This document shows positions 1 through 64,000 of a stretch of 64,000 nucleotides of DNA, in pieces. The stretch covers positions 232,577-296,576 of the forward strand of contig ONNR01000001.1 in assembly GCA_900319235.1 (NCBI GenBank). Reading direction: 5' to 3'. Every line of letters begins with the position of its first letter. Position 1 is the stretch's first letter. The DNA is from an uncultured Prevotellaceae bacterium (GTDB taxonomy: Bacteria; Bacteroidota; Bacteroidia; Bacteroidales; UBA3663). The position numbers were made by a program, and so were the translations under genes. The notes under the pieces were generated by a model, which was not told the origin of the DNA, made no database searches, and saw only the letters and a list, made by a program, of their open reading frames with translations.

Positions 1-1
1 T

Positions 2-3000
2 GATTTCAATGCCAAGCCTTGGTGTTTCTGGTATTGGATGCACGGTGCAGTCACCAAAGAAGGTATAACGACCGACCTTGAAGCCATGAAGCAAAATGGC
101 TTGGGTGGTACTTATCTTATGCCCATTAAGAGTATTGAAATGAATCCTGGTCTTGGAGGCACTGTCCGTCAGCTTTCTCCCCAATGGTATGAGATGGTCG
201 ATTGGGCAATGCAGGAGGCCGATCGTCTTGGTCTTAAACTGGGTATGCATATTTGCGATGGTTTTGCTCTTGCAGGTGGACCATGGATTACACCCGAAGA
301 ATCAATGCAGAAAGTAGTTATGACAGCGGTCAATGATACTATTGGCACAACCATTGGCTATTATTCTATACCTTATAAATATATAAAGGGAGAGCAATTC
401 TTCGGAAGTATTCCCAGCACGAAACCAGATCCGGAATCCATTTCTAATGCTGTGGTAAGTGGTGAAGGTGAAGACCTGAAAATCGATACCTTGAAAGGAA
501 GTTTTTCTGCCAAGAAACCTTTTGTGATTGAATATAAGTTTCCTAAATCTATTACAGTAAGTGCACTCGAATTGATACTACCTGCAACACAGTTCCAGGC
601 TCAGCGAATGGATGTCTATGCCAGTGCTGATGGTCTTAATTTCGAACACGTCAAGCAACTTGTTCCTGCTCGTACAGGTTGGCAGAACTACGATTTCAAT
701 ACTACTCATGCAATACCTACCACGCAAGCTCGTATCTGGCGCTTCACATGGACGCCCGAAGGCTCGCCAGTTGGAAGTGAAGACCTCGATCAAGCCAAGT
801 GGTCACCTTCTTTGAAAGTCAATGAGATTCGTTTTCATGCAGCTCCTCGAATTAATCAATGGGAAGGCAAGGCAGGACTCGTATGGCGCATCTCCAGTAC
901 AGAACAGAATACCGTTATTGACGAGGATTATATACCTTTGTCGCAAATCCGTGAATATGCTTCAAGTTTCAGTATCCCTGAGAAAGATAAGACACGATTC
1001 TGTTTCCGTATGGCCTCAGTAAGCACTGGGCAAGTGAATGCAACTGGTGGCGATGGTAAAGGTTTGGAATGCGACAAGTTTAATCGTACTGCTATTCAAA
1101 AGCAGTTGAATAATTGGTTTAACAGTCATTTCTTTGCACCTGTCCCAGGACGTGATAGCGTCGAACATCTAAATCTTGCTCGTCGTGTACTCAAATATAT
1201 GCACGTCGATTCATGGGAATGTGGTAGCCAGAACTGGAGTTCCAATTTCGCCGATGAGTTCAAGGCTCGACGTGGATATAGCATTATTGACTATCTTCCC
1301 TTGATGGTCGGTTTCCCGGTTGCTAATGAAGAGACTTCCGAACGCGTCCTCCGTGATGTTCGGTTGACTATCAACGAACTGATAGAAGACATCTTTTTTG
1401 ATGAATTGCAACAAAATGCCCAAAAGATGGGTTGCCAGCTTTCGGCCGAGAATGTATGTCCCACTATGGTGAGCGATGGTATGGCACATTTCCGCTATGC
1501 CGACCTGCCTATGGGCGAGTTCTGGTTGAATAGTCCTACCCACGACAAGATCAACGATATGCTTGATGCCATCAGTGGCGCTCATGTCTATGGCAAACGT
1601 ATTATTCAAGCCGAAGGTTGTACAGAATTACGCGGAGTCTTCGATGAAGATCCGGCTATGGTCAAACCGCTCATCGATCGCAATTTCTGCTTGGGCATCA
1701 ATCGTTTGTTCTATCATGTCTATTGTCTCAATCCTAATCCACTCTTGCGCCCAGGCATGACGCTCGATGGCATTGGATTCTTCTTCCAAAAGGGTAATAC
1801 ATGGTTCGATGAAGCCAGTGAATTGACCAAATATGTCACGCGTTGTCAGTATCTGCTTCAGATGGGTCGCCCTGTGGTTGATATTGCTGTCTATACAGGA
1901 CAGGAGATGCCTCGTCGTGCATTCCAACCCGATCGACTTGTTCCGATGCTTCCCGGCATCTTTGGCCCTGAACGTGTAGCTTCCGAAAAGGAACGATTGG
2001 CTAATGTTGGAGTTCCCGTTGTTGAGCGTCCTGTGGGAGTCAAATTTGTCAAGAATACCTTGATACCAGAAGATTGGATCAATCCTCTTCATGGTTATCA
2101 ATATGATAGTTTCAATGAAGATGCCCTCGTCCGCTGTAAATCAAATAATGGACAATTCTTTGTCGAAGCCGAAGAGGATGCTTCTCCACGATATCGTCTG
2201 CTTGTTCTTCCCACTGCCCATCCGATGGACCCCGATGGTCTTCCCCTCAGTGATAGTGTCCAGATTAAGATTGATGAGTTTCAAAAACAAGGTGTCAAAG
2301 TTATTTCCTCTAAGGATTTTCCATTGAGTGAACCTACGTTTGAAGCATTGGGGTTAAATCGCGATGTTAACTATCTTCCAGAAGGTATAGCCTATTGTCA
2401 TCGCACCAGTTCATTCGCAGAAATCTATTTCCTATCGAACCAAATGAATGAGCTTGCGGTTATTCGTCCTGATTTTCGCGATTCGAAAGGCAGAACACCG
2501 GAATTGTGGAATCCTCTTGATGGCACTATTCGCCTGATGGGAGAGGAGATTGTTCTCCAACCTTATGCTTCAATCTTTGTAGTATTCCCGTCATCTCCTA
2601 CTTCAGACGACTTGCTCAGTCCGGCCTATGTACATGAAAAAAATCCAGTGAAACTGGCTCGCATTGATTCGAAGTGGTCGCTCCATTTCCTTGACAACAA
2701 TGTCGAACTTGAATCTGACACACTTCCCGACTGGAGTAAAAGTGAAGATCCATTCGTCAGATATTATTCAGGACACGTTTCCTATTCTACATCTTTTGAC
2801 CTCGATTCTCTTTTAATCGCTAATCATTTTGAGGTAGATTCAATATTTTCAAATACAAACAATCTTTATCTTGTATTGAATGACATCAAGAATCTCGCTA
2901 CAGTAACGCTGAATGGCAAAGACTGTGGCATTGCATGGACTGCTCCTTACGAAGTGAATATCTCCGAAGCTATTCAGTCAGGTGTGAACCATCTTGTTCT

Positions 3001-3154
3001 TGAGGTTGTAAACACTTGGAGCAATGCTATCCAGGGACATGACGAAGGGATGGATCCTTTCCCGAATATCTGGACCAATGCTCGCTATCGCAAGAAGTCA
3101 TCTGAACTGCTCCCAGCTGGACTCTTTGGACCTGTTGAAATCGTACGCAAATAA
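2..3154 (+). CDS. GH106 alpha-L-rhamnosidase-like protein (5' end cut by window)
   Basis: The reading frame is open from base 2, so the start and any signal peptide lie left of the window; the first ATG at 38 is internal. The first residues (PWCFWYWMHGAVTKEGI) match the opening of the GH106 catalytic region, and the segment HVDSWECGSQNW followed by a FKARRGY stretch is the family's best-known signature; the Glu in it is a likely catalytic acid. The last 150 residues resemble the beta-sandwich end of these enzymes (LNGKDCGIAWTAPYEVNI). GH106 enzymes release alpha-L-rhamnose from pectin (rhamnogalacturonan) or plant glycosides, normally in the periplasm. About 1050 residues are visible, close to full family length. 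A terminator follows. Substrate is inferred from the family. Confidence 0.88.
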   Translation, partial: DFNAKPWCFWYWMHGAVTKEGITTDLEAMKQNGLGGTYLMPIKSIEMNPGLGGTVRQLSPQWYEMVDWAMQEADRLGLKLGMHICDGFALAGGPWITPEESMQKVVMTAVNDTIGTTIGYYSIPYKYIKGEQFFGSIPSTKPDPESISNAVVSGEGEDLKIDTLKGSFSAKKPFVIEYKFPKSITVSALELILPATQFQAQRMDVYASADGLNFEHVKQLVPARTGWQNYDFNTTHAIPTTQARIWRFTWTPEGSPVGSEDLDQAKWSPSLKVNEIRFHAAPRINQWEGKAGLVWRISSTEQNTVIDEDYIPLSQIREYASSFSIPEKDKTRFCFRMASVSTGQVNATGGDGKGLECDKFNRTAIQKQLNNWFNSHFFAPVPGRDSVEHLNLARRVLKYMHVDSWECGSQNWSSNFADEFKARRGYSIIDYLPLMVGFPVANEETSERVLRDVRLTINELIEDIFFDELQQNAQKMGCQLSAENVCPTMVSDGMAHFRYADLPMGEFWLNSPTHDKINDMLDAISGAHVYGKRIIQAEGCTELRGVFDEDPAMVKPLIDRNFCLGINRLFYHVYCLNPNPLLRPGMTLDGIGFFFQKGNTWFDEASELTKYVTRCQYLLQMGRPVVDIAVYTGQEMPRRAFQPDRLVPMLPGIFGPERVASEKERLANVGVPVVERPVGVKFVKNTLIPEDWINPLHGYQYDSFNEDALVRCKSNNGQFFVEAEEDASPRYRLLVLPTAHPMDPDGLPLSDSVQIKIDEFQKQGVKVISSKDFPLSEPTFEALGLNRDVNYLPEGIAYCHRTSSFAEIYFLSNQMNELAVIRPDFRDSKGRTPELWNPLDGTIRLMGEEIVLQPYASIFVVFPSSPTSDDLLSPAYVHEKNPVKLARIDSKWSLHFLDNNVELESDTLPDWSKSEDPFVRYYSGHVSYSTSFDLDSLLIANHFEVDSIFSNTNNLYLVLNDIKNLATVTLNGKDCGIAWTAPYEVNISEAIQSGVNHLVLEVVNTWSNAIQGHDEGMDPFPNIWTNARYRKKSSELLPAGLFGPVEIVRK

Positions 3155-3177
3155 CATTTTCGCACTTTATTGTCAAA

Positions 3178-3222
3178 AAAACGAGGATTTTGCAAAAAAA
3201 TCCCCGTTTTATTTTGTTATCT
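3178..3222 (+). terminator. Rho-independent terminator after GH106 gene
   Basis: The arm acgaggattt (3181-3190) pairs with aaatccccgt (3198-3207) with one A-C mismatch, followed by a T-rich run. It sits 26 bp after the stop codon. Confidence 0.7.
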
Positions 3223-3243
3223 GCTATTTTATCGCTATATTTG
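3213..3243 (+). promoter_or_regulatory. Bacteroidetes-type promoter of the his operon
   Basis: TTTG at 3213-3216 and TATATTTG at 3236-3243 are separated by 19 bp, matching the -33/-7 pattern of the Bacteroidetes primary sigma factor. It lies about 120 bp before the hisG start. Confidence 0.65.
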
Positions 3244-3363
3244 CCGCGTTTAATGTAAACGTTTGCACGATTTGTCATCCTGTGCATTGAATTTATAAAA
3301 AAAGGCAATTCTCAATTGTAATCTCTCAATTGTTAATTGTTATTTTTTAATTATTCATTATTT

Positions 3364-4215
3364 ATGTTACGTATAGCTATACAATCAAAAGGCCGTCTCT
3401 TCGAAGACTGCATGGAACTACTTAAAGAATCTGGCATTAAGCTGAGCAACGCCAAGCGAACGTTGCTTATCCCATCTAGCAATTTCCCCATTGAGGTACT
3501 GTATTTGCGCGATGATGATATTCCAGAGTGTGTTGCGAAAGGTGTTGCTGATGTTGGCATTGTCGGTCTGAACGAATTCAAGGAGCGTAATAAGGACGCC
3601 CGCATCGTCAAGAATCTTGGTTTCTCGCAGTGTCGTCTGTCGCTCGCTATCCCAAAATTGATCGATTATCCAGGTATTGAATGGTTCAATGGCAAGACCA
3701 TTGCCACATCTTATCCAGTTATCCTGCAGCAATGGCTCGACGAACATCATCTTACAGCCGACATCCACGTCATTACTGGTTCGGTTGAAATCAGTCCGAA
3801 TATAGGTCTTGGTGATGCAATTTTCGACATCGTTAGTTCTGGTTCAACGCTTGTCAGCAATCGACTGAAAGAAGTTGAGGTTGTTGTCAAGAGCGAAGCT
3901 GTGCTAATTGCCAATAATAATCTTTGCGAAGAAAAGGAAGAGATATTGCGCGAACTCGTGTTCCGTTTCGATGCTGTTCGTACAGCCGAAGACAAGAAGT
4001 ATGTTATGATGAATGTTCCTGACAGTTCGCTTGAAGAAGTGCTTAATATGCTTCCTTCTACCAAGGCACCAACTGTCATCAAGCTTTCTACCGAAGGGTG
4101 GCATGCTGTACACACGGTCATTAGTGAAAAACTCTTTTGGGAACTTATCACTCGCTTGAAGGCTGCTGGAGCCGAAGGGATTCTTGCGCTGAATATTGAA
4201 AAGATTGTAATGTAA
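3364..4215 (+). CDS. hisG: ATP phosphoribosyltransferase, long form
   Basis: HisG condenses ATP and PRPP in the first, feedback-controlled step of histidine synthesis in the cytoplasm. The protein MLRIAIQSKGRLFEDCMELL... reads as the usual Bacteroidetes HisG from this ATG. An earlier in-frame ATG at 3337 would add LFFNYSLF-type residues encoded by AT-rich leader and is rejected. At 283 residues it is the long form, with two periplasmic-binding-like catalytic lobes and a C-terminal PII-like regulatory domain of about 75 residues that binds histidine, so no HisZ subunit is needed. It is first in a hisG-hisD-hisC operon with a clear promoter 120 bp upstream. Confidence 0.95.
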   Translation: MLRIAIQSKGRLFEDCMELLKESGIKLSNAKRTLLIPSSNFPIEVLYLRDDDIPECVAKGVADVGIVGLNEFKERNKDARIVKNLGFSQCRLSLAIPKLIDYPGIEWFNGKTIATSYPVILQQWLDEHHLTADIHVITGSVEISPNIGLGDAIFDIVSSGSTLVSNRLKEVEVVVKSEAVLIANNNLCEEKEEILRELVFRFDAVRTAEDKKYVMMNVPDSSLEEVLNMLPSTKAPTVIKLSTEGWHAVHTVISEKLFWELITRLKAAGAEGILALNIEKIVM

Positions 4216-4244
4216 CTCAGAACCGTTCTGCTCTTCATAATAAG

Positions 4245-5528
4245 ATGACAATCTATCAATATCCTCAACGTTCAGAATGGGCCGATATCATCAAACGTCC
4301 CACTTTTGACAATAGCCAGTTACGCGACCTGGTTTCTAATCTACTTGATGACATCCGTCGTGAAGGAGATGCGATGATTCGTCAACTTGAAGCCCAATTC
4401 GATCATTGTCAATTGGCTGATATTCAAGTGTCGGACGATGAGTTCAAGGAAGCTTCTCAGAATATCAGTGAGGATTTGGCCTTCGCCATACGTCAAGCTG
4501 CTCATAACATCTCAAGGTTTCATGAGTCGCAGCGTTGCTTGTCCTACAAGGTTGAAACACAGCCTGGAGTGAAATGTTGGCAGAAAGCAATCCCGATTGA
4601 TCGTGTTGGTCTGTATGTCCCAGGCGGAACCGCTCCGTTGTTCAGTACTGTGCTGATGCTGGGTATTCCTGCAAAGATTGCCGGATGCAGCAAGATTGTG
4701 CTCTGCACTCCTCCAAATGCTGAAGGTAAAGTCAATCCTGCAATCCTTTATGCAGCTCAGGTTGCAGGTGTTACCGAGGTCTATAAATGTGGTGGTGTTC
4801 AAGCCATCGGTGCTATGGCCTATGGCACAGAATCTGTCCCCAAGGTCTATAAGATTTTTGGCCCAGGCAATCAGTTCGTTCAGATGGCAAAGCAATTGGT
4901 TTCATTGCGTGATGTTGCTATCGATATGCCAGCTGGACCTTCTGAAGTTGCTGTTATAGCTGATGCTAAAGCAAACCTCGAGTATGTTGCTTCCGACTTC
5001 TTAAGTCAAGCTGAACATGGAGCCGATTCCCAATCGGTACTGTTTACCGATAGTGAAGATGTTGTTCGTCGATTCGAGGATGTGATGAATCGTCAGCTTG
5101 AGAAGCTCAGTCGTCAAGCATTGACACGTCATTCGTTGGAACATAGCAAGGTTATCTTGCTTCACGATCAGAATGAGATTATGGAGCTTGTTAACGAATA
5201 CGCGCCCGAACATCTTATCATCAACACGACTAACTACGAGGAGCTGGCCGATCTGGTTCGCAATGCAAGTTCAGTCTTCTTGGGCCCTTACAGTCCTGAA
5301 AGTGCGGGTGACTATGCAAGTGGTACCAATCATACATTGCCGACCAATGGCTATGCCAAGGCATATAATGGCGTCAATCTTGATTCCTATATGCGCAAGG
5401 TTACCTTCCAGCACTTGACTCGTGAAGGTCTCAGTGGTTTGGGTCCAATCATTGAAGTAATGGCTGCCAACGAGCAGCTTGATGCCCACAAGAATGCTGT
5501 AACTATCCGATTGAAAGATTTCAAGTAA
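4245..5528 (+). CDS. hisD: Histidinol dehydrogenase
   Basis: HisD catalyses the last two steps of histidine synthesis, oxidising L-histidinol to L-histidine with two NAD+. The 427-residue length is typical. Visible signatures are the glycine-rich segment around RVGLYVPGGTAPLFST, the zinc-site region AEHGADSQSVLFT and the segment GPYSPESAGDYASGTNHTLP, which carries further active-site Glu/His/Asp residues. It starts 29 bp after hisG and ends one base before the hisC start, so the three genes are almost certainly co-transcribed. Confidence 0.96.
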   Translation: MTIYQYPQRSEWADIIKRPTFDNSQLRDLVSNLLDDIRREGDAMIRQLEAQFDHCQLADIQVSDDEFKEASQNISEDLAFAIRQAAHNISRFHESQRCLSYKVETQPGVKCWQKAIPIDRVGLYVPGGTAPLFSTVLMLGIPAKIAGCSKIVLCTPPNAEGKVNPAILYAAQVAGVTEVYKCGGVQAIGAMAYGTESVPKVYKIFGPGNQFVQMAKQLVSLRDVAIDMPAGPSEVAVIADAKANLEYVASDFLSQAEHGADSQSVLFTDSEDVVRRFEDVMNRQLEKLSRQALTRHSLEHSKVILLHDQNEIMELVNEYAPEHLIINTTNYEELADLVRNASSVFLGPYSPESAGDYASGTNHTLPTNGYAKAYNGVNLDSYMRKVTFQHLTREGLSGLGPIIEVMAANEQLDAHKNAVTIRLKDFK

Positions 5529-5529
5529 T

Positions 5530-6585
5530 ATGGATCTGACAAAAGTAATTCGTAAGAACATCCTGGCATTGGCTCCTTACTCTTGTGCTCGTGATGAGTT
5601 CAAGGGAGAAGCGAGTGTATTCATCGATGCCAACGAGTCACCTTACGAGAATGGCGTCAATCGTTATCCCGACCCATTGCAGCACGAGGTCAAGGTTCTG
5701 CTGTCACAACTTAAGAAGGTAAGCGAGGTGCAGATCTTCCTCGGTAATGGCAGTGATGAAGCCATTGACCTTGTATATCGCATCTTTTGTGAGCCTCGTA
5801 TCGACAATGTTGTAGCCATTGCTCCATCTTATGGTATGTATAAGGTTTGTGCCGATGTGAACGACGTTGAATATCGTTCGGCTAGTCTTACCGACGATTT
5901 CCAGCTTGACCTATCGGCTATTTCCTCGAAGGTTGACGACAAGACGAAGGTTCTTTGGATCTGTTCGCCCAACAATCCTTCAGGCAACGCCTTCTCGCTG
6001 AACGAACTTGAGGAACTGGTTCGTTGTTACAATAATCTTGTCGTTGTTGTCGATGAAGCCTATATTGACTTTTCCGACAAAGGCACGATGCTGTCTCTTT
6101 TGGATAAATACGACAACCTCATCGTTCTCCAGACGTTCAGCAAAGCATGGGGACAAGCAGCCATCCGTTGTGGTATTGCATACGCCAGCCCTGAGATTAT
6201 CATGTATTTCAATCGTGTGAAATATCCATACAATATCAATGTGCTGACGCAACAGGCTGCTATCCGAGCCTTGAGCCAACCTCAGGTGCACGATCGTCAT
6301 GTTGAGGAGATACTTAGTGGACGAGAGATACTGCGTATCTTGCTTGGTTCGCTTCCTATCGTTGAGCATATCTATCCTAGCGATGCCAATTTCCTATTGG
6401 TACGCGTGAAGATCCAAGGAATGGATGCCGCTAAATCAGCCGATCATGTATATCATTATTTACAAAACAAAGGAATAATAGTTCGTAATCGTACACGTGT
6501 TCATCTCTGTCAAGGTTGCCTTCGCATTACTGTAGGCACCCCAGAAGAGAATTCAACATTATACGAAACCTTAAAAACAATCTAA
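5530..6585 (+). CDS. hisC: Histidinol-phosphate aminotransferase
   Basis: A fold-type I PLP aminotransferase that makes L-histidinol phosphate from imidazole-acetol phosphate and glutamate. The cofactor lysine lies in QTFSKAWGQAAIRCG; the substrate segment ANESPYENGVNRYPDP and the C-terminal RTRVHLCQGCLRITVGTPEEN arginine motif are both present. The 351-residue length is normal. One base separates it from hisD. In many Bacteroidetes hisB follows hisC directly; here an unrelated membrane protein gene follows after 48 bp. Confidence 0.95.
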   Translation: MDLTKVIRKNILALAPYSCARDEFKGEASVFIDANESPYENGVNRYPDPLQHEVKVLLSQLKKVSEVQIFLGNGSDEAIDLVYRIFCEPRIDNVVAIAPSYGMYKVCADVNDVEYRSASLTDDFQLDLSAISSKVDDKTKVLWICSPNNPSGNAFSLNELEELVRCYNNLVVVVDEAYIDFSDKGTMLSLLDKYDNLIVLQTFSKAWGQAAIRCGIAYASPEIIMYFNRVKYPYNINVLTQQAAIRALSQPQVHDRHVEEILSGREILRILLGSLPIVEHIYPSDANFLLVRVKIQGMDAAKSADHVYHYLQNKGIIVRNRTRVHLCQGCLRITVGTPEENSTLYETLKTI

Positions 6586-6586
6586 T

Positions 6587-6632
6587 TTAATTAATTGTTA
6601 ATTTTTAATTATTAATTATTAATTCAAAAAAA
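6587..6632. repeat. AT-rich TTAATT leader repeat
   Basis: The 48-bp gap after hisC is a run of ttaatt/taattatt words. A closely similar stretch precedes hisG (about 3325-3362). Such low-complexity leaders recur in Prevotella-like genomes; no function can be read from them. Confidence 0.4.
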
Positions 6633-6633
6633 C

Positions 6634-8592
6634 ATGTCTGATTACAAATGGAAGTTTGCACGCATCGGTGGTGTCACCCGCGTGTACATCAGTTCAGCCG
6701 AAGACATCAAGCACCTCGGCGAACTTGACAAGAAGATGTGGACCGTACTGTCTTGTCCAGTGAAGGGTCTTGAGATTGATGAGCAGTCGCTCGCGTATAT
6801 GGACACCAATGGAGATGGACAGATACGTGTCGATGAAGTGATTGGCGTTTCCCAGTGGCTCTGCAAGGTACTGAAGGATCTTCAGCCTGTTGTCGAGGGC
6901 AAGGATGTCCTGCCCCTCAGTGCAATCAACCAGGAGGATGAGGAAGGTAAGAAAATCTATGATGTTGCTGCCGATATCCTTAGCCAGCTTGGAAAAGAAA
7001 CTGCCGAAATTTCATTGGCCGACAGCAAGGGTTGTCTCGATGCATATCGCAAGGCAAAGTTCGAAGCTGCTCTCGAAGCTGCCAAGAAAGAGGCCGAGGT
7101 TGCTGCTCCTTACGGCGACAAGACTGCCGACATTGATGCCGCTTATAAGGCTCTCGATGCCAAGGTGAAGGACTTCTTCCTGCGCGGCAAGCTCACCAAG
7201 TATTCGAAGGAAAGCACAGCTGCTCTCGACGTACAGGTGGCAAGCATCGAAGGAATTTCTCCTGCCAACCTGACCGACAAACTTGCTGAAATTGCATCTT
7301 ATCCTATCGCTCGCATCAAGGAAGGTGTAGAGGCTATCGACCTCAGCGAGCCTATCAACCCAGCATGGGCTGCTCAGTTCGCTACTGTCAAGGCAGCTCT
7401 TGATCCGAAGGCTAAGGTTCTTACCGAAGCTGATTGGAATGAGATTGGTGCCAAACTTAAGGCATTCGAAGAGTATCAGAAGAGCATCTCCATCACCGAG
7501 GCTGACATCACCGTCGATGAGGAACAGGCTGCCAAGCAGTCGGTTGACAAGCTGTTGCACTTGACTCGCGATTTCTTCACACTGCTTCGCAACTACATTA
7601 CTTTGCAGGACCTCTACAACACAAAGAAGTGGGCCATCTTCCAGGTTGGTACACTTGTTGTTGACCAGCGCACATGCGACCTTTGCGTACGCGTAACCGA
7701 TGCTGCTGCCATGGCTGCCCAGGCTGCAAAGAGTGGTATGTACCTGCTCACTTGCGACTGCGTCAGCAAATCAACTGGCAAGACCATGAAGATTATTGCT
7801 GCCGTTACTGTAGGCGAAGTTGGTGATCTCTTCGTGGGCAAGAACTGCATCTTCTACGATGTCTATGGCGTGGATTACGATGCCAAGATTGTCAACATTA
7901 TTGACAATCCTATCTCTATCAAACAGGCTGCTTGGAGTCCATATCGCAAGTTCTCGAACTTCGTAGGTGAGCAGATCAGCAAGTTCGCAGCAGAGAAGGA
8001 AGGTGCAGTAATGTCTGATGCCACCGCGAAGTTCAATGCAAAGACAGCTGAAGTGAAGAGTGCGGATCTTACCAATGCTGCTGCCGCAAAAGAGGCTGGA
8101 AAGACTGCTGGAAGCTTCGACATCGCCAAGTTCTCTGGTGTCTTTGCTGCTATCGGCTTAGGTCTCGGTATGTTGGGCTCTTGCGTTGTTGCCATCTTCA
8201 GTGGCTTGGTTAAGCTCAGCTTGTGGCAGTTGATTCTTGTCATTCTGGCTATCTTCCTCATCATTTCAGGTCCGTCGATGTTCATTGCATGGCTCAAGCT
8301 TCGCAAGCGTAACCTTGCTCCAATACTTAATGCACAGGGTTGGGCTGTCAATGCTGCTGCCAAGATTAACATCCCATTCGGCAATGTACTGACCCAGGCT
8401 GTCAACTTCCCAGTTAAGTTTGACGTGAAGGATCCATATCCAGACAAGACGCATCGCATTCGCAACTTCTTCCTTATCCTGTTGCTCATCCTTATCGTTG
8501 CATACCTTATCTGCAATGCGCTTGGTTTTGACTGGCTTGCATATTGTAAGGAGCTTTGCACAGGTTCATCTGCTCCTGCTAATGTGAACTGA
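6634..8592 (+). CDS. EF-hand membrane protein of unknown function
   Basis: A 652-residue protein that I cannot assign to a characterised family. Residues 57-68 (DTNGDGQIRVDE) form a canonical 12-residue EF-hand calcium loop with ligands at D57, N59, D61, Q63 and E68. Residues 130-330 are Ala/Lys/Glu-rich and probably helical. A Cys pair (TCDLC) and a further CDC lie in the 345-395 region. Three hydrophobic segments lie near 507-531, 534-558 and 613-634, so the bulk is probably cytoplasmic with a C-terminal membrane anchor. No signal peptide is visible at the N-terminus (MSDYKWKFARIGG). It follows hisC in the place often held by hisB and its stop overlaps the tcdA start by one base, suggesting co-transcription. 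Confidence 0.85.
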   Translation: MSDYKWKFARIGGVTRVYISSAEDIKHLGELDKKMWTVLSCPVKGLEIDEQSLAYMDTNGDGQIRVDEVIGVSQWLCKVLKDLQPVVEGKDVLPLSAINQEDEEGKKIYDVAADILSQLGKETAEISLADSKGCLDAYRKAKFEAALEAAKKEAEVAAPYGDKTADIDAAYKALDAKVKDFFLRGKLTKYSKESTAALDVQVASIEGISPANLTDKLAEIASYPIARIKEGVEAIDLSEPINPAWAAQFATVKAALDPKAKVLTEADWNEIGAKLKAFEEYQKSISITEADITVDEEQAAKQSVDKLLHLTRDFFTLLRNYITLQDLYNTKKWAIFQVGTLVVDQRTCDLCVRVTDAAAMAAQAAKSGMYLLTCDCVSKSTGKTMKIIAAVTVGEVGDLFVGKNCIFYDVYGVDYDAKIVNIIDNPISIKQAAWSPYRKFSNFVGEQISKFAAEKEGAVMSDATAKFNAKTAEVKSADLTNAAAAKEAGKTAGSFDIAKFSGVFAAIGLGLGMLGSCVVAIFSGLVKLSLWQLILVILAIFLIISGPSMFIAWLKLRKRNLAPILNAQGWAVNAAAKINIPFGNVLTQAVNFPVKFDVKDPYPDKTHRIRNFFLILLLILIVAYLICNALGFDWLAYCKELCTGSSAPANVN

Positions 8593-9374
8593 TGAAATCA
8601 TCTTTTGAACGAGGAATGCTCCGTCGTTCGGAGTTACTTTTAGGAACCTCGGCAATGCAACGCATTGCCGAGGCTCGTGTCATTATTTTTGGTGTCGGTG
8701 GCGTTGGCTCGTGGTGTGCCGAGAGTTTGGTACGTAGTGGCATTCGTCATCTAACCGTTGTTGATTCCGATCGAGTCTGCATCACCAATTGTAATCGTCA
8801 ATTGATGGCTACTTCTAAGACGATAGGGCAAGTAAAGGTTGAGGTTTTGCGTAAACGACTGCTTGAAATCAATCCTAATGCAGAAGTCATAGCCTTACAA
8901 ATGGTTTATGATGCTTCGACAGCAGAGTCGTTCCATCTCGAAAACTTCGACTATATAATTGATGCCATCGATTCGTTGACCGAGAAGGCACAACTCATTC
9001 TTCATGCAACTAGTCTTCCCAAGGAGATTCAGTTCTTTTCGTCGATGGGTGCGGCACTTCGTATCGATCCATTCAAGGTTCGTGCTACTGAGTTTTGGAA
9101 AATCAAAGGAGATGCCCTGGCTCGTGCTTTGCGCAATAAGTACAAGAAGCTAAAGATTTTTCCAGGCCGTAAATTTCTTTGCGTCTATAGCGAGGAAACA
9201 CCTATGACCAATAAGATTCAAGCAGAGAAACCAACCAACTCTGAATTACTTGATGGTAGTATTGATTGGAATGCTCGTAAGGCCCAAATCAATGGTTCTT
9301 TGATTCATGTTACTGGCATCTTTGGCATGTCTCTCGCTGGGTTGGTTATACAATCTATCAGCTCAAAAGGATGA
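8592..9374 (+). CDS. tcdA: tRNA threonylcarbamoyladenosine dehydratase
   Basis: TcdA (formerly CsdL/YgdL) is an E1-like ATP-dependent enzyme that cyclises t6A37 of tRNA to ct6A. The nucleotide-binding loop GVGGVGSWCAESLVRSGI, the VVDSDRVCITNCNRQ strand and DYIIDAIDS are the hallmarks of this ThiF-fold subgroup. The length (260 aa) is typical. The start ATG overlaps the TGA of the previous gene by one base (TGATG), which implies translational coupling. A perfect terminator overlaps its stop. Confidence 0.92.
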   Translation: MKSSFERGMLRRSELLLGTSAMQRIAEARVIIFGVGGVGSWCAESLVRSGIRHLTVVDSDRVCITNCNRQLMATSKTIGQVKVEVLRKRLLEINPNAEVIALQMVYDASTAESFHLENFDYIIDAIDSLTEKAQLILHATSLPKEIQFFSSMGAALRIDPFKVRATEFWKIKGDALARALRNKYKKLKIFPGRKFLCVYSEETPMTNKIQAEKPTNSELLDGSIDWNARKAQINGSLIHVTGIFGMSLAGLVIQSISSKG

Positions 9375-9399
9375 ATTTAATTTCATCCTTTTTTTTATT
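9365..9399 (+). terminator. Terminator of the his-tcdA transcription unit
   Basis: AAAAGGATGAA pairs with TTCATCCTTTT across a short AT loop, followed by a T run. The left arm overlaps the last codons and stop of tcdA. Confidence 0.85.
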
Positions 9400-9498
9400 G
9401 AACCATTATTTGTTAATTCGTTATTAGATTTTCTTTTTGCGACTTTTATTAACTTTATTATTATTCTTTTTTACAAGTTTTCCTATAATTTTTGAAGA

Positions 9499-10024
9499 TA
9501 GCTTAATCTCGTACTTTTCTGTGCTATCTCTGAATGCGGTAGCACAGTTTCGTACTTATTTGTGCTATCTCAGAACGCGGTAGCACAGTTTCGTACTTTT
9601 TTGTGCTACCGCGAATGTATATAGCACAATCTTGGCCGAAATTATTCTATCGCGAAAGTATATAGTGCAATCTCGGCCGAAATTGTTCTATCGCGAATGT
9701 ATATAGCACAATCTCGGCCGAAATTGTTCTATCGCGAATGTATATAGCACAATCTCGGCCGAAATTGATCTACCGCGAATGTATATAGCACAATGTTGGC
9801 CGAAATTGTTCTATTGAGAAAATTAGTAGCACAATGTTGGCCGAGATTGTACTGTTGCGAAAATTAATAGCACAATGTTGGCCGAGATTGTTCTATTGCG
9901 AAAAATAATAGCACAATGTTGGCCGAAATTGTTCTTTTGCGAAAATTAATAGCACAATGTTGGCCGAAATTGTTCTATAGCGAATATATATAGCACAATC
10001 TCGGCCGAGATTGTGCTATAATCG
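9499..10024. repeat. 41-bp tandem array of imperfect palindromes, about 12.7 copies
   Basis: Units begin with TAGCACAA-type sequence at 9499, 9540, 9581, 9622, 9663, 9704, 9745, 9786, 9827, 9868, 9909, 9950 and 9991, exactly 41 bp apart with no insertions or deletions. Each unit is a 28-bp near-palindrome plus a 13-bp spacer. The last unit is a perfect 28-bp palindrome: TAGCACAATCTCGG followed by its reverse complement. Units 1-3 have a different core (TTTCGTAC), units 4-7 share a TCTCGGCCGAAATT core, and units 8-12 share a TGTTGGCCGA core, so there are three subfamilies in order. Two units (6 and 7) differ at only two bases. It is not CRISPR, since the 13-bp spacers are themselves repeated. 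Confidence 0.97.
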
Positions 10025-10147
10025 AATTTTACTGATATTCTCATTCTTTGGAGTGCTTTTTCTATTTGTTTTACCAATTGCTTTTATATTTTTTCCTAAA
10101 ATATACATCTTTATTGGCAATATTTTATCTCACCCGAAAAATCGTTA

Positions 10148-10167
10148 AACATTTCGGCCAAAATGTT
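10148..10167. promoter_or_regulatory. 20-bp dyad next to the LruC lipoprotein promoter
   Basis: AACATTTCGG is followed by CCAAAATGTT, a dyad with one mismatch per half. Read on the minus strand it contains TTGGCCGAAAT, the same 11 bases as the core of the 41-bp array units. It sits just upstream of the promoter region for the next gene, where an operator would be expected. Function is inferred only. Confidence 0.45.
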
Positions 10168-10191
10168 ATAAAGTTGAAAGAAATTTTTGTG

Positions 10192-10199
10192 TAATTTTG
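10192..10199 (+). promoter_or_regulatory. -7 element of the LruC lipoprotein gene
   Basis: TAATTTTG matches TAnnTTTG. A weak GTTG lies near the -33 position (10173). It overlaps an upstream ATG at 10197, which argues for the later start at 10248. Confidence 0.5.
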
Positions 10200-10247
10200 C
10201 ACCCAAATTATATGATTCTTCATACAAATAATTATATAGGTACAATT

Positions 10248-11873
10248 ATGAAAAAAAATTTACTTTCTTTTGGAGGTAGCACCTTTGCAGCTTTCCTCTT
10301 TATCTTCTCTTTCTCATCCTGCCATGATGAGGAAGTCGAAAACACTTCTGAGTTAGCTTATCGCCACGCTTACGAAGATAACTTCGTTAAGCAATATGGT
10401 GAGATCAATCCTAACCAAACGTGGGATTTCTCTTCTTATGCCAAGCGGTATAAGCTGAATGGTGCACTTACCCGTGCCACAATGGAGGATGAATATAAGT
10501 CTATTGCACAAGATGACGGTTACTATTATGTGCCATCTGATATTACAACGTTTATAACAAATAATTTCCCCGAGCGAGGAAACAATGCCAGCAAGACAAA
10601 GGCATTTGTGCTTAATGCTGATCAAGATTGTGACTTCGAAGTAGCCTTTGTTTATCAAGGAAGGAGTGAACCTAATTATACTTTATATTATGTAATTTTT
10701 GATACTCAAACTAATACATCTTCCAGAAATGTATTATTTTCTAAAGGTAGTATAGAGGTAAGCTCCAATGGTAATTCTTATTCTCAGCTCGGCACATCTT
10801 GGGTTAATGGCGATGGACCTTGGACCAATCCTTCAACTTATCCTTATGTCAGATCAAAACCTATTCAGATTCACGCGAAGAAAAATTCATTTATTTATTT
10901 CTTCATTGAAATTACCGATCCTTCAACGAGTGATGGTAGTAGCGTTACTCAGTCTCATCAGTTTGGATGGGCTGGTGATGAACTTGCATCGATTGATACA
11001 CCACATACCATTGGATTAGTCGAAATTGATACACCGGCAAATATTAAAGCGATTGATCCTAACTATGAGGCATATCTCCTTGCTGTTGATGACTTCTGTC
11101 TCACTTGCAAAGCTGCTGGTATAGTTACAGATAATTCACTGAGCGTACAGGATTTTAATGATTGTATGTTCCTTATTGCAGGTAATGTTCCAACACCAAG
11201 TACAGTTGATGTTGGTGAGATTAAAACCATAATAGAAAAACGTTATATGGTCGAGGATCTTTATGGTTATGATTATGATTTCAATGACATTGTTGTGGAT
11301 GCAATTCAGACGACGCTTACTCCATTCACATTTGTACATCCAACTTTGGAAGATCCAGATGGTGAATTCATTGTAAATTATAATGGAGCAACTAAGACTC
11401 AATCGGCAACTCTTGCTCATCAGTGTGGTACTTTGCCTTATAAGATTCAAATAGGTAGTGCCACCTTTGGTCAAGTTACTGATCCTACAAATAAATCACA
11501 AAGTGAAACTCAGTTGGCTAGTGATACTGATTTAGGCGGTAATGTAACAACCACTATACCTGATGGTTATAATGGAAATGAACCGAATATTACAAAAACA
11601 ATTATTGAAAAAGATTGGATTCCAAGTGAAAACAATATTACTGCCTATATTTGGACGAAGGGTACCTCGCCAACGGCATCTTATAGTTATTACAATGAAA
11701 ACGGAATTTGGGATGATGGATGGACTGGCGTTTGGACTTCTGAATTCCCCAAAAAAGGTGGTGTTCCTTACATAATCGCTGTTGACCCAAATGTTGATTG
11801 GATGGGCGAGAAGGAATCCATCTTTGAAGCACATCCCGATTGGAATGGCGGTGATATGACAAGTGGCAATTAA
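10248..11873 (+). CDS. LruC/DUF4842-domain surface lipoprotein
   Basis: The chosen start gives MKKNLLSFGGSTFAAFLFIFSFSSCHDEE, a lipoprotein signal with the lipobox Cys at about residue 25; the ATG 51 bp upstream overlaps the promoter and is rejected. The segment FVKQYGEINPNQTWDFS near residue 50 and YGYDYDFNDIVVDAIQT near residue 340 are the recurring marks of Bacteroidetes proteins with a DUF4842 (LruC) C-terminal domain. These are cell-surface lipoproteins of unknown role. The protein is Thr/Ser/Asn-rich and acidic. It is a single-gene unit with its own promoter and a perfect terminator, immediately downstream of the 41-bp array. Confidence 0.85.
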   Translation: MKKNLLSFGGSTFAAFLFIFSFSSCHDEEVENTSELAYRHAYEDNFVKQYGEINPNQTWDFSSYAKRYKLNGALTRATMEDEYKSIAQDDGYYYVPSDITTFITNNFPERGNNASKTKAFVLNADQDCDFEVAFVYQGRSEPNYTLYYVIFDTQTNTSSRNVLFSKGSIEVSSNGNSYSQLGTSWVNGDGPWTNPSTYPYVRSKPIQIHAKKNSFIYFFIEITDPSTSDGSSVTQSHQFGWAGDELASIDTPHTIGLVEIDTPANIKAIDPNYEAYLLAVDDFCLTCKAAGIVTDNSLSVQDFNDCMFLIAGNVPTPSTVDVGEIKTIIEKRYMVEDLYGYDYDFNDIVVDAIQTTLTPFTFVHPTLEDPDGEFIVNYNGATKTQSATLAHQCGTLPYKIQIGSATFGQVTDPTNKSQSETQLASDTDLGGNVTTTIPDGYNGNEPNITKTIIEKDWIPSENNITAYIWTKGTSPTASYSYYNENGIWDDGWTGVWTSEFPKKGGVPYIIAVDPNVDWMGEKESIFEAHPDWNGGDMTSGN

Positions 11874-11921
11874 GTTCAGATTCATGTAATTGATTGTTAG
11901 AATAATTATTATTAATGCAAG

Positions 11922-11961
11922 TCAAATACAAAGTATAATTAGCTTTGTATTTGATTTTTTG
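11922..11961. terminator. Strong terminator after the LruC lipoprotein
   Basis: TCAAATACAAAG (11922-11933) and CTTTGTATTTGA (11943-11954) form a perfect 12-bp stem with a 9-base loop, followed by six T. Confidence 0.85.
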
Positions 11962-12042
11962 TAATATCGATTTTCAATATTTATAAAAATAGTATCTAAT
12001 TATTAGAAAATATGTGTCTCTTCGAAAAAAAAGTGATTTAAA

Positions 12043-12074
12043 TTTGTTAATTTATTTTTTAATTTTTATATTTG
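12043..12074 (+). promoter_or_regulatory. Promoter of the FAD/Fe-S dehydrogenase gene
   Basis: TTTG at 12043-12046 and TATATTTG at 12067-12074, spaced 20 bp. It lies about 70 bp before the start codon. Confidence 0.65.
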
Positions 12075-12142
12075 CGTAGTTATTGTAACCATTAACACTT
12101 ATTATTGAATATAATACCAACTATATCATAAAAAATACAATT

Positions 12143-15100
12143 ATGGCAGCAAAACGTAATTACGACCTTCTTCTGCAGCAGCTGAAGTCGTTCATTCCCG
12201 AAACACGTATTTACACCGATGAACTCCGCACGCTTGGCTGGGGTACGGATGCCAGCTTCTATCGTATGATTCCACGTATCGTGGTTCGTTCGAAAGGAGA
12301 GGAGGAAGTATCGCGCATTGTCAAGACTTGTTACGACAATCATATTCCTTTTACTTTCCGTGCAGCGGGCACAGCTCTTTCTGGCCAGAGTATGAGTGAC
12401 TCTGTACTGATTGTGGCAGGAAAGAACTGGGAGAAATGGTCGCTTAGCGACGATCAGGAACAAATCACGCTACAACCAGGTATCCTTGGAGGTCGCGTCA
12501 ACCAGATACTCAAACCTTACGGACGTGTATTCCCACCTGACCCTGCTTCCATCAATAGCGCTATGGTTGGCGGTATAGTTGGCAACAATGCTTCGGGTAT
12601 GAACTGCGGTGTGCATGCCAACTCCGACCGTATGCTCATCTCCGCGAAGGTGATTCTGACCGATGGTACAATTCTTGACACGGGTGACGAAAAGAGTCGC
12701 GAAGCATTCCGCAAGTCGCATCCCAAATTCCTCAAGAAGATCGAGAACCTGCGAGACAAGGTGCGTGCAAACACCAAGCTCGCTGAACGTATCAAGAAGA
12801 AATACAGTATCAAGAATGTGACGGGCTTGAATATTCGTCCGTTGATAGCCTACGACGACCCATTCGACATCATTGCTCACTCTATGGTTGGAGCCGAAGG
12901 AACACTTGCATTCATTGCTGGTGTGACCATGCGTACACTCCACGAATATCCTTATCGTGCTTCTGCTATGGTTTATTTCATGACCATGAAGGAAAGTTGC
13001 GAAGGTGTTGTTGCTTTGAAGAAACTGAAATCTTCGGACGACGACATCAAGATGAGTGCCGAGAACTTGATGGTCAAGAGTGCCGAGATGCTCGATTACC
13101 TGTCGTTGGCTTCGGTCGATGATCCCGTCTATCTGCAGTACAAGAAGGATGTTGATGCCGGCAAGATTGAAGGTGTCAAGCCAGGTGATTACCACAATCT
13201 CACAGCCATTCTGACCGAGACGAAGGCCATGACCCATGAGGACCTGCAGCTCAAGATCGACACCATCAAGAAGACCTTGGGCCAGTTCCAGCTTTATATC
13301 CCTGCTGAGTTTACTGAGGATCCGAAGATTTATGGCAAGTATTGGGCCATCCGTTCGGGTATCTTCCCGACTGTTGGTGCCATGCGTCCCATTGGAACAT
13401 CTTGCCTCATCGAGGACGTTGCCTTCCCGGTCAATGACCTGCCCGAAGCCACTGTGAAACTTCAGAAGATTATTGCAGACTTCGGTTATAGCGATGGCTG
13501 TATCTATGGACATGCTTTCGAAGGAAACTATCACTTCATCCTCAACCAGAGCTTCAATGAGGAGAAGGAGGTGCAGCGATATGCAAAGATGATGCACGAG
13601 GTGGCCAAACTCGTCGTTGAGGAATATGATGGCTCGTTGAAAGCAGAACATGGCACTGGCCGCAATATGGCACCGTTTGTCAAATACGAATGGGGCGAGG
13701 AAGCCTATAATACGATGAAGGAACTGAAGGAAATCTTCGATCCCGAATATCTGTTGAATCCCGGTGTAATCTTCACCGACAATCCGAACTGCTTCATCGA
13801 ACACCTTAAGCAACTTCCTGAACTTGACTATAACTTCGACGAAGTGCCTGATGGCGCCAAATATCTCGCCTATATGGGCAAGGTGAAATCTTCGACCGAA
13901 GAGATGATCGAAGGTGTCAAGAAGGCAAACAAGTGCATCGAGTGCGGTTTCTGCGAATTCAACTGTATGAGCTGCGGTCTTACCTTGAGTTCTCGTATGC
14001 GTATTGCCATCCAGCGTGAGATTCTGAATCTTCGCAAATCCGGAAAGCCAGAAGACTTGGCCCGCGCCAATCGACTGGAACAGCAATATGATTACTATGG
14101 CAATCAGACCTGCGCAGCCGATGGACTTTGTGCAACTTCCTGCCCGATGAAGATTAATACAGGCGATCTCACACACCTCATTCGTCAGTTCAAGATGAAC
14201 AAGAGCAAGGGACTTTACAATGTAGGTGAGTTTGCTGCTAATCATATGGCAGGCATCGAGACCACTTTGCGTGGAGTTTTAGGCTTGGCCAATTTCGGTC
14301 ATACGATTCTTGGAAGTTCGTTGATGAGTGGCCTATGTAATGGCCTGCATAAGATAGGTATTCCGCTTTGGACGCCATCTATGCCCAAGCCGAATTACGT
14401 TGATGTCAAGCGTCTAATGGCACAAGAAGCCACTTACGACAAGACACATCAGAAGGCCAAGAAGGTCGTTTATTTCCCAAGCTGCTTGAATCAGACACTC
14501 GGACTGGCCAAGGGTGCACCTGTGAAGCAGAGTGTCGTCGATGAGATGGTTCAGCTCATGAACAAGGCTGGTTATGAAGTTATCTTCCCGAAGGGCATGA
14601 ACAAGATGTGCTGCGGACAGATCTGGGAATCGAAAGGCATGCTCGACATTGCCGACCGCAAGAGTGCAGAACTCGAGAAGGCACTTTGGGAAGCCAGCAA
14701 CGAGGGTGAATATCCGATTCTTTGCGACCAAAGCCCATGTCTGCATCGTATGCGCAAGGTGATGCCACGACTGAAACTTTACGAACCCGTTGAGTTCATC
14801 CTCAAGTTCCTCAAGGACAATCTCGTCTTCAAGAAACTGGATCGAACCGTCGCCGTTCATATCACATGTTCTACCCGTGAGATGGGATTGGGCGATAGCC
14901 TCGTCGAACTTGCAAGTCTTTGCGCCACCAAGGTTGTCGTTCCAGAAGGTGTCGGATGCTGCGGTTTCGCAGGCGACAAGGGATTCTCACATCCTGAGAT
15001 GAATAAACACGCTCTTCGTCATCTGAAACCTGCCATCGAACGCAATCATGTGGTTTACGGCTATTCCAACAGCCGCACTTGCGAAATTGGCTTGCAAACG

Positions 15101-15163
15101 CATTCGGGTGTGCCTTACATGAGTATTGCCTATCTGGTGAATGAGGCTACAACACCGAAATAA
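12143..15163 (+). CDS. FAD-linked oxidoreductase with Fe-S domains (D-lactate/glycolate dehydrogenase type)
   Basis: A 1006-residue fusion. Residues 1-250 are a PCMH-type FAD-binding domain (FRAAGTALSGQSMSDSVLI; GGIVGNNASGMNCG). Residues 250-560 are the oxidase C-terminal domain ending in ICGHAFEGNYHF-like and AEHGTGRNMAPF motifs. Near residue 595 is KCIECGFCEFNC, then CAADGLCATSCPM, giving two 4Fe-4S sites. The rest carries two cysteine-rich CCG domains (FPSCLNQ...MCCGQ and ITCSTRE...GCCGFAGDKGF). This order matches respiratory D-lactate or 2-hydroxyacid dehydrogenases that fuse GlcD- and GlpC-like parts and pass electrons to the quinone pool. The exact substrate cannot be read. It has its own promoter and is followed by a palindrome of the 41-bp family. 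Confidence 0.9.
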   Translation: MAAKRNYDLLLQQLKSFIPETRIYTDELRTLGWGTDASFYRMIPRIVVRSKGEEEVSRIVKTCYDNHIPFTFRAAGTALSGQSMSDSVLIVAGKNWEKWSLSDDQEQITLQPGILGGRVNQILKPYGRVFPPDPASINSAMVGGIVGNNASGMNCGVHANSDRMLISAKVILTDGTILDTGDEKSREAFRKSHPKFLKKIENLRDKVRANTKLAERIKKKYSIKNVTGLNIRPLIAYDDPFDIIAHSMVGAEGTLAFIAGVTMRTLHEYPYRASAMVYFMTMKESCEGVVALKKLKSSDDDIKMSAENLMVKSAEMLDYLSLASVDDPVYLQYKKDVDAGKIEGVKPGDYHNLTAILTETKAMTHEDLQLKIDTIKKTLGQFQLYIPAEFTEDPKIYGKYWAIRSGIFPTVGAMRPIGTSCLIEDVAFPVNDLPEATVKLQKIIADFGYSDGCIYGHAFEGNYHFILNQSFNEEKEVQRYAKMMHEVAKLVVEEYDGSLKAEHGTGRNMAPFVKYEWGEEAYNTMKELKEIFDPEYLLNPGVIFTDNPNCFIEHLKQLPELDYNFDEVPDGAKYLAYMGKVKSSTEEMIEGVKKANKCIECGFCEFNCMSCGLTLSSRMRIAIQREILNLRKSGKPEDLARANRLEQQYDYYGNQTCAADGLCATSCPMKINTGDLTHLIRQFKMNKSKGLYNVGEFAANHMAGIETTLRGVLGLANFGHTILGSSLMSGLCNGLHKIGIPLWTPSMPKPNYVDVKRLMAQEATYDKTHQKAKKVVYFPSCLNQTLGLAKGAPVKQSVVDEMVQLMNKAGYEVIFPKGMNKMCCGQIWESKGMLDIADRKSAELEKALWEASNEGEYPILCDQSPCLHRMRKVMPRLKLYEPVEFILKFLKDNLVFKKLDRTVAVHITCSTREMGLGDSLVELASLCATKVVVPEGVGCCGFAGDKGFSHPEMNKHALRHLKPAIERNHVVYGYSNSRTCEIGLQTHSGVPYMSIAYLVNEATTPK

Positions 15164-15179
15164 TAATTTCTATCTTATG

Positions 15180-15245
15180 TAGCACAATCTCAGCCGAGAT
15201 TGTGCTACTTATATCGCATTATTTCCAATCTTGGTCGAGATTAAC
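15180..15245. repeat. Second, two-unit copy of the 41-bp palindromic repeat
   Basis: TAGCACAATCTCAG plus CCGAGATTGTGCTA (15180-15207) is the 28-bp palindrome with one mismatch. A decayed second unit begins exactly 41 bp later (15221), with CAATCTTGG and TCGAGATT in the same offsets. It lies 17 bp after the dehydrogenase stop and ends about 10 bp before the next start. No T run follows, so it does not look like a normal terminator. Confidence 0.9.
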
Positions 15246-15256
15246 CAACTATCATC

Positions 15257-16519
15257 ATGAAAAGACTTATCTCTCTATTCGAAAAACCCGACAATCTGAA
15301 AGTCAAAACCAGCTACAAACTCGAACCATCCATTCAGATTGAACGTCAATTGGCTGAACAAATCTATAATGCTCTGCAAGGACCCGTTGTGGAAGAGGTA
15401 ATGCGTAAGATACGCATCTCGAGCAGCGATACCTATTGGCGCAGCAATATGGAAGGCCATAGCCTGAAAGTTGATCAAGAATTACTTCCCGATATCTACG
15501 ACCTCTGCCATGAGGTGAAGAAGAAATTGGGATTTGAAGGCAAGGTGGATTTCTATATTACAGGCGATTCAACGGTCAATGCCTTCTCGGTTGCATCCGA
15601 AGACGAAAATGAACCCAATATTGTCAATATCAATTCGGGCCTCTTCGATCTGATGTCGAAGGATGAACTGCGTTTTGTCATTGGTCATGAACTGGGACAC
15701 CTTATCAACAAGGATACGGCTCTGGCTCGACTTATTGGATTCGTCTTTCCTCCCGAAACGAAATCTCCTGTGATGCTGCAATATAAGATTCGTCTGCATG
15801 ACCAGCTCGCCGAATTGGTAGCCGATCGTTATGGTTACATGGCCATCGAAAATCTGGGAGTCTGTGTCACAGCTTTCTTCAAGATGGCATCAGGCCTTGA
15901 CTTGGAGAAGATGAATGTCAGCATCGATGCCTTAATTGCCGACAATCAGAAACGTTTGGATTATTTCCTGCACGACAAGGGAACGAGCCGTGCTTCACAC
16001 CCCGTGAATCCCATTCGTGTGCAAGCGCTCAACCTCTTTGCGACCTCCAAGACTCAAGAGGAGCTGCAGAAGGGTATGGACGAACTCATAACCATTCTTT
16101 TGAAAGTCGGTGATAGCGAACTCGATGAATATACGGCTAGGTTTGTTGCTTCTGCTGGCCTTATTGTTGCGAATGCCGATGGAGAAATCAATAAGGATGA
16201 GGTTGATGACATCTTGACTGAACTTTCTTCGTTGAAGATTTTCCCGCGCCAGTTCCTTGAGGAAATTGCCAATGGAGATGTCTCTGAAATTTTCCACGAG
16301 TCTGTTGCAAAGATGATCAACATCAACCCAGGTCTTCGTGAAGCCATGCTCAATTACCTTATCACCATTGTGATGAGCGACAAGAGCATCACCAAAGAAG
16401 AGATCGACCTGCTTTACGAATTCGGCGAAAGCATCGCACTCAGCGAGATGGAAGTTGCTCAATGCATCGCTGCACTTGTTCAGCAGCGTTTCATCCCCAG
16501 CCACGAGCTCCTCTGCTGA
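15257..16519 (+). CDS. M48-family metalloprotease with C-terminal TerB-like domain
   Basis: A 420-residue protein. The zinc motif HELGH is at 144-148, with the third ligand expected at E186 in ELVADRYGY, so the gluzincin active site is intact. No membrane segments or signal peptide are visible, unlike HtpX, so the protein is probably cytoplasmic. Residues about 290-410 (RFVASAGLIVANADGEINKDEVDDI ... IVMSDKSITKEEIDLLYEFGE) have the paired acidic D-G-x-I/K-x-E pattern of TerB-like domains, which bind metal and occur in stress-response gene sets. It heads a run of four same-strand genes with short gaps. The substrate is unknown. Confidence 0.85.
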   Translation: MKRLISLFEKPDNLKVKTSYKLEPSIQIERQLAEQIYNALQGPVVEEVMRKIRISSSDTYWRSNMEGHSLKVDQELLPDIYDLCHEVKKKLGFEGKVDFYITGDSTVNAFSVASEDENEPNIVNINSGLFDLMSKDELRFVIGHELGHLINKDTALARLIGFVFPPETKSPVMLQYKIRLHDQLAELVADRYGYMAIENLGVCVTAFFKMASGLDLEKMNVSIDALIADNQKRLDYFLHDKGTSRASHPVNPIRVQALNLFATSKTQEELQKGMDELITILLKVGDSELDEYTARFVASAGLIVANADGEINKDEVDDILTELSSLKIFPRQFLEEIANGDVSEIFHESVAKMININPGLREAMLNYLITIVMSDKSITKEEIDLLYEFGESIALSEMEVAQCIAALVQQRFIPSHELLC

Positions 16520-16574
16520 TTTTATAGGTACAACTAATCATAAAGACATCATTAAACTTTCGGTTAGATTTTGT

Positions 16575-16604
16575 GTCTATATTATTGAATAAATTAATAT
16601 AGAC
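16575..16604 (+). promoter_or_regulatory. Perfect hairpin just before a GTG start
   Basis: GTCTATATTA, a 10-base loop, and TAATATAGAC form a perfect 10-bp stem ending four bases before the GTG start at 16609. It would enclose the ribosome landing zone of the next gene. Confidence 0.55.
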
Positions 16605-16608
16605 GAAA

Positions 16609-17973
16609 GTGAATTGCACAGTTTATCTTTTTGGTGAGTTTGGGCTTGGATATACTCAGTACCCACAGGACGGTGCTGAGGATATCTTCCGTCATATTGC
16701 TTCACACGCAGAGGCACAGACTCAGATTGCCATACATCGTGATGGTAATCTGATGTATTATGTTTATCTGCGTAGGCTTGACGAAGGGGAAGGACATTAC
16801 ATCGGCTACGGATTTAGGGTGGAAGGATTGCTGTTCCGCGATTTGAGTCCTCTTTTCGACTTGTTCGGTTCCACTTTTGAGAATATTGTCATAGCCGATC
16901 GTCTGCTGACACTCAATTCACGTGGCCATGTGGTTGCAAACGTCGGACTGTTGATTGAGAAACGTACCGAAGTGGAACGTTTGATCAATCAACTCTGTAC
17001 CGCTGTACAAGCCTTATCGACTCAATTCATTCCATTGCCCAAGGCAATCTTCGATCATCTTTCAACCCAGGTGTGGGTCTTTGGAGAAGATGCTGACCCG
17101 AATGATATTCGTAAGGCAAGTCAGATGTCGGGTTATACAATTGTGCAGAAAGGGAGAATGCAGGTTGCCTCCGAAATTCCTATCGTTCCGATTACTGTTC
17201 AGGACAATAACGAAAATGCTATACTGGAGGAACCTCAGACTGAAAAGAAAGCTGGGCAAGAAACTCCGGATACGAAAACGCCAATAGTCAAGCCCACCAG
17301 GAAATCTGGTTGGGATGGGATGAAGACGTTCTTGTTGACGTTGTTGCTTCTTTCCCTCGGTGGCCTTGCCTATGCTGTATGGCAACTGCAGTCGGCCAAT
17401 GAGATGGAGTCGAGTGCTATGTCATCGTATAACCAAATGAAGATGACTAACATCGAACTTCAGCAAAAGGTTAATAACCTGGAAGCTGAACTTGAAGCCA
17501 GTAACCTTAAAAACCAAGAGATGGAAAAGGCGCTCATTCGCCAGGATTCGGTTATTTCGGTGTTGCGAGACTATTACAAGATCAAGCAACCTTTGTTGGC
17601 AACAAGAATCTTTATTACCAACGAAGGAAGTTCTAGCCATAAGGGGTTGGAAGTTGGCACACACGTTAGAGGCTCTAACGATTTGATACTGCAACCACAT
17701 GTTAGTTATTACGGCCTTGAGAGCGGAAGTGTCCGACTGACCATCAGATGGTATAGTCCGCGCAGATTTGGATTCTTCGACTTCGGAGATTTCACTTTGG
17801 GTAGCAAGACCCACGATGATATCAAGACTTTCGACATCGAAACTGGCGAACACCAGCTTGACTTTGATGTTTGGAAAGGCGATTCCAGAAACGGTTGGGA
17901 GACTGGTCGCTATTGCATCGAACTTTGGGCTGGTAACGAGTGTCTGCAGCGTAAGGAATTCTGGGTCGATTAG
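16609..17973 (+). CDS. Single-pass membrane protein with coiled coil, unknown function
   Basis: The frame has no in-frame ATG upstream and is read from GTG, giving MNCTVYLFGEFGLGYTQYP. Residues 1-180 form an alpha/beta-looking domain I do not recognise. About 185-235 is a charged, low-complexity linker. A membrane helix (TFLLTLLLLSLGGLAYAVW) lies near 236-256, then a coiled coil of about 50 residues (NIELQQKVNNLEAELEASNL). The last 130 residues look like a beta-rich domain. The likely topology has the N-domain in the cytoplasm and the C-domain in the periplasm. It lies five bases before the GH25 gene and after the M48-TerB gene, suggesting a common envelope role, which is inference. Confidence 0.8.
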   Translation: MNCTVYLFGEFGLGYTQYPQDGAEDIFRHIASHAEAQTQIAIHRDGNLMYYVYLRRLDEGEGHYIGYGFRVEGLLFRDLSPLFDLFGSTFENIVIADRLLTLNSRGHVVANVGLLIEKRTEVERLINQLCTAVQALSTQFIPLPKAIFDHLSTQVWVFGEDADPNDIRKASQMSGYTIVQKGRMQVASEIPIVPITVQDNNENAILEEPQTEKKAGQETPDTKTPIVKPTRKSGWDGMKTFLLTLLLLSLGGLAYAVWQLQSANEMESSAMSSYNQMKMTNIELQQKVNNLEAELEASNLKNQEMEKALIRQDSVISVLRDYYKIKQPLLATRIFITNEGSSSHKGLEVGTHVRGSNDLILQPHVSYYGLESGSVRLTIRWYSPRRFGFFDFGDFTLGSKTHDDIKTFDIETGEHQLDFDVWKGDSRNGWETGRYCIELWAGNECLQRKEFWVD

Positions 17974-17978
17974 TTGTT

Positions 17979-19055
17979 ATGAAGGAGATCAATAAGAAAA
18001 AGTCAAAGGCCAAGACATCGAAACGAAAGAAGAAAAAGTCGCGAAAAGGTAAAGGATGGAAAAGATTCATCATCTTTATGTTTTTGTGCTTGGGTGTGAT
18101 TTCGCTTGTTCTCTTTTGTTCTAGGAAGATGATCCAAGATACAATTGTTCGTTGGACTATGGCACGTGAAACTCCATTTGTTCCTAACAAATACTCATTC
18201 GATGATGCTTTATTCATCGGTAATGTTATGAACAATCACTCTGAAGGTCCTGGAATCATGCAACTGGAAGGTGGTGCTGTTCTTGCAGGGACTTGGAAGG
18301 ATGGCAAGAAGGAAGGTGTTTTTCGAGAAAGTGACGCACAGCACAAGACTACGTTTACTCTTTGGGAAAATGATGTTTGTATCGGGAAAGCAAAGACTTT
18401 GAAGTCTATTCGAAGGGACAAGAATCTATACGATAAAGCAAAGTTCGGCATCGATGTTTCCAAATATCAGCCGGAATATTGGGGAGCAATGGCCATTTGT
18501 GTCAATGGAAGTGGAACATTGTCGGCAGATTTGAATGTTGAGCAATGGGTTCCTGTCGATTTTGTCATCATGAAAGCTTCTGAAGGTATAACCATCATCG
18601 ACCGACAGTATCAATACCATTCCGAAATGGCTGATATCTTGGATATTCCACAAGGTGCTTATCATGTGATTAGTACGAAAACTGATGTTTATGATCAGGT
18701 TCAACTCTACGTGAGCCAAATTCAGGAAGTGAATCTCGCTTTTCCTCCCATTCTCGACATCGAAGGTTCTACTAAAGAAATATCACCAGAACAATTCAAG
18801 AAATACGAACCCATCTATATCGATTGGCTTGAGCAAGTCGAAAAATTTACTGGACATCGTCCTATGGTTTATTGCTGCTACGACTTCTATATGTCTTACG
18901 GCAAGAATTCCAAACTCAAACAGTATGACTTCTGGATTGCTTCCTACGGCTCCAATGTTTTTCCTTCATCATGTCGCTTGCGTCAGATTTCCGATCATGG
19001 ACGAATAGCCGGATGGAATGCAGATGTCGATATTGATGTCCTGATGTATAAATAA
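17979..19055 (+). CDS. Membrane-anchored GH25 lysozyme-like muramidase
   Basis: The 358-residue protein opens with a very basic stretch (residues 2-29 almost half Lys), then a membrane helix (about 30-47). Residues 85-115 resemble a MORN-type repeat (EGPGIMQLEGGAVLAGTWKDG). The GH25 domain starts near 154 with FGIDVSKYQ (D159) and has the catalytic pair D260/E262 in PPILDIEG, so the active site is present. GH25 enzymes cut the MurNAc-GlcNAc bond of peptidoglycan. The anchor would place the enzyme in the periplasm facing the cell's own wall. Five bases separate it from the upstream membrane protein and six from the downstream amidotransferase-like gene. Confidence 0.88.
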   Translation: MKEINKKKSKAKTSKRKKKKSRKGKGWKRFIIFMFLCLGVISLVLFCSRKMIQDTIVRWTMARETPFVPNKYSFDDALFIGNVMNNHSEGPGIMQLEGGAVLAGTWKDGKKEGVFRESDAQHKTTFTLWENDVCIGKAKTLKSIRRDKNLYDKAKFGIDVSKYQPEYWGAMAICVNGSGTLSADLNVEQWVPVDFVIMKASEGITIIDRQYQYHSEMADILDIPQGAYHVISTKTDVYDQVQLYVSQIQEVNLAFPPILDIEGSTKEISPEQFKKYEPIYIDWLEQVEKFTGHRPMVYCCYDFYMSYGKNSKLKQYDFWIASYGSNVFPSSCRLRQISDHGRIAGWNADVDIDVLMYK

Positions 19056-19061
19056 TAATAT

Positions 19062-19778
19062 ATGAAAGATATTTTGACTATTGGTTTGGCTGACACTTGT
19101 AATAATGGAGATATCAGCCAACAAAGGAATTATGCCGAGGCTGTACGTCGAGGTGGACATGTCGCTGTAGTACTTCCTTATACTGATAGACCAGAAATAT
19201 GTCGCCAGATGCTGGATACTATCGACGTTCTCTTGCTCACGGGCGGAGGTGATCTCGCCGCTTGGCGATTTGGATGCGAACCTTCAGTTTTCGATTCTGA
19301 GGAAAATCGTGATCGAGATAGCTTTGAACTGATGCTGATTGAAAAGGCCTGGAAGATAAAAAAGCCTATAGTAGGCATTTGCCGAGGTATGCAGGTCATC
19401 AATGTGGCTTTGGGAGGAACGCTTTGGCAAGACCTTTCTTTTAAGAGGGAGGCTAATAAGGAAAATCCTTTGACATTTATCGAGCATCAATGTCCCGACA
19501 GAAAATGGGAGGGAGTGCATAATGTAAGTATCTCTCCAGATTCACGTCTCGCAAGTATCCTTGGTCTTGAATCTACTATGGTAAATAGCACTCATCACCA
19601 AGCTGTCAAGGATTTGGGGCGCGATTTGATACCCGTAGCTTTTAGTGACGATGGTGTCATTGAAGCTATTGAAAGTAACGTGTTGCCTATTGCTGCCGTG
19701 CAATGGCATAACGAGCGGCTTGTTGGTGAGCCTTTTGATAGACTTTTTACTGATATTAAAAAATGGACGAGAGGCTAA
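19062..19778 (+). CDS. Class I glutamine-amidotransferase-like hydrolase (peptidase C26)
   Basis: A 238-residue cytoplasmic hydrolase of the gamma-glutamyl-gamma-aminobutyrate hydrolase (PuuD-like) family. The nucleophile is C107 in VGICRGMQVINVALGGT. The His/Glu of the triad are H216 and E218 in VQWHNERL; the usual motif is QWHPE, so Pro is replaced by Asn. STHHQAV near 178 is also typical. The GH25 partner next door suggests that the substrate could be a gamma-glutamyl bond from peptidoglycan, but this is inference; polyamine catabolism is the family's known role. Confidence 0.82.
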   Translation: MKDILTIGLADTCNNGDISQQRNYAEAVRRGGHVAVVLPYTDRPEICRQMLDTIDVLLLTGGGDLAAWRFGCEPSVFDSEENRDRDSFELMLIEKAWKIKKPIVGICRGMQVINVALGGTLWQDLSFKREANKENPLTFIEHQCPDRKWEGVHNVSISPDSRLASILGLESTMVNSTHHQAVKDLGRDLIPVAFSDDGVIEAIESNVLPIAAVQWHNERLVGEPFDRLFTDIKKWTRG

Positions 19779-19800
19779 GGCCTCCCGTCCATTTACTTTC
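19762..19800. terminator. Bidirectional terminator between C26 hydrolase and htpG
   Basis: AATGGACGAGAGGC pairs with GCCTCCCGTCCATT (one mismatch) around a short loop. The left arm overlaps the stop of the + gene. On the minus strand it is followed by six T, suiting it to end htpG transcription. Confidence 0.75.
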
Positions 19801-19806
19801 TGAGTA

Positions 19807-19846
19807 ATCTGAGTACTCCGAGAACTCCGAGTAATCAGATTTTTAT
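19807..19846 (+). terminator. Second hairpin terminator before the htpG stop
   Basis: ATCTGAGTACTC pairs with GAGTAATCAGAT with one mismatch, followed by TTTTTA on the + strand. It acts on the + transcript as a back-up terminator. Confidence 0.6.
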
Positions 19847-19849
19847 AGA

Positions 19850-21949
19850 TTACAGCATCTCCTGCGAACGACGAATGAATTCGGCGAGTGCTTCGCCCTT
19901 GAGCATACCGCCCTGAAGCAGTGCGAGATCGATAAGCTGACGCAATGTTTTGTCGCCCTTGGCGTAGTCGGAAACTTGTTGCCTTTCGGTTGCCTTAAGA
20001 TTATCGACATCCTTGCGCAGTTCGTTGAGCAGGTTGTCCTTGTCGGTTGGGAACTCACCAGCCTTGGCCTTGTACTTCTCTTCCTCCAAAGGTTTGATCT
20101 GATCGTTTTTGGTCGAGATGTCGGAAGCTGTCTGTGCAAGACTCAACGCCAGTTCCTTGGCGGCATTGTCGAGAATGCGCTTTACGGTAGGATGCTCGGT
20201 ATTAACCACAAGGTTGTACTGGTCGGGCATCTGTCCGTAGAAGTTCATGCCACCACCACCTTGCAGACGGCTCATCTCCTTCATACGACGCATCCATTCG
20301 TTCTGCGAAACGAGAACAGGTTGATCGGTCTCATCCATTGCCTGGAAATCAACGGTCCATTCAACGGCCTTGCCTTCATTGTTGACACACTCAGGAATCT
20401 GCGTGGCAAAGAGAGCATTATACTCGCGGTTCTGTGCCTCGGTGAAGTTGACCTTCTTGGCATCGGCCTTCTTGATGAGGTTGGTAAGTGTGTCGCTGTC
20501 AATTCGACGATAGTGACACTTCTTGGCTTCTTTGTCATCTGAATGCATTGACTTCTCCTCGAGGTGATTCATCAAAGGCATATCGAGTTGGCCAGCTGCC
20601 TCAAGCACGTCATAACCCTTGGCCTTGGCTGCCTCGATGTAGGCATAGTGAGCAACCTTATCATTGGTGTAAAGGTAGATCAGCTCACCTTCCTTGTCGG
20701 TCTGGTTGCCTTCGACGAGCTTCTGATACTCTTCGATGGTGTAGTAGTGGCCCTCACAGTTCTTGACGAGGGCAATGGTCTTAACCTTGTCAAAGAACTT
20801 CTCATCAAGCAACATACCATACTGGATGAAGATCTTGAGGTCGTCCCATTTGTTTTCGAACTCCTGACGATCGGCGTTGAAGATTTCTACAAGACGATCG
20901 GCAACCTTCTTGGTGATGTAGCCGGAAATCTTCTTGACATTACTGTCAGACTGCAGATATGAACGGCTTACGTTGAGCGGGATGTCGGGTGAATCGATAA
21001 CACCATGGAGAAGCATCATGAACTCTGGAACTACGCCTTCAACCTGATCGGTGACAAATACTTGGTTGCAATAGAGTTGGATGCGGTCGCGACGGAACTC
21101 GTTGTTCTCGATCTTTGGGAAGTAGAGGATACCGGTCAGATGGAATGGGAAATCTACGTTTAGATGAATCCAGAACAATGGATCGGGAGCCATCGGATAG
21201 AGATCGTGATAGAACTTGAGGTATTCCTCGTCCTTGATATCAGCAGGAGCCTTCACCCAAAGAGGAAGAGTCTCGTTGATCTGGTTGTCCTCATCGGTCT
21301 CGACTTCCTTGCCGTCCTTCCAATCGGTCTTCTTGCCAAAGACAACAGGAACCGGCAGGTAGCGACAATACTTCTTCAGCAGATTCTCTACTTTGTATTT
21401 GTTGGTGAACTCACCCTTGCTCTCATCGTCGAGATAAAGGATAATGTCGGTACCACGTTCAGCCTTGTCGCATTCGTCCATTGTGAAGTTGACATCGCCT
21501 TCGCAGGTCCAAAGGGTAGCAGGCTCATTTTCCTTCCAGCTCTTTGAGCGAATCTCGACTTTCTTGGCTACCATAAATGAAGAGTAGAAACCAAGACCGA
21601 AATGACCGATGATGTTGGCACCATCCTTCTTGTACTTCTCGAGGAACTCAGTGGCTCCAGAGAATGCAATCTGATTGATGTACTTGTCCAACTCCTCGGC
21701 TGTCATGCCAATGCCATTGTCACTAACAGTGAGTGTGCCAGCATCTGGATCGACCTTGATATAGACCTTGAGATTCTCAACATCACCCTTGAAGTCACCA
21801 GCGCGAGCAACTGTCTTGAGCTTCTGTGTAGCATCTACTGCATTGCTGACGAGCTCACGAAGGAAGATATCATGGTCGGAATACATGAATTTTTTAATCA
21901 CCGGGAAAATGTTCTCGGAGGTTACATTGATTGTACCTTGTTTTGCCAT
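19850..21949 (-). CDS. htpG: Hsp90-type chaperone HtpG
   Basis: A 699-residue protein with the GHKL ATPase fold: LRELVSNAVDATQKL (Glu/Asn of the ATP site), VSDNGIGMTAEEL and GHFGLGFYSSFMV. The middle domain (LPLWVK... FPFHLTGILYFPK) and C-terminal dimerisation region are complete. It is a cytosolic stress chaperone. The gene is monocistronic, with a TATCTTTG element upstream and a shared terminator downstream. The length is longer than E. coli HtpG (624 aa), as is common in Bacteroidetes. Confidence 0.97.
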   Translation of the reverse strand: MAKQGTINVTSENIFPVIKKFMYSDHDIFLRELVSNAVDATQKLKTVARAGDFKGDVENLKVYIKVDPDAGTLTVSDNGIGMTAEELDKYINQIAFSGATEFLEKYKKDGANIIGHFGLGFYSSFMVAKKVEIRSKSWKENEPATLWTCEGDVNFTMDECDKAERGTDIILYLDDESKGEFTNKYKVENLLKKYCRYLPVPVVFGKKTDWKDGKEVETDEDNQINETLPLWVKAPADIKDEEYLKFYHDLYPMAPDPLFWIHLNVDFPFHLTGILYFPKIENNEFRRDRIQLYCNQVFVTDQVEGVVPEFMMLLHGVIDSPDIPLNVSRSYLQSDSNVKKISGYITKKVADRLVEIFNADRQEFENKWDDLKIFIQYGMLLDEKFFDKVKTIALVKNCEGHYYTIEEYQKLVEGNQTDKEGELIYLYTNDKVAHYAYIEAAKAKGYDVLEAAGQLDMPLMNHLEEKSMHSDDKEAKKCHYRRIDSDTLTNLIKKADAKKVNFTEAQNREYNALFATQIPECVNNEGKAVEWTVDFQAMDETDQPVLVSQNEWMRRMKEMSRLQGGGGMNFYGQMPDQYNLVVNTEHPTVKRILDNAAKELALSLAQTASDISTKNDQIKPLEEEKYKAKAGEFPTDKDNLLNELRKDVDNLKATERQQVSDYAKGDKTLRQLIDLALLQGGMLKGEALAEFIRRSQEML

Positions 21950-22011
21950 AATAATATATTTTTATATGTATTGAAATTCAAATTACATTTCTTCATTTGC
22001 AAAAGTTATGC

Positions 22012-22019
22012 CAAAGATA
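22012..22019 (-). promoter_or_regulatory. -7 element of htpG
   Basis: Minus-strand TATCTTTG, 62 bp before the htpG start. No clear TTTG is seen at the -33 position. Confidence 0.5.
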
Positions 22020-22026
22020 ATCGTAC

Positions 22027-22041
22027 GGGACAATTTGTCCC
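22027..22041. promoter_or_regulatory. 15-bp palindrome in the htpG promoter
   Basis: GGGACAA-T-TTGTCCC is a perfect 7-bp inverted repeat with one central base. It lies between the expected -7 and -33 positions of htpG, where a repressor would block transcription. The GC-rich arms stand out in AT-rich surroundings. It is also within the divergent gap before nudC. Confidence 0.45.
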
Positions 22042-22066
22042 TTTATCAACTATTTTTTTATAAAAA

Positions 22067-22098
22067 TTTGGTATAATCACTAAATATAACTATCTTTG
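22067..22098 (+). promoter_or_regulatory. Promoter of nudC
   Basis: TTTG at 22067-22070 and TATCTTTG at 22091-22098, spaced 20 bp. Confidence 0.65.
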
Positions 22099-22139
22099 CA
22101 ACCTCAAAACCTTTCAAACTCTTCTTAATTACTATAAAG

Positions 22140-22928
22140 ATGCCAATAGTCAATAATCCTATTTTTAGCACTTCAAGATGTTTTGCAGTGATAGATCGAG
22201 AACAGGTACTTCGTGCGGATGGTTCAACATTGGACTTTCAGGACCTGCAGAATTTGAAGGAATGGAGCATACGGAATAATTATTCGTATGACCTTTTCGA
22301 AGAAAAACAGTGGAATATCTGTGCTCTTGGATTATCTTCCAAAGATAATCTTCCCGAAGGATATTGTGTCGATACCATTCGTCACGGCTTCTATATTGAC
22401 AGTCCTGAGGAAGCACTTGGTTTGTCGCGTGCTAAGGCTATTGTCGCATGGCGTAATCTGACGCGCTTCTGCACTACATGTGGAGGGAGTCTGAAAGACC
22501 ATGATGAGATGACGGCTAAAGTCTGTACCTCGTGTGGGCGAATTGTCTTCCCGCGTATCGAGCCTTGCATCATCACGGTGGTGAGCAGAAGTGACGGTAA
22601 GATCCTTTTGGCGAAACATGTTCAACGTAATCAGGAGATGTATGCTTGCATCGCAGGATTTATTGAAGCAGGTGAAACGGCAGAGCAAGCTGTGGCACGC
22701 GAAGTGATGGAGGAGACGGGTTACAAAGTGAAGAACATCCGTTATTATGGCAGTCAGAGCTGGCCTTTTCCTTCACAGTTTATGCTGGGATTCACCTGTG
22801 AGTATGATGGAGGAGACATGCACTTGCAGGAAGACGAACTTGCTGATGCCCGATGGTTTGCACGTGGAGAATGTCCAATTACTCCTCCTCCTGGAAGCAT
22901 TGCCTATAGATTAATAAATAATGTATGA
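22140..22928 (+). CDS. nudC: NAD-capped RNA/NADH pyrophosphatase, Nudix family
   Basis: NudC hydrolyses NAD(H) and removes NAD caps from RNA. The zinc ribbon has C111/C114 and C129/C132. The Nudix box runs from about 173 to 195 (GFIEAGETAEQAVAREVMEE TGY, all key Gly/Glu/Arg present). SQSWPFPSQFM just after it is the NudC-specific SQPWPFPxS motif with Pro changed to Ser. The length of 262 residues is normal. Its TGA overlaps the next gene's ATG by four bases, so the two are translated together. Confidence 0.92.
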   Translation: MPIVNNPIFSTSRCFAVIDREQVLRADGSTLDFQDLQNLKEWSIRNNYSYDLFEEKQWNICALGLSSKDNLPEGYCVDTIRHGFYIDSPEEALGLSRAKAIVAWRNLTRFCTTCGGSLKDHDEMTAKVCTSCGRIVFPRIEPCIITVVSRSDGKILLAKHVQRNQEMYACIAGFIEAGETAEQAVAREVMEETGYKVKNIRYYGSQSWPFPSQFMLGFTCEYDGGDMHLQEDELADARWFARGECPITPPPGSIAYRLINNV

Positions 22929-23245
22929 AGATAATTCATAACAAATGGATTCCTTTTGGACGTGGTATGTACGCCATCAATCTGTTTGGTATCATTTTTA
23001 CCAAACAGCATCTGTCGCGTGTCGATGAAAACCACGAATATATTCATACTCTTCAGCAAAGGGAATTGCTATTTGTCTTTTTCTATCTCCTTTATGTGAC
23101 AGAATGGATTGTTCGTGTCATTCAAACTAGAAGTCTCATCAAGGGATATCTCCGCATTTCTTTCGAACGGGAAGCATACGAGAATCAACGTCAACTCGAT
23201 TATCGAGAAACTCGTAAATTCTTTGCTTGGCGAAAATATCTATGA
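22925..23245 (+). CDS. Small HExxH-containing membrane-associated protein
   Basis: A 106-residue protein that begins inside the nudC stop (ATGA overlap). Residues 37-41 are HEYIH, a zinc-metallopeptidase-type HExxH motif, followed by a hydrophobic stretch (about 47-66) and an acidic SFEREAYENQ segment near 79-88 that could supply the third ligand. No family of known function is recognised. With so short a chain it could be a minimal peptidase-like domain or a protein where the motif is structural. Co-translation with nudC is the only contextual clue. Confidence 0.75.
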   Translation: MKIIHNKWIPFGRGMYAINLFGIIFTKQHLSRVDENHEYIHTLQQRELLFVFFYLLYVTEWIVRVIQTRSLIKGYLRISFEREAYENQRQLDYRETRKFFAWRKYL

Positions 23246-23275
23246 AAAAAGGCAGGATTTCCTGCCTTTTTTCGT
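23246..23275. terminator. Bidirectional terminator between convergent genes
   Basis: AAAAAAGGCAGGA and TCCTGCCTTTTTT form a perfect stem with a two-base centre, with A and T runs on both sides. Confidence 0.85.
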
Positions 23276-23288
23276 TATTCAATTTTAA

Positions 23289-25436
23289 CTATTCAACCAC
23301 CTCAAATTGGAATACACAGCCATTCTTGCGATTGGGCGAAGAACCTGGGAAGTCAGCGCTATAGGGTTCACCTTGATCGGGAGTGCATCCTACATAACGA
23401 TGAGTCTTTAGCGACATCAACATACATTGTCCGCGAAGCATATCCTGCCATTGGAACAGACTTGCTTCTGATTCTTCCTTAACCAGCCGGACGTCAGCCG
23501 ATAGGCCAAAACCAGTCACAGTGACATAACCCATACCATTCAGACATTCGAGAACCACACGTCCCTGACCACGATCATGAACACGGAACTTGCAGTCGTT
23601 GCTATTGAATTGCATAGAATTGGGAGCTGCACTGTGGCAGATACCACGGTTCATTCCCCAGAATCGTGTGCCGTTCGATAGATTGGTGAGCGTTATGACT
23701 TTGCCCATCGGGAAGTTCGCAGAACGATTGGCCATCGGTTCCTCTACAACGAAGTCGTCAAACTCCGCATATCCTCCACTAGGTTGAGTATTGTTACCTT
23801 GTGAAATAGCGTGATAGCAGAAGAGACTGTAGCGAGAACCTTGGAAAATCTTGAGCTGGTAGGGTAGAGGTAGCTTGTTGCCAACTTCCTTGTAATTGAT
23901 TCCATCTGTTGAATAACTGAATTTAGCCCACATCTCGTCATAGTCGCCCTCAATGCGCAGGTACACCTTGCCTTCCTTGAAAGCCACAGGATTAATATCG
24001 TTTAATGTGCCTAAGTCAATCATTCCTGTCTCTTGATGCATCCACTGCAGATGCAATTGTTTGTTGAGTCGACATATACCAATCCATGCATATGGGAGAT
24101 TAAGTATTGCGAGGCCAGCCACATCACCTTCTTTTAGTTTGTTGGGAGTAAGGGTTACTGTAGCGGTTGATACGGGACCAATACAGCGCTGGGTCAACGT
24201 ATTGTGAGCATAAAGAAAATTCTGAGCTCCCATGGCGCGAAGCACAAGCTTGCCTTTCTTCAATGACCACATTTTGTCGATGGGTTCATGATTCCATTGC
24301 CATACCTTATTCAGTGTTTTCCCATTGAAATTGTCCGAACGTTTGTAAGGTCCGTGCATTTCAGTTATGGTCTCATTTACGCCGACATTTGGTTTGACCC
24401 AAGTTCGTGGTGTGCGTCCGGGATTTCCCTTCAAACCATACACTGGCCAACCATCCTGCCATGTAATAGGGCAGAGGCAGGTGGTGCGACCCACGCCAAC
24501 GAAATCTAGCATTGTCAATCCATACCAATCACCATTGGGAGTCATAAGCATTCCGCCTTGATGGATAGTCGCATTTCCTAATTCGTTATCACCACCTGAT
24601 ACGACAGTGAATTTGTAACCATCTTCCATCCATTTGTTCTTTGAGTCATTTGCATTGGTTACAAGAGGAAATTTCTGTGTACCTAAGGATTCCATTACAC
24701 TGATGGCAGTGGTCTCGTAGGGGCCGTAAATCGATTCGCTGCGAGCACATTGCATTCGTCCCATCGGTGCATATTCGGAACTAAGGATATAGTATTTGCC
24801 ATCAATTTTGTATGCGTGATGTCCTTCGCCCATACCCGAACCTTTTGGAATGATGACGCGTTCTGAACCTTCTACATAACCAGAGAAGTCTGGTTTGAAC
24901 TCTGTAACCTTTACTTCGTCGTAGCCATGAATTGCATAGACATGCCCTTCGTCGAAGAGTACCGACAAGTCATAAATATGTCCGCCTAAGGCACGATGTT
25001 CCCAAGGTCCGTAAGCCGTGTCGGAGATAAAGAGTTGCAAGCCATTTCCATTCACATTAGTGAAGACGTAGAACTTTCCTTCATGATAACGTATGACAGG
25101 GGCCCATACACCTTGTCCATAGACCTGATTGTCGTTGATGAGCTTAAATTTGTCATCAGGAAGGATATCAGACCACCGGTTGAAGCAATAACTCGCGAGT
25201 TCCCAATTGACAAGATCCTTGGAGTGAAGTACGACAAGACCTGGTGCACAATGCATCGTAGTACCAGCTAAATAATAGTCTTCTCCAACGCGAATGCAAT
25301 CGGGATCGGAGAATTCATCGTAGAACAGAGGGTTGGTATAGGTTCCATTACCATTGTCTGCAGTCCAACTTTTTACTTGAGCATTCGTTGTCGTTCCAAT
25401 AATAAGAAGAGAAAGAAATAAAAGATTAGATTTCAT
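23289..25436 (-). CDS. Secreted GH43 glycosidase (xylosidase/arabinofuranosidase type)
   Basis: A 715-residue protein with a signal peptide ending near AQ at residue 20. The five-bladed GH43 catalytic domain shows the expected three acids: base D44 in EFSDPDCIRVG, pKa modulator D156 in YDLSVLFDEG and acid E204 in GEGHHAYK. After about 350 residues comes a beta-sandwich of the type found C-terminal in GH43 beta-xylosidases (residues about 375-560). The last 150 residues form an extra domain with repeated short beta motifs, possibly a beta-trefoil. It follows the GH2 gene by 44 bp and is probably in its operon. The sugar is likely arabinose or xylose, from family knowledge. Confidence 0.88.
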   Translation of the reverse strand: MKSNLLFLSLLIIGTTTNAQVKSWTADNGNGTYTNPLFYDEFSDPDCIRVGEDYYLAGTTMHCAPGLVVLHSKDLVNWELASYCFNRWSDILPDDKFKLINDNQVYGQGVWAPVIRYHEGKFYVFTNVNGNGLQLFISDTAYGPWEHRALGGHIYDLSVLFDEGHVYAIHGYDEVKVTEFKPDFSGYVEGSERVIIPKGSGMGEGHHAYKIDGKYYILSSEYAPMGRMQCARSESIYGPYETTAISVMESLGTQKFPLVTNANDSKNKWMEDGYKFTVVSGGDNELGNATIHQGGMLMTPNGDWYGLTMLDFVGVGRTTCLCPITWQDGWPVYGLKGNPGRTPRTWVKPNVGVNETITEMHGPYKRSDNFNGKTLNKVWQWNHEPIDKMWSLKKGKLVLRAMGAQNFLYAHNTLTQRCIGPVSTATVTLTPNKLKEGDVAGLAILNLPYAWIGICRLNKQLHLQWMHQETGMIDLGTLNDINPVAFKEGKVYLRIEGDYDEMWAKFSYSTDGINYKEVGNKLPLPYQLKIFQGSRYSLFCYHAISQGNNTQPSGGYAEFDDFVVEEPMANRSANFPMGKVITLTNLSNGTRFWGMNRGICHSAAPNSMQFNSNDCKFRVHDRGQGRVVLECLNGMGYVTVTGFGLSADVRLVKEESEASLFQWQDMLRGQCMLMSLKTHRYVGCTPDQGEPYSADFPGSSPNRKNGCVFQFEVVE

Positions 25437-25480
25437 ATTATTTTTTTTAAAAATTTTAGAATGTAATTTGATTGTTATAC

Positions 25481-28303
25481 TTAGAAAACTAACTTGGGTT
25501 TTAGCTCGTCTGGATTACCAGTTGTGAACATATCAACGCGAGGTGCTTCGTTTTCGAAAAGGTAGCGAAGGGTCTTGATGTCGAGCTGCAGCGTAGGATT
25601 GAAGTCTGTGCTCATCATATAGTGAAGCACAGAATATCTGAGTTGTCGAGCGGCTAAACGCTGATCGAGGTTTGAATGTAAATTCATCGTCGTCATTATC
25701 AGTCGGCCATTCAGCACGCGTGCTTCGATGAGCATACCGAGTTTACGACTGATGTGCCATGTGTCGATGGGCTGCACGATAGGCTGGTAATCAGCAGGGA
25801 ATGCGGCAAGGTTGATGACCTGGGTATTGTTAACCAATTCCCACCATTGCAGATTCTGCCAATCTTCGGTTGGAAAATGGTTGAAGATTGGATGTTTATA
25901 CTGTATATAACTGCCAGTAGTATGGGGTGGACGCATTTTGAACCAACTTGTATTCCAGAAGACGGGAAGATAACTATGACGCACATCGTTGCCATAACGA
26001 ATCTTGCCTCCACATTCAAGTAACACAGAGCCTCCTCGTTCGAGAATTTCTATTGCCTTCGCATCGAGAGTGTCCGTTTCGTAGATATCTTCTCCTGCTT
26101 TAAGTGTGTCGACTCCATCAATATTTGGATATACCCAAAAATCCCAGTGATTGTGATGAGAGCCGGCACTTAGTGTCAAGGTCAGTTTTTGTGGACAAGT
26201 AATGGCAGAGGCATCAAAGATGATGTCTTTTCCGGTTTCAATACTTCCTACTTTCAGCGTCCTGCCATTAGATTGGCTGATAGAATAACCTAACAAGGGA
26301 TATTGCTGAGTGTTGAAAGTCGCGTTATAAAGCATTGTACCGATGCAAATGGTATCAGTCGTAGAGAATACAAAACGTGGGAAACGCGCTAAGGGAACAA
26401 CGTCGGAACAAAATTCCGTCCAATCAGCTGCCGTGCAATATCCTTTCTCCATCCAATGCACATTAAGTGGTCCTACAAGAGCTGTACCCTGTCCACTATA
26501 ATCATTGAGTCCAAGCAGTAGGAATCCAGCGTAGTCAGGAGTGCGAAGATTGCGTTCGATGTCATATTTGTAGGCAAGAACCTGCAGACGACCGCTTGCC
26601 ATTAGGAATTTTTCAGCTTGTGATGCCATTCCATTATCTCGCAACAAGTCAGCAAAAATCTCGAAGTTCTTTGCCTTGTATGCACCAGTGTATTGATCTG
26701 TTTCTTTCAGATCAGGGAAAGCACACCATTGTCCAGTCTCATGGCTAATGATGGGTTCGGTATTGACAGGCTTTTCTTCGGTAGGTTTGAAGTTGCGTGG
26801 CAGATCCATTCCTGTCGAAAAGTCATCCATAGACTGCGGCATCTGCTTTTTCCATTCGTCCAAACCACGAGCTCCACCTTTGACGTGATATTCTGCATCG
26901 GCTGCCCATGCCCAGCCACCACCTACGGAAGCATCGGCATAGATACGAGAAGGATCATATTTGTGCATTTCCTTGACAAACATATTGCACCACTTCACCC
27001 AGTTGCCAGCCGGTTCATTACCTGCAGCTAACATAATAAATGACGGATGACTGCCATATTGGTCGATGATTGCCTTACATTCCTCCAAAAGATATTTGTC
27101 GATGGGCATACCTTGTCCTAGCTTCACGCCATGATTGGGCCACGAAGGTCCTTCAGGTTGCAGATAGAAACCAATCTTGTCAGCAGCTATAAATGCGGCT
27201 TCGGGTGGACAATAAGAATGGAACCGCATTGCATTGAGACCATATTCCTTACATTTCGCAAAGATGCGTTCCCAGGATTTTACATCGGTGGGCGGATAAC
27301 CCGTTTCAGGAAAACAGCAGTTGCCAACAGTGCCTCGTACCTTCATCACTTTGTCATTGAGCAGGATATTTCGTCCTTCAATGCTTACCTTTCGCATACC
27401 GAAGGTGACAGGAATGGAGTCACCGTGATAGCAGAGCTTGATAGAATAGAGATAAGGATTGTATTCGTCCCATAGTACAGGAGGCAAAGAGGGTTGGTGA
27501 TCGAAAGTACCTTTACATTCATATGCATGTTTGCCATCTACAACAACGCAATATACAGTGTCGTTTATGAAGACTTCAGCCGAACCTGTTTCGATGTCAG
27601 GAGATACACGGAAACGCCAGAGTCGAGGACTAGTACGTAATTCAATTTTACCCACGATACCATTCCAGTCTCCTTGTGTCTGGTCTGTCACGCTATGGGA
27701 GTCTTGTCCAACACAGACATTTTCGATACCATTGTAGATGCGTATTTCTATAGTGTTTTGTTTGCCAAATTTGATATATTCGGTGACATCGAATTGATGA
27801 GGAACAGAAAGTGACATCTCGTGACCTACAGATTTTCCATTCACATATACGAATGTTTCGATATGCGGGCGTTCAAGATATAAGGTTACAGATTTTCCTT
27901 TCCATTCATTCGGTACAAAGATGGAACGACGATACCATGCATTGCCTACATAGTGCTTATCGGGAGTCAGAAAGAATGGGAACTTCATTTGTCCGGGTTG
28001 GCGATATGGCGCCATTTTCGGGTTGAAGAAATATGAAGAGTCGTAAAGGCTCGATACCCATTGCGTCTCAAGTGTTACGTCATCTCCCTTGCCATTGGTC
28101 AGCATTGATCCGGGCAGTTCGATTGTTTCGCGGTATTGCTTCGGACGGATACCGTTCGCTGATCGATCAATAGCAAACTGCCATGTGCCACTCAGGTCGA
28201 TGGCCTCTTGTGCATCAACTGCAGAGAAAATAGAAAAGAAGGTCATTAATGAAAAAACTCTTAAGACGACTGAGAGCTTGAGACAACTTGATTTCATTTC
28301 CAT
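25481..28303 (-). CDS. Secreted GH2-family glycosidase
   Basis: A 940-residue protein with signal peptide (cleavage near VDAQE, about residue 31). The N-terminal jelly-roll domain shows WYRRSIFVPNEWKGKSVTLYLERP and FVYVNGKSVG, typical of GH2. The TIM barrel carries the acid/base Glu in AAGNEPAGNW and the probable nucleophile Glu in ISHETGQWCAFPD. The C-terminal 300 residues are an additional domain. Family members are beta-galactosidases, glucuronidases or arabinosidases; the substrate here is not readable. A second in-frame ATG two codons later is equally possible as start. It leads a two-gene operon with GH43 and has a good promoter. Confidence 0.87.
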   Translation of the reverse strand: MEMKSSCLKLSVVLRVFSLMTFFSIFSAVDAQEAIDLSGTWQFAIDRSANGIRPKQYRETIELPGSMLTNGKGDDVTLETQWVSSLYDSSYFFNPKMAPYRQPGQMKFPFFLTPDKHYVGNAWYRRSIFVPNEWKGKSVTLYLERPHIETFVYVNGKSVGHEMSLSVPHQFDVTEYIKFGKQNTIEIRIYNGIENVCVGQDSHSVTDQTQGDWNGIVGKIELRTSPRLWRFRVSPDIETGSAEVFINDTVYCVVVDGKHAYECKGTFDHQPSLPPVLWDEYNPYLYSIKLCYHGDSIPVTFGMRKVSIEGRNILLNDKVMKVRGTVGNCCFPETGYPPTDVKSWERIFAKCKEYGLNAMRFHSYCPPEAAFIAADKIGFYLQPEGPSWPNHGVKLGQGMPIDKYLLEECKAIIDQYGSHPSFIMLAAGNEPAGNWVKWCNMFVKEMHKYDPSRIYADASVGGGWAWAADAEYHVKGGARGLDEWKKQMPQSMDDFSTGMDLPRNFKPTEEKPVNTEPIISHETGQWCAFPDLKETDQYTGAYKAKNFEIFADLLRDNGMASQAEKFLMASGRLQVLAYKYDIERNLRTPDYAGFLLLGLNDYSGQGTALVGPLNVHWMEKGYCTAADWTEFCSDVVPLARFPRFVFSTTDTICIGTMLYNATFNTQQYPLLGYSISQSNGRTLKVGSIETGKDIIFDASAITCPQKLTLTLSAGSHHNHWDFWVYPNIDGVDTLKAGEDIYETDTLDAKAIEILERGGSVLLECGGKIRYGNDVRHSYLPVFWNTSWFKMRPPHTTGSYIQYKHPIFNHFPTEDWQNLQWWELVNNTQVINLAAFPADYQPIVQPIDTWHISRKLGMLIEARVLNGRLIMTTMNLHSNLDQRLAARQLRYSVLHYMMSTDFNPTLQLDIKTLRYLFENEAPRVDMFTTGNPDELKPKLVF

Positions 28304-28343
28304 AGTATAAAAAATGAAAGTTATTTTGTTTGTTATTTTGGTG

Positions 28344-28374
28344 CAAAGATAAGTAAAATAATCTAAAATTCAAA
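28344..28374 (-). promoter_or_regulatory. Promoter of the GH2-GH43 operon
   Basis: On the minus strand TTTG (28374-28371) and TATCTTTG (28351-28344) are 19 bp apart, 41 bp from the start codon. Confidence 0.7.
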
Positions 28375-28483
28375 AAATTTGAGGTCAAATTTAAACGAAT
28401 GGTAAAGATTCGATGTCTTAGCTATGGATTATGAAGAATAATTCCCTCATTATATATTATAAATTATTTTATTGTTGATAGAA

Positions 28484-28921
28484 ATGAGCTTCTTTGTAAA
28501 TCGATTCCTTAAAGGTAAGTGGTTCGCTAAGTCGAACAGCATACTGTCCAACAAGAACAAGGTGTTGTTGGTCATTGCCACCCTACGCAATTATATGAAG
28601 GCTGGTGGGCTCAAGAAGGTTCGCAAGGATTTGGTGTTGTTGACGGATTATGTAAGTGACATTATACATGGTCGCTATCATGAATACAATAAGTCATCTA
28701 TCATTCTTGCTTTGGCAGGATTGATTTATGTTGTGTCTCCCCTTGACGTAATACCTGATTTTCTGCCTTTAGGTTTTCTTGATGACATCACGATAATTAC
28801 ATGGGCAATAGCCAAGATTGCTGGTGAACTTACTAAGTATAGTCAGTGGAAAAGCACACTCATTACGCATCCTTCCAAATCGGATGACATTGAAGAGGTC
28901 CCTTATGAGATAATTGATTAA
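28484..28921 (+). CDS. DUF1232 (YkvA-type) membrane protein
   Basis: The 145-residue protein starts at the ATG giving MSFFVNRFLKGKW; an upstream TTG in frame would add four residues and is less likely. The conserved core LAGLIYVVSPLDVIPDFLPLGFLDD near residues 80-105 identifies the DUF1232 family. It is a small, probably membrane-associated protein whose function is unknown. It is a single gene, divergent from GH2, with a terminator just after it. Confidence 0.85.
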   Translation: MSFFVNRFLKGKWFAKSNSILSNKNKVLLVIATLRNYMKAGGLKKVRKDLVLLTDYVSDIIHGRYHEYNKSSIILALAGLIYVVSPLDVIPDFLPLGFLDDITIITWAIAKIAGELTKYSQWKSTLITHPSKSDDIEEVPYEIID

Positions 28922-28927
28922 AAATAG

Positions 28928-28962
28928 AACGCATAAGACATTTAAGTCCTATGCGTTTTATT
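28928..28962. terminator. Bidirectional terminator
   Basis: AACGCATAAGAC and GTCCTATGCGTT form a stem with one mismatch and a six-base loop, with flanking A and T-rich runs. Its right side touches the stop of the minus gene. Confidence 0.7.
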
Positions 28963-29539
28963 TATCGTTTCTCTTATTTGTTAAAGCCAAGGAATCATCT
29001 TTTGAAAAGAGAGCACTTCCACTGATAGGGAAGAATTTGTCCATAATGTCTTTGCACGATTCTGCAAGGTCGCGAGATTTACGCAATGTGCGACCTTCCT
29101 TGGTCAGGTATTGTGAGAGAAATGCATTGACATCAAGACCTGATGTTACAAATCCGTTTCCTGTGTTTAGAATCATAAGATCGGGATTCTTCTTCGAACG
29201 CCATGCAACGATACCTTTTGCAAATTCACCATTGGAAAGACCTGGAATATTCACTATTGTTGGATACTTTGATACAGTTGCTATCCCTTTGGCATTTGGA
29301 TCCTTTACCCATTGATGCAACATTTCGCTGTCGGGTTTGATGGCTTCAATAGTATTGATGTTTGCAATCTTCGGCCTCTCATATTTGAAGCCAAATGTGT
29401 TGTCAAGCTCGTTCAGAAAGTCTGTAGATATGTGTATGCTGTCGCTCTCATTTTGTGCCATAAGAGAGAGGCAAGAAGACAAGATGACGGCAGTAATTAT
29501 AATCTGACGTATTGATATGTTGACTATGTCCTTTTTCAT
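28958..29539 (-). CDS. Exported hypothetical protein
   Basis: The 193-residue protein has a signal-like N-terminus (MKKDIVNISIRQIIITAVILSSCLSLMAQ), which could be cut at AQ or treated as a lipoprotein at the Cys of SSCLS. The mature part is soluble-looking. Short matches such as KGIVAWRSKKNPDLMILNTGNGFV suggest a conserved Bacteroidales family, but I cannot name it with confidence. It is a single gene facing DUF1232. A TACCTTTG element (minus strand, about 29544-29551) precedes it. Confidence 0.75.
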   Translation of the reverse strand: MKKDIVNISIRQIIITAVILSSCLSLMAQNESDSIHISTDFLNELDNTFGFKYERPKIANINTIEAIKPDSEMLHQWVKDPNAKGIATVSKYPTIVNIPGLSNGEFAKGIVAWRSKKNPDLMILNTGNGFVTSGLDVNAFLSQYLTKEGRTLRKSRDLAESCKDIMDKFFPISGSALFSKDDSLALTNKRNDK

Positions 29540-29688
29540 GTTGCAAAGGTAGCTAACAATTCGTTTTGATGTTTATTTCGTTAACGAAAAATGTGAATTG
29601 TTAGTGTCAAACTGTTAAAGACTTCCTAATTGCAACATTTTTTTCGAGACTTTAACATCTCAAATGACCAACTTATTGAAATAATTAT

Positions 29689-29696
29689 TATCTTTG
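29689..29696 (+). promoter_or_regulatory. -7 element of the purine permease gene
   Basis: TATCTTTG, 29 bp before the start. No good TTTG at -33. Confidence 0.5.
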
Positions 29697-29724
29697 CAAC
29701 ACAATTAAACTTTAATTTGATACT

Positions 29725-31020
29725 ATGCTAAAGAAGATTTTTGGATTTGATCCTGCAACGATGACCGTGAAGAAAGAAGTGATGGGAGGTGTCACCACAT
29801 TTCTTACCATGGCATATATTCTTGCAGTTAATCCTGTCATCCTTCATGATGCAGGTATGGACCAGGGCGCAGTGTTTACGGCTACTGTCATTTCTGCTGC
29901 CTTAGCAACTCTTGTGATGGCCTTCTATGCCAAATTACCTTTCGTCTTGGCTCCAGGCATGGGATTGAATGCTTTCTTTGCCTACACGATTGTGCTGACG
30001 ATGTATTATAGTTGGCAATTCGCTCTGACTGCTGTTTTCATCGAAGGAATAATCTTTATTTTACTAACGGTTTCAGGCCTAAGACAGAAAATTGTTGATT
30101 GCATGCCTCTTGTGCTACGAAGAGCTATTTCACCTGGCATCGGCTTTTTCATTGCTTTCATTGGTTTGAAAAGTGCAGGTATTGTCACACCTAATGATGC
30201 CACGCTTGTTAGCTTGGGCGATCTTCATGATCCAGCCGTACTTCTTGCTTGCTTCGGTATTCTTTTGTCTTCTGTACTTATGGTCAAGAAAGTTCCTGGA
30301 GCCTTGCTTATCGGTATACTTGCGACCACAATCATTGGTATTCCTATTGGTGTTACGCGCTTCTCTGCCATCTTCGATACGCCACCAAGTCTTTCTCCCA
30401 TATTGTTTAAGTTTGAATGGGAGCATATTTTTAGTATTGATATGGCTGTATGTGTTCTGACATTCCTTTTCATCGATATGTTTGATACTATTGGCACGCT
30501 TATCGGAGTCAGCAATCGTGCGGGAATGGTGGATGAAAAAGGTAATATCCCGCGAATTAGACAAGCTTTAATGGCTGATGCTATTGGAACCACGGTCGGT
30601 GCTGTATTGGGTACTTCTACGGTAACTACTTTCGTCGAGAGTTCTTCTGGTGTCAATGTGGGCGGACGATGTGGTTTGACATCTTTCACTGCAGCAATAT
30701 GTTTTCTGTTTGCTCTGTTCTTTGCTCCGTTTTTTATGTCTATTCCACCAGAAGCGACTTCTCCGGCTTTGATACTTGTCGGTGTCTCGATGATGCTCGA
30801 TGTCAAGAAACTTCATATCGAACAGTACATCGATGCTATTCCCAGTTTCATCTGTATCATTTTGATGCCAATGACTTATAGCATATCGGACGGCATTTTA
30901 TTGGGTTTGATATCTTATGTCCTCATCCGAGTCTTTGCCGGTCGTTGGCGGGAGTTGAATATTGGAATGTGCATTCTTGCTATATTGTTCATTCTTAAAT
31001 ATACCTTCCTGAATGTATAA
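29725..31020 (+). CDS. NCS2-family purine permease, AzgA type
   Basis: A 431-residue inner-membrane transporter with about 12-14 hydrophobic segments. The start MLKKIFGFDPATMTVKKEVMGGVTTFLTMAYILAVNP and the motif APGMGLNAFFAYTIV are typical of AzgA/GhxP-type hypoxanthine, guanine or adenine proton symporters. GTSTVTTFVESSSGVNVGGRCGLTS near 290 is the conserved substrate region. It is a single gene with its own promoter and terminator. No purine riboswitch is visible in the short leader. Confidence 0.92.
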   Translation: MLKKIFGFDPATMTVKKEVMGGVTTFLTMAYILAVNPVILHDAGMDQGAVFTATVISAALATLVMAFYAKLPFVLAPGMGLNAFFAYTIVLTMYYSWQFALTAVFIEGIIFILLTVSGLRQKIVDCMPLVLRRAISPGIGFFIAFIGLKSAGIVTPNDATLVSLGDLHDPAVLLACFGILLSSVLMVKKVPGALLIGILATTIIGIPIGVTRFSAIFDTPPSLSPILFKFEWEHIFSIDMAVCVLTFLFIDMFDTIGTLIGVSNRAGMVDEKGNIPRIRQALMADAIGTTVGAVLGTSTVTTFVESSSGVNVGGRCGLTSFTAAICFLFALFFAPFFMSIPPEATSPALILVGVSMMLDVKKLHIEQYIDAIPSFICIILMPMTYSISDGILLGLISYVLIRVFAGRWRELNIGMCILAILFILKYTFLNV

Positions 31021-31021
31021 C

Positions 31022-31060
31022 AAAAATCCCTTGGTGTTTATGACATCAAGGGATTTTTTA
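31022..31060. terminator. Bidirectional terminator after the permease
   Basis: AAATCCCTTG and CAAGGGATTT form a perfect 10-bp stem, with T runs in both directions serving the convergent genes. Confidence 0.8.
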
Positions 31061-31073
31061 TTAAGGAAAATGA

Positions 31074-31379
31074 TTAGCATTCGTAATCAAGGCAAGTGCG
31101 AACGCATGCAAATGGCTTGATCTTGGTGTTGGCTACTTCCACGTGGTCGGGATGAATTGCATAACCTTTCAAAGCTTCTGGCGATTCGAGCGTGCTGTCG
31201 AGCATCATATCGGCATTGCTTGAATCAAGACGTCCATCGATGATCAGTTTGCATTCCAACAGCCCCGGCACTTTGCCGACAAGTGCTTCAAGTCCTTCCT
31301 TTGCGGCTTTCTTAACAGCCGTTTTCTCGGCTTCTGTCAACTCATCCTTGAGTTTCCAAAGGATAATATGCTTTACCAT
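31074..31379 (-). CDS. Dabb-family stress-responsive A/B barrel protein
   Basis: The 101-residue protein MVKHIILWKLKDELTEAEK... fits the small dimeric alpha/beta-barrel Dabb family (PF07876). The upstream in-frame ATG at 31391 would add MIRP before the usual MVKH start and is rejected. The N-terminal VKHIILWKLK strand and HPDHVEVANTKIKPF near residue 78 are the family's conserved segments. The role in bacteria is not established. It lies 23 bp after the holin-X-like gene on the same strand. Confidence 0.85.
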   Translation of the reverse strand: MVKHIILWKLKDELTEAEKTAVKKAAKEGLEALVGKVPGLLECKLIIDGRLDSSNADMMLDSTLESPEALKGYAIHPDHVEVANTKIKPFACVRTCLDYEC

Positions 31380-31402
31380 AGGTCTTATCAATTTACAATT
31401 AA

Positions 31403-32044
31403 TTATTTCTTGGGTTTCACTTTCTTGGTTTTAGCGGCATTTTTTCCGCGTAACATATTGATGAATCCCAAAGAGAACATGATGCCTTTATATAGCAGCA
31501 TACCACGATCGACATAAAAACCAAGCTTTTCACCGATTGTCTGATCTTTCTTAGGCTCTCTGGCAATGAGTTTGTCATAACTCATCTTCATGTCCTTCTC
31601 CATAAGATGAATCGAATGTCGAAGCTCATTTTTGTCATCAGGCAATTGTGCCAATGCTGATACTTGATCAGGGTCAGCTTCAGGATCGTCAGTTGGCTTC
31701 AAGAAGCCTTCGATGGCGCGTGTGACGGGCTGAACGATCAATGACTCTTTGCGGAACCAAATAAAAGCAAAGACAGCGACGCAAATGATGGTAGCTACAG
31801 CATATGCCAAAGTGATGCTGCCAAAGAATGACGCCATCAAATGAATAAGGGTCATCAGCAGCAACATGAAAACAAGAAGACCTACACCGATAAGAATCAG
31901 TGTCAGCAGAAGCCAGGAGATTAGCTTTGTAGCCTTTTCGGAAGCATCTAGGGTGAGATACTTCTTCTCAAGCAACACATAACTCTTTACTTGATCAACG
32001 AGTTGTGCTGCTGCATTGACTTTCTTGGTGGTTGAGTCTGTCAT
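31403..32044 (-). CDS. Holin-X-like (DUF1469) inner-membrane protein
   Basis: The 213-residue protein has two hydrophobic helices at about 44-70 and 76-95 (WLLLTLILIGVGLLVFMLLL; ITLAYAVATIICVAVFAFIW), an N-terminal amphipathic region and a long charged C-terminus. This matches the putative phage holin/actinobacterial holin-X superfamily, which in Bacteroidetes is a chromosomal envelope-stress type gene rather than a phage gene. Its start overlaps the YtxH gene stop by four bases, so they are co-translated. Confidence 0.8.
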   Translation of the reverse strand: MTDSTTKKVNAAAQLVDQVKSYVLLEKKYLTLDASEKATKLISWLLLTLILIGVGLLVFMLLLMTLIHLMASFFGSITLAYAVATIICVAVFAFIWFRKESLIVQPVTRAIEGFLKPTDDPEADPDQVSALAQLPDDKNELRHSIHLMEKDMKMSYDKLIAREPKKDQTIGEKLGFYVDRGMLLYKGIMFSLGFINMLRGKNAAKTKKVKPKK

Positions 32045-32277
32045 TCGTCAGTTTCTTCTACTGCGGCTTCCTCAGTGTCTTTTTTGCGGAAACGTGATTC
32101 AATGGAATCAATGAGTTTGTTGAAGTCTTCCTTGCTTAGCTTGATGCCTTTTTCACGAAGCACTTCTGAAATTTTTTCACGGGTTTCTTCTCCCTTGGCA
32201 GGAGCAAGAAGTAAAGCGATGATTGCGCCCATTGCGGCGCCGCCCAACAATGCGAGAACTGAATTAACTCTACTCAT
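32041..32277 (-). CDS. YtxH-domain small membrane protein
   Basis: The 78-residue protein has one membrane helix (LALLGGAAMGAIIALLLAPAKGEETREKI), which is the YtxH signature including the APxKG...R boundary. The C-terminus is highly charged. It pairs with the holin-X-like gene in an order common in Bacteroidetes. Function is unknown; YtxH proteins are often stress-induced. Confidence 0.88.
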   Translation of the reverse strand: MSRVNSVLALLGGAAMGAIIALLLAPAKGEETREKISEVLREKGIKLSKEDFNKLIDSIESRFRKKDTEEAAVEETDE

Positions 32278-32308
32278 AATAATAAAGATTTAAGTGGTTT
32301 AACTTGCT

Positions 32309-32340
32309 GCAAAAATAGGAAGAAAATTAGATATATGCAA
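32309..32340 (-). promoter_or_regulatory. Promoter of the YtxH/holin-X genes
   Basis: On the minus strand TTTG (32340-32337) and TATTTTTG (32316-32309) are 20 bp apart, about 32 bp from the start codon. Confidence 0.65.
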
Positions 32341-32366
32341 ATTTTTTAGAATAAATTTGTTTATTT

Positions 32367-34373
32367 TTATTGTTTTTCCTGAATTGGTTGGTCAATTTCT
32401 TCCTTTGGCATTCCTGGAATAACCAGCATCTGACCGTTTCTTGTGACATGTTCGATGAGTTTTCGATAGAATCGAGTCTTCGACAAAGTTGACGTATCAC
32501 CCAAAATGATAAGCTTCATCCTTGCTCTTGTGATGGCAACATTCATTCGACGAAGGTCATTAAGGAAACCTATACGTCCTTCATCATTACCTCTGACCAT
32601 CGAGATAAGTATCACGTCACGTTCCTGGCCCTGGAAACCATCTACCGTATTCACGGTTATATAAGGAAGGAATTGCTTCAATTCTTTTTCGTGTTTGATA
32701 AGACGGCGTAGCAATTGAACCTGACTCTTATATGGAGAAATAATGCCGAAATCTACTCGTTCATCCAATAATCGCTTTTTACCAATTTCGTTGATGTATA
32801 GTTTCAATGTCTCAACAAGAAGTATACCTTCGTTGGTGTTCAGACGTGATTGGCTCAAAGAGTTCTGTTCTTCTTCATATCCAAGATTGGCTGTATCAAT
32901 CCAGATGAGTGGCGGGTCAATAGGAACAATTGTTCTTTCTGCACATTCGGGGTCGGCAGTGAGTCGCCCGTGGTAGAACCAATCGGACGAAAACTGCATA
33001 ATGTCGCGATGCATACGATACTGAACGGTGAGAAGTTCGACGCACGAAGGTTTGCTTTGAGCAACCACCTCCATCAGGGTGCGTGACAAACCGGCTCTTT
33101 CAGCATCCTTGCACTTGATGGTTGGAGGCAGTTGTTTGTGATCACCCGCAAAGATCACTCTGTCGGCATGACGTATGGCTGCCCAACAAGCTCCTTCAAA
33201 TGCTTGTGCGGCTTCATCGATAAAGAGTGTCGGGAAATGTTTCCTCTCAAGTACACGTGATGCAGTACCTATCAATGTGCAAGCTATCACTCTGCAAGAG
33301 GCAAAGATTTCTTCGTTGATGCGAATCTCTAATTCGACGGCACGATTGCGTAACTTGGATAGATGATTGCCCAACGATGATCGCTCACTTCCTGAAATAC
33401 GATTGCTAGATAAACGGGCAACTGCCTCTCGAATAGCTTTTCGAATTGCCCATAGTTCTGTATAGTCAGGATGTGCTTCGTATTGGCGTTCATAGGTTGC
33501 AGCCAACAGATTGTCGGATACGCGCATTGGATTTCCGACACGCAAAACACTAATGCCGCGTGCCAGTAGTTGTTCACTTATCCAATCTACTGCTGCATTA
33601 CTTTGAGCACAGACCAAAACTTGTGCTTCACGGCGTAAAGTTTCACCAATCGCTTCTACAAGGGTCGTTGTCTTGCCTGTACCTGGAGGACCATGAACGA
33701 TTGCAACTTCCCTAGCACATAAAACCTTTTGAACTGCCTTTTGCTGCGAACTATTGAGCCATGGAAATGATACAGGTTGTTCAACACGAAAACTTGGTTG
33801 CTCATTGCCGATCAGAACGGATCGAAGATGAAGAAGTTTCTTGTCTTCAGTGGTCTGCATCTCATGAATAGCCTCACGCATGACACGATAGGTGGTGGCA
33901 TCGAATGATAATTGCACACCGAGCATACCTTCAATAGCGTATTCGCGTAAAACCTGTGCGACTTGTGGCCCAGGTATCGTCACATGGAGTCGCTGGCCAT
34001 CATAGCGAGAAATCTGGCAATTGTAAGGGAAAAAGATTGATTTTTCTTTATCTTCTTTGGTTGCAATACGAAAGAAGGCTACAGGACGTCCTGGTTCAAA
34101 TTCGAATTCAATATCTTTGTTTGCAAGTTCTCCTGTTTCCTGATTCTTAACTTCACGCGAGAGGATTTCATCTGGACATGTCAGTTCAATACAGAACTGA
34201 TCTAGGGCATTGTAGAATGTTCGATTTAGCATAACAGGATACCAGCATTTGCCCTGCCTGATGCGACGTTGGATGCCGACTTGCTGGCATAGCTGTTGGT
34301 ATTCCTCTTTTTCGTACTCGTATTCCATGGCCAACAGACGTTCCTGTTCGGCCAGATGTTTGGTATAATTCAC
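32367..34373 (-). CDS. UPF1/IGHMBP2-like superfamily 1 DNA/RNA helicase
   Basis: A 668-residue SF1B-type helicase. Walker A is VHGPPGTGKTTTLVEAI near residue 230, motif II is FIDEAAQAFEGACW (DEAA), then VQYRMHRDIMQFSSDWFY and the C-terminal TVNTVDGFQGQERDVILISMVR and NVAITRARMKLIILGD. The N-terminal 180 residues form the beta-barrel region before the helicase core. The start is GTG immediately after the porin's TAA with no gap; a later ATG at residue 16 is possible. Its position at the end of the lpx cluster says nothing clear about its substrate. Confidence 0.92.
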   Translation of the reverse strand: MNYTKHLAEQERLLAMEYEYEKEEYQQLCQQVGIQRRIRQGKCWYPVMLNRTFYNALDQFCIELTCPDEILSREVKNQETGELANKDIEFEFEPGRPVAFFRIATKEDKEKSIFFPYNCQISRYDGQRLHVTIPGPQVAQVLREYAIEGMLGVQLSFDATTYRVMREAIHEMQTTEDKKLLHLRSVLIGNEQPSFRVEQPVSFPWLNSSQQKAVQKVLCAREVAIVHGPPGTGKTTTLVEAIGETLRREAQVLVCAQSNAAVDWISEQLLARGISVLRVGNPMRVSDNLLAATYERQYEAHPDYTELWAIRKAIREAVARLSSNRISGSERSSLGNHLSKLRNRAVELEIRINEEIFASCRVIACTLIGTASRVLERKHFPTLFIDEAAQAFEGACWAAIRHADRVIFAGDHKQLPPTIKCKDAERAGLSRTLMEVVAQSKPSCVELLTVQYRMHRDIMQFSSDWFYHGRLTADPECAERTIVPIDPPLIWIDTANLGYEEEQNSLSQSRLNTNEGILLVETLKLYINEIGKKRLLDERVDFGIISPYKSQVQLLRRLIKHEKELKQFLPYITVNTVDGFQGQERDVILISMVRGNDEGRIGFLNDLRRMNVAITRARMKLIILGDTSTLSKTRFYRKLIEHVTRNGQMLVIPGMPKEEIDQPIQEKQ

Positions 34374-36407
34374 TTAATTCTGGAGATCGAAAATGACACC
34401 ATATTCCAACCTTGTGGATTGTAGTGGATAGAATGGCATAACAAATGTGTCGTTGGAGAACATCTTGGTTCCAAAACCAGAATACATTATGTAGAACTTG
34501 ATTTTCTTCAAATTACAATTGATGTATCCATTAAATATCGGGAAGCCACCACACTCATATTGATTCTGTGCTACAAACTGTTGCGTTGCAGGCTGATAGG
34601 TTGGAGCATAATATTTTGTTGTATAATAGCCAGTGACGCCCATTTCGGTTGTTAAAGCATGCGCTATAACGAATCGAAGACTAAGGTCGGATTCCCAAAC
34701 TATTTTTGGCAAAGCGAGCACATCTTCCTTGATCGATTTTTGGAAAAGGACCCTATTGTTGAAATGTATAGCTTTCCAGTGTAGTTTTTGCGAGGCTTCA
34801 AGACTGAAAATCTCTATCATATCATTATACTCATGAGGGAGATAATCTTCGCTTGAGAAGTAATGATAATTGCTGAGATGTTCTAAGCCAACTTTGGCTT
34901 CTGTCCCTGTCAATGAATATCGTAAAAGGGCTTGAAGGTTCAGTCTTTGTTCAGGGTCGAAATCCTCTGACCATTTGAAATGGTTCGAGAAATAATGATT
35001 CATCAGGTAGGAAACCTTCTGATTGCGGAAATAACCCATTCCACGCACAGTAATACTATCCTTTCCTGCAGGAATGACTGTCTGCAAATGACCGTTGATG
35101 TCAATGTCACCAACTTTGTCACCCGAGATGCCGAACTTAGCCGTAACGTCGAAAGTAAGGCGATTTGATTGATGACGACTTAGTTGTCCACCAACAAAGA
35201 TATTGTTTGATGTGTGGGTGCGCTCTATGAAATTGAGGTCGAGCGTGTCCTGCATCATTGTATAGGATTGGCGTTGATATCCGATGAAAGCAGAAAGACC
35301 GAACTGTGACCATTTGCTGAATCCCTCATTGATACGAATGCCAGCATATGTCGAGAAGTTAAGATAGGATGTACTGTCCTGAGTAATTGAATTGTTGATG
35401 TATCTGTTTGGAAAGAAGTTTCCTGAGTCAGTCGCATCGGCACCTTCCTTCATTCTGAACACATGCTTGAAATGCTCGACATCCACACTGTGGAAAATTG
35501 ATGCTATTGATGTGAATTCATTCAGCACTTCGGTTGAATCCTCGGGATTGGTGTATTCGTCCCATTTGCCCAAGTCATAACTGTGGTTGAAGTGAATGTT
35601 CCAACCGTCGTTGTCGCTCCACGTGTCGGTGAGATTAGTGGGCATCGTATAAGGCGTCGTGAATGTGTTCGATGTCTGTTGGTCGGGATAAAGCACATAT
35701 TCACGATCTTGGATGCCACCATTTTCCTGATTGGCAAGGTTGCTTAAATTATAAGTCAATGAAGCCTTGTACTGGTCATCATTGTAATAGAGGTAGCTTG
35801 TCCAGTTGAGGGGTTTAGTGGATTGTGAGATATACTCACCACGGGCATATACGTAATCAAGAAACGTGCCTATACCGAGTTTCTTGTTGATGTTGCCTGC
35901 AAAGTTAAGCAACAGACGATCGTTGCTTCTGGTGCTGGAACCAGAGGTCAGATATGCAGCTGTGGTGTAGGGTATCTTGGTGTTGAAGAAGAGTATATCT
36001 TCGGGAAGTTTTGCGAACAATGAATAAGCATTCACAAAAAGGAAGTCATTATCGCTTCGTCGGTCGAAAAGATTTGTGATATAATGTGGAGCAAACAAAT
36101 TGCCGGTGTGTACAAGTCCAAGGGATTTGCCTGCCATTGTTTGACGATTGGCCAACCCGATGTGTGAGGTGTCTGGCACTTGGTCATAATGGATGCCGGT
36201 AATAGGGTCTTGTGTCCAACAATAACGTTCGTCACTCTTTTGAATACAAGGATCTTCTGTTTCAACATCCCCTTCATCACCTCCATTGTTTCTTGCATCG
36301 CCTCGGTTGGACATACCTGATTGACGCTGAGCAATTTGGGCCATTGTTTCAAAAGGAATGGTCCAAAATAGTAGGAATATAGGTAGGAGGATTTTGAGAA
36401 GTCTCAC
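34374..36407 (-). CDS. Porin_10-family outer-membrane beta-barrel
   Basis: A large Bacteroidetes putative porin (PF14121 type). I chose a GTG start, giving VRLLKILLPIFLLFWTIPFETMAQIAQ, a good signal peptide. A longer frame starting at 36509 would run 34 residues through the aguB coding region and spoil the signal. After a low-complexity acidic stretch (SGMSNRGDARNNGGDEGD) comes FGLVHTGNLFAPHYITNLFDRRSDNDFLF and many alternating beta strands; the chain ends with LEYGVIFDLQN, an aromatic-poor but typical barrel end. Location is the outer membrane. It starts 22 bp after aguB. Confidence 0.8.
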   Translation of the reverse strand: MRLLKILLPIFLLFWTIPFETMAQIAQRQSGMSNRGDARNNGGDEGDVETEDPCIQKSDERYCWTQDPITGIHYDQVPDTSHIGLANRQTMAGKSLGLVHTGNLFAPHYITNLFDRRSDNDFLFVNAYSLFAKLPEDILFFNTKIPYTTAAYLTSGSSTRSNDRLLLNFAGNINKKLGIGTFLDYVYARGEYISQSTKPLNWTSYLYYNDDQYKASLTYNLSNLANQENGGIQDREYVLYPDQQTSNTFTTPYTMPTNLTDTWSDNDGWNIHFNHSYDLGKWDEYTNPEDSTEVLNEFTSIASIFHSVDVEHFKHVFRMKEGADATDSGNFFPNRYINNSITQDSTSYLNFSTYAGIRINEGFSKWSQFGLSAFIGYQRQSYTMMQDTLDLNFIERTHTSNNIFVGGQLSRHQSNRLTFDVTAKFGISGDKVGDIDINGHLQTVIPAGKDSITVRGMGYFRNQKVSYLMNHYFSNHFKWSEDFDPEQRLNLQALLRYSLTGTEAKVGLEHLSNYHYFSSEDYLPHEYNDMIEIFSLEASQKLHWKAIHFNNRVLFQKSIKEDVLALPKIVWESDLSLRFVIAHALTTEMGVTGYYTTKYYAPTYQPATQQFVAQNQYECGGFPIFNGYINCNLKKIKFYIMYSGFGTKMFSNDTFVMPFYPLQSTRLEYGVIFDLQN

Positions 36408-36429
36408 TTTATCGTGTAAAATAAGTACA

Positions 36430-37302
36430 TCAATCAATAAATCGACGAGACAATTCGCCAAATTCTTCGATTCGTCTGTCACGAAGGAAAGGCCACCAGC
36501 GACGGACATTTTCGCTTCGCTTCATATCGACATCAACGATGAGTGTTGTAGGCTCGATGCCTGCTTCTGCGAGCATTTCACCTTGAGGTCCTGCAACGAA
36601 TGAATGCCCCCAGAAGTCAATGCCATTGGTTTGTCCACTTGGGTCAACTTCATGGCCAGAACGGTTGACGGCTACCACTGGTATGCCATTGGCAACGGCA
36701 TGGCCACGTTGAACTGTTTGCCAAGCTGTCAGTTGACGTTGTTTCTCTTCTTCTGTATCTGTCGATTCCCAACCGATGGCGGTGGGGTAGATGAGCAGTT
36801 CTGCACCTTGCAGTGCCATCAGGCGTGCTCCTTCTGGATACCACTGGTCCCAGCATACCATTACACCAAGTTTGCCTAATGATGTTTGAATCGGATGAAA
36901 ACCAAGGTCTCCAGGCGTGAAGTAGAACTTTTCGTAGTAAGCAGGATCATCAGGAATATGCATCTTGCGGTACTTGCCGGCAATGCTTCCATCCTTGTCG
37001 AAGACTACTGCGGTGTTGTGGTAGAGTCCGGCAGCACGACGTTCAAAGAGGCTTGTTACCAGAACTACTCCACATTCCTTGGCCACATTGCCAAAGAATT
37101 CGGTGGAAGGACCCGGTATAGGTTCTGCCAAGTCGAAATTATCTGTCGATTCCACCTGGCAGAAATACAAGCTATTGTGCAGTTCTTGAAGCACAACGAG
37201 TTCTGCTCCATTAATGGCAGCTTCCTTGATTGATTCTTTAAGGGTTTGGATATTGTTTTCAATATCAGAGGTCCTGCTCTTCTGTATCAGCGCTATCTTC
37301 AT
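36430..37302 (-). CDS. aguB: N-carbamoylputrescine amidase
   Basis: A nitrilase-fold enzyme of 290 residues that turns N-carbamoylputrescine into putrescine. The catalytic Glu is in VLQELHNSLYF, the Lys in KYRKMHIPDDPAYYEKFYFTPGD and the Cys in VMVCWDQWYPEGAR; the last three motifs are specific for the AguB subgroup. In many Bacteroidetes aguA (agmatine deiminase) follows; here the porin gene follows. The first 38 bases overlap the end of hflX in another frame, which is unusual but the start MKIALIQ is the family's usual one. Confidence 0.92.
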   Translation of the reverse strand: MKIALIQKSRTSDIENNIQTLKESIKEAAINGAELVVLQELHNSLYFCQVESTDNFDLAEPIPGPSTEFFGNVAKECGVVLVTSLFERRAAGLYHNTAVVFDKDGSIAGKYRKMHIPDDPAYYEKFYFTPGDLGFHPIQTSLGKLGVMVCWDQWYPEGARLMALQGAELLIYPTAIGWESTDTEEEKQRQLTAWQTVQRGHAVANGIPVVAVNRSGHEVDPSGQTNGIDFWGHSFVAGPQGEMLAEAGIEPTTLIVDVDMKRSENVRRWWPFLRDRRIEEFGELSRRFID

Positions 37303-38740
37303 AATGCTGGAATAAAAAGTCGTTGTATGGGAAACGTTTGGTGTGAATCTCTTTCACCATTTCGTAGAGACGAGACTTCAATGCCTCAATGCCCGTACCA
37401 TTCTTTGCTGAGATAAACAGGCAGTTGCCTTCGCCCATTCGACTCATCCAAGTCTCTTGCAACATTTCGAGTGAGATGTTCTCCTTGGTCATTGGAGAAA
37501 GGTCATCGGCATCCTTCGGTGTGAAAGTATAATTGTCCACCTTATTAAATACAAGTAATGTCGGTTTCTGATGACCTTGTTCCTTCAGGGTGCGTTCCCA
37601 TTGTTTCTTATCTTTGCGATTGTAGCCGTAGCGATCGTTCTTGTGAATATCTTCCTGCGTCATGTCGCGGCAGATGTCGTTCAATGTCTCTTCGACCACT
37701 TTTATCTGGTCCTCGAATTGCGGATGTGAGATATCGACAACATGTACAAGTATGTCGGCTTCACGAACTTCGTCCAAAGTTGATTTGAAAGACTCAACAA
37801 GATGTGTGGGAAGTTTGCGAATGAATCCAACAGTATCGGACATCAAGAACGGAAGATTGTCGATGGTCACTTTGCGAACCGTGGTATCGAGTGTGGCGAA
37901 AAGTTTGTTCTCGGCAAAGACATCAGACTTGGCCAAAAGATTAAGCAATGTGGATTTTCCAACATTAGTATATCCGACCAATGCCACGCGTACCAATTTT
38001 CCTCGATTCTTGCGTTGGGTTGCCTTTTGCTTGTCGATTTGTTCAAGCCACTGTTTGCAGAGATTGATTCGATTGAGCACAATTCGACGGTCGGTCTCAA
38101 TCTGAGTTTCACCAGGTCCACGCATGCCAATACCACCTTTCTGTCGTTCGAGGTGTGTCCAAAGACCTGTCAAACGGGGGAGGAGATATTGGTATTGTGC
38201 AAGTTCAACTTGAGTCTTGGCAGCCGCTGTTTGTGCTCGGCTTGCGAAGATGTCAAGAATAAGGCTGGTGCGATCGAGAATCTTTACACAAAGTTCCTTT
38301 TCGAGAATCTGCAGTTGCTTTGGACCAAGGTCATCATCGAAGACAACCATACCGATGCGCGGATCGGGTGGTAACTCTACAACCATCTTGCCTCCACTGG
38401 GAGTCTTGATTTCCACTTGATCAGTGGTGCCAGTGAATTGGAACTGTGTGTTGGCACCATACTCTGCCTTGAAATCCTGAAGCATCTGATCATATTCCTG
38501 ATCCTTCTGCAAGATGTAATCCTTGATTTCCTGCAATTTGCCAGGACCAACATACGTGGCATTGTTAGGTGTGTCAAGACGTTGCACAAAACGCTTGACG
38601 GGCATTGCTCCTGCCGTTTCGGCAAGGAATGCAAGCTCGTCAAGATATTCCTGCGTCTTCTGCTCGTTCTGTCGTCCTGTGATAAGACCGACAAGAATGC
38701 AGTTTTCGCTCTTTTTATTGCTTAATATGAATTCCTTCAT
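37265..38740 (-). CDS. hflX: Ribosome-associated GTPase HflX
   Basis: HflX is a GTPase that splits stalled or hibernating 70S ribosomes. The 491-residue protein has the N-terminal HflX domain (TYVGPGKLQEIK; LDRTSLILDIFASRAQTAAAKTQVELAQ), the glycine-rich linker GGIGMRGPGETQIETDRR, and GTPase motifs G1 GYTNVGKST, G3 DTVGFIRKLP and G4 NKVD. Residues about 80-125 are a charged insertion between the first two conserved blocks (EYDQMLQDFKAEYG...), which makes it longer than E. coli HflX (426 aa). The stop of the upstream gene abuts its start with no gap. Confidence 0.95.
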   Translation of the reverse strand: MKEFILSNKKSENCILVGLITGRQNEQKTQEYLDELAFLAETAGAMPVKRFVQRLDTPNNATYVGPGKLQEIKDYILQKDQEYDQMLQDFKAEYGANTQFQFTGTTDQVEIKTPSGGKMVVELPPDPRIGMVVFDDDLGPKQLQILEKELCVKILDRTSLILDIFASRAQTAAAKTQVELAQYQYLLPRLTGLWTHLERQKGGIGMRGPGETQIETDRRIVLNRINLCKQWLEQIDKQKATQRKNRGKLVRVALVGYTNVGKSTLLNLLAKSDVFAENKLFATLDTTVRKVTIDNLPFLMSDTVGFIRKLPTHLVESFKSTLDEVREADILVHVVDISHPQFEDQIKVVEETLNDICRDMTQEDIHKNDRYGYNRKDKKQWERTLKEQGHQKPTLLVFNKVDNYTFTPKDADDLSPMTKENISLEMLQETWMSRMGEGNCLFISAKNGTGIEALKSRLYEMVKEIHTKRFPYNDFLFQHYEDSADTEEQDL

Positions 38741-39286
38741 TTAGTATCCCCCGCTTTCAATGTCTTCGAGGTCCTGGTAGCCATCAAGGTCGAGTTCGTC
38801 ATCATTGAACGAATCATCGCCATACATATCGCTGGTGTCGAGATCTTTGAACATGGCATCAATGTCTCCCTCCTGCTTGGGAGCCTTGCCCTTTTCAAGT
38901 GTGATGACAGGTTGAAGCAGATGTTCGTGGTCACGTACTTCCTTGAGTTGCATGTAGAGATAGCGCTCACACATAATGTCGAATTCGAAAAGAAGATTGA
39001 GCTTGTTCTTGGCATCCTTTTCGCTGATGATGTCACTCAGATGAGTATGCTCCATCAATGGTGCAGGTTCTTTCTCAGGATCATCATGCATATCAACGGC
39101 AGTGATTTCCTTCTTCTTCTCCCAGAATTCATCACATACGAAGAAAGAGGTCATAAGGTCTTTCTTGTATGCGCAGGTCTTTAGCAAAAGGTCGTTCAGT
39201 TCTTGGAACGTGGCCTCGGCATCGATGTCTATTTCACGACGGAAGTTATCGACTTCATCGCTTAAAACTACAAAATGGTATATCAT
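38741..39286 (-). CDS. pRiA4b ORF-3-like/TnpR-passenger family protein
   Basis: The 181-residue protein MIYHFVVLSDEVDNFRREIDIDAEATFQELNDLLLKTCAYKKDLMTSFF has the fold pattern of the pRiA4b ORF-3-like family (PF07929), including the two-strand start, F-L helix and the CDEFWEKKKEI segment. The last 45 residues are very acidic (Asp/Glu-rich). The name recalls a plasmid/IS passenger, but no transposon is near; this version is a chromosomal Bacteroidetes gene of unknown function, here between lpxA and hflX and directly abutting hflX. Confidence 0.75.
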   Translation of the reverse strand: MIYHFVVLSDEVDNFRREIDIDAEATFQELNDLLLKTCAYKKDLMTSFFVCDEFWEKKKEITAVDMHDDPEKEPAPLMEHTHLSDIISEKDAKNKLNLLFEFDIMCERYLYMQLKEVRDHEHLLQPVITLEKGKAPKQEGDIDAMFKDLDTSDMYGDDSFNDDELDLDGYQDLEDIESGGY

Positions 39287-39319
39287 AGATTTCTAAAATG
39301 AAATAAGATAGAATCGATA

Positions 39320-40105
39320 TTACATATTGCCAGCAATGATACCGCGATCAGAGTTGCGGATAAACGAAAGGATATAATCACGCTCAGGACTTTGTGGAAT
39401 TTCTGCCTCAATGTGTTCACATGCATGAGTAGTGTTGTAACCACTGGCATAGACGAGACGATAGATGTCCTGAATGTTGATGATCTGTGCTGTGGTATAT
39501 CCATGACGACGGAGGCCCACCGTGTTAATGCCCATCCATTTAGCTGGAGAACGTCCTACCATTGCATAAGGAGGAATGTCCTTGACGAGACCAGAACCAC
39601 CCTGAATCATGCAGAAGGAACCAATGTGTGTAAACTGATGAATGAGTGAACCTCCACCGACAACAGCGAAAGGATCGACCACAACTTCGCCAGCCATCTG
39701 CACCGAATTGCTCATGATGACATTATCGCCTACATTGCAATCGTGAGCCACATGGCAATAGGCCATAATCATACAATTCTTACCAATTTTGGTGACCATC
39801 TTCGATGCTGTACCACGATGCACGGTTACACATTCATGAAGCTGTGTGCCATCACCAATCTCAACTGTGGTGTATTCACCTTTGAACTTGAGGTCTTGAG
39901 GCACAGTTGCAATGCATGCGCCTGGGAAAATATGTACATTCTTACCGATACGTGCACCCGGGAAGATGGTGACGTTGTTTTCAAGGATTGTGCCATCGCC
40001 AATCACCGTATCATTATATACGCAGCAGAATGGACCGATTTTTACATTTTCGCCTATCTGAGCACCTTCCTCGATATAGGCAAGAGGGGATATGTTGTTG
40101 CTCAT
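39320..40105 (-). CDS. lpxA: UDP-N-acetylglucosamine acyltransferase
   Basis: LpxA adds the first acyl chain to UDP-GlcNAc in lipid A synthesis. The left-handed beta-helix hexapeptide repeats run from about residue 5 to 190 (IEEGAQIGENVKIGPF, IGDGTILENNVTIFPGARIG). The active-site region HVAHDCNVGDNVIMSN and the GGGSLIHQFTHIGSFCMIQGGSG turn are present. I start at MSNNISPLAYIEEG (260 aa); a longer frame from 40156 would overlap the lpxC-fabZ end and is rejected. Gap to lpxC-fabZ is four bases. Confidence 0.96.
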   Translation of the reverse strand: MSNNISPLAYIEEGAQIGENVKIGPFCCVYNDTVIGDGTILENNVTIFPGARIGKNVHIFPGACIATVPQDLKFKGEYTTVEIGDGTQLHECVTVHRGTASKMVTKIGKNCMIMAYCHVAHDCNVGDNVIMSNSVQMAGEVVVDPFAVVGGGSLIHQFTHIGSFCMIQGGSGLVKDIPPYAMVGRSPAKWMGINTVGLRRHGYTTAQIINIQDIYRLVYASGYNTTHACEHIEAEIPQSPERDYILSFIRNSDRGIIAGNM

Positions 40106-40109
40106 AATT

Positions 40110-41498
40110 TTATTTGTTCTTAATGATTTGTGCCATAAATTCACATTCGGAGACAATCTTGTCGCCTACAAATGCATAACCTTTCATCTGGGCAATACCA
40201 CGACGAAGAGGAGTCATGAAGGAAACATGGAAGATTAACGTATCGCCGGGGACAACCTTCTGACGGAACTTTACGTTATCAATCTTCATGAAGTAGGTTG
40301 AATAGCGTTCAGGTTCGTCGACGCAACTCAATACCAGGATGCCCGAACATTGTGCCATTGCTTCAATCTGGAGGACACCGGGCATAACGGGTTCTTCGGG
40401 GAAGTGTCCTACAAAGAATGGTTCGTTTGCTGTGACGTTCTTGATGCCCACTACAAAGTCATTCTCTTCTATTTGAACGATCTTGTCGACAAGCTGCATG
40501 GGGTAGCGGTGTGGCATGATTTTCTTGATGCCGACATTGTCCATGATTGGCTCCTTGTTCGGATCATAAACGGGAGCCTGCACTTCGGTGCGTTTCATCT
40601 CCTTGCGTACCACACGAGCAAGTTTGTTGTTCATGCCATGACCTGGACGAGTGGCAATGACGCGACCCTGAATGTATTTGCCGACGAGAGCAAGGTCACC
40701 GATGATGTCGAGCAGTTTGTGGCGAGCAGGTTCGTTGTCCCACTGAAGAGGACGTTTCTGTACATAGCCAAGATTCTCGGCAGATGGTGCTTGGCTGCCA
40801 ATTGTTGCTGCCAGTGTATTGAGTTCTTCTTGGCTGACCTTTTTGTCGTAGATTACTACCGCGTTGTCGAGGTCGCCACCCTTGATAAGGTTGGCAGCCA
40901 AAAGAGGTTGAATCTCGCGAACGAATACGAATGTTCGTGCAGCAGCCACTTGCTCAGCGAAATCGTTGATGTCGTTCAACACTGCAAACTGGTTGTTGAG
41001 AACAGGGCTTGGATAATCGACAAATGTGGTAACAGAGAAATGGTCGTCGGGGAAAATCTCGAGTTTCACTCCACTGGCCTCGTCAACTACCTCATATTTC
41101 TTCATGATGCGGAAGATCTCACGCTTGGCATTTTGTTCTACCACACCAACATTTTGAATAGCTTTTACCCAAGGCAATGCCGAACCATCAAGGATAGGTA
41201 TCTCGGGGGCATTAAGTTTTATCAGACAGTTGTCAACTCCGAGGCAATAAAGGGCAGCCATGGCATGTTCGATGGTCGAAATCGTGATGTCGCCTTTCTT
41301 GACGACTGTGCCACGGTTGGTGGCAGCAACATTGTCGGCAACGGCTTCGACGATGGGTTCACCCTCAAGGTCGATGCGCTGGAATCGATAACCGGTATTA
41401 GGTTCTGAGGGGCAGAAAGTGGCCGTTATGTTAAGGCCGGTATGCAGACCTTTGCCTTCGAGAGTGAAAGGTGCTGCGAGTGTCTGTTGTTTTTGCAT
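40110..41498 (-). CDS. lpxC/fabZ: Bifunctional UDP-3-O-acyl-GlcNAc deacetylase / 3-hydroxyacyl-ACP dehydratase
   Basis: A fusion found in Bacteroidetes. Residues 1 to about 305 are LpxC, the zinc deacetylase that commits to lipid A synthesis, with zinc ligands in STIEHAMAAL and in EPARHKLLDIIGD (His and Asp). Residues about 318-462 are FabZ, with the hot-dog fold, catalytic His in MPHRYPMQLVDKI and the region FVGHFPEEPVMPGVLQIEAMAQ. One polypeptide thus controls both branches that compete for 3-hydroxyacyl-ACP. It lies 15 bp after lpxD. Confidence 0.97.
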   Translation of the reverse strand: MQKQQTLAAPFTLEGKGLHTGLNITATFCPSEPNTGYRFQRIDLEGEPIVEAVADNVAATNRGTVVKKGDITISTIEHAMAALYCLGVDNCLIKLNAPEIPILDGSALPWVKAIQNVGVVEQNAKREIFRIMKKYEVVDEASGVKLEIFPDDHFSVTTFVDYPSPVLNNQFAVLNDINDFAEQVAAARTFVFVREIQPLLAANLIKGGDLDNAVVIYDKKVSQEELNTLAATIGSQAPSAENLGYVQKRPLQWDNEPARHKLLDIIGDLALVGKYIQGRVIATRPGHGMNNKLARVVRKEMKRTEVQAPVYDPNKEPIMDNVGIKKIMPHRYPMQLVDKIVQIEENDFVVGIKNVTANEPFFVGHFPEEPVMPGVLQIEAMAQCSGILVLSCVDEPERYSTYFMKIDNVKFRQKVVPGDTLIFHVSFMTPLRRGIAQMKGYAFVGDKIVSECEFMAQIIKNK

Positions 41499-41513
41499 TT
41501 CTATATAATTGGA

Positions 41514-42548
41514 TTATTCTTTGTTCGAAAGTTCTTTCTTTATCTGTTGCAGATCGCGCTGCATATCTGGCAGTCGTTTCAAATAGACGGCTTGACGTGC
41601 CCAATCGCGTGCCGGAATCACAGGGTAACCCATCAATACCTGCTTGTCGCCAATGTTGCCGGGGATGCCTGACTGTGCGCCGAAGGTATTCTGATTGCCA
41701 ATCTCGCATTGTCCTGCTACACCCACTTGTCCGGCGAATGTGTTCCATGCGCCAATCTTGGTGGTGCCAGCGACACCGACTTGTGAGCAGAAGATGTTGT
41801 TCTCCTTGGTCACCACATTGTGTCCAATTTGAACGAGGTTATCAAGTTTAGTGCCGCGACCGATAATGGTATGACCCATCGTTGCGCGGTCGATTGTTGT
41901 GTTGGCACCCACTTCGTTATCACCTTCGAGAATGACATTGCCAATCTGCGAAATCTTCTCGTATTCTCCGTTGACAGGAGCAAATCCAAAGCCGTCTGCT
42001 CCGATGACACATCCTGCATGAAGAATGCAGTTATCGCCAATCACACAGTCGTGATATACTTTGACGCCTGCATAAAGAATACAGTTTTTGCCGACCTTGA
42101 CATTATCACCCAGATAAACCTGAGGATAAATCTGTGTGCCTTCGCCGACAGTCACGCCTTTTGCAAGATAAGCGAAAGCTCCGATGTAGGTATCCTCAGG
42201 AACTTTGACGCCATCGGCAATAAATGATGGCTGCTCGATGCCTTTCTTGCGAGGGTTCAATGCTTCCTGCACCATGTTGAGGAGCATACCCATAGCAGCA
42301 CGAGCATTATCGACCTTGATGAGAGTGGCCTTTATTTCCTTGGTCGAGTCAATCTCGATGCTTTTGTCAAGAAGTACGATGCTCGATGCAGTGGTGTAGA
42401 GGTATTCTGTATATTTTGGATTAGCGAGGAAAGAAAGACTACCTTCGCGTCCCTCTTCGATTTTGGCAAGATCGCTGACCGTAGCATTAGCATTGCCAAT
42501 GACTTCACCTTTCAGAAATCCTGCTATCATTTGTGCTGTAAATTGCAT
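41514..42548 (-). CDS. lpxD: UDP-3-O-acylglucosamine N-acyltransferase
   Basis: LpxD adds the second acyl chain after LpxC. The 344-residue protein has an N-terminal uridine-binding domain (FLANPKYTEYLYTTASSIVLLDKS) and a hexapeptide beta-helix (IGAFAYLAKGVTVGEGTQIYPQVYLG...). GADGFGFAPVNGEYEKISQIGNV is the LpxD-specific segment and the catalytic His is in IDRATMGHTIIGRGTKLDNLVQIGHN. It is the first gene of the lpx cluster; a TAAATTTG element lies 36 bp upstream. Confidence 0.97.
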   Translation of the reverse strand: MQFTAQMIAGFLKGEVIGNANATVSDLAKIEEGREGSLSFLANPKYTEYLYTTASSIVLLDKSIEIDSTKEIKATLIKVDNARAAMGMLLNMVQEALNPRKKGIEQPSFIADGVKVPEDTYIGAFAYLAKGVTVGEGTQIYPQVYLGDNVKVGKNCILYAGVKVYHDCVIGDNCILHAGCVIGADGFGFAPVNGEYEKISQIGNVILEGDNEVGANTTIDRATMGHTIIGRGTKLDNLVQIGHNVVTKENNIFCSQVGVAGTTKIGAWNTFAGQVGVAGQCEIGNQNTFGAQSGIPGNIGDKQVLMGYPVIPARDWARQAVYLKRLPDMQRDLQQIKKELSNKE

Positions 42549-42583
42549 ATCAATTTGCTTTATAAGTTATATTTATATCGTGG

Positions 42584-42591
42584 CAAATTTA
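42584..42591 (-). promoter_or_regulatory. -7 element of lpxD
   Basis: Minus-strand TAAATTTG. A TTTG is seen only 12 bp upstream, so the -33 box is uncertain. Confidence 0.4.
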
Positions 42592-42674
42592 GTAAATAAT
42601 TTGCAAAAACTCGAATTATAGAGCCAAATTCTTCATTATTTACCTTAATTTTGTGCAATTTAGGTCAAATACAT

Positions 42675-43709
42675 TTATGTAGTTGGCAAAAATTCGGCTT
42701 TGAAGTGACGATTAGATAACATCGGTGAGATACGAAATACACCTTCTGAATTATGCTGGTCGTACCATAATCGGCAAACTACTCCCATGGTGCATCGTAG
42801 GTTAAGTTCGACACAAGGATGGACTTTTAAGTCTGGTTTTGCATTATCTTCTGTCTTATCATGATAGGTTAGCATATCAACTCCGAGGTAACCTAAATGC
42901 CAAGGTTTTCCGAATAGTGGTTGAAGCATTTCGGTAAGTATATCTTCATAAGCTTTTGCAATGGAAGAAAGCAGGTCATTCGTGAGAGAAAGTTTTTCAA
43001 CAATCTTGTCATTGCTCAACAGATACCCTTGTCGATAGGTTGTGCTGAACGACGAGTTATCATTTTCAAAGAGAGAATAACCTATGAAACGAACATCTTT
43101 ATCGGATGCATAAAACAGCATGGCAAAGTCTTGAACTTTGTTGGAAATCCATTCTTCTCCCATGATTCCACCTATTTTGTTAATGGTGCCAAGTGCTTGG
43201 TTCATCAAAAGAGTGCGCGAATTATTGACCACAAGACCATTGCTTGTCGTTGAGAAACTGACGAGCAGACCTCTGCCTGAAGAACTCCAGGGAGTCTTCA
43301 ACACAAATGGAATGTCTGCAGCATCTTTCTCAGTAATGAAATTCCATAGTTTGTCTTCGGAATCAAGATATTGAGGCAAAATGCAAGTGAAATCAATTCG
43401 CCTTTCACGTAGTCTTTCTAGACAATATATCGAACTTCTCCGTGAAGAAATATTGCGAATATATTCAAGGTCATCATCCGTTGGAAGATCGCGCATCTTG
43501 ATACCATATTTGCGATGTATATGGTCGCGTGTGTCCCAATCCCATCCCCAAGGCAAAGGAATAGCGGTTTCTCCTTTCAAGAATGGTTGGTTCCATATTT
43601 CATGGAGATATGCCAAATCCTCCTGCAGTCGAAGTGCAGCTGCAGGAGGATTGAAATGTCTGACGCCATGCGCCAATGCTATGTCATGACTTGGATAAAA
43701 TAGATTCAT
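42675..43709 (-). CDS. ATP-grasp-like protein of unknown function
   Basis: A 344-residue cytoplasmic-looking protein without signal peptide. FVLKTPWSSSGRGLLVSF near residue 137 resembles the ATP-grasp lysine and glycine-rich loop, and HPCVELNLRCTMGVVCR near residue 300 resembles the Mg-binding E-x-N motif, so an ATP-dependent ligase is possible. The start MNLFYPSHDIALAHGVRHFNPP is typical of a conserved Bacteroidales family of unknown function. Its ATG overlaps the Omp28-family stop by one base. Substrate unknown. Confidence 0.75.
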   Translation of the reverse strand: MNLFYPSHDIALAHGVRHFNPPAAALRLQEDLAYLHEIWNQPFLKGETAIPLPWGWDWDTRDHIHRKYGIKMRDLPTDDDLEYIRNISSRRSSIYCLERLRERRIDFTCILPQYLDSEDKLWNFITEKDAADIPFVLKTPWSSSGRGLLVSFSTTSNGLVVNNSRTLLMNQALGTINKIGGIMGEEWISNKVQDFAMLFYASDKDVRFIGYSLFENDNSSFSTTYRQGYLLSNDKIVEKLSLTNDLLSSIAKAYEDILTEMLQPLFGKPWHLGYLGVDMLTYHDKTEDNAKPDLKVHPCVELNLRCTMGVVCRLWYDQHNSEGVFRISPMLSNRHFKAEFLPTT

Positions 43710-44644
43710 TAAAGATCAACTTCAACACTGTTGATTACTTCGTTCGTATTGGGGTCACTGATTATTGCTACTACACTACAGTTGTCGGCTACATAGCTGG
43801 TGCCTTCTAATGAGAGCGTGTGACTCTTCATGACATAATCGTCGCCTATTGTGAACACTTCGCCCTGATTGCCGTTGATTGCCATACGAAGCACATGGTT
43901 GTTCACATATTCTCTGTTGATGCCGCTTTGAGTAGATTGGTATGCTACAATGCCACTCTCAAGAAGCCAAAGTTGGAGCTTGACATCTTTGTTGATATAA
44001 GCACCAGGCACTAAAAGAGTACTAAGTAGATAGTTGTTGTCAGAAGACTTCTTTACATTGATGGCAAGGTTGACAAATGGAGCATGGTTGACATAATAGG
44101 AAGAGAACTGATCAAAGGAAAGACTGCGAAGTGTGTTATATACGGTCAATGTATCTCCACTTTGAAGTATTTGTCCATTTATAGCTTTTTGGTCAAGACT
44201 TACTGCTGGAAGGCTCATCGACGATGCGATAGTAGAGCCAGCCAGAGTATTGGCTATTTCATCAGCCAATGTACAACTTAAGCTGAATCGAGAAGCAACT
44301 TGGTCAGTGTTAGATAATGAATTTGAAGCGGGATGAAGACTCACAACCACTGAAGGAAAAATATTCTCAATATTATTAATGAGAAAAGCGGCCATATTAG
44401 GACAATTTACACAACGCCATCCGGTAAAATCTTCAATCAAAATCCTATGTAAGTCAGTATATGTAAAACTTTGGCCATCAACCTCCACTGTGACATCATT
44501 GCCTTCAATCTTGTATTCTTCCATATTGCCAATAGTCACACGATTCGTTTCGTCAATGTCATCACACGCAGATGCCATTAACAAACAAACCACTATTGGG
44601 ACATAAGTTTTGATACTTCTTTTTATTTGAATAATATTTTTCAT
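43709..44644 (-). CDS. Omp28-related lipoprotein with thioredoxin-like motif
   Basis: A 311-residue lipoprotein (signal ending LLMASACDD, lipidated Cys at about 27). ILIEDFTGWRCVNCPNMAAFLINN carries a CxxC in a thioredoxin-like start that is characteristic of Omp28-family proteins (PF11551). The rest is a beta-sandwich-like domain. It is probably outer-membrane-anchored. It lies between DUF6029 and the ATP-grasp gene, in a unit led by a TlpA oxidoreductase, so the group may act together in redox chemistry outside the cytoplasm; this is inference. Confidence 0.85.
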   Translation of the reverse strand: MKNIIQIKRSIKTYVPIVVCLLMASACDDIDETNRVTIGNMEEYKIEGNDVTVEVDGQSFTYTDLHRILIEDFTGWRCVNCPNMAAFLINNIENIFPSVVVSLHPASNSLSNTDQVASRFSLSCTLADEIANTLAGSTIASSMSLPAVSLDQKAINGQILQSGDTLTVYNTLRSLSFDQFSSYYVNHAPFVNLAINVKKSSDNNYLLSTLLVPGAYINKDVKLQLWLLESGIVAYQSTQSGINREYVNNHVLRMAINGNQGEVFTIGDDYVMKSHTLSLEGTSYVADNCSVVAIISDPNTNEVINSVEVDL

Positions 44645-44656
44645 ATTACTAAAAAT

Positions 44657-46408
44657 TTAGAAGACATAATACCACGAGGCTGTAAAGCCGCGCTGAGCAG
44701 GAACTTTTCTGCAAACACCACCTGTACAATTCAATCCTTCGCTTGTGCGACCATATCCTAATTGTAAACGGCTAGATTTGTAGTTCCAAACAGCAAGGAA
44801 GTTGAAGTAATGAGTATCTGTGCCTCCATGAATACCTGTGTTGTATTCATCAGAGATAGAGATCATGTAATCCTTGAGGAAGGAGAATTCTGCCAAAGCG
44901 TATGCCCAGTCGCCTTCATCTTGTTTGGTAATCATATACTGGCCTTCCACGCGAATCGCAAAATTGGGATTGCGAACATAAGAGGCATCAGCTACGAAGA
45001 TATGGGTCTTGACGATTTCGTTTGTATCGTCGGCTTTTGCGCCATCCTCAATCACGCTCATGTTGTACTGTTGGTTAATATACATGGTCGTAAGCTTCCA
45101 TTTCTTGTTGAGTTTCTTCTCCATCGTCAGGTTGATGTCTTGATAATAGACCTGATCACTCATGCCAAAGAAGGAAGCATCATAGCCCTTTGTACCTGCC
45201 GCGCCAAGAATAGAATTATCAACTGGTTTCTTGTCGAGGCCACGTATATGTGAAGCATTCAGGCGAAGCAACGTACCATATTTGCCTCCCATGGGTGTGT
45301 TACGCTTGAAGCGATAGCTAACTTCTCCCTGGAATGCCCACTCGCCATCCATTTGAGTCGCATAGGGGTATTGAGTGGCCAGTGTATAGGTATGCTGGTA
45401 AGCAAATGCTGGCTGATGATTCAAATAAAGGCTTGTAACGGTGGGTGAGGCGGTCCTGTCAGAACGGAACCCCATATCCTCACTGCGCTTTGCTTGAATG
45501 ATGGTGCTGAATCCGCGCTTGCTGTATGATGCCGAAAGCATCAGTGCCGAGCCGTGGCGATAAATAAAGCTGTTGTCTGCACTTGGGTCATGACTTTTCA
45601 TAGCATACTCGGCCAGAATGTTGTAGCCGCTATGTTGCCATTGCAGACGAAAGTCCATTGCTGATACCTGCTTGGGCAAATTTAATGTAATGGTTTGGCT
45701 GTTAAGTATTGGCTGGCTCTCATTCGGATTGAAGTAGAATGTTCTAAAGTTTCGCTCTGTCTCATCGTCATATCGTGTCACCCCACTTACCCCAAAGGTA
45801 AGTACGTGACCCTTTTCAGTCAATGCCTTGCTCCATTGACTGAGCTCCAATTCGAGGTCAGCACCAAAGACAGGGTTGTCGTCATTCCAAGAGAAATGAT
45901 AACGCTGAATGCCACCAAGCATTTTCAGACGAATGCCCTTGTAGGGAGTAAGCACCACGCGTCCACCAAGTATCGAGTTGTCGATACCGATTGTTCGTTC
46001 CTCGTAGGCGCGGAGAACAAAGCCAGAGCCGAATTGCTCATAGAAAGTACCTGCCGTAGCTTCAATCCACTTATGGTTCGAGGCAGTTACCTGGAAGTAG
46101 GGAAGACCTGTCCCATAGAAAGGTTTGGTGTCGGAGAGGTTCTCATAGCCGGGCAGAGGCTTCTCCATTGTTTCGAAGCGAACACCAGCAGTTACATACT
46201 TCGAATCGAAGTTTAAGTTGATATAGGTGTTGCCGAGCAGAGTGCCCCGGTAATCATCTTTGTTGGCACCGATGGCTTCGTCGTTTTCAGCGACGAGCCA
46301 ATCCGATTGCACAGAACCGCTGAGCCTCATCTTTCCGTCTTGGGCAAAGAGGGAAGGTATGAAACTCAGCAGTAAAGATGAAAGGAAAAGTGTGTGTAGA
46401 ATACGCAT
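44657..46408 (-). CDS. DUF6029-type outer-membrane beta-barrel protein
   Basis: A 583-residue protein with a signal peptide (MRILHTLFLSSLLLSFIPSLFAQ). The mature chain is rich in alternating hydrophobic/polar strands and aromatic residues and ends in RGFTASWYYVF, an outer-membrane barrel signal with terminal Phe. SGFVLRAYEERTIGIDNSILGG near 130 is conserved in the DUF6029 family of Bacteroidales. No transport substrate is known. It lies eight bases after the TlpA gene and 12 bases before the Omp28 gene. Confidence 0.8.
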   Translation of the reverse strand: MRILHTLFLSSLLLSFIPSLFAQDGKMRLSGSVQSDWLVAENDEAIGANKDDYRGTLLGNTYINLNFDSKYVTAGVRFETMEKPLPGYENLSDTKPFYGTGLPYFQVTASNHKWIEATAGTFYEQFGSGFVLRAYEERTIGIDNSILGGRVVLTPYKGIRLKMLGGIQRYHFSWNDDNPVFGADLELELSQWSKALTEKGHVLTFGVSGVTRYDDETERNFRTFYFNPNESQPILNSQTITLNLPKQVSAMDFRLQWQHSGYNILAEYAMKSHDPSADNSFIYRHGSALMLSASYSKRGFSTIIQAKRSEDMGFRSDRTASPTVTSLYLNHQPAFAYQHTYTLATQYPYATQMDGEWAFQGEVSYRFKRNTPMGGKYGTLLRLNASHIRGLDKKPVDNSILGAAGTKGYDASFFGMSDQVYYQDINLTMEKKLNKKWKLTTMYINQQYNMSVIEDGAKADDTNEIVKTHIFVADASYVRNPNFAIRVEGQYMITKQDEGDWAYALAEFSFLKDYMISISDEYNTGIHGGTDTHYFNFLAVWNYKSSRLQLGYGRTSEGLNCTGGVCRKVPAQRGFTASWYYVF

Positions 46409-46416
46409 TTAGAAAA

Positions 46417-46905
46417 TTACTTTACAAGTTCCTTTACATGATTGTAGAGCGTATTCTCATCACCGTCCTTGTATCCGATATGATTATAGACGAGTTTGCC
46501 GGTGCCATCGAAGAGGAAGACGTGCGGAATATTCTGAACGCCCAAAGCACGAGCAAGGTCGGAATTCACGTCGAGGAGCACTTCATATTCGAAGCCCTTG
46601 GAGTCGACAAGTGGCTTCACCTTGTTGACGTTCTGAGCCTGGTCGATGCTGACTGCGATTAGCTTTACACCTGTTTCGTCCTGCCAATCTTCATATACCT
46701 CACTGATATTCGAGAGTTCGCGCAGGCATGGGTGGCACCATGTGGCGAAGAACGAGATAATGATGGGCTTGCCATCGTTCGAAAGTTTGGCAGTATCAAC
46801 AGTCTTGCCATTGATGTCCTTGAGTTGGAACGAAGGAATCTGTGCCTGAAGGGTTGCAAAGCCAATGAGAAGCATGGCAACTGCAGCAGTAAAGAACTTT
46901 TTCAT
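46417..46905 (-). CDS. TlpA-family periplasmic thiol oxidoreductase
   Basis: A 162-residue secreted thioredoxin-fold protein. The signal peptide ends near TLQAQ (residue 21), then comes IPSFQLKDINGKTVDTAKL, and the active site WCHPCLREL (CHPC in place of CGPC) near residue 57. The conserved cis-Pro segment IPHVFLFDGTGKLVYNHIGY is present near 125. It is the first gene of a unit with DUF6029, Omp28-like and ATP-grasp genes and probably keeps cysteines of exported proteins reduced. Confidence 0.92.
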   Translation of the reverse strand: MKKFFTAAVAMLLIGFATLQAQIPSFQLKDINGKTVDTAKLSNDGKPIIISFFATWCHPCLRELSNISEVYEDWQDETGVKLIAVSIDQAQNVNKVKPLVDSKGFEYEVLLDVNSDLARALGVQNIPHVFLFDGTGKLVYNHIGYKDGDENTLYNHVKELVK

Positions 46906-46978
46906 TTTTTCTATTTATTAAAAGTTATTTTTCTCAATAATATGAACCAAAAATGGCCGTTTAGTTTAATTTTCGGTG

Positions 46979-46987
46979 CAAATATAC
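46979..46987 (-). promoter_or_regulatory. -7 element of the tlpA-like operon
   Basis: Minus-strand TATATTTG about 75 bp before the start; position uncertain by one base. No clear -33. Confidence 0.45.
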
Positions 46988-47029
46988 TAATTTTTTTGTT
47001 ATAAATGGTGGATTGTATGAAAAAATCTT

Positions 47030-47037
47030 TATATTTG
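47030..47037 (+). promoter_or_regulatory. -7 element of the GH28 gene
   Basis: TATATTTG, 40 bp before the start codon. No clear -33 TTTG at the right distance. Confidence 0.5.
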
Positions 47038-47077
47038 CACAAAAATTTGATTAATTATCACAAAAACACCTTGAATT

Positions 47078-48568
47078 ATGCAAAAAAAAGTTTTATTTTG
47101 GCTTCTTCTGCCAGCACTCACTGCTTGTAATTCACCCAAATTGACTCCGGAAGAAATCATCTGGCAACGTTGTGATTCTGTTTTGAATGCAATCCAGTTG
47201 ACCAATATTCCTTCGACAGAATTCAATATCAAGGATTATGGTGCACTTGCAGTCGTTGAAGGACGCGATACGGCTATCGCCACGGCTGCTATCGATGCCG
47301 CCATCAAGGCTGCTAATGAAGCTGGTGGTGGCACAGTCATTATCCCTGACTCTACCTATTTCACTGGACCTATCACTATTTTGAGCAATGTCAATCTCCA
47401 CCTTGCCGATGGTGCTATGGTCAAGTTCAGCACGGTTCCCGATCTTTATTATCCTGCTGTCAAGACTGCTTGGGAAGGTGTTGAATGCTACAATGCTCAT
47501 CCGTTGATTTATGCGCTCGATGCCGAGAACATCGCCCTTACCGGCAAGGGAACACTTGATGCCCAAGGTTCCAACGACAACTGGTGGGCAATGTGCGGTG
47601 CTCCTCGTTTCGGTTGGAAGGAAGGTATGATTTCTCAAGCCGGACGTGATCACGTTCGTGAGACTTCACCACGTCAGCGTCTGCTCGATTGGTGTACCAA
47701 TCAGGTGCCTGTTGAACAGCGTCAGATGACCAAGGAGGATGGTATGCGTCCGCAGTTTGTCAATTTCAATAACTGCAAACGTGTCCTTATCGAGGATATT
47801 ACATTGCTCAATTCTCCATTCTGGGTACTTCATCCGTTGCTTTGCGAAGATCTTATCGTTCGTGGTGTCACTGTCAATAATGATGGCCCTAATGGTGATG
47901 GCTGCGACCCTGAATGCTGCAACCGTGTATTGATTGAGAATTGCGTATTCCACACGGGTGACGACTGCATCGCCATCAAGTCGGGACGTAATCAGGATGG
48001 TCGCAATCGTGGCATCCCCTCGCAGAATATGATTGTACGCAAATGTACGATGGCCGATGGTCATGGCGGTGTAGTAATCGGATCTGAGATTGCCGGTGGT
48101 TATAAGAATCTTTGGGTGGAGGATTGCGAAATGGATTCTCCTAACCTCGATCGTGTGATTCGCATCAAGACCTCTTCTGCACGTGGCGGCATCATCGAGA
48201 ATGTCTATGTACGTAATGTCAACGTTGGCCGTTGCCGTGAGGCTGTGCTTCGCATCAACCTCAACTACGATCCTAAGGAGATTGCCGAACGAGGACACAA
48301 TCCTATTGTACGTAACGTGAATCTTCGTAATGTCGTTTGCAAAGAGAGCCAGTATGCTGTTGTCCTCAATGGCCTTGACGACTGCTGCAATATCTATGAT
48401 GTCAACGTGAAGGATTGCGATTGGTCGGGTGTCAAGGGCGGTAAGCGTGGAAATCTCTGCGATAGCCTTATCTGGACAGAAGGTCATTACCGTGATATCC
48501 ATTTTGACAATCTCAAGGTCAATGGTAACGTGATTGAGTCACTTGCCGACAACCTGTTGCCAGAATAA
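47078..48568 (+). CDS. GH28 pectinase lipoprotein (polygalacturonase/rhamnogalacturonase type)
   Basis: A 496-residue lipoprotein (MQKKVLFWLLLPALTACNS; lipidated Cys17). The right-handed beta-helix carries the four GH28 sites: NGDGCDPE (usual NTDG), TGDDCIAIKSG, DGHGGVVIGSE and VIRIKTS. The three catalytic Asp residues are all present. The N-terminal FNIKDYGALAVVEGRD and GGTVIIPDSTYFTGPITI segments are also typical. The enzyme cuts galacturonic-acid linkages in pectin; whether homogalacturonan or rhamnogalacturonan is not readable. It is monocistronic. Together with GH106 it supports pectin use by this organism. Confidence 0.92.
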   Translation: MQKKVLFWLLLPALTACNSPKLTPEEIIWQRCDSVLNAIQLTNIPSTEFNIKDYGALAVVEGRDTAIATAAIDAAIKAANEAGGGTVIIPDSTYFTGPITILSNVNLHLADGAMVKFSTVPDLYYPAVKTAWEGVECYNAHPLIYALDAENIALTGKGTLDAQGSNDNWWAMCGAPRFGWKEGMISQAGRDHVRETSPRQRLLDWCTNQVPVEQRQMTKEDGMRPQFVNFNNCKRVLIEDITLLNSPFWVLHPLLCEDLIVRGVTVNNDGPNGDGCDPECCNRVLIENCVFHTGDDCIAIKSGRNQDGRNRGIPSQNMIVRKCTMADGHGGVVIGSEIAGGYKNLWVEDCEMDSPNLDRVIRIKTSSARGGIIENVYVRNVNVGRCREAVLRINLNYDPKEIAERGHNPIVRNVNLRNVVCKESQYAVVLNGLDDCCNIYDVNVKDCDWSGVKGGKRGNLCDSLIWTEGHYRDIHFDNLKVNGNVIESLADNLLPE

Positions 48569-48608
48569 TATCTCTATTCGAATTCGATTAATAATTTCGA
48601 GAATAAAG

Positions 48609-48640
48609 AAAGGGCGTGGCCTATTTGGGTCACGTCCTTT
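48609..48640. terminator. Terminator between GH28 and the PurF paralogue
   Basis: AAAGGGCGTGGCC pairs with GGTCACGTCCTTT using two G-T pairs. The T-rich tail is on the minus strand, so it mainly serves the minus gene. Confidence 0.6.
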
Positions 48641-48669
48641 GAATTATAAGGTGAATAAATGTATGTGAA

Positions 48670-50151
48670 TTAATAATGATGTGGTTCAAATACATAGAGT
48701 TGTTCACCATTGTCAAGGTTGGCTTGCTCAAGGGTATAATCAGAGCTGCCGTCAAAGCAGTGCGTGCAAATTTGTTCCTTGGGTAAGCCGATGGCATTGA
48801 TAAGTGTTTCCATCTTGGTGAACTTGAGTGAGGTCAGATGGAATTTATCCTGAAGAGTTTGTACCATGCGCTTGTATTCAGGCGAGTCGGTGGTGGCATA
48901 AGCCTTTACGCGTTCGGGATCCATGGCGGCATCGGGACCTTCAAGTTCGGCGATGATGCGTCGGGTAATCAATTCCATGTCGGACTTCGAAGAGGTGAAG
49001 TTGACGAACTTGCATCCATAGACGAGTGGAGGACAGGCAATACGCATGTGGACCTCCTTGGCACCTGCTTCGAAAAGACAGGCAGTATTGTCACGCAACT
49101 GGGTACCGCGTACAATCGAGTCGTCGCAGAACAGCACCTTCTTGCCCTTCAAGATGGTCTTGTTCTGAATCAACTTCATCTTGGCAACAAGGTCACGCAT
49201 TTCCTGATTGGCTGGGGTAAACGAGCGTGGCCAGGTTGGCGTATATTTCGAGACGGCGCGCATATAGGGGCAACCATGTCCGGCTGCATAACCTATTGCC
49301 ATGCCGATACCGGAATCAGGAATGCCGCAGGCGCAATCTACAACAGCATCATCCTCCTTGCCCATGGCAAATCCACAAGCATTGCGCACAGCTTCGGTAT
49401 TGCGGTTTTCGTAGTCGCTGGTCGGGAATCCGTAGTAGATCCAGAGGAACGAGCAGATTTGCATGCGCTTGTTAGGTTTGCGCAGCACGTCATAACCATC
49501 CTTCGTTACCTTTACTATTTCACCAGGGCCCAGGAACTTCTCCACTTCGTATCCGAGATTCGGGAAAGCAGTTGTTTCGGAAGTGATGCCATAGGCTCCT
49601 TCCTTTTTGCCGATGATGACGGGAGTGCGTCCCCACGAGTCACGTGCTGTGATGATGCCGTTTTCGGTAAGGATTATCATCGAGCAAGAGCCACGAACTT
49701 CACGAAAGACCTGTTCGATGCCTTCCACGAAATTCCTGCCTTTGATGATCAAGAGACCGATGACCTCGGTTTGATTGATGCGTCCTGAAGAAAATTCGGT
49801 GAGATGTTTGCCTTCGTCAAGTAGTTTCTTTGTAATCTCTTCAATGTTGTTGATCTTAGCAACTGTGCAAATGGCAAAACGACCCAAATGAGAATTGAAG
49901 AGCTGAGGTTGGGCATCTGTATCGCTAATCACGCCGATGCCGGAGTTTCCTTTGAACTTTGGGAGTTCATCTTCGAACTTAGTGCGGAAGTAGGTGCTTT
50001 CAAGACTGTGAATTGAACGCTTGAATCCAAGTTCGGGATCATAAGTCACCATACCGGCACGACGTGTGCCGAGGTGTGAATTGTAGTCAGTTCCGTAGAA
50101 GACGTCAGTAACGCAGGGTTCTGACGATACGGTACCAAAAAAACCTGCCAT
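48670..50151 (-). CDS. Amidophosphoribosyltransferase-like protein without catalytic Cys1
   Basis: A 493-residue PurF homologue. True PurF makes phosphoribosylamine from PRPP and glutamine using an N-terminal Cys exposed after Met removal. Here the chain begins MAGFFGTVSSEPCVTDVFYGTDYNSHLGTRRAGM: the expected Cys2 is Ala, and the first Cys is residue 13. The PRTase part is intact, with the PRPP loop KVLFCDDSIVRGTQLRDNT and CACGIPDSGIGMAIGYA. So the glutaminase half is probably dead, while PRPP binding may persist; ammonia-dependent activity or regulation are possible. A PurF paralogue of this form is known to me from other Bacteroidetes annotated as PurF. Monocistronic, with its own promoter. 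Confidence 0.88.
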   Translation of the reverse strand: MAGFFGTVSSEPCVTDVFYGTDYNSHLGTRRAGMVTYDPELGFKRSIHSLESTYFRTKFEDELPKFKGNSGIGVISDTDAQPQLFNSHLGRFAICTVAKINNIEEITKKLLDEGKHLTEFSSGRINQTEVIGLLIIKGRNFVEGIEQVFREVRGSCSMIILTENGIITARDSWGRTPVIIGKKEGAYGITSETTAFPNLGYEVEKFLGPGEIVKVTKDGYDVLRKPNKRMQICSFLWIYYGFPTSDYENRNTEAVRNACGFAMGKEDDAVVDCACGIPDSGIGMAIGYAAGHGCPYMRAVSKYTPTWPRSFTPANQEMRDLVAKMKLIQNKTILKGKKVLFCDDSIVRGTQLRDNTACLFEAGAKEVHMRIACPPLVYGCKFVNFTSSKSDMELITRRIIAELEGPDAAMDPERVKAYATTDSPEYKRMVQTLQDKFHLTSLKFTKMETLINAIGLPKEQICTHCFDGSSDYTLEQANLDNGEQLYVFEPHHY

Positions 50152-50180
50152 ATTTCGGGTATTTTATGTTTTTTGATGCG

Positions 50181-50213
50181 CAAAGATAGTGAAAATATCA
50201 TTTTGTGCTCAAA
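50181..50213 (-). promoter_or_regulatory. Promoter of the PurF paralogue
   Basis: On the minus strand TTTG (50213-50210) and TATCTTTG (50188-50181), spaced 21 bp. Confidence 0.55.
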
Positions 50214-50280
50214 AAATGCATCTAAAAATGTATAATAATGTTAATATTACAATTTTTTACCCGATTTTGTAATTTGAAAA

Positions 50281-51258
50281 CTACTTTTTTAATAGGACAT
50301 AAACGATGACAGGCACTCCAAATAGGGGAGTAAGTGCATTGATTGGAAGTAAAGTTCCTCCATCGGGGCGAGTACTGAGCCACAAGCACAGAGAGCAGCA
50401 TAACCCGCCGAGGAGGATTGTGACAGGCATAAGTTTGCCGTGATCGTCGGTTTTCAGCAACATTCTGGCAACATGTGGCATGGAGAGACCGACGAAAGCA
50501 ATTGGGCCACACCAAGCCGTGGTAACGGCCGTTAGAAGGCCTGTCACGCCTAGTACCATCAGTCGTGTCTTCCGCAAATCAATTCCCAGATTCATGGCAT
50601 ACTTCTCGCCTTGCATCCAGCCATTGAGCGGCTTGATTAAAAGCAGTGAAGCCAATAAACCTATATCTATCAGCAGAACGAATCCTGGCAATTCAGTAAT
50701 GCTGACGCTGCTGAAATCGCCCATACCCCACAGCATAAGTTGCTGGAATCCTTGCGCCGAGGCATAATATCCCAAAAGTGTGATAAGGGCTGATGAGAGA
50801 TAACTGAGCAGGATGCCGATGATAAGCAAGGTGACTTGGCTTCGGACAATGCGCCCGAGAAATAGGAGCAGGGCAAGGACAAGGAATGAGCCGATAAAGG
50901 CGGCAATTACCACCACGCTCTTCATTTCGAACGATGAGCCCCAGGTAATCGACCATCGAAGTCCTCCAAGTGTGACCAACGCCACCATCAGATTCGCGCC
51001 GTTGGTGATGCCAAGTATTGAAGGGCCTGCCAAGGGATTGCGGAAATAACTCTGCAACAGCAAGCCGCAGGAAGCCAAAGCGGAACCTGTTAGCAATGCT
51101 GTGATAGCCGCAGGCATTCGGCTTTCCCATACGATGAAATGCCAACGCTCTTCAAGGAGTTCATCCAAAGGTATGTGAATTGAGCCATAGCAGATATTTA
51201 CTGCCACGGCTGCAAGATTGAGTAGAATGAGAAGGAAGATTACCGAGCGAGTTCGCAT
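50281..51258 (-). CDS. btuC: Cobalamin ABC transporter permease (FecCD family)
   Basis: A 325-residue FecCD-family inner-membrane protein with about nine to ten helices. SALASCGLLLQSYFRNPLAGPSILGITNGANL and GPIAFVGLSMPHVARMLLKTDDH are the family's key segments, the second contacting the ATPase. Together with the BtuF-like gene six bases upstream and the B12 riboswitch operon it is assigned to vitamin B12 import. No BtuD ATPase follows; the next gene is the unrelated PurF paralogue, so the ATPase must be elsewhere. Confidence 0.85.
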   Translation of the reverse strand: MRTRSVIFLLILLNLAAVAVNICYGSIHIPLDELLEERWHFIVWESRMPAAITALLTGSALASCGLLLQSYFRNPLAGPSILGITNGANLMVALVTLGGLRWSITWGSSFEMKSVVVIAAFIGSFLVLALLLFLGRIVRSQVTLLIIGILLSYLSSALITLLGYYASAQGFQQLMLWGMGDFSSVSITELPGFVLLIDIGLLASLLLIKPLNGWMQGEKYAMNLGIDLRKTRLMVLGVTGLLTAVTTAWCGPIAFVGLSMPHVARMLLKTDDHGKLMPVTILLGGLCCSLCLWLSTRPDGGTLLPINALTPLFGVPVIVYVLLKK

Positions 51259-51264
51259 GACTTG

Positions 51265-52419
51265 CTATTTGTTCGCTACTTTTTTATAGAAGGCGCCATT
51301 GCCCTTGACAAAGCTTTCGAGCAAAGAATCAGGGCGGAAGGAAGTGATGTCGAAGAAGTCGGAATATGCCGTGTTGCAACCCCACACATTCCCTTCACGT
51401 GCTGCCTTGAACTTGTCGAAGAACACGTTCTGTCGCTTGAAGTCCGCCAAGGTCCAATCCTTGTTGGTGTCCATGTAGCGAATGTACCACACGTCGCAAT
51501 CCTGTGCCTTCGAGAGTACGGCTTCCTTGCTTAGCGAAAGGCTGCCCGAATGCGGATCGTCTGCCCAGGGATAGACGAAACCTGCATCCTCGTAAAGTTG
51601 GGCCGAAGCGCTGCATCCGCCAGGCACATACCATGTCGCACCATAGGGCAGATCTACAAGTATCTTCTTCCCGTTGCTGCCGTTGTTCGAGATTTTCTCA
51701 TAACGTGTTGCGACTGCATCAAAGAGTGAATCCGCCTTATCTCCATGTCCTACAAGGCGACCGTAGAACTTCATCCATTCGGCACGCGCCAAGGGAGAAT
51801 CCTCCATATATTCGGCACAATAGATGATGGGGATGGGAAGACGGTCAAGATTGCCCAAGGTTGCATTCTCGTAGGGGCTGATCCATAGGGCGTCACTTTG
51901 ACCTGCCATCAGAACTTCGACATTCGGTTTTGTTGCAGTACCACCGTCGAGTATTGTCGGCGTCCCGTCGGGTTTCTGCGAACGCATCCACGCCTTGATA
52001 TTGCTGGCATTGATGAATGCGGTGTCACAAAGGATTGCGATATTGTCGAGCGCATCAAGTTGGGAAAGCAGCCACGTGTGGCACGCCGTTGTAAGAGTCA
52101 TGCGTGTCAATGGTGTGCGAAGGACTGTAGATTCACCGTATTTCGACGAAAACGTTTCCTCGACTTCTTCGTTCCATTCCTTGTCATCCTTTGGCACCAG
52201 CAGGTATTGCATCATGTTCCTTCCTGTGCGCCAAGGGTCAAGAATGCGGCAAAGGGTTCTATCGTTGCCCAAATCCTCCATAACGAGCAGTTCGGCATAT
52301 TCGATGCCGAATCCCTTGCCTTCGATTTTAACATCACGTTGTTGCTGTTGGGATGTGCGACAACTCAACAGCAACAACATGGATAGAAATGAAATCAGAA
52401 TAATTTTTGTTTCCTTCAT
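51265..52419 (-). CDS. btuF: ABC transporter substrate-binding lipoprotein, BtuF-like
   Basis: A 384-residue lipoprotein (MKETKIILISFLSMLLLLSCRTS). The two-lobed helical-backbone fold (PF01497 type) is suggested by AILCDTAFINASNIKAWM, DALWISPYENATL and the long middle helix region. WYVPGGCSASAQLYEDAGFVYPWADDPHSGSLSLSKEAVL is the conserved C-lobe region. Such proteins carry corrinoids or iron complexes to FecCD permeases; the operon under a cobalamin riboswitch points to B12. It ends six bases before btuC. Confidence 0.85.
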   Translation of the reverse strand: MKETKIILISFLSMLLLLSCRTSQQQQRDVKIEGKGFGIEYAELLVMEDLGNDRTLCRILDPWRTGRNMMQYLLVPKDDKEWNEEVEETFSSKYGESTVLRTPLTRMTLTTACHTWLLSQLDALDNIAILCDTAFINASNIKAWMRSQKPDGTPTILDGGTATKPNVEVLMAGQSDALWISPYENATLGNLDRLPIPIIYCAEYMEDSPLARAEWMKFYGRLVGHGDKADSLFDAVATRYEKISNNGSNGKKILVDLPYGATWYVPGGCSASAQLYEDAGFVYPWADDPHSGSLSLSKEAVLSKAQDCDVWYIRYMDTNKDWTLADFKRQNVFFDKFKAAREGNVWGCNTAYSDFFDITSFRPDSLLESFVKGNGAFYKKVANK

Positions 52420-52422
52420 TTA

Positions 52423-53922
52423 TTATTTTGGAATGACAAAAGGATTGACACTTGGTGTCGGCGATTTTTCCGGTTCTCCGAAATAGGATGCTTCCACATC
52501 ATTTTCGTCGAGCTTGAACACCATAAAGCCGGGATTCTCGGTGGTGCAAGGTGCCCATTCGCCACCATCAGGACCATTGGGGTCGCTGTATTTTGCAAAG
52601 TTTGTCCAAGCGGTCAGCATCTTCTCCGAAAGGTCCCAGTCACCTTTTGCCCAAGGACGCCAGCAATGCTTCATCGACTTGAACACAAACCAAAGGTCCG
52701 ATGAGTGGAAGGCACCCTTCAGACGTACGGTAACTTCAGGATGTGAACCATCGTCGGGCAATGGACGTGCAAATTCGTAAGCCCAAGCCTTGCCTCCCTT
52801 GCTTTGGCGAACCTTGCAGAACTCTGCTATACCACCACTCATGTCGCCCATGTCGTTGAGGGTGTAGCCAATCATATAGGGAACGTCGGCCAGAGTGCCT
52901 TCGTGGGTGGCGTCGTCAAAACTCTTTGCGCTCACATAACCGTCAATCAATGGCATCAACCTTACGAATGTAGGGTTGCCGGTAGCTTGTCCATAGATGT
53001 TGGGTAAGGCGAAGACGGTTTCGGTTGATGCAGCACGCATCTTCTCGAGGTCGGTCAGGCCTGCCCAATCGAAAATCTTCTTCGACAAGGCAGCTGCTTC
53101 CTCGGGTGTGCCTCCGGTATATCTGCCAGGTATCACGCCATTGCCGTTGGGATTGGGGATGGTGATACCACCAGCACTCATGATGACTGCCTTGTGGAAC
53201 AAACCGCGTGCCAAAGGTGATTCGCTCAGGGTGCGAACGCTGCCGCCACCTGCACTTTGTCCGAAGATGGTCACATTGTCGGGGTCACCACCAAACTGTG
53301 CGATGTTCTTCTTGATCCATTTCAGCGCCTCGATTTGGTCGAGGATGCCGTAGTTGCCCGAAACGTGATTGGGACTTTCCTCCACGAGGGCAGGATGATT
53401 GAGGAAGCCGAAGATGCCCAGACGATAATTGCACGAAACGAGCACCACGCCCTTGGCACCCCATTCCTGGCCATCGAATTCGGGTTCAGAACCCCAACCT
53501 TCACGATAGCCGCCGCCATGAATCCATAGGGCAACTGGCAGCTTCTTGTCAACCTGGCCAGGAGCCTTTGTCCAAACATTCACATAAAGGCAATCCTCGC
53601 TGAAAGGAGCCTCGTCGCCATATCCCCATTCGGTGTAGTAACCGCCGGGATACTGAATGGCTTGATAACTTGGATGTCCGAAGGTGTCACAAATCTTCAC
53701 GCCCTTCCACGGCACAACGGGTTGTGGAGCTTTCCAACGGTTCTCCTTGATGGGAGGTGCAGCGTAAGGAATGCCTCGATAGACATACACATCGGGATGA
53801 TCGTCAGCCAAAACGCCTTGAATCTGACCGCCTTCGATAGTTAACACGGGATTCTCTTTTTCAGCAGTACTACATGCCGAAAAAGCCAACACAAACAGAA
53901 ATGACCAAAACAAATGTTTCAT
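52423..53922 (-). CDS. Carboxylesterase-type B lipoprotein
   Basis: A 499-residue alpha/beta hydrolase with lipoprotein signal (MKHLFWSFLFVLAFSACSTAE); the first ATG at 53940 would add six residues before it and is less likely. The oxyanion hole is LWIHGGGYREGWG, the nucleophile Ser in TIFGQSAGGGSVRTL, and SEDCLYVNVWTKAP is the type-B esterase signature. It acts outside the cytoplasm. It lies inside the B12 operon, three bases before btuF. Whether it acts on a corrinoid ester or is a passenger is unknown. Confidence 0.85.
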   Translation of the reverse strand: MKHLFWSFLFVLAFSACSTAEKENPVLTIEGGQIQGVLADDHPDVYVYRGIPYAAPPIKENRWKAPQPVVPWKGVKICDTFGHPSYQAIQYPGGYYTEWGYGDEAPFSEDCLYVNVWTKAPGQVDKKLPVALWIHGGGYREGWGSEPEFDGQEWGAKGVVLVSCNYRLGIFGFLNHPALVEESPNHVSGNYGILDQIEALKWIKKNIAQFGGDPDNVTIFGQSAGGGSVRTLSESPLARGLFHKAVIMSAGGITIPNPNGNGVIPGRYTGGTPEEAAALSKKIFDWAGLTDLEKMRAASTETVFALPNIYGQATGNPTFVRLMPLIDGYVSAKSFDDATHEGTLADVPYMIGYTLNDMGDMSGGIAEFCKVRQSKGGKAWAYEFARPLPDDGSHPEVTVRLKGAFHSSDLWFVFKSMKHCWRPWAKGDWDLSEKMLTAWTNFAKYSDPNGPDGGEWAPCTTENPGFMVFKLDENDVEASYFGEPEKSPTPSVNPFVIPK

Positions 53923-53933
53923 AATGGTTTGTT

Positions 53934-53980
53934 TTAACAATAGTAATAAGGTAATGTATTAATTTTTTGACTATTGTTAA
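53934..53980. repeat. 11-bp inverted repeat upstream of the esterase gene
   Basis: TTAACAATAGT (53934-53944) and ACTATTGTTAA (53970-53980) are perfect inverted copies, 25 bp apart. It resembles the TATAGTNACTATA palindromes in the other gaps of this operon. Confidence 0.55.
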
Positions 53981-54022
53981 TCAGAATGGTTTAAGTTCTG
54001 TCGGTGTTTTTATTAAAAAACA

Positions 54023-54847
54023 TCAACGATTACGAACCATTATCACTTTGCCATTGCGAATCATGAAGCCTTGACCTTCCGTGACACGTTGACCCTGCAG
54101 GTTGTAGGTGGCTGCTGAAACCTCTTTGTTGTTTACCAAATTGACATTATCAATAGTCAGTGGCTCATTGAAGTTATCCAGGCAGAAGTAGGCAGGAGTG
54201 TTCATGCCCCATTCGCCATTATCGCTGCTCGAAAGGCTGAATAATACACGATCGACGGTTCCAATTCCCGAAAGGTCAAAGATTCCCCAATCATCGGCAA
54301 TCTGACCGTTTTGTGCCAGGTAATACTCTGCCGTACCTACCCTTACCTCATCAAGAAAACCGGTGGCGGTGATGAGGAACCAGTCTTCCTCGCCAAACTT
54401 CTTGGCATAAGCGTCGCCTTCTTTCATCGAGGTATATGCATAGGCAGAATTGGTTACAAAGCAGGCTTGGGGTTCGAACGAAGCTCTGTCTTTACGAGCT
54501 ACTGTTGGCAGAATCTTAGCGTAGGAATTGTAATAAACCACGGCAAATGTTTTGCTGTCATTCGCACCATGTCCGACACAGCTGTTGTATTGGTCATCCA
54601 ACGAAGCATAGGTCGTTGCTGTCATCGTGGAGTAGGCAAAGCCATCCCACGAAGTGCCATACTCACCCCAATCGGCGAAATTATTGGTGAATGTGAAATC
54701 TCCACTCGTGAATGAACCCGAGCCATCTGCGCCATTCCAGAAACTTTCGGCAGCAAGTCCAAGGTCTTCGAAATCGGCAACACTCTGTGCAAAACTCGTT
54801 GTGCTGACCATTGCAGCACAAAGCAAACTGATGTAAATCTTTTTCAT
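54023..54847 (-). CDS. DUF4465-family secreted surface protein in the B12 locus
   Basis: A 274-residue protein with signal peptide (MKKIYISLLCAAMVSTTSFAQ). ADFEDLGLAAESFWNGADGSGSF and DWGEYGTSWDGFAYSTM are the DUF4465 hallmarks, as is FCLDNFNE. The last 30 residues (YNLQGQRVTEGQGFMIRNGKVIMVR) form a short C-terminal sorting tail of the type IX secretion kind, so it probably ends up on the cell surface. DUF4465 genes are common in Bacteroidetes B12 loci; a corrinoid-binding role such as BtuH is possible but not shown here. Confidence 0.78.
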   Translation of the reverse strand: MKKIYISLLCAAMVSTTSFAQSVADFEDLGLAAESFWNGADGSGSFTSGDFTFTNNFADWGEYGTSWDGFAYSTMTATTYASLDDQYNSCVGHGANDSKTFAVVYYNSYAKILPTVARKDRASFEPQACFVTNSAYAYTSMKEGDAYAKKFGEEDWFLITATGFLDEVRVGTAEYYLAQNGQIADDWGIFDLSGIGTVDRVLFSLSSSDNGEWGMNTPAYFCLDNFNEPLTIDNVNLVNNKEVSAATYNLQGQRVTEGQGFMIRNGKVIMVRNR

Positions 54848-54869
54848 TGTTTTTGGGTTTTAAGTTGTT

Positions 54870-54918
54870 AATAGTGACTATAATGTTTATAGTAACTATA
54901 GTGAATATAGTGACTATA
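54870..54918. repeat. Three 18-bp repeats with TATAGTNACTATA palindromes
   Basis: Palindromes ATAGTGACTATA, TATAGTAACTATA and TATAGTGACTATA begin at 54870, 54888 and 54906, exactly 18 bp apart, in the gap between the DUF4465 gene and the next surface-protein gene. The same element recurs at 55933-55963. Confidence 0.85.
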
Positions 54919-54926
54919 GATTATTA

Positions 54927-55919
54927 TTATCTTCTTAGAATGAGTTCGTTTCCTTGGATGACAAAACCTTGTTGTGCGGGTCTTGTTCTTCGCCCAAGGA
55001 GGTCGAATGAAGAATGAATCTCCTTTCGGGGCAGCGAGATTGTTTCGATGCCGGCAGGAAGTTCTGCATTCGGGTGAAGGTCTTCCGCGCCCGAAATTTC
55101 GGTCGATGTTTCGCCTATCCATCCGCAATCCTGATGAAGGGCGGTATATACTCTGACAAAATCGACATATTTCAATTTGACGGCCTCTCTCGACAAAGGT
55201 TCCACAGCCCAATCGATATTGAATGAGCAACCCAAAGTGTCGGTATTGGGCAGATTGTCGGCATAGCCAAAGCGATAGGGTTCGAGCACCCAATAACTGC
55301 CATTCCCACTGGTATCCGTGGCATTGTTCGGTAGCAAAGTGCCTTTGAAAGTGAGCGGCGATTCTATCCATGCAGGGAAATAATCCTGCTGATGGAAGGG
55401 ATTGCGATTGATGAAGCCTGCGTTGCCTAGGTTGTTCGACCACGCCACATCGAGCGAATCGCCTAACCTCGTATATTCCAGTTCGTAGTCATAACGCACA
55501 CCGAAGTCATCTTCGTCGGCACTTCCACTCAATTCGTACCAAGTGTCATCGGGCAAACCGTTGCCATTTGCGTCTTGACTCACCATCACGATACCGGCTT
55601 CAGCATTTCCCGTATGAGCATTGCCTTTGATGTAGAGGTCCATCGTGCCTTCGACATTCACCACGGGATGGTCAAAATGGAAGGTGATGTATCCTCCCCA
55701 AGCGCCTAAACATACCGTCTTTCCTGCGTCGTTGGCGAGATATTCGGTGCATTTTTGCGCCATGGATTCGGCATTGTCGCCCTCTACATATTCGGGCATC
55801 GTGTTGATGAATTGCCCTGGGGCGGGGACATACTCATCTACAGCCAATATGTAGGGGTTGTTTTGAGCCAAAGACGATAGGGCAAGGGCTGCGAAAACTA
55901 TAAACAATAATCTTTTCAT
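54927..55919 (-). CDS. Secreted surface protein in the B12 locus
   Basis: A 330-residue protein with signal peptide (MKRLLFIVFAALALSSLAQ). Motifs such as TVCLGAWGGYITFHFDHPV, VMVSQDANGNGLPDDTWYELSGS and GFGYADNLPNT-like residues mark a Bacteroidetes cell-surface family often found next to B12 receptors. The end (FDLLGRRTRPAQQGFVIQGNELILRR) is a C-terminal sorting tail like that of its neighbour. It is probably displayed outside and may bind corrinoids, but no binding residues can be named from sequence alone. Confidence 0.72.
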   Translation of the reverse strand: MKRLLFIVFAALALSSLAQNNPYILAVDEYVPAPGQFINTMPEYVEGDNAESMAQKCTEYLANDAGKTVCLGAWGGYITFHFDHPVVNVEGTMDLYIKGNAHTGNAEAGIVMVSQDANGNGLPDDTWYELSGSADEDDFGVRYDYELEYTRLGDSLDVAWSNNLGNAGFINRNPFHQQDYFPAWIESPLTFKGTLLPNNATDTSGNGSYWVLEPYRFGYADNLPNTDTLGCSFNIDWAVEPLSREAVKLKYVDFVRVYTALHQDCGWIGETSTEISGAEDLHPNAELPAGIETISLPRKEIHSSFDLLGRRTRPAQQGFVIQGNELILRR

Positions 55920-55932
55920 TCTATTTGATTTT

Positions 55933-55963
55933 TATAGTGACTATAGTAATTATTGTAACTATA
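55933..55963. repeat. Two 18-bp repeats with TATAGTNACTATA-type palindromes
   Basis: TATAGTGACTATA at 55933-55945 and TATTGTAACTATA at 55951-55963, 18 bp apart, in the gap between the BtuG-like gene and the next gene. Confidence 0.8.
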
Positions 55964-55977
55964 GGAAATTTGTCATT

Positions 55978-57123
55978 TTATTTGCTTTTCAGGAACACTC
56001 CTCGCGAAGGGATATCCCCCGTCGAAACTCGCCAAAGGAAATGGCCGTCGGCATCGAAATGGAGCAGTTCTCCGCTCGAAACGTAGTTCTTTGCATCCAA
56101 AATGTAGAAGTCTCGATCATGGGGATTCACGATGATTCCGTAGGGCAGGGTGATATTCTTTATCTCGGGTGCTTCAAAAGTAACTGCAACGCTGCAACGC
56201 TGCAACGCAACATCAACAATGCCAAAGTCCTTCTTGTAACCTCCATCGACATAGCTGAATGTTGTTCCGATATAGTAGAGCGAATCGCCGACAATTGTCA
56301 TCGAGCTGATGGGAACCTCCAATCTTGCCACGACCTTATCGTCCTTGAGGCAATAGAGAGCGGGCGCGACGTCGAAGTAGTTGCCTCGTGTCGTAACCCA
56401 GAGCTGTCCATGCGAATCGGCAAGCAAACGATGCAGATTGACATCCACCTCAATTTCCTTGATGACCTGAAATGTAGCAAGATCAATGACCATGATGCGA
56501 TTGTCGTAAAGTGGTACGCGATATCCGCCACTGTTCGCCACATAGAGTTTTCCATCGACGATGGCCATTTCTTCGGGTTGATAGCCAACGACCACCGAGT
56601 CGACCTTCTGCATTGTCAATGTATCGACCTTATATACACGTCCCAAGGGACAATTCTCGGCAACTTGCACGGGTCCTGCATAACTGCTCACATAGGCGAA
56701 TCCTCCATCGAAAGCTAGGTAGCGGCAGTTGTCGATATTGACTTGTCCAAGGCGACGCGTCGAACGTGCTTCACACACTTCCACTTTGTTCGAACAATTC
56801 ACCACTATCCAAAGTTTCGAACCATAAATGCCGATATCATTTCCCACATCGCCGAGTTCCTTGACGGTAGAAGGGTTGCGCTCGGCGTAGATGTTCCGAT
56901 AATAGTGAATGGTCGAATCCGTGCCACTGAGGTCGAGGTAATCCAAGGTGCAGCGATTGGATCCCATATTCCCTTCGTTGAGGATGTAAAGGCCGTCGAA
57001 ATGTGTTTCCTCCACAGAAGGGACACCCGTGTCTTCGTCAGTCATATACGTGACATATTCATCCTCGCGGCACGAGAACAGACACAAAGGCAGGAGCCAA
57101 AGCAATAGTTTCAGAATTCGCAT
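55978..57123 (-). CDS. btuG: BtuG-like beta-propeller lipoprotein (DUF5074/YncE type)
   Basis: A 381-residue lipoprotein (MRILKLLLWLLPLCLFSCRED). The mature chain has repeated propeller strands (DGLYILNEGNMGSNRCTLDYLDL, NDIGIYGSKLWIVVN, PEEMAIVDGKLYVANSGG, VNLHRLLADSHGQLWVTTRG). This is the layout of BtuG, the surface lipoprotein that captures B12 with very high affinity and caps BtuB in Bacteroides. Its start overlaps the btuB end by 13 bases, so the two are made together. Assignment to BtuG rests on family and context. Confidence 0.82.
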   Translation of the reverse strand: MRILKLLLWLLPLCLFSCREDEYVTYMTDEDTGVPSVEETHFDGLYILNEGNMGSNRCTLDYLDLSGTDSTIHYYRNIYAERNPSTVKELGDVGNDIGIYGSKLWIVVNCSNKVEVCEARSTRRLGQVNIDNCRYLAFDGGFAYVSSYAGPVQVAENCPLGRVYKVDTLTMQKVDSVVVGYQPEEMAIVDGKLYVANSGGYRVPLYDNRIMVIDLATFQVIKEIEVDVNLHRLLADSHGQLWVTTRGNYFDVAPALYCLKDDKVVARLEVPISSMTIVGDSLYYIGTTFSYVDGGYKKDFGIVDVALQRCSVAVTFEAPEIKNITLPYGIIVNPHDRDFYILDAKNYVSSGELLHFDADGHFLWRVSTGDIPSRGVFLKSK

Positions 57124-59144
57124 TGGATAGTCACGTTAAAGTTTCTCCCGGGCATGGGGTAGTTGATGATCACGTCGTATTGTTGGTCGAAGAGGTTGTT
57201 GACTTCCAAGGTCGCCTTGCATATCGTGCGGTCGAAAGTATGCCTCCACGAAAGGTGAATATCGCTGGTGTACCAAGGCTCTACGTGGTTGTAAAGGATG
57301 TTCTCTTGCTGGCAATATCGCTCGCCGGTATAGACGAAGTTGTAGGCAAGGTCCCAAGCCTTGTAATCAGCCATCAGCGTTGCCGAGCCGCTGTGCCAAG
57401 GGGTATAGGGTATCTGGTCGCCGTAATATGAAGTCGTCTTGTCGGTCACGTCACGCGCTCTTTGGTAGGTGTATTGCAGCCTTGACGAAAGACGCAGGTT
57501 TTTCATTACCCTCCACGATTCTTGCGCTTGCACATCTATGCCGTCAATGTGCACACGTCCTAGGTTGAGCATCGTCCATCGGAACTGCTGCCCCTTTGGG
57601 TATGCCACGATCTTGTCGTGCACAGAGTTGTGATAGATGTGAGCTTCCAGGCTTCCGGTCAGGGCTTCGTTGCCGTTAAAGCCAAGCTTGGCTTTACCAA
57701 AAACACGAACGCCGAGATCATACTGGATGGCGGATTCTGGCCGAAGGAATGCGTTGCCGATATTGGTGTAATAGAGGTCGTTGAAGGTGGGCATCCGGTA
57801 GCTTTTCTTGATGAAACCGGATAGCTGCACGTAGTCGAATGGGCGATAGCTGGCGAAGAGGGCAGGGGTCCAGCTGTTGATTGATTGCTTTTGCAAACCT
57901 GATTGCGTTTTATCCAAATACTGCGAAAAGACAATGCTTCCCTGCAACTGCACCTTGTTCAAATCCATCGCTGTGGCCAAGGAACTGAGTATTGACCATC
58001 GTGTCGGATGAACGAAGAGCGGCATATCGGCATCGAGATAATTCCACCGCATATCATCGCTCAAGGATACGCTCCACCAAGGCGCAATTTCAAAGACATT
58101 CACAAGGCTCAGATACACCTCTTGCTGACGATAGGTGTTATCTACCATCATTTGCGTCGTATCCTTATTTAAATAATGTGTGCGGTAATTGGCATATTTT
58201 GCCATGGCACGCAGCGTGTAAATCGGATTCACATCCTTCTGCCACGTACCTTGCACGAAAGTGTTGTCATCGCTCTGTCGTTCTCCACGTCGCCACACGT
58301 TGTTGACAATGGCGCCCGGTATGCCGCGACTCGAATGGTAGGTATAGGCCTTTGCCTGCCAATGTCCGTTCACAATGTTTCCATAGAGGTTCACTTCTAC
58401 TCGAAGCGCCTGCACATCACCATTCTGCCGCGTTGCCGTTGTGTCGTAGGCGATGCTACCATCGTGGTTGCGTCGACGATATCGGAAGGCGTATTTTCCA
58501 TTGGTCGAAAGGCATTCGGCGTTCGCCGACAAGAGTAGGTTTTTGTTTATATTCGACTCAAATAACGCCGAAAGTCTTAAAAGATTCGAAGAACCTGATT
58601 GTATCTTGGTTTTCAGATAATGACATTTCGTCGCCTTGTTGCCACGTTCACTCTTTGACCTTTTGCCCAGATGACTCGTCGTCTTGATATATACGCTGCC
58701 GGCATTCGCAAAGTCGGAAGCCGTCTGCATTATCGCTGAGCGCTGCCCTTGATAGACGCTCACTTCCTCGATGTTGTCCAAAGAGAACTGGCCAAGATCA
58801 ATCACCCCATTCTGTGCATTTCCCAATTCGATTCCATCATAGTAAATTCCTACGTGTTGCGAACCCAGAGATCGCAGATTCACCGTCTTCAAACCGCCTA
58901 TTCCTCCATAATCCTTCAGTTGTACGCCGCTCATAAATCGCAAGGCATCGGCCACCGTGTGGGCATTCACTTTCTCCAGATCCTCGCCCTTCAAGGTTTG
59001 TGGCGTTATCGTCTCGTGGTATCTGATTTTGCTGCGAACGGTCACGTTGTCAATCACGCGCACCGAATCCTGGGCAATGGCAGTAATCCATTGTCCAACG
59101 CTGCCCAAAAATATGAGCAGGACGATACGCATCAGATGTCTCAT
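57111..59144 (-). CDS. btuB: TonB-dependent cobalamin receptor
   Basis: A 677-residue outer-membrane barrel with signal peptide (ending near AIAQ, residue 25). The plug has VIDNVTVRSKIRYHETITPQTLKGEDLEKVNAHTVADALRFMSGVQLKDYGG and VNLRSLGSQHVGIYYDGI. The barrel ends in RNFNVTIQCEF with terminal Phe. The upstream cobalamin riboswitch shows that the ligand is a corrinoid. It is first in the B12 operon and overlaps the BtuG-like gene. Confidence 0.93.
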   Translation of the reverse strand: MRHLMRIVLLIFLGSVGQWITAIAQDSVRVIDNVTVRSKIRYHETITPQTLKGEDLEKVNAHTVADALRFMSGVQLKDYGGIGGLKTVNLRSLGSQHVGIYYDGIELGNAQNGVIDLGQFSLDNIEEVSVYQGQRSAIMQTASDFANAGSVYIKTTSHLGKRSKSERGNKATKCHYLKTKIQSGSSNLLRLSALFESNINKNLLLSANAECLSTNGKYAFRYRRRNHDGSIAYDTTATRQNGDVQALRVEVNLYGNIVNGHWQAKAYTYHSSRGIPGAIVNNVWRRGERQSDDNTFVQGTWQKDVNPIYTLRAMAKYANYRTHYLNKDTTQMMVDNTYRQQEVYLSLVNVFEIAPWWSVSLSDDMRWNYLDADMPLFVHPTRWSILSSLATAMDLNKVQLQGSIVFSQYLDKTQSGLQKQSINSWTPALFASYRPFDYVQLSGFIKKSYRMPTFNDLYYTNIGNAFLRPESAIQYDLGVRVFGKAKLGFNGNEALTGSLEAHIYHNSVHDKIVAYPKGQQFRWTMLNLGRVHIDGIDVQAQESWRVMKNLRLSSRLQYTYQRARDVTDKTTSYYGDQIPYTPWHSGSATLMADYKAWDLAYNFVYTGERYCQQENILYNHVEPWYTSDIHLSWRHTFDRTICKATLEVNNLFDQQYDVIINYPMPGRNFNVTIQCEF

Positions 59145-59239
59145 TCTTTTTGCGTTAACTGAACATTCGCCCTCCTGTCGATCGCAGGATATTCCAAGCC
59201 AGAGGCTTGGGGTTCGGAAAAGGTTCGAGAACCTGGGCA

Positions 59240-59420
59240 GTCGTCAGCAGGTCTTCTGACTCGTCATCCCCTTGGGCAGTCTTCCCGTCTGTTAACATGG
59301 ACAGTGACATACCGAGGCCCGTGGGTTAGTGATGACATACAGCAGCGGGACTGTTCCGGATTCACACCGGATTCCCTTTCAATCCGCAGGGGTCAAGCTG
59401 CAGAACTGACGGCGTAGTAT
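59240..59420 (-). ncRNA. Cobalamin riboswitch
   Basis: Read on the minus strand, the leader shows the conserved order: GGGAATCCGGTGTGAATCC, then AACAGTCCCGCTGCTGT, a GTCACTG box (usual GCCACTG), GGGAAGACTGCCC and AGTCAGAAGACCTGC. These are the core blocks of the adenosyl/methylcobalamin aptamer. It lies about 95 bp before the btuB start and just after the promoter, so high B12 would shut off the operon. Exact ends are estimates. Confidence 0.95.
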
Positions 59421-59439
59421 TGTTTCTTCTAATTGTGTG

Positions 59440-59470
59440 CAAAGATACACGAAAAAGAAAAAATAACAAA
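59440..59470 (-). promoter_or_regulatory. Promoter of the B12 uptake operon
   Basis: On the minus strand TTTG (59470-59467) and TATCTTTG (59447-59440), spaced 19 bp. The start site would fall just before the riboswitch. Confidence 0.75.
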
Positions 59471-59474
59471 ATAA

Positions 59475-59517
59475 AAAAATAAAAAAGAATCGCACGAGGC
59501 GTTGACCCCGTGCGATT
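59475..59517 (-). terminator. Terminator of the large secreted-protein gene
   Basis: AATCGCACGAGG and CCCCGTGCGATT form a stem with one mismatch; the minus-strand tail is T-rich. It lies 24 bp after the stop codon. Confidence 0.8.
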
Positions 59518-59540
59518 GCTATAAAGAAGTTGCAAATTTA

Positions 59541-62414
59541 TCAGAACTGAACAGCCTTCTTGCCGTTGAGGATGAAGATCTGTCCGGCTGCTGGAGCCTG
59601 GATCTGACGACCGTAGAGGTCGAACATCTGCTGCTTGCCGCGAACGTTGTCCTCGCTGATCTCCTCGATGCCGACTTCGGCAGTGGTGGTGATGACGAGT
59701 ACGTCGTAGAGCTGAGCCTTGCTGCTGCCGCCTACCTGTGCCAGGCGAACGAAGAATTCGCCCTCTTCGCCCTGATGTACGCGGGTCTTCTTCCAGTAGC
59801 GCTGGGTAGTGCAGAAGTTCACGTCACCAATCTTTGTCCAGTTCTCGCCATCGGCCGAAACCTGAATCTCGATGTTGGGTGAGCCGGTAGAACCGTTGCC
59901 AAGGTAAACAACTACGTCGAATGGAGCAGCAAACTTCTCGTTGCTGACAACGCGCATGGTGTAGGGTTCGCCCGAAACCTTGCCGCCGAAGTCAACTACG
60001 CCGGTGGTAGGAGCACCGATGGCATCGAATGCTGTCTCAGCAAAACGTCCGGTAGCACCATTACCTACGCCAACTTCTGGCTTCAAGGTGGTTTCGCCAG
60101 TTACAACCTGACCCTCGGTTTCGATGGTCCACTGGGTGTCGGTGGTAGAGGTGATCTTGCGGAAGGCAGCTGCATCAGGAACGTAGATGGTCTTGATGGA
60201 GTCGTTGCCGTTGATGTCCTTCAAAGGAGTTACGCCGTCCTCGTCGTAAACGATCTCGGTGTGGTCAACAACGTCGCTATAGTAGTTCCAGGCGCTCTTG
60301 CCGAAGTAGTAGATGGCCGAAGCGCTACCGCTTGCGATGCCCTCGCTGACAGCATCAGCAGCGCCATAGCTGTTCTCACCCACAGTGATGACTACGTTGT
60401 CGTACCAGTCGGTTTGACCTGCGTTGAAGTGAGCCACGGTGTCGATAGGCTGGAAGATGCCGGCAACCTCGATTTCAGCGTCATAGATAGGCGAAGTCAA
60501 CTTGGTGGCGCTCTCAGCAAACATGGTGATGGTTGCAGGTTCGGTCAGAACGATGGGCTCGGTGTAGAGCTGTGAGGTGGCCGAAGCGGTGAGACCCTGG
60601 AAGTTGAAGTAGATATTGGTGCCTTCCTCGCCGGTGAGGGTAACTACGGTTTGGCCAGCTTCCTCCTTGATGTCGATGCTTGGAGCCTCTGCCTGGGTCT
60701 TCACGGTGATGGTAGCAGTAGCGATGTTCGAATCGTTATAGCCATGAGCCTGTGCAAATGCCTTCACTACGAGGCCGTCCTCGGTAACTTCGAATGGCTC
60801 GGTGTAAACGGTGCTTGCAGCAGTTGGGTCGGTGCCATCGGTGGTGTAGAAGATGGTAGCACCTGGCGAAACGCAGCTGATGCTTACTGTAGTCACGCCA
60901 TCGGCAGGCTCCTGCGAGATGATTGGCATGGCAGCATTCTGAACCTTGCTCTTGGTGGCAGCGAGGATGTTCACGGCATTGCGGATGATGGTGAGCGCAT
61001 CGTCGGTGAGGTTGAAGTCACCATCGGCAAGCAGGTGGTCGCTCGACAATGGGATGAGCATGTACTGGTTCTTGGTGCCATGGCTGTGGATAGCGTTGAT
61101 GCCATCACCTACGGTAGCAATCACGGCATCTTCGGCGATGAGTGAGCCTTCGGTCACGGTGTAGCCCTGCACGAGGTTACCTGCGGTGATGTCCTCAGGA
61201 TTGCTCTTGAAGAGCTGGATGGTGCCGTTCTCGTCCATGCTGGTCACGTCGGCAAAGAGAGGATCCTCGAGGTAATCCTCAGCCACGGTGATGCTGTTGG
61301 CCTTGGGTGAAGGATTCGAGCCTGCACCGAAGTCCCAGACGCCCTTCTTGTACATGAACGACTTGAGGTTGAGCAGAGGCACCTTGTTGATGATGTCCTT
61401 AAGACCCTTGGCATAGGTGTTGCCGCTCGAAACAGCCTCACTTGCTACTACAACATCAAAGTTGAGCAGTGAGTCGTTGAGCTCAGCGCTGGTCATGGCC
61501 TTTACTTCTTCGCTGTTGTAGTCGATGGCAGTTACGTTGTAATCCATAAGGGTGATGTAGACGGGATCCACGTCAAGGCCGCCGTCGGCAGCATAACCTG
61601 CGGGTGTGCCGTCAACCTTATAGCCATTGTAGGAGCTGTCGTAGAGGTAAGCAATATTCATATCCTCCATGCTCGAACCCTGGTCTTCGCCCACCTGGAT
61701 GTAGTAGAGGTGGCAGCCGTTGGTGTTGCGGATCACGATGTTGTAGGTGCCGTCCTCGTTGGGGGTATCCTCAAGGCCTTCCTGCACTTGCCATACCTGC
61801 TCGGTGTAGTCGATGGGCACAGCAGGAGCCTCAGCGCCGTCCTCACCAAGGATCTTGGTGCCAAGGGCGTTGTTCGAAGTATAGACGTAGAGTTCCACAC
61901 CACGTGCCTCGGTCGACTTGTGGCTCTCAACGCCAATGTAGATCTTTTCGCCTACGGCCACATTCTGGATTACGAAGTAGTTCTTCGTCTTGCTGCCCAA
62001 CCAAAGGTAGCTGGGGCCGTTGTAAGGACCGAATCCGTCGCTCAATGGACCCTGGTAATTGAGGGCGATGGCGAGCGAACGAGCAGCGGTGTTGGTGTAG
62101 AGCAGGCCTTCGAGCTCGGCGATGGTCTCACCATTGGCGGTCAAGGTCACACCTGCAGCGTTGCCCTGTGCGGTGCTCTCCCAGAAGCAGTTGCCTGCAC
62201 TGAGTTCGGTAGGAGCGGTGGCAGAAGTCTTCTCCACGTCCGACCATCCCGATTCGGGAGTAATCGAGTTGGCGTTGGCGAAAGCGCCTGCCTGAAGGTT
62301 GTTGATGGTAGCGGTGCTCCACTTGGTGAAGTCCCACTTCCTGAACTCAGCATTAGCCTCAGTAGCGCTCATCAGGGCTACTGCAGCAATCGTAAGAAGT
62401 AAAGTTTTCTTCAT
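59541..62414 (-). CDS. Large secreted protein with chitobiase-type repeats and C-terminal sorting tail
   Basis: A 957-residue protein with signal peptide (MKKTLLLTIAAVALMSATEANA). Residues about 500-580 (GVTTVSISCVSPGATIFYTTDGTDPTAASTVYTEPF) form a chitobiase/beta-hexosaminidase C-terminal repeat (CHB_HEX_C_1 type), with a second one just after. Residues about 20-200 resemble a carbohydrate-binding beta-sandwich; the rest is unrecognised. The end (MFDLYGRQIQAPAAGQIFILNGKKAVQF) is a type IX-like sorting tail. GC content appears clearly higher than in neighbours. It has a clean promoter. The role is unknown, probably surface binding or adhesion. Confidence 0.8.
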   Translation of the reverse strand: MKKTLLLTIAAVALMSATEANAEFRKWDFTKWSTATINNLQAGAFANANSITPESGWSDVEKTSATAPTELSAGNCFWESTAQGNAAGVTLTANGETIAELEGLLYTNTAARSLAIALNYQGPLSDGFGPYNGPSYLWLGSKTKNYFVIQNVAVGEKIYIGVESHKSTEARGVELYVYTSNNALGTKILGEDGAEAPAVPIDYTEQVWQVQEGLEDTPNEDGTYNIVIRNTNGCHLYYIQVGEDQGSSMEDMNIAYLYDSSYNGYKVDGTPAGYAADGGLDVDPVYITLMDYNVTAIDYNSEEVKAMTSAELNDSLLNFDVVVASEAVSSGNTYAKGLKDIINKVPLLNLKSFMYKKGVWDFGAGSNPSPKANSITVAEDYLEDPLFADVTSMDENGTIQLFKSNPEDITAGNLVQGYTVTEGSLIAEDAVIATVGDGINAIHSHGTKNQYMLIPLSSDHLLADGDFNLTDDALTIIRNAVNILAATKSKVQNAAMPIISQEPADGVTTVSISCVSPGATIFYTTDGTDPTAASTVYTEPFEVTEDGLVVKAFAQAHGYNDSNIATATITVKTQAEAPSIDIKEEAGQTVVTLTGEEGTNIYFNFQGLTASATSQLYTEPIVLTEPATITMFAESATKLTSPIYDAEIEVAGIFQPIDTVAHFNAGQTDWYDNVVITVGENSYGAADAVSEGIASGSASAIYYFGKSAWNYYSDVVDHTEIVYDEDGVTPLKDINGNDSIKTIYVPDAAAFRKITSTTDTQWTIETEGQVVTGETTLKPEVGVGNGATGRFAETAFDAIGAPTTGVVDFGGKVSGEPYTMRVVSNEKFAAPFDVVVYLGNGSTGSPNIEIQVSADGENWTKIGDVNFCTTQRYWKKTRVHQGEEGEFFVRLAQVGGSSKAQLYDVLVITTTAEVGIEEISEDNVRGKQQMFDLYGRQIQAPAAGQIFILNGKKAVQF

Positions 62415-62455
62415 GTTATTTAAGAATAAGTTAAAAAAGTGTGTTCATTTGGGGA

Positions 62456-62486
62456 CAAAAATACAGATAATTTCCGACATGGCAAA
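62456..62486 (-). promoter_or_regulatory. Promoter of the large secreted-protein gene
   Basis: On the minus strand TTTG (62486-62483) and TATTTTTG (62463-62456), spaced 19 bp. Confidence 0.7.
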
Positions 62487-62574
62487 ATCAACGTCGAAAA
62501 ATTTACATTATTTATAAAGAAATATTCCTTTTTGGGCTGATTTTGTTCTAAAATTATGTTTTTTCATAGCGATG

Positions 62575-62616
62575 ATAATAAAAATATCAGCCGATGAAGC
62601 GATCCTCACCGGCTGA
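62575..62616 (-). terminator. Terminator left from a lost gene
   Basis: TCAGCCG and CGGCTGA form a 7-bp stem with a 16-base loop and a T-rich minus-strand tail, 28 bp after the remnant's stop. Confidence 0.5.
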
Positions 62617-62643
62617 AGAAATTGTATCATTCAAAGGCTTATT

Positions 62644-62815
62644 TTACAATCACCTTATTGCCTTCGACGATATAGATGGCGCTCGACTTCAACGATGATC
62701 CGCAAGGCATCCAGACAATCGTCGCTTCGACCAACGTGCTTATCGACTGTTGTTTTTTATTAGAAAATAGTAAGCGGAAACGATAGTTCACATTCGGTTT
62801 CAGCAAAATCTTGAA
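62644..62815 (-). pseudogene. 3' remnant of a secreted-protein gene with sorting tail
   Basis: The minus strand is open for 56 codons and reads FKILLKPNVNYRFRLLF, then NKKQQSISTLVEATIVWMPC, ending in LKSSAIYIVEGNKVIVK and TAA. The last 13 residues match the sorting-tail pattern of three nearby proteins. There is an in-frame TAA just before the segment and no usable start, so it is the surviving end of a larger gene. Its terminator is still in place. Confidence 0.6.
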
Positions 62816-62841
62816 TTATTTTGAAAAATACTATCCAAAAT

Positions 62842-62872
62842 TTTGTTTGTTCAGCATGTTTTTATATCTTTG
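62842..62872 (+). promoter_or_regulatory. Promoter of the exported unknown protein
   Basis: TTTG at 62842-62845 and TATCTTTG at 62865-62872, spaced 19 bp. Its position rules out the ATG at 62811 as the start. Confidence 0.7.
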
Positions 62873-62900
62873 CCTCGTTAAACCATACAAAATTAATATT

Positions 62901-63755
62901 ATGAAATCTTATACTACAATCAAGTCACTGGTTTTGTCCATGGTCATAATTCTCGGCATGTCATCATTCTCGAATGACAATCAGACTTCGACAAATGAGT
63001 CGGTTCAGGAAACAGGGGCGATTGCCGACGTTCTCGACAGTATCTGTGCCGAAGGATATAACCTGTTCCTGGCCGAGTATGTCAATTGGGTAGCGACCGA
63101 CTCCATTTTGGCTCATTACAGTATTGATCAAATTGGGCGCAATATAGTTTGGCAACCCACGGCCGATTCTTGGAGTGTCATTTTCACCGACAAGGAAGTG
63201 AATAATTGTATTTTCGAATTCCGATATGACAAGAAAAGCAAAAGGCAGACCATCTCCTACGAAAAGCGTCCCATTTCGGAGAATGAAATAGCATTGATTG
63301 AAAAGAAAGGACTTATGCTCAATAATGCCTTTCAACAATATGGCGACAGCCTCCGTTACAACCCTGACTATGGCAACCCCAACTTCGACTTCATCCGCAT
63401 TGATGCCAATACCACCCGTATGTATATGTTGCAAGGTTTGAATCGTGCAGGCATTATTCCTTTCGGCAATGATTTCAGTTTTGACTTTGACAACGATTGC
63501 AATATAACTGCGTTTCGGAGATACCATCGTTCGTTTTTGCCACAACCCAATGACGCTGAGACATTAACTCATTCGCATTTGAGGAATAATCCATACATTA
63601 CACCGACCGATATTTGCAACTTCCTGCTCTATCGCGGAACTGTGAAGGAACTATCAGTTTTAAGTACCTTCCTCAAAGGCTATATCGTTTACAATCATGA
63701 GAACAATACTGCCACTTTCTTTACTTCGGAGGAAATGAGTAAAAGACGGAAGTGA
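62901..63755 (+). CDS. Exported protein of unknown function
   Basis: The start at 62901 gives MKSYTTIKSLVLSMVIILGMSSFSN, a signal peptide or N-terminal anchor; an upstream ATG at 62811 lies before the promoter -7 box and is rejected. The mature chain of about 260 residues is soluble-looking. No family is recognised. Segments such as NIVWQPTADSWSVIFTDKEVNNCIFEFRYDKKSKRQ suggest a beta-sheet domain. It is monocistronic. Confidence 0.75.
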   Translation: MKSYTTIKSLVLSMVIILGMSSFSNDNQTSTNESVQETGAIADVLDSICAEGYNLFLAEYVNWVATDSILAHYSIDQIGRNIVWQPTADSWSVIFTDKEVNNCIFEFRYDKKSKRQTISYEKRPISENEIALIEKKGLMLNNAFQQYGDSLRYNPDYGNPNFDFIRIDANTTRMYMLQGLNRAGIIPFGNDFSFDFDNDCNITAFRRYHRSFLPQPNDAETLTHSHLRNNPYITPTDICNFLLYRGTVKELSVLSTFLKGYIVYNHENNTATFFTSEEMSKRRK

Positions 63756-63778
63756 TCGAGTTCCCCCATACTCTATGC

Positions 63779-63811
63779 AGGCTGGTCCCTAAGGGGGATT
63801 GGCCTGTATAT
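63779..63811 (+). terminator. Possible terminator with G-U pairs
   Basis: CAGGCTGGTCCC can pair with GGGATTGGCCTG using three G-U pairs, with the loop TAAGG, followed by a modest T-rich stretch. Confidence 0.35.
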
Positions 63812-63900
63812 TCTTTATATGATGAAAATGAAAAAATGAAAAAACAAAAAACAATTTTACAAAAAAACAATTTTACAAATTTACAATTTTTGAAACGAAT

Positions 63901-63934
63901 AAAGAGTGGCACCCTTTTGGGGATGTCACTCTTT
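63901..63934. terminator. Hairpin at the end of the right-edge gene
   Basis: AAAGAGTGGCACCC pairs with GGGATGTCACTCTTT using two G-T pairs. The stop of the right-edge gene lies inside the stem. Confidence 0.55.
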
Positions 63935-64000
63935 ATTAATGGATTGGAAGAAGGTGCTCCAGGCGGCATCGAACTGACGAAGGTCGAAATAAGTGCCTGT
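63926..64000 (-). CDS. C-terminal end of an unidentified gene (cut by window)
   Basis: The minus strand from base 64000 reads TGTYFDLRQFDAAWSTFFQS then INKE and TGA. Only 24 residues are visible, so no family can be named. The composition and the hairpin overlapping the stop support a real gene end whose body lies right of the window. Confidence 0.5.
   Translation of the reverse strand, partial: TGTYFDLRQFDAAWSTFFQSINKE

Follow-up and report, generated by a model that had tools for sequence, protein, structure and literature searches.

Plasmid partition (centromere) repeat arrays comprise about ten sites that lie in helical phase and are bound cooperatively. BIMEs are regularly spaced palindromes, and BIME-2 elements bind gyrase and have been suggested to contribute to genome organisation (PMC2817692, PMC6379681); clusters of BIME-2 and REP sequences are described from E. 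coli and other bacteria (PMC2817692, PMC6379681, PMC3733652). The nearest case that we found in the Bacteroidales is the BrickBuilt MITE of P. gingivalis, in which 23-nt repeats present in 1 to 22.8 copies are accompanied by a leader and a tail with terminal inverted repeats (PMC4596501).

The locus considered here is an array of palindromes in a 64,000-nucleotide stretch of DNA from an uncultured Prevotellaceae bacterium, the whole of which we refer to as the window (Table 1). A first-pass annotation had described thirteen units that start every 41 bp without slip, and this description held, as all intervals in the array are 41 bp with zero slip. It had also placed a 28-bp dyad in each unit and called the last one perfect. 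When dyads are scored as complementary pairs out of 14, against a background from contig C30 that has a mean of 3.5 and reaches at least 9 at 0.35% of positions, units 1–13 score 7, 10, 9, 10, 11, 12, 11, 11, 10, 11, 10, 11 and 14; the last unit is indeed perfect, over a longer span than had been claimed, and units 2–13 score 9–14, but unit 1 is weak.

Table 1 Position, strand and basis of the array, its units and neighbouring features, in window coordinates.
Feature	Position	Strand	Basis or remark
Whole array: 13 dyads of 28 bp, 13-bp linkers	9499..10018	.	Centres exactly 41 bp apart
Units 1–3: family D (TAGCACAGTTTCGTAC..TGTGCTA)	9499..9608	.	Same family as 9/11 units of the C6 array
Units 4–13: family C (TAGCACAATCTCGGCCGAGATTGTGCTA)	9622..10018	.	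Family of the C5 and C9 arrays
Unit 13: perfect 32-bp palindrome	9989..10020	.	Dyad scoring
ThiF-family gene upstream of the array	8592..9374	+	Pfam
ORF downstream of the array, by eye like a secreted lipoprotein	10197..11873	+	Resemblance by eye
Minimal two-unit copy: two related palindromes 41 bp apart	15176..15247	.	Between ORFs 12143–15163 and 15257–16519

The units follow one another in ordered types, with the core CGTAC in units 1–3, CTTGG or CTCGG in units 4–7, GTTGG in units 8–12 and the perfect form in unit 13, and TRF splits the array into 9509–9608 (2.4 copies, 0% indels) and 9601–10019 (10.2 copies, 2% indels). Three ordered subfamilies had previously been taken as a record of stepwise local amplification. 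The order is there, but units 1–3 and units 4–13 represent two dispersed families, D and C, and because each of these builds arrays elsewhere in the genome (the C6 array is mostly D, those on C5 and C9 are C), we regard the boundary between them as a junction of two dispersed families; a local amplification step at this boundary is not shown by the repeats, and local amplification as the sole process is unlikely. The upstream ThiF-family gene is one that we take to be TcdA-like. A comparison with Rfam at gathering scores returned no match inside the array; elsewhere in the window are a cobalamin riboswitch (RF00174, 96.9 bits) at 59229–59425 on the minus strand and a short tandem repeat of 18/9 bp at 54866–54919.

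The array is one of many. In the source genome (3.72 Mb in 46 contigs, 86.5% complete) we measured 45 arrays, and four further arrays were found (C32, C30:175.5k, C40:0.1k and C35:186k), so that a unique local site is ruled out and a single centromere-like site, among the possibilities raised earlier, is unlikely given that the module is dispersed. A family-blind detector returned 10 arrays in the 608 kb of three sample contigs, which extrapolates to about 60 in the whole genome. Some arrays are found no more than about 1 kb from the end of a contig (C40, C25 and C46 in the source genome, C18 and C33 in G003, C52 and C62 in G006); assemblies may therefore be interrupted by arrays, and the counts per genome may be underestimates. 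Regular spacing of arrays along contigs was suspected on C35 and was not borne out, by eye, on C30. Besides C and D, arrays are built from families A (AGCACTCTGACGGCCGACAGAGTGCT), B (ATAACCAATCTTGGCCAAGAATGGTTAT) and F (ATGTCC..GGACAT) and from some unclassed palindromes, and the form, a 28-bp dyad with a 13–14-bp linker, is kept across families whose palindromes differ. Blocks of F type lie beside blocks of A or A/B type at L084, L159, L162, L176, L178 and L239. As for mobile carriers, the window array had no match among plasmids and phages, and viral contigs contained no exact match to the unit patterns of A, C or B.

These counts bear on the simplest account of the locus, namely an ordinary minisatellite that expanded locally at one site and may have begun as a terminator hairpin. 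The ordered subfamilies inside the window array are what such a process would leave, and the unit of the C32 array in the source genome resembles, by eye, a terminator-like hairpin that adjoins a different array in the relative G011 (L238 3126–3668; L193 ~2885–2925), as though a local hairpin had served as the seed of the C32 array. We nevertheless consider this account very improbable, since arrays of these families recur at numerous sites in the source genome and in five relatives, and some orthologous arrays keep their units one to one across species.

The period of the arrays is narrow. Intervals from dyad to dyad were 41 or 42 bp in 474 of the 495 accepted across the 45 arrays (113 at 41 and 361 at 42), a count that is conditional on a chain detector that admits only about 41–42 bp and its multiples; the mean of the 41- and 42-bp intervals is 41.76 bp, or 4 × 10.44 bp. 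TRF, which is free of any set period, agrees on 41–42 bp at the array loci, and a scan over exact single periods from 29 to 89 on two contigs gave runs solely at 40–43, 54, 62–64 and 81–85 bp. At other periods, the family-blind scan of the 608 kb returned 10 runs at 21–22 bp, 7 at 27–28, 2 at 30–31 and one each at 34–35, 52–53 and 60–61 bp, and none at 37–38, 46–47, 48–49 or 55–56 bp; the 21–22 and 27–28 bp classes are probably the same arrays caught through period multiples, and at a looser detector score the control periods were not empty. Neighbouring palindromes within arrays differ at 32% of positions, and the phase is therefore not a by-product of recent identity. The 42-bp families have a common linker consensus, so the common period could be partly inherited. 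Phased curvature was set aside when G+C and WW steps, examined by harmonic analysis, showed no shared 10.5-bp peak.

Unit number is confined as well: among 43 loci, 23 have 10 or 11 units, 36 have 9–14 and 38 have at most 14, the remainder having 16–25 units, several of them as an F block next to an A or A/B block. The 42-bp arrays, defined for this purpose as the 38 with at least four 42-bp intervals, further contain a second dyad exactly 21 bp from the first, with a mean pairing of 0.47 against about 0.22 alongside. In a sliding-centre test this half-period dyad outscored the mean of its neighbours in each of the 38 arrays, and in 29 it also exceeded their maximum. The 41-bp arrays, the kind found in the window (n = 18), had no half-period dyad, the midpoint exceeding the mean of its neighbours in 10 of 18.

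Matches to families C and D occurred in 6 of 60 related genomes, the source genome included, and these were 6 of the 15 genomes of its genus and 0 of the 45 others; families A and B matched in the same six of the 15. The family-blind detector, run on 400 kb of G003, found 4 arrays; in a 369-kb sample of G005, a genome without sequence matches, it found none. From 478 kb of other Bacteroidales, comprising 35 loci, it returned a single short palindrome run of 21–23 bp. Tandem arrays with a unit of 22 bp, about half the period of the window array, were observed in other Bacteroidales (L061 12395–12583, L072 3050–3161 and L074 8782–8854), the last of them directly after a ThiF-family gene. The first-pass annotation had proposed helical phasing together with a shared, non-coding role at the level of DNA, which would have become unlikely had the repeat been confined to this site and varied freely in period; the search of the genome and its relatives gave the opposite result, and with 41–42 bp recurring in dozens of arrays, several families and several relatives the proposal is the better reading.

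We then compared orthologous sites, with the relatives' loci mostly chosen for holding arrays and their flanks matched to loci of the source genome afterwards. Among 36 such loci, 24 with arrays match sites of the source genome at one or both flanks, which gives 24 pairs at 14 sites, and 11 further array loci had flanks that were unmatched among the source loci fetched. The C32 site came to light solely because it matched the flank of an array in a relative, and it likewise held an array. Arrays at matched sites, compared here between species, differ by 0–3 units in 20 of the 24 pairs. The clearest correspondence is at L026, where the arrays of the source genome and of two other species have 10 units each, with identities of 0.84 and 0.83 when aligned without offset and no higher than 0.77 at any other offset, between flanks that are 87–91% identical in the two species; the correspondence is weaker elsewhere, with a best identity of 0.63–0.73 in 7 of 16 pairs.

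The family that occupies a slot can differ between species. With both flanks matched, the slot of the window array holds D3C10 in the source genome and an A-like 42-bp array in G003. No array lies next to the ThiF-family gene in G011 and G004; ahead of the next conserved gene, an array is present in G011 and in G006, in the latter of which the ThiF-family gene was not found. The C32 slot, again matched at both flanks and about 580–600 bp long, is F-like in the source genome, C in G003 and of a D-like type in G011. Where one flank was matched, the C5 site carries D in G006 and C in the source genome, G003 and G007, the C17:104k site carries C in G006 and A/B in the source genome, and the C11 site of L176 differs in family, being A/B in G007.

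Two sites were followed across relatives that had not been picked by their arrays. At C30:58k G003 and G011 have the array, whereas G004 and G007 lack it and have 70 and 77 bp in place of about 485 bp; the flank search gave no match in G006. At C40:77k G003 has the array, G006 and G007 lack it (136 and 109 bp against about 550 bp), G004 lacks it within a wider deletion, and in G011 a different gene is found with no array beside the matched flank. Arrays therefore appear to come and go as blocks, and because some relatives lack them at the corresponding positions, the data do not establish that any one array is required. Within the source genome the arrays of L092, L093 and L095 have a common order of unit types, L092 and L093 reaching an identity of 0.74, compared with 0.585 for the second-best offset, a pattern that would fit block copying; when all 903 pairs of its arrays were ranked by identity, most among those listed had no single best offset.

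These histories are also what one would look for if the palindromes formed a selfish or neutral family that dispersed in blocks and diverged by drift while doing nothing for the host, its period going back to a single ancestral array and being maintained through exchange between units. Such a family would leave empty orthologous sites, arrays at different sites with a common order of units, as in L092 and L093, a linker consensus common to the 42-bp families and a distribution confined to part of one genus, and we regard it as a possible explanation, although on balance an unlikely one. It does not readily account for a unit number that stays at about 10–11 and for intervals that change little despite strong divergence, nor for palindromes that are conserved more than linkers between species. 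A Y1 transposase, moreover, was not found in the source genome, and the presence of this enzyme does not track the arrays.

Arrays are over-represented between convergent genes, which surround 16 of 40 arrays but 34 of 192 control gaps (Fisher p 0.005); the 40 are the 45 measured arrays less four with a gene missing on one side and one with an ORF inside, the control gaps are the other gaps of at least 80 bp on three contigs, and the gene calls are crude. Between divergent genes the deficit (5/40 versus 47/192) is not significant (p 0.14). A recurrent neighbouring gene was not borne out by Pfam for 63 of 81 flanking proteins, in which GH88 and alpha-amylase were commonest (3 each) and HTH_18 and Sigma70_r2 occurred twice; neither a transposase or recombinase nor a partition gene was found near arrays in these 63 proteins, among the 25 of 129 Pfam families listed.

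The excess between convergent genes could point to a bidirectional RNA device, in which stacked hairpins stop or protect transcripts arriving from either side and in which no strand bias is required. At C40:77k, moreover, what looks by eye like a terminator hairpin takes the place of the array in relatives that lack it, and the source genome has the array without that hairpin, but at C30:58k a terminator-like hairpin is found both with and without the array. At several loci arrays had seemed by eye to start after terminators; a scan found terminator-like sites at 5 of 43 array edges and in 10 of 55 control gaps, and the impression was dropped. A T-rich stretch follows the dyad on 10 of 1080 dyad sides, so the T-tracts of intrinsic terminators are hardly present, in agreement with the earlier statement that the window array is not a simple terminator. 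The window units fold weakly and unevenly, at −0.9 to −10.3 kcal/mol on the plus strand with the last unit excepted, and across 19 co-directional arrays the fold energies of the two strands are −7.07 and −7.08 kcal/mol, the sense strand being lower in 11 of 19.

RNA hairpins under selection should show G-U pairs in favour of the transcribed strand. In the 19 co-directional arrays we counted 209 such pairs in the sense and 198 in the antisense orientation, that is, no strand bias. As a device acting on both strands would mask this signal, we also tested compensation, using 12 array pairs with 107 unit pairs after units below 24/42 identity had been dropped. Compensatory double changes that keep pairing numbered 14, against 10.4 in shuffled data (sd 2.5, maximum 17), which is not significant, and one-sided changes that make or break pairing were common, at 296 against 313 in the shuffled data. 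In the same 107 unit pairs the palindrome diverges between species at half the rate of the linker (0.135 versus 0.272), and the least divergent dyad positions are 1–2, 6, 9–10 and 13, which may be conserved in the manner of protein contacts. The wobble, compensation and energy tests thus all failed to lend support to an RNA hairpin, and a fixed period of 41–42 bp is left unexplained by it; we consider an RNA device improbable. A site at the level of DNA fits better, and the absence of G-U bias, compensation at the shuffled level and the conservation of the palindrome and of particular positions in it together argue for a putative protein site on double-stranded DNA; the half-period dyad of the 42-bp arrays points the same way.

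Taken together, a single odd array has become a genome-wide class of near-fixed form, for which we infer a function as follows. We tentatively read the window array, giving this reading somewhat less than an even chance, as a member of a dispersed intergenic set in part of one genus, composed mostly of 10–13 dyads spaced by four helical turns, to which a putative protein that recognises dyads would bind on a single helical face; its role would be like that of BIME-2 in E. coli. The protein would assemble cooperatively on the dyads, and the phase may then be what selection acts on. Binding would serve the topology or compaction of the chromosome at gene ends, and the modules may spread to new gene ends as whole blocks. 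BIME-2 is, by analogy, likely the working analogue for such a putative scaffold role. Replacement of whole families in one slot sits badly with a single sequence-specific protein, unless the protein reads shape or several proteins are involved. Also counting against the reading are the lack of a common 10.5-bp rhythm in composition, the missing half-period dyad in the 41-bp arrays and the frequency of one-sided changes that affect pairing. A bolder formulation, which we hold to be rather doubtful, is that chromosomes in part of the genus carry a set of about sixty DNA lattices whose size is nearly fixed. Selection would then act on form, with dyads at intervals of four turns (two turns in the 42-bp arrays) and units numbering about ten, and sequence would be exchangeable, which would make the lattices a putative platform for one or more proteins that organise or relax the chromosome at gene ends.

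If the arrays do bind a protein, they would amount to a natural many-copy experiment on helical phasing, each genome offering dozens of sites, one geometry being realised in several sequences, and individual sites being occupied in some relatives and empty in others. The purpose of REP and BIME clusters would then be open to test, as would the selection of topology elements for shape over sequence.

A literature search that lacked most subscription papers returned no description of such arrays. The arrays are not CRISPR, as had been noted before, since their 13–14-bp linkers repeat one another in place of unique spacers, judging from the repeat structure. With plasmid partition arrays they have in common about ten phased sites, but here there are dozens of arrays per chromosome. 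BrickBuilt is likewise an intergenic tandem array of the Bacteroidales dispersed over many sites (PMC4596501); the arrays described here differ from it in having a unit of 41–42 bp instead of 23 nt and 9–14 units at 36 of 43 loci. No leader or tail of the BrickBuilt kind was found, in that no flank was common to the arrays: 17 similar pieces were detected between pairs of 86 flanks, most of them at most 33 bp long, and five longer ones may be neighbouring repeat units.

The suggestion of a REP-type element amplified in place stood in part. Regularly spaced extragenic palindromes in clusters, the form of REP and BIME, are found here. GTAG, however, lies beside the palindrome in 25 of 51 units of C and D, the families of the window, and in 39 of 401 units of A, B and F, with 66 unclassed units omitted, and a CGTC tag in 9 of the 401 and 0 of the 51. 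A search for the Y1 transposase (RAYT, PF01797) returned none at E 0.001 in the source genome, 86.5% complete, or in G003, G004 and G006; PF01797 exceeded the cut-off in G007 and G011, that is, in 2 of the 6 genomes with arrays compared with 4 of the 9 without array matches, and with none in the source genome and no correlation with arrays across the genus we rejected a RAYT-driven REP. Given the missing transposase and the split of GTAG between families, we do not class the arrays as REP or BIME. Relative to BIME-2 and REP clusters, they combine several palindrome families with one period of 41–42 bp and about ten units, one family can be replaced by another in the same slot, and the 42-bp arrays carry a second dyad at half the period.
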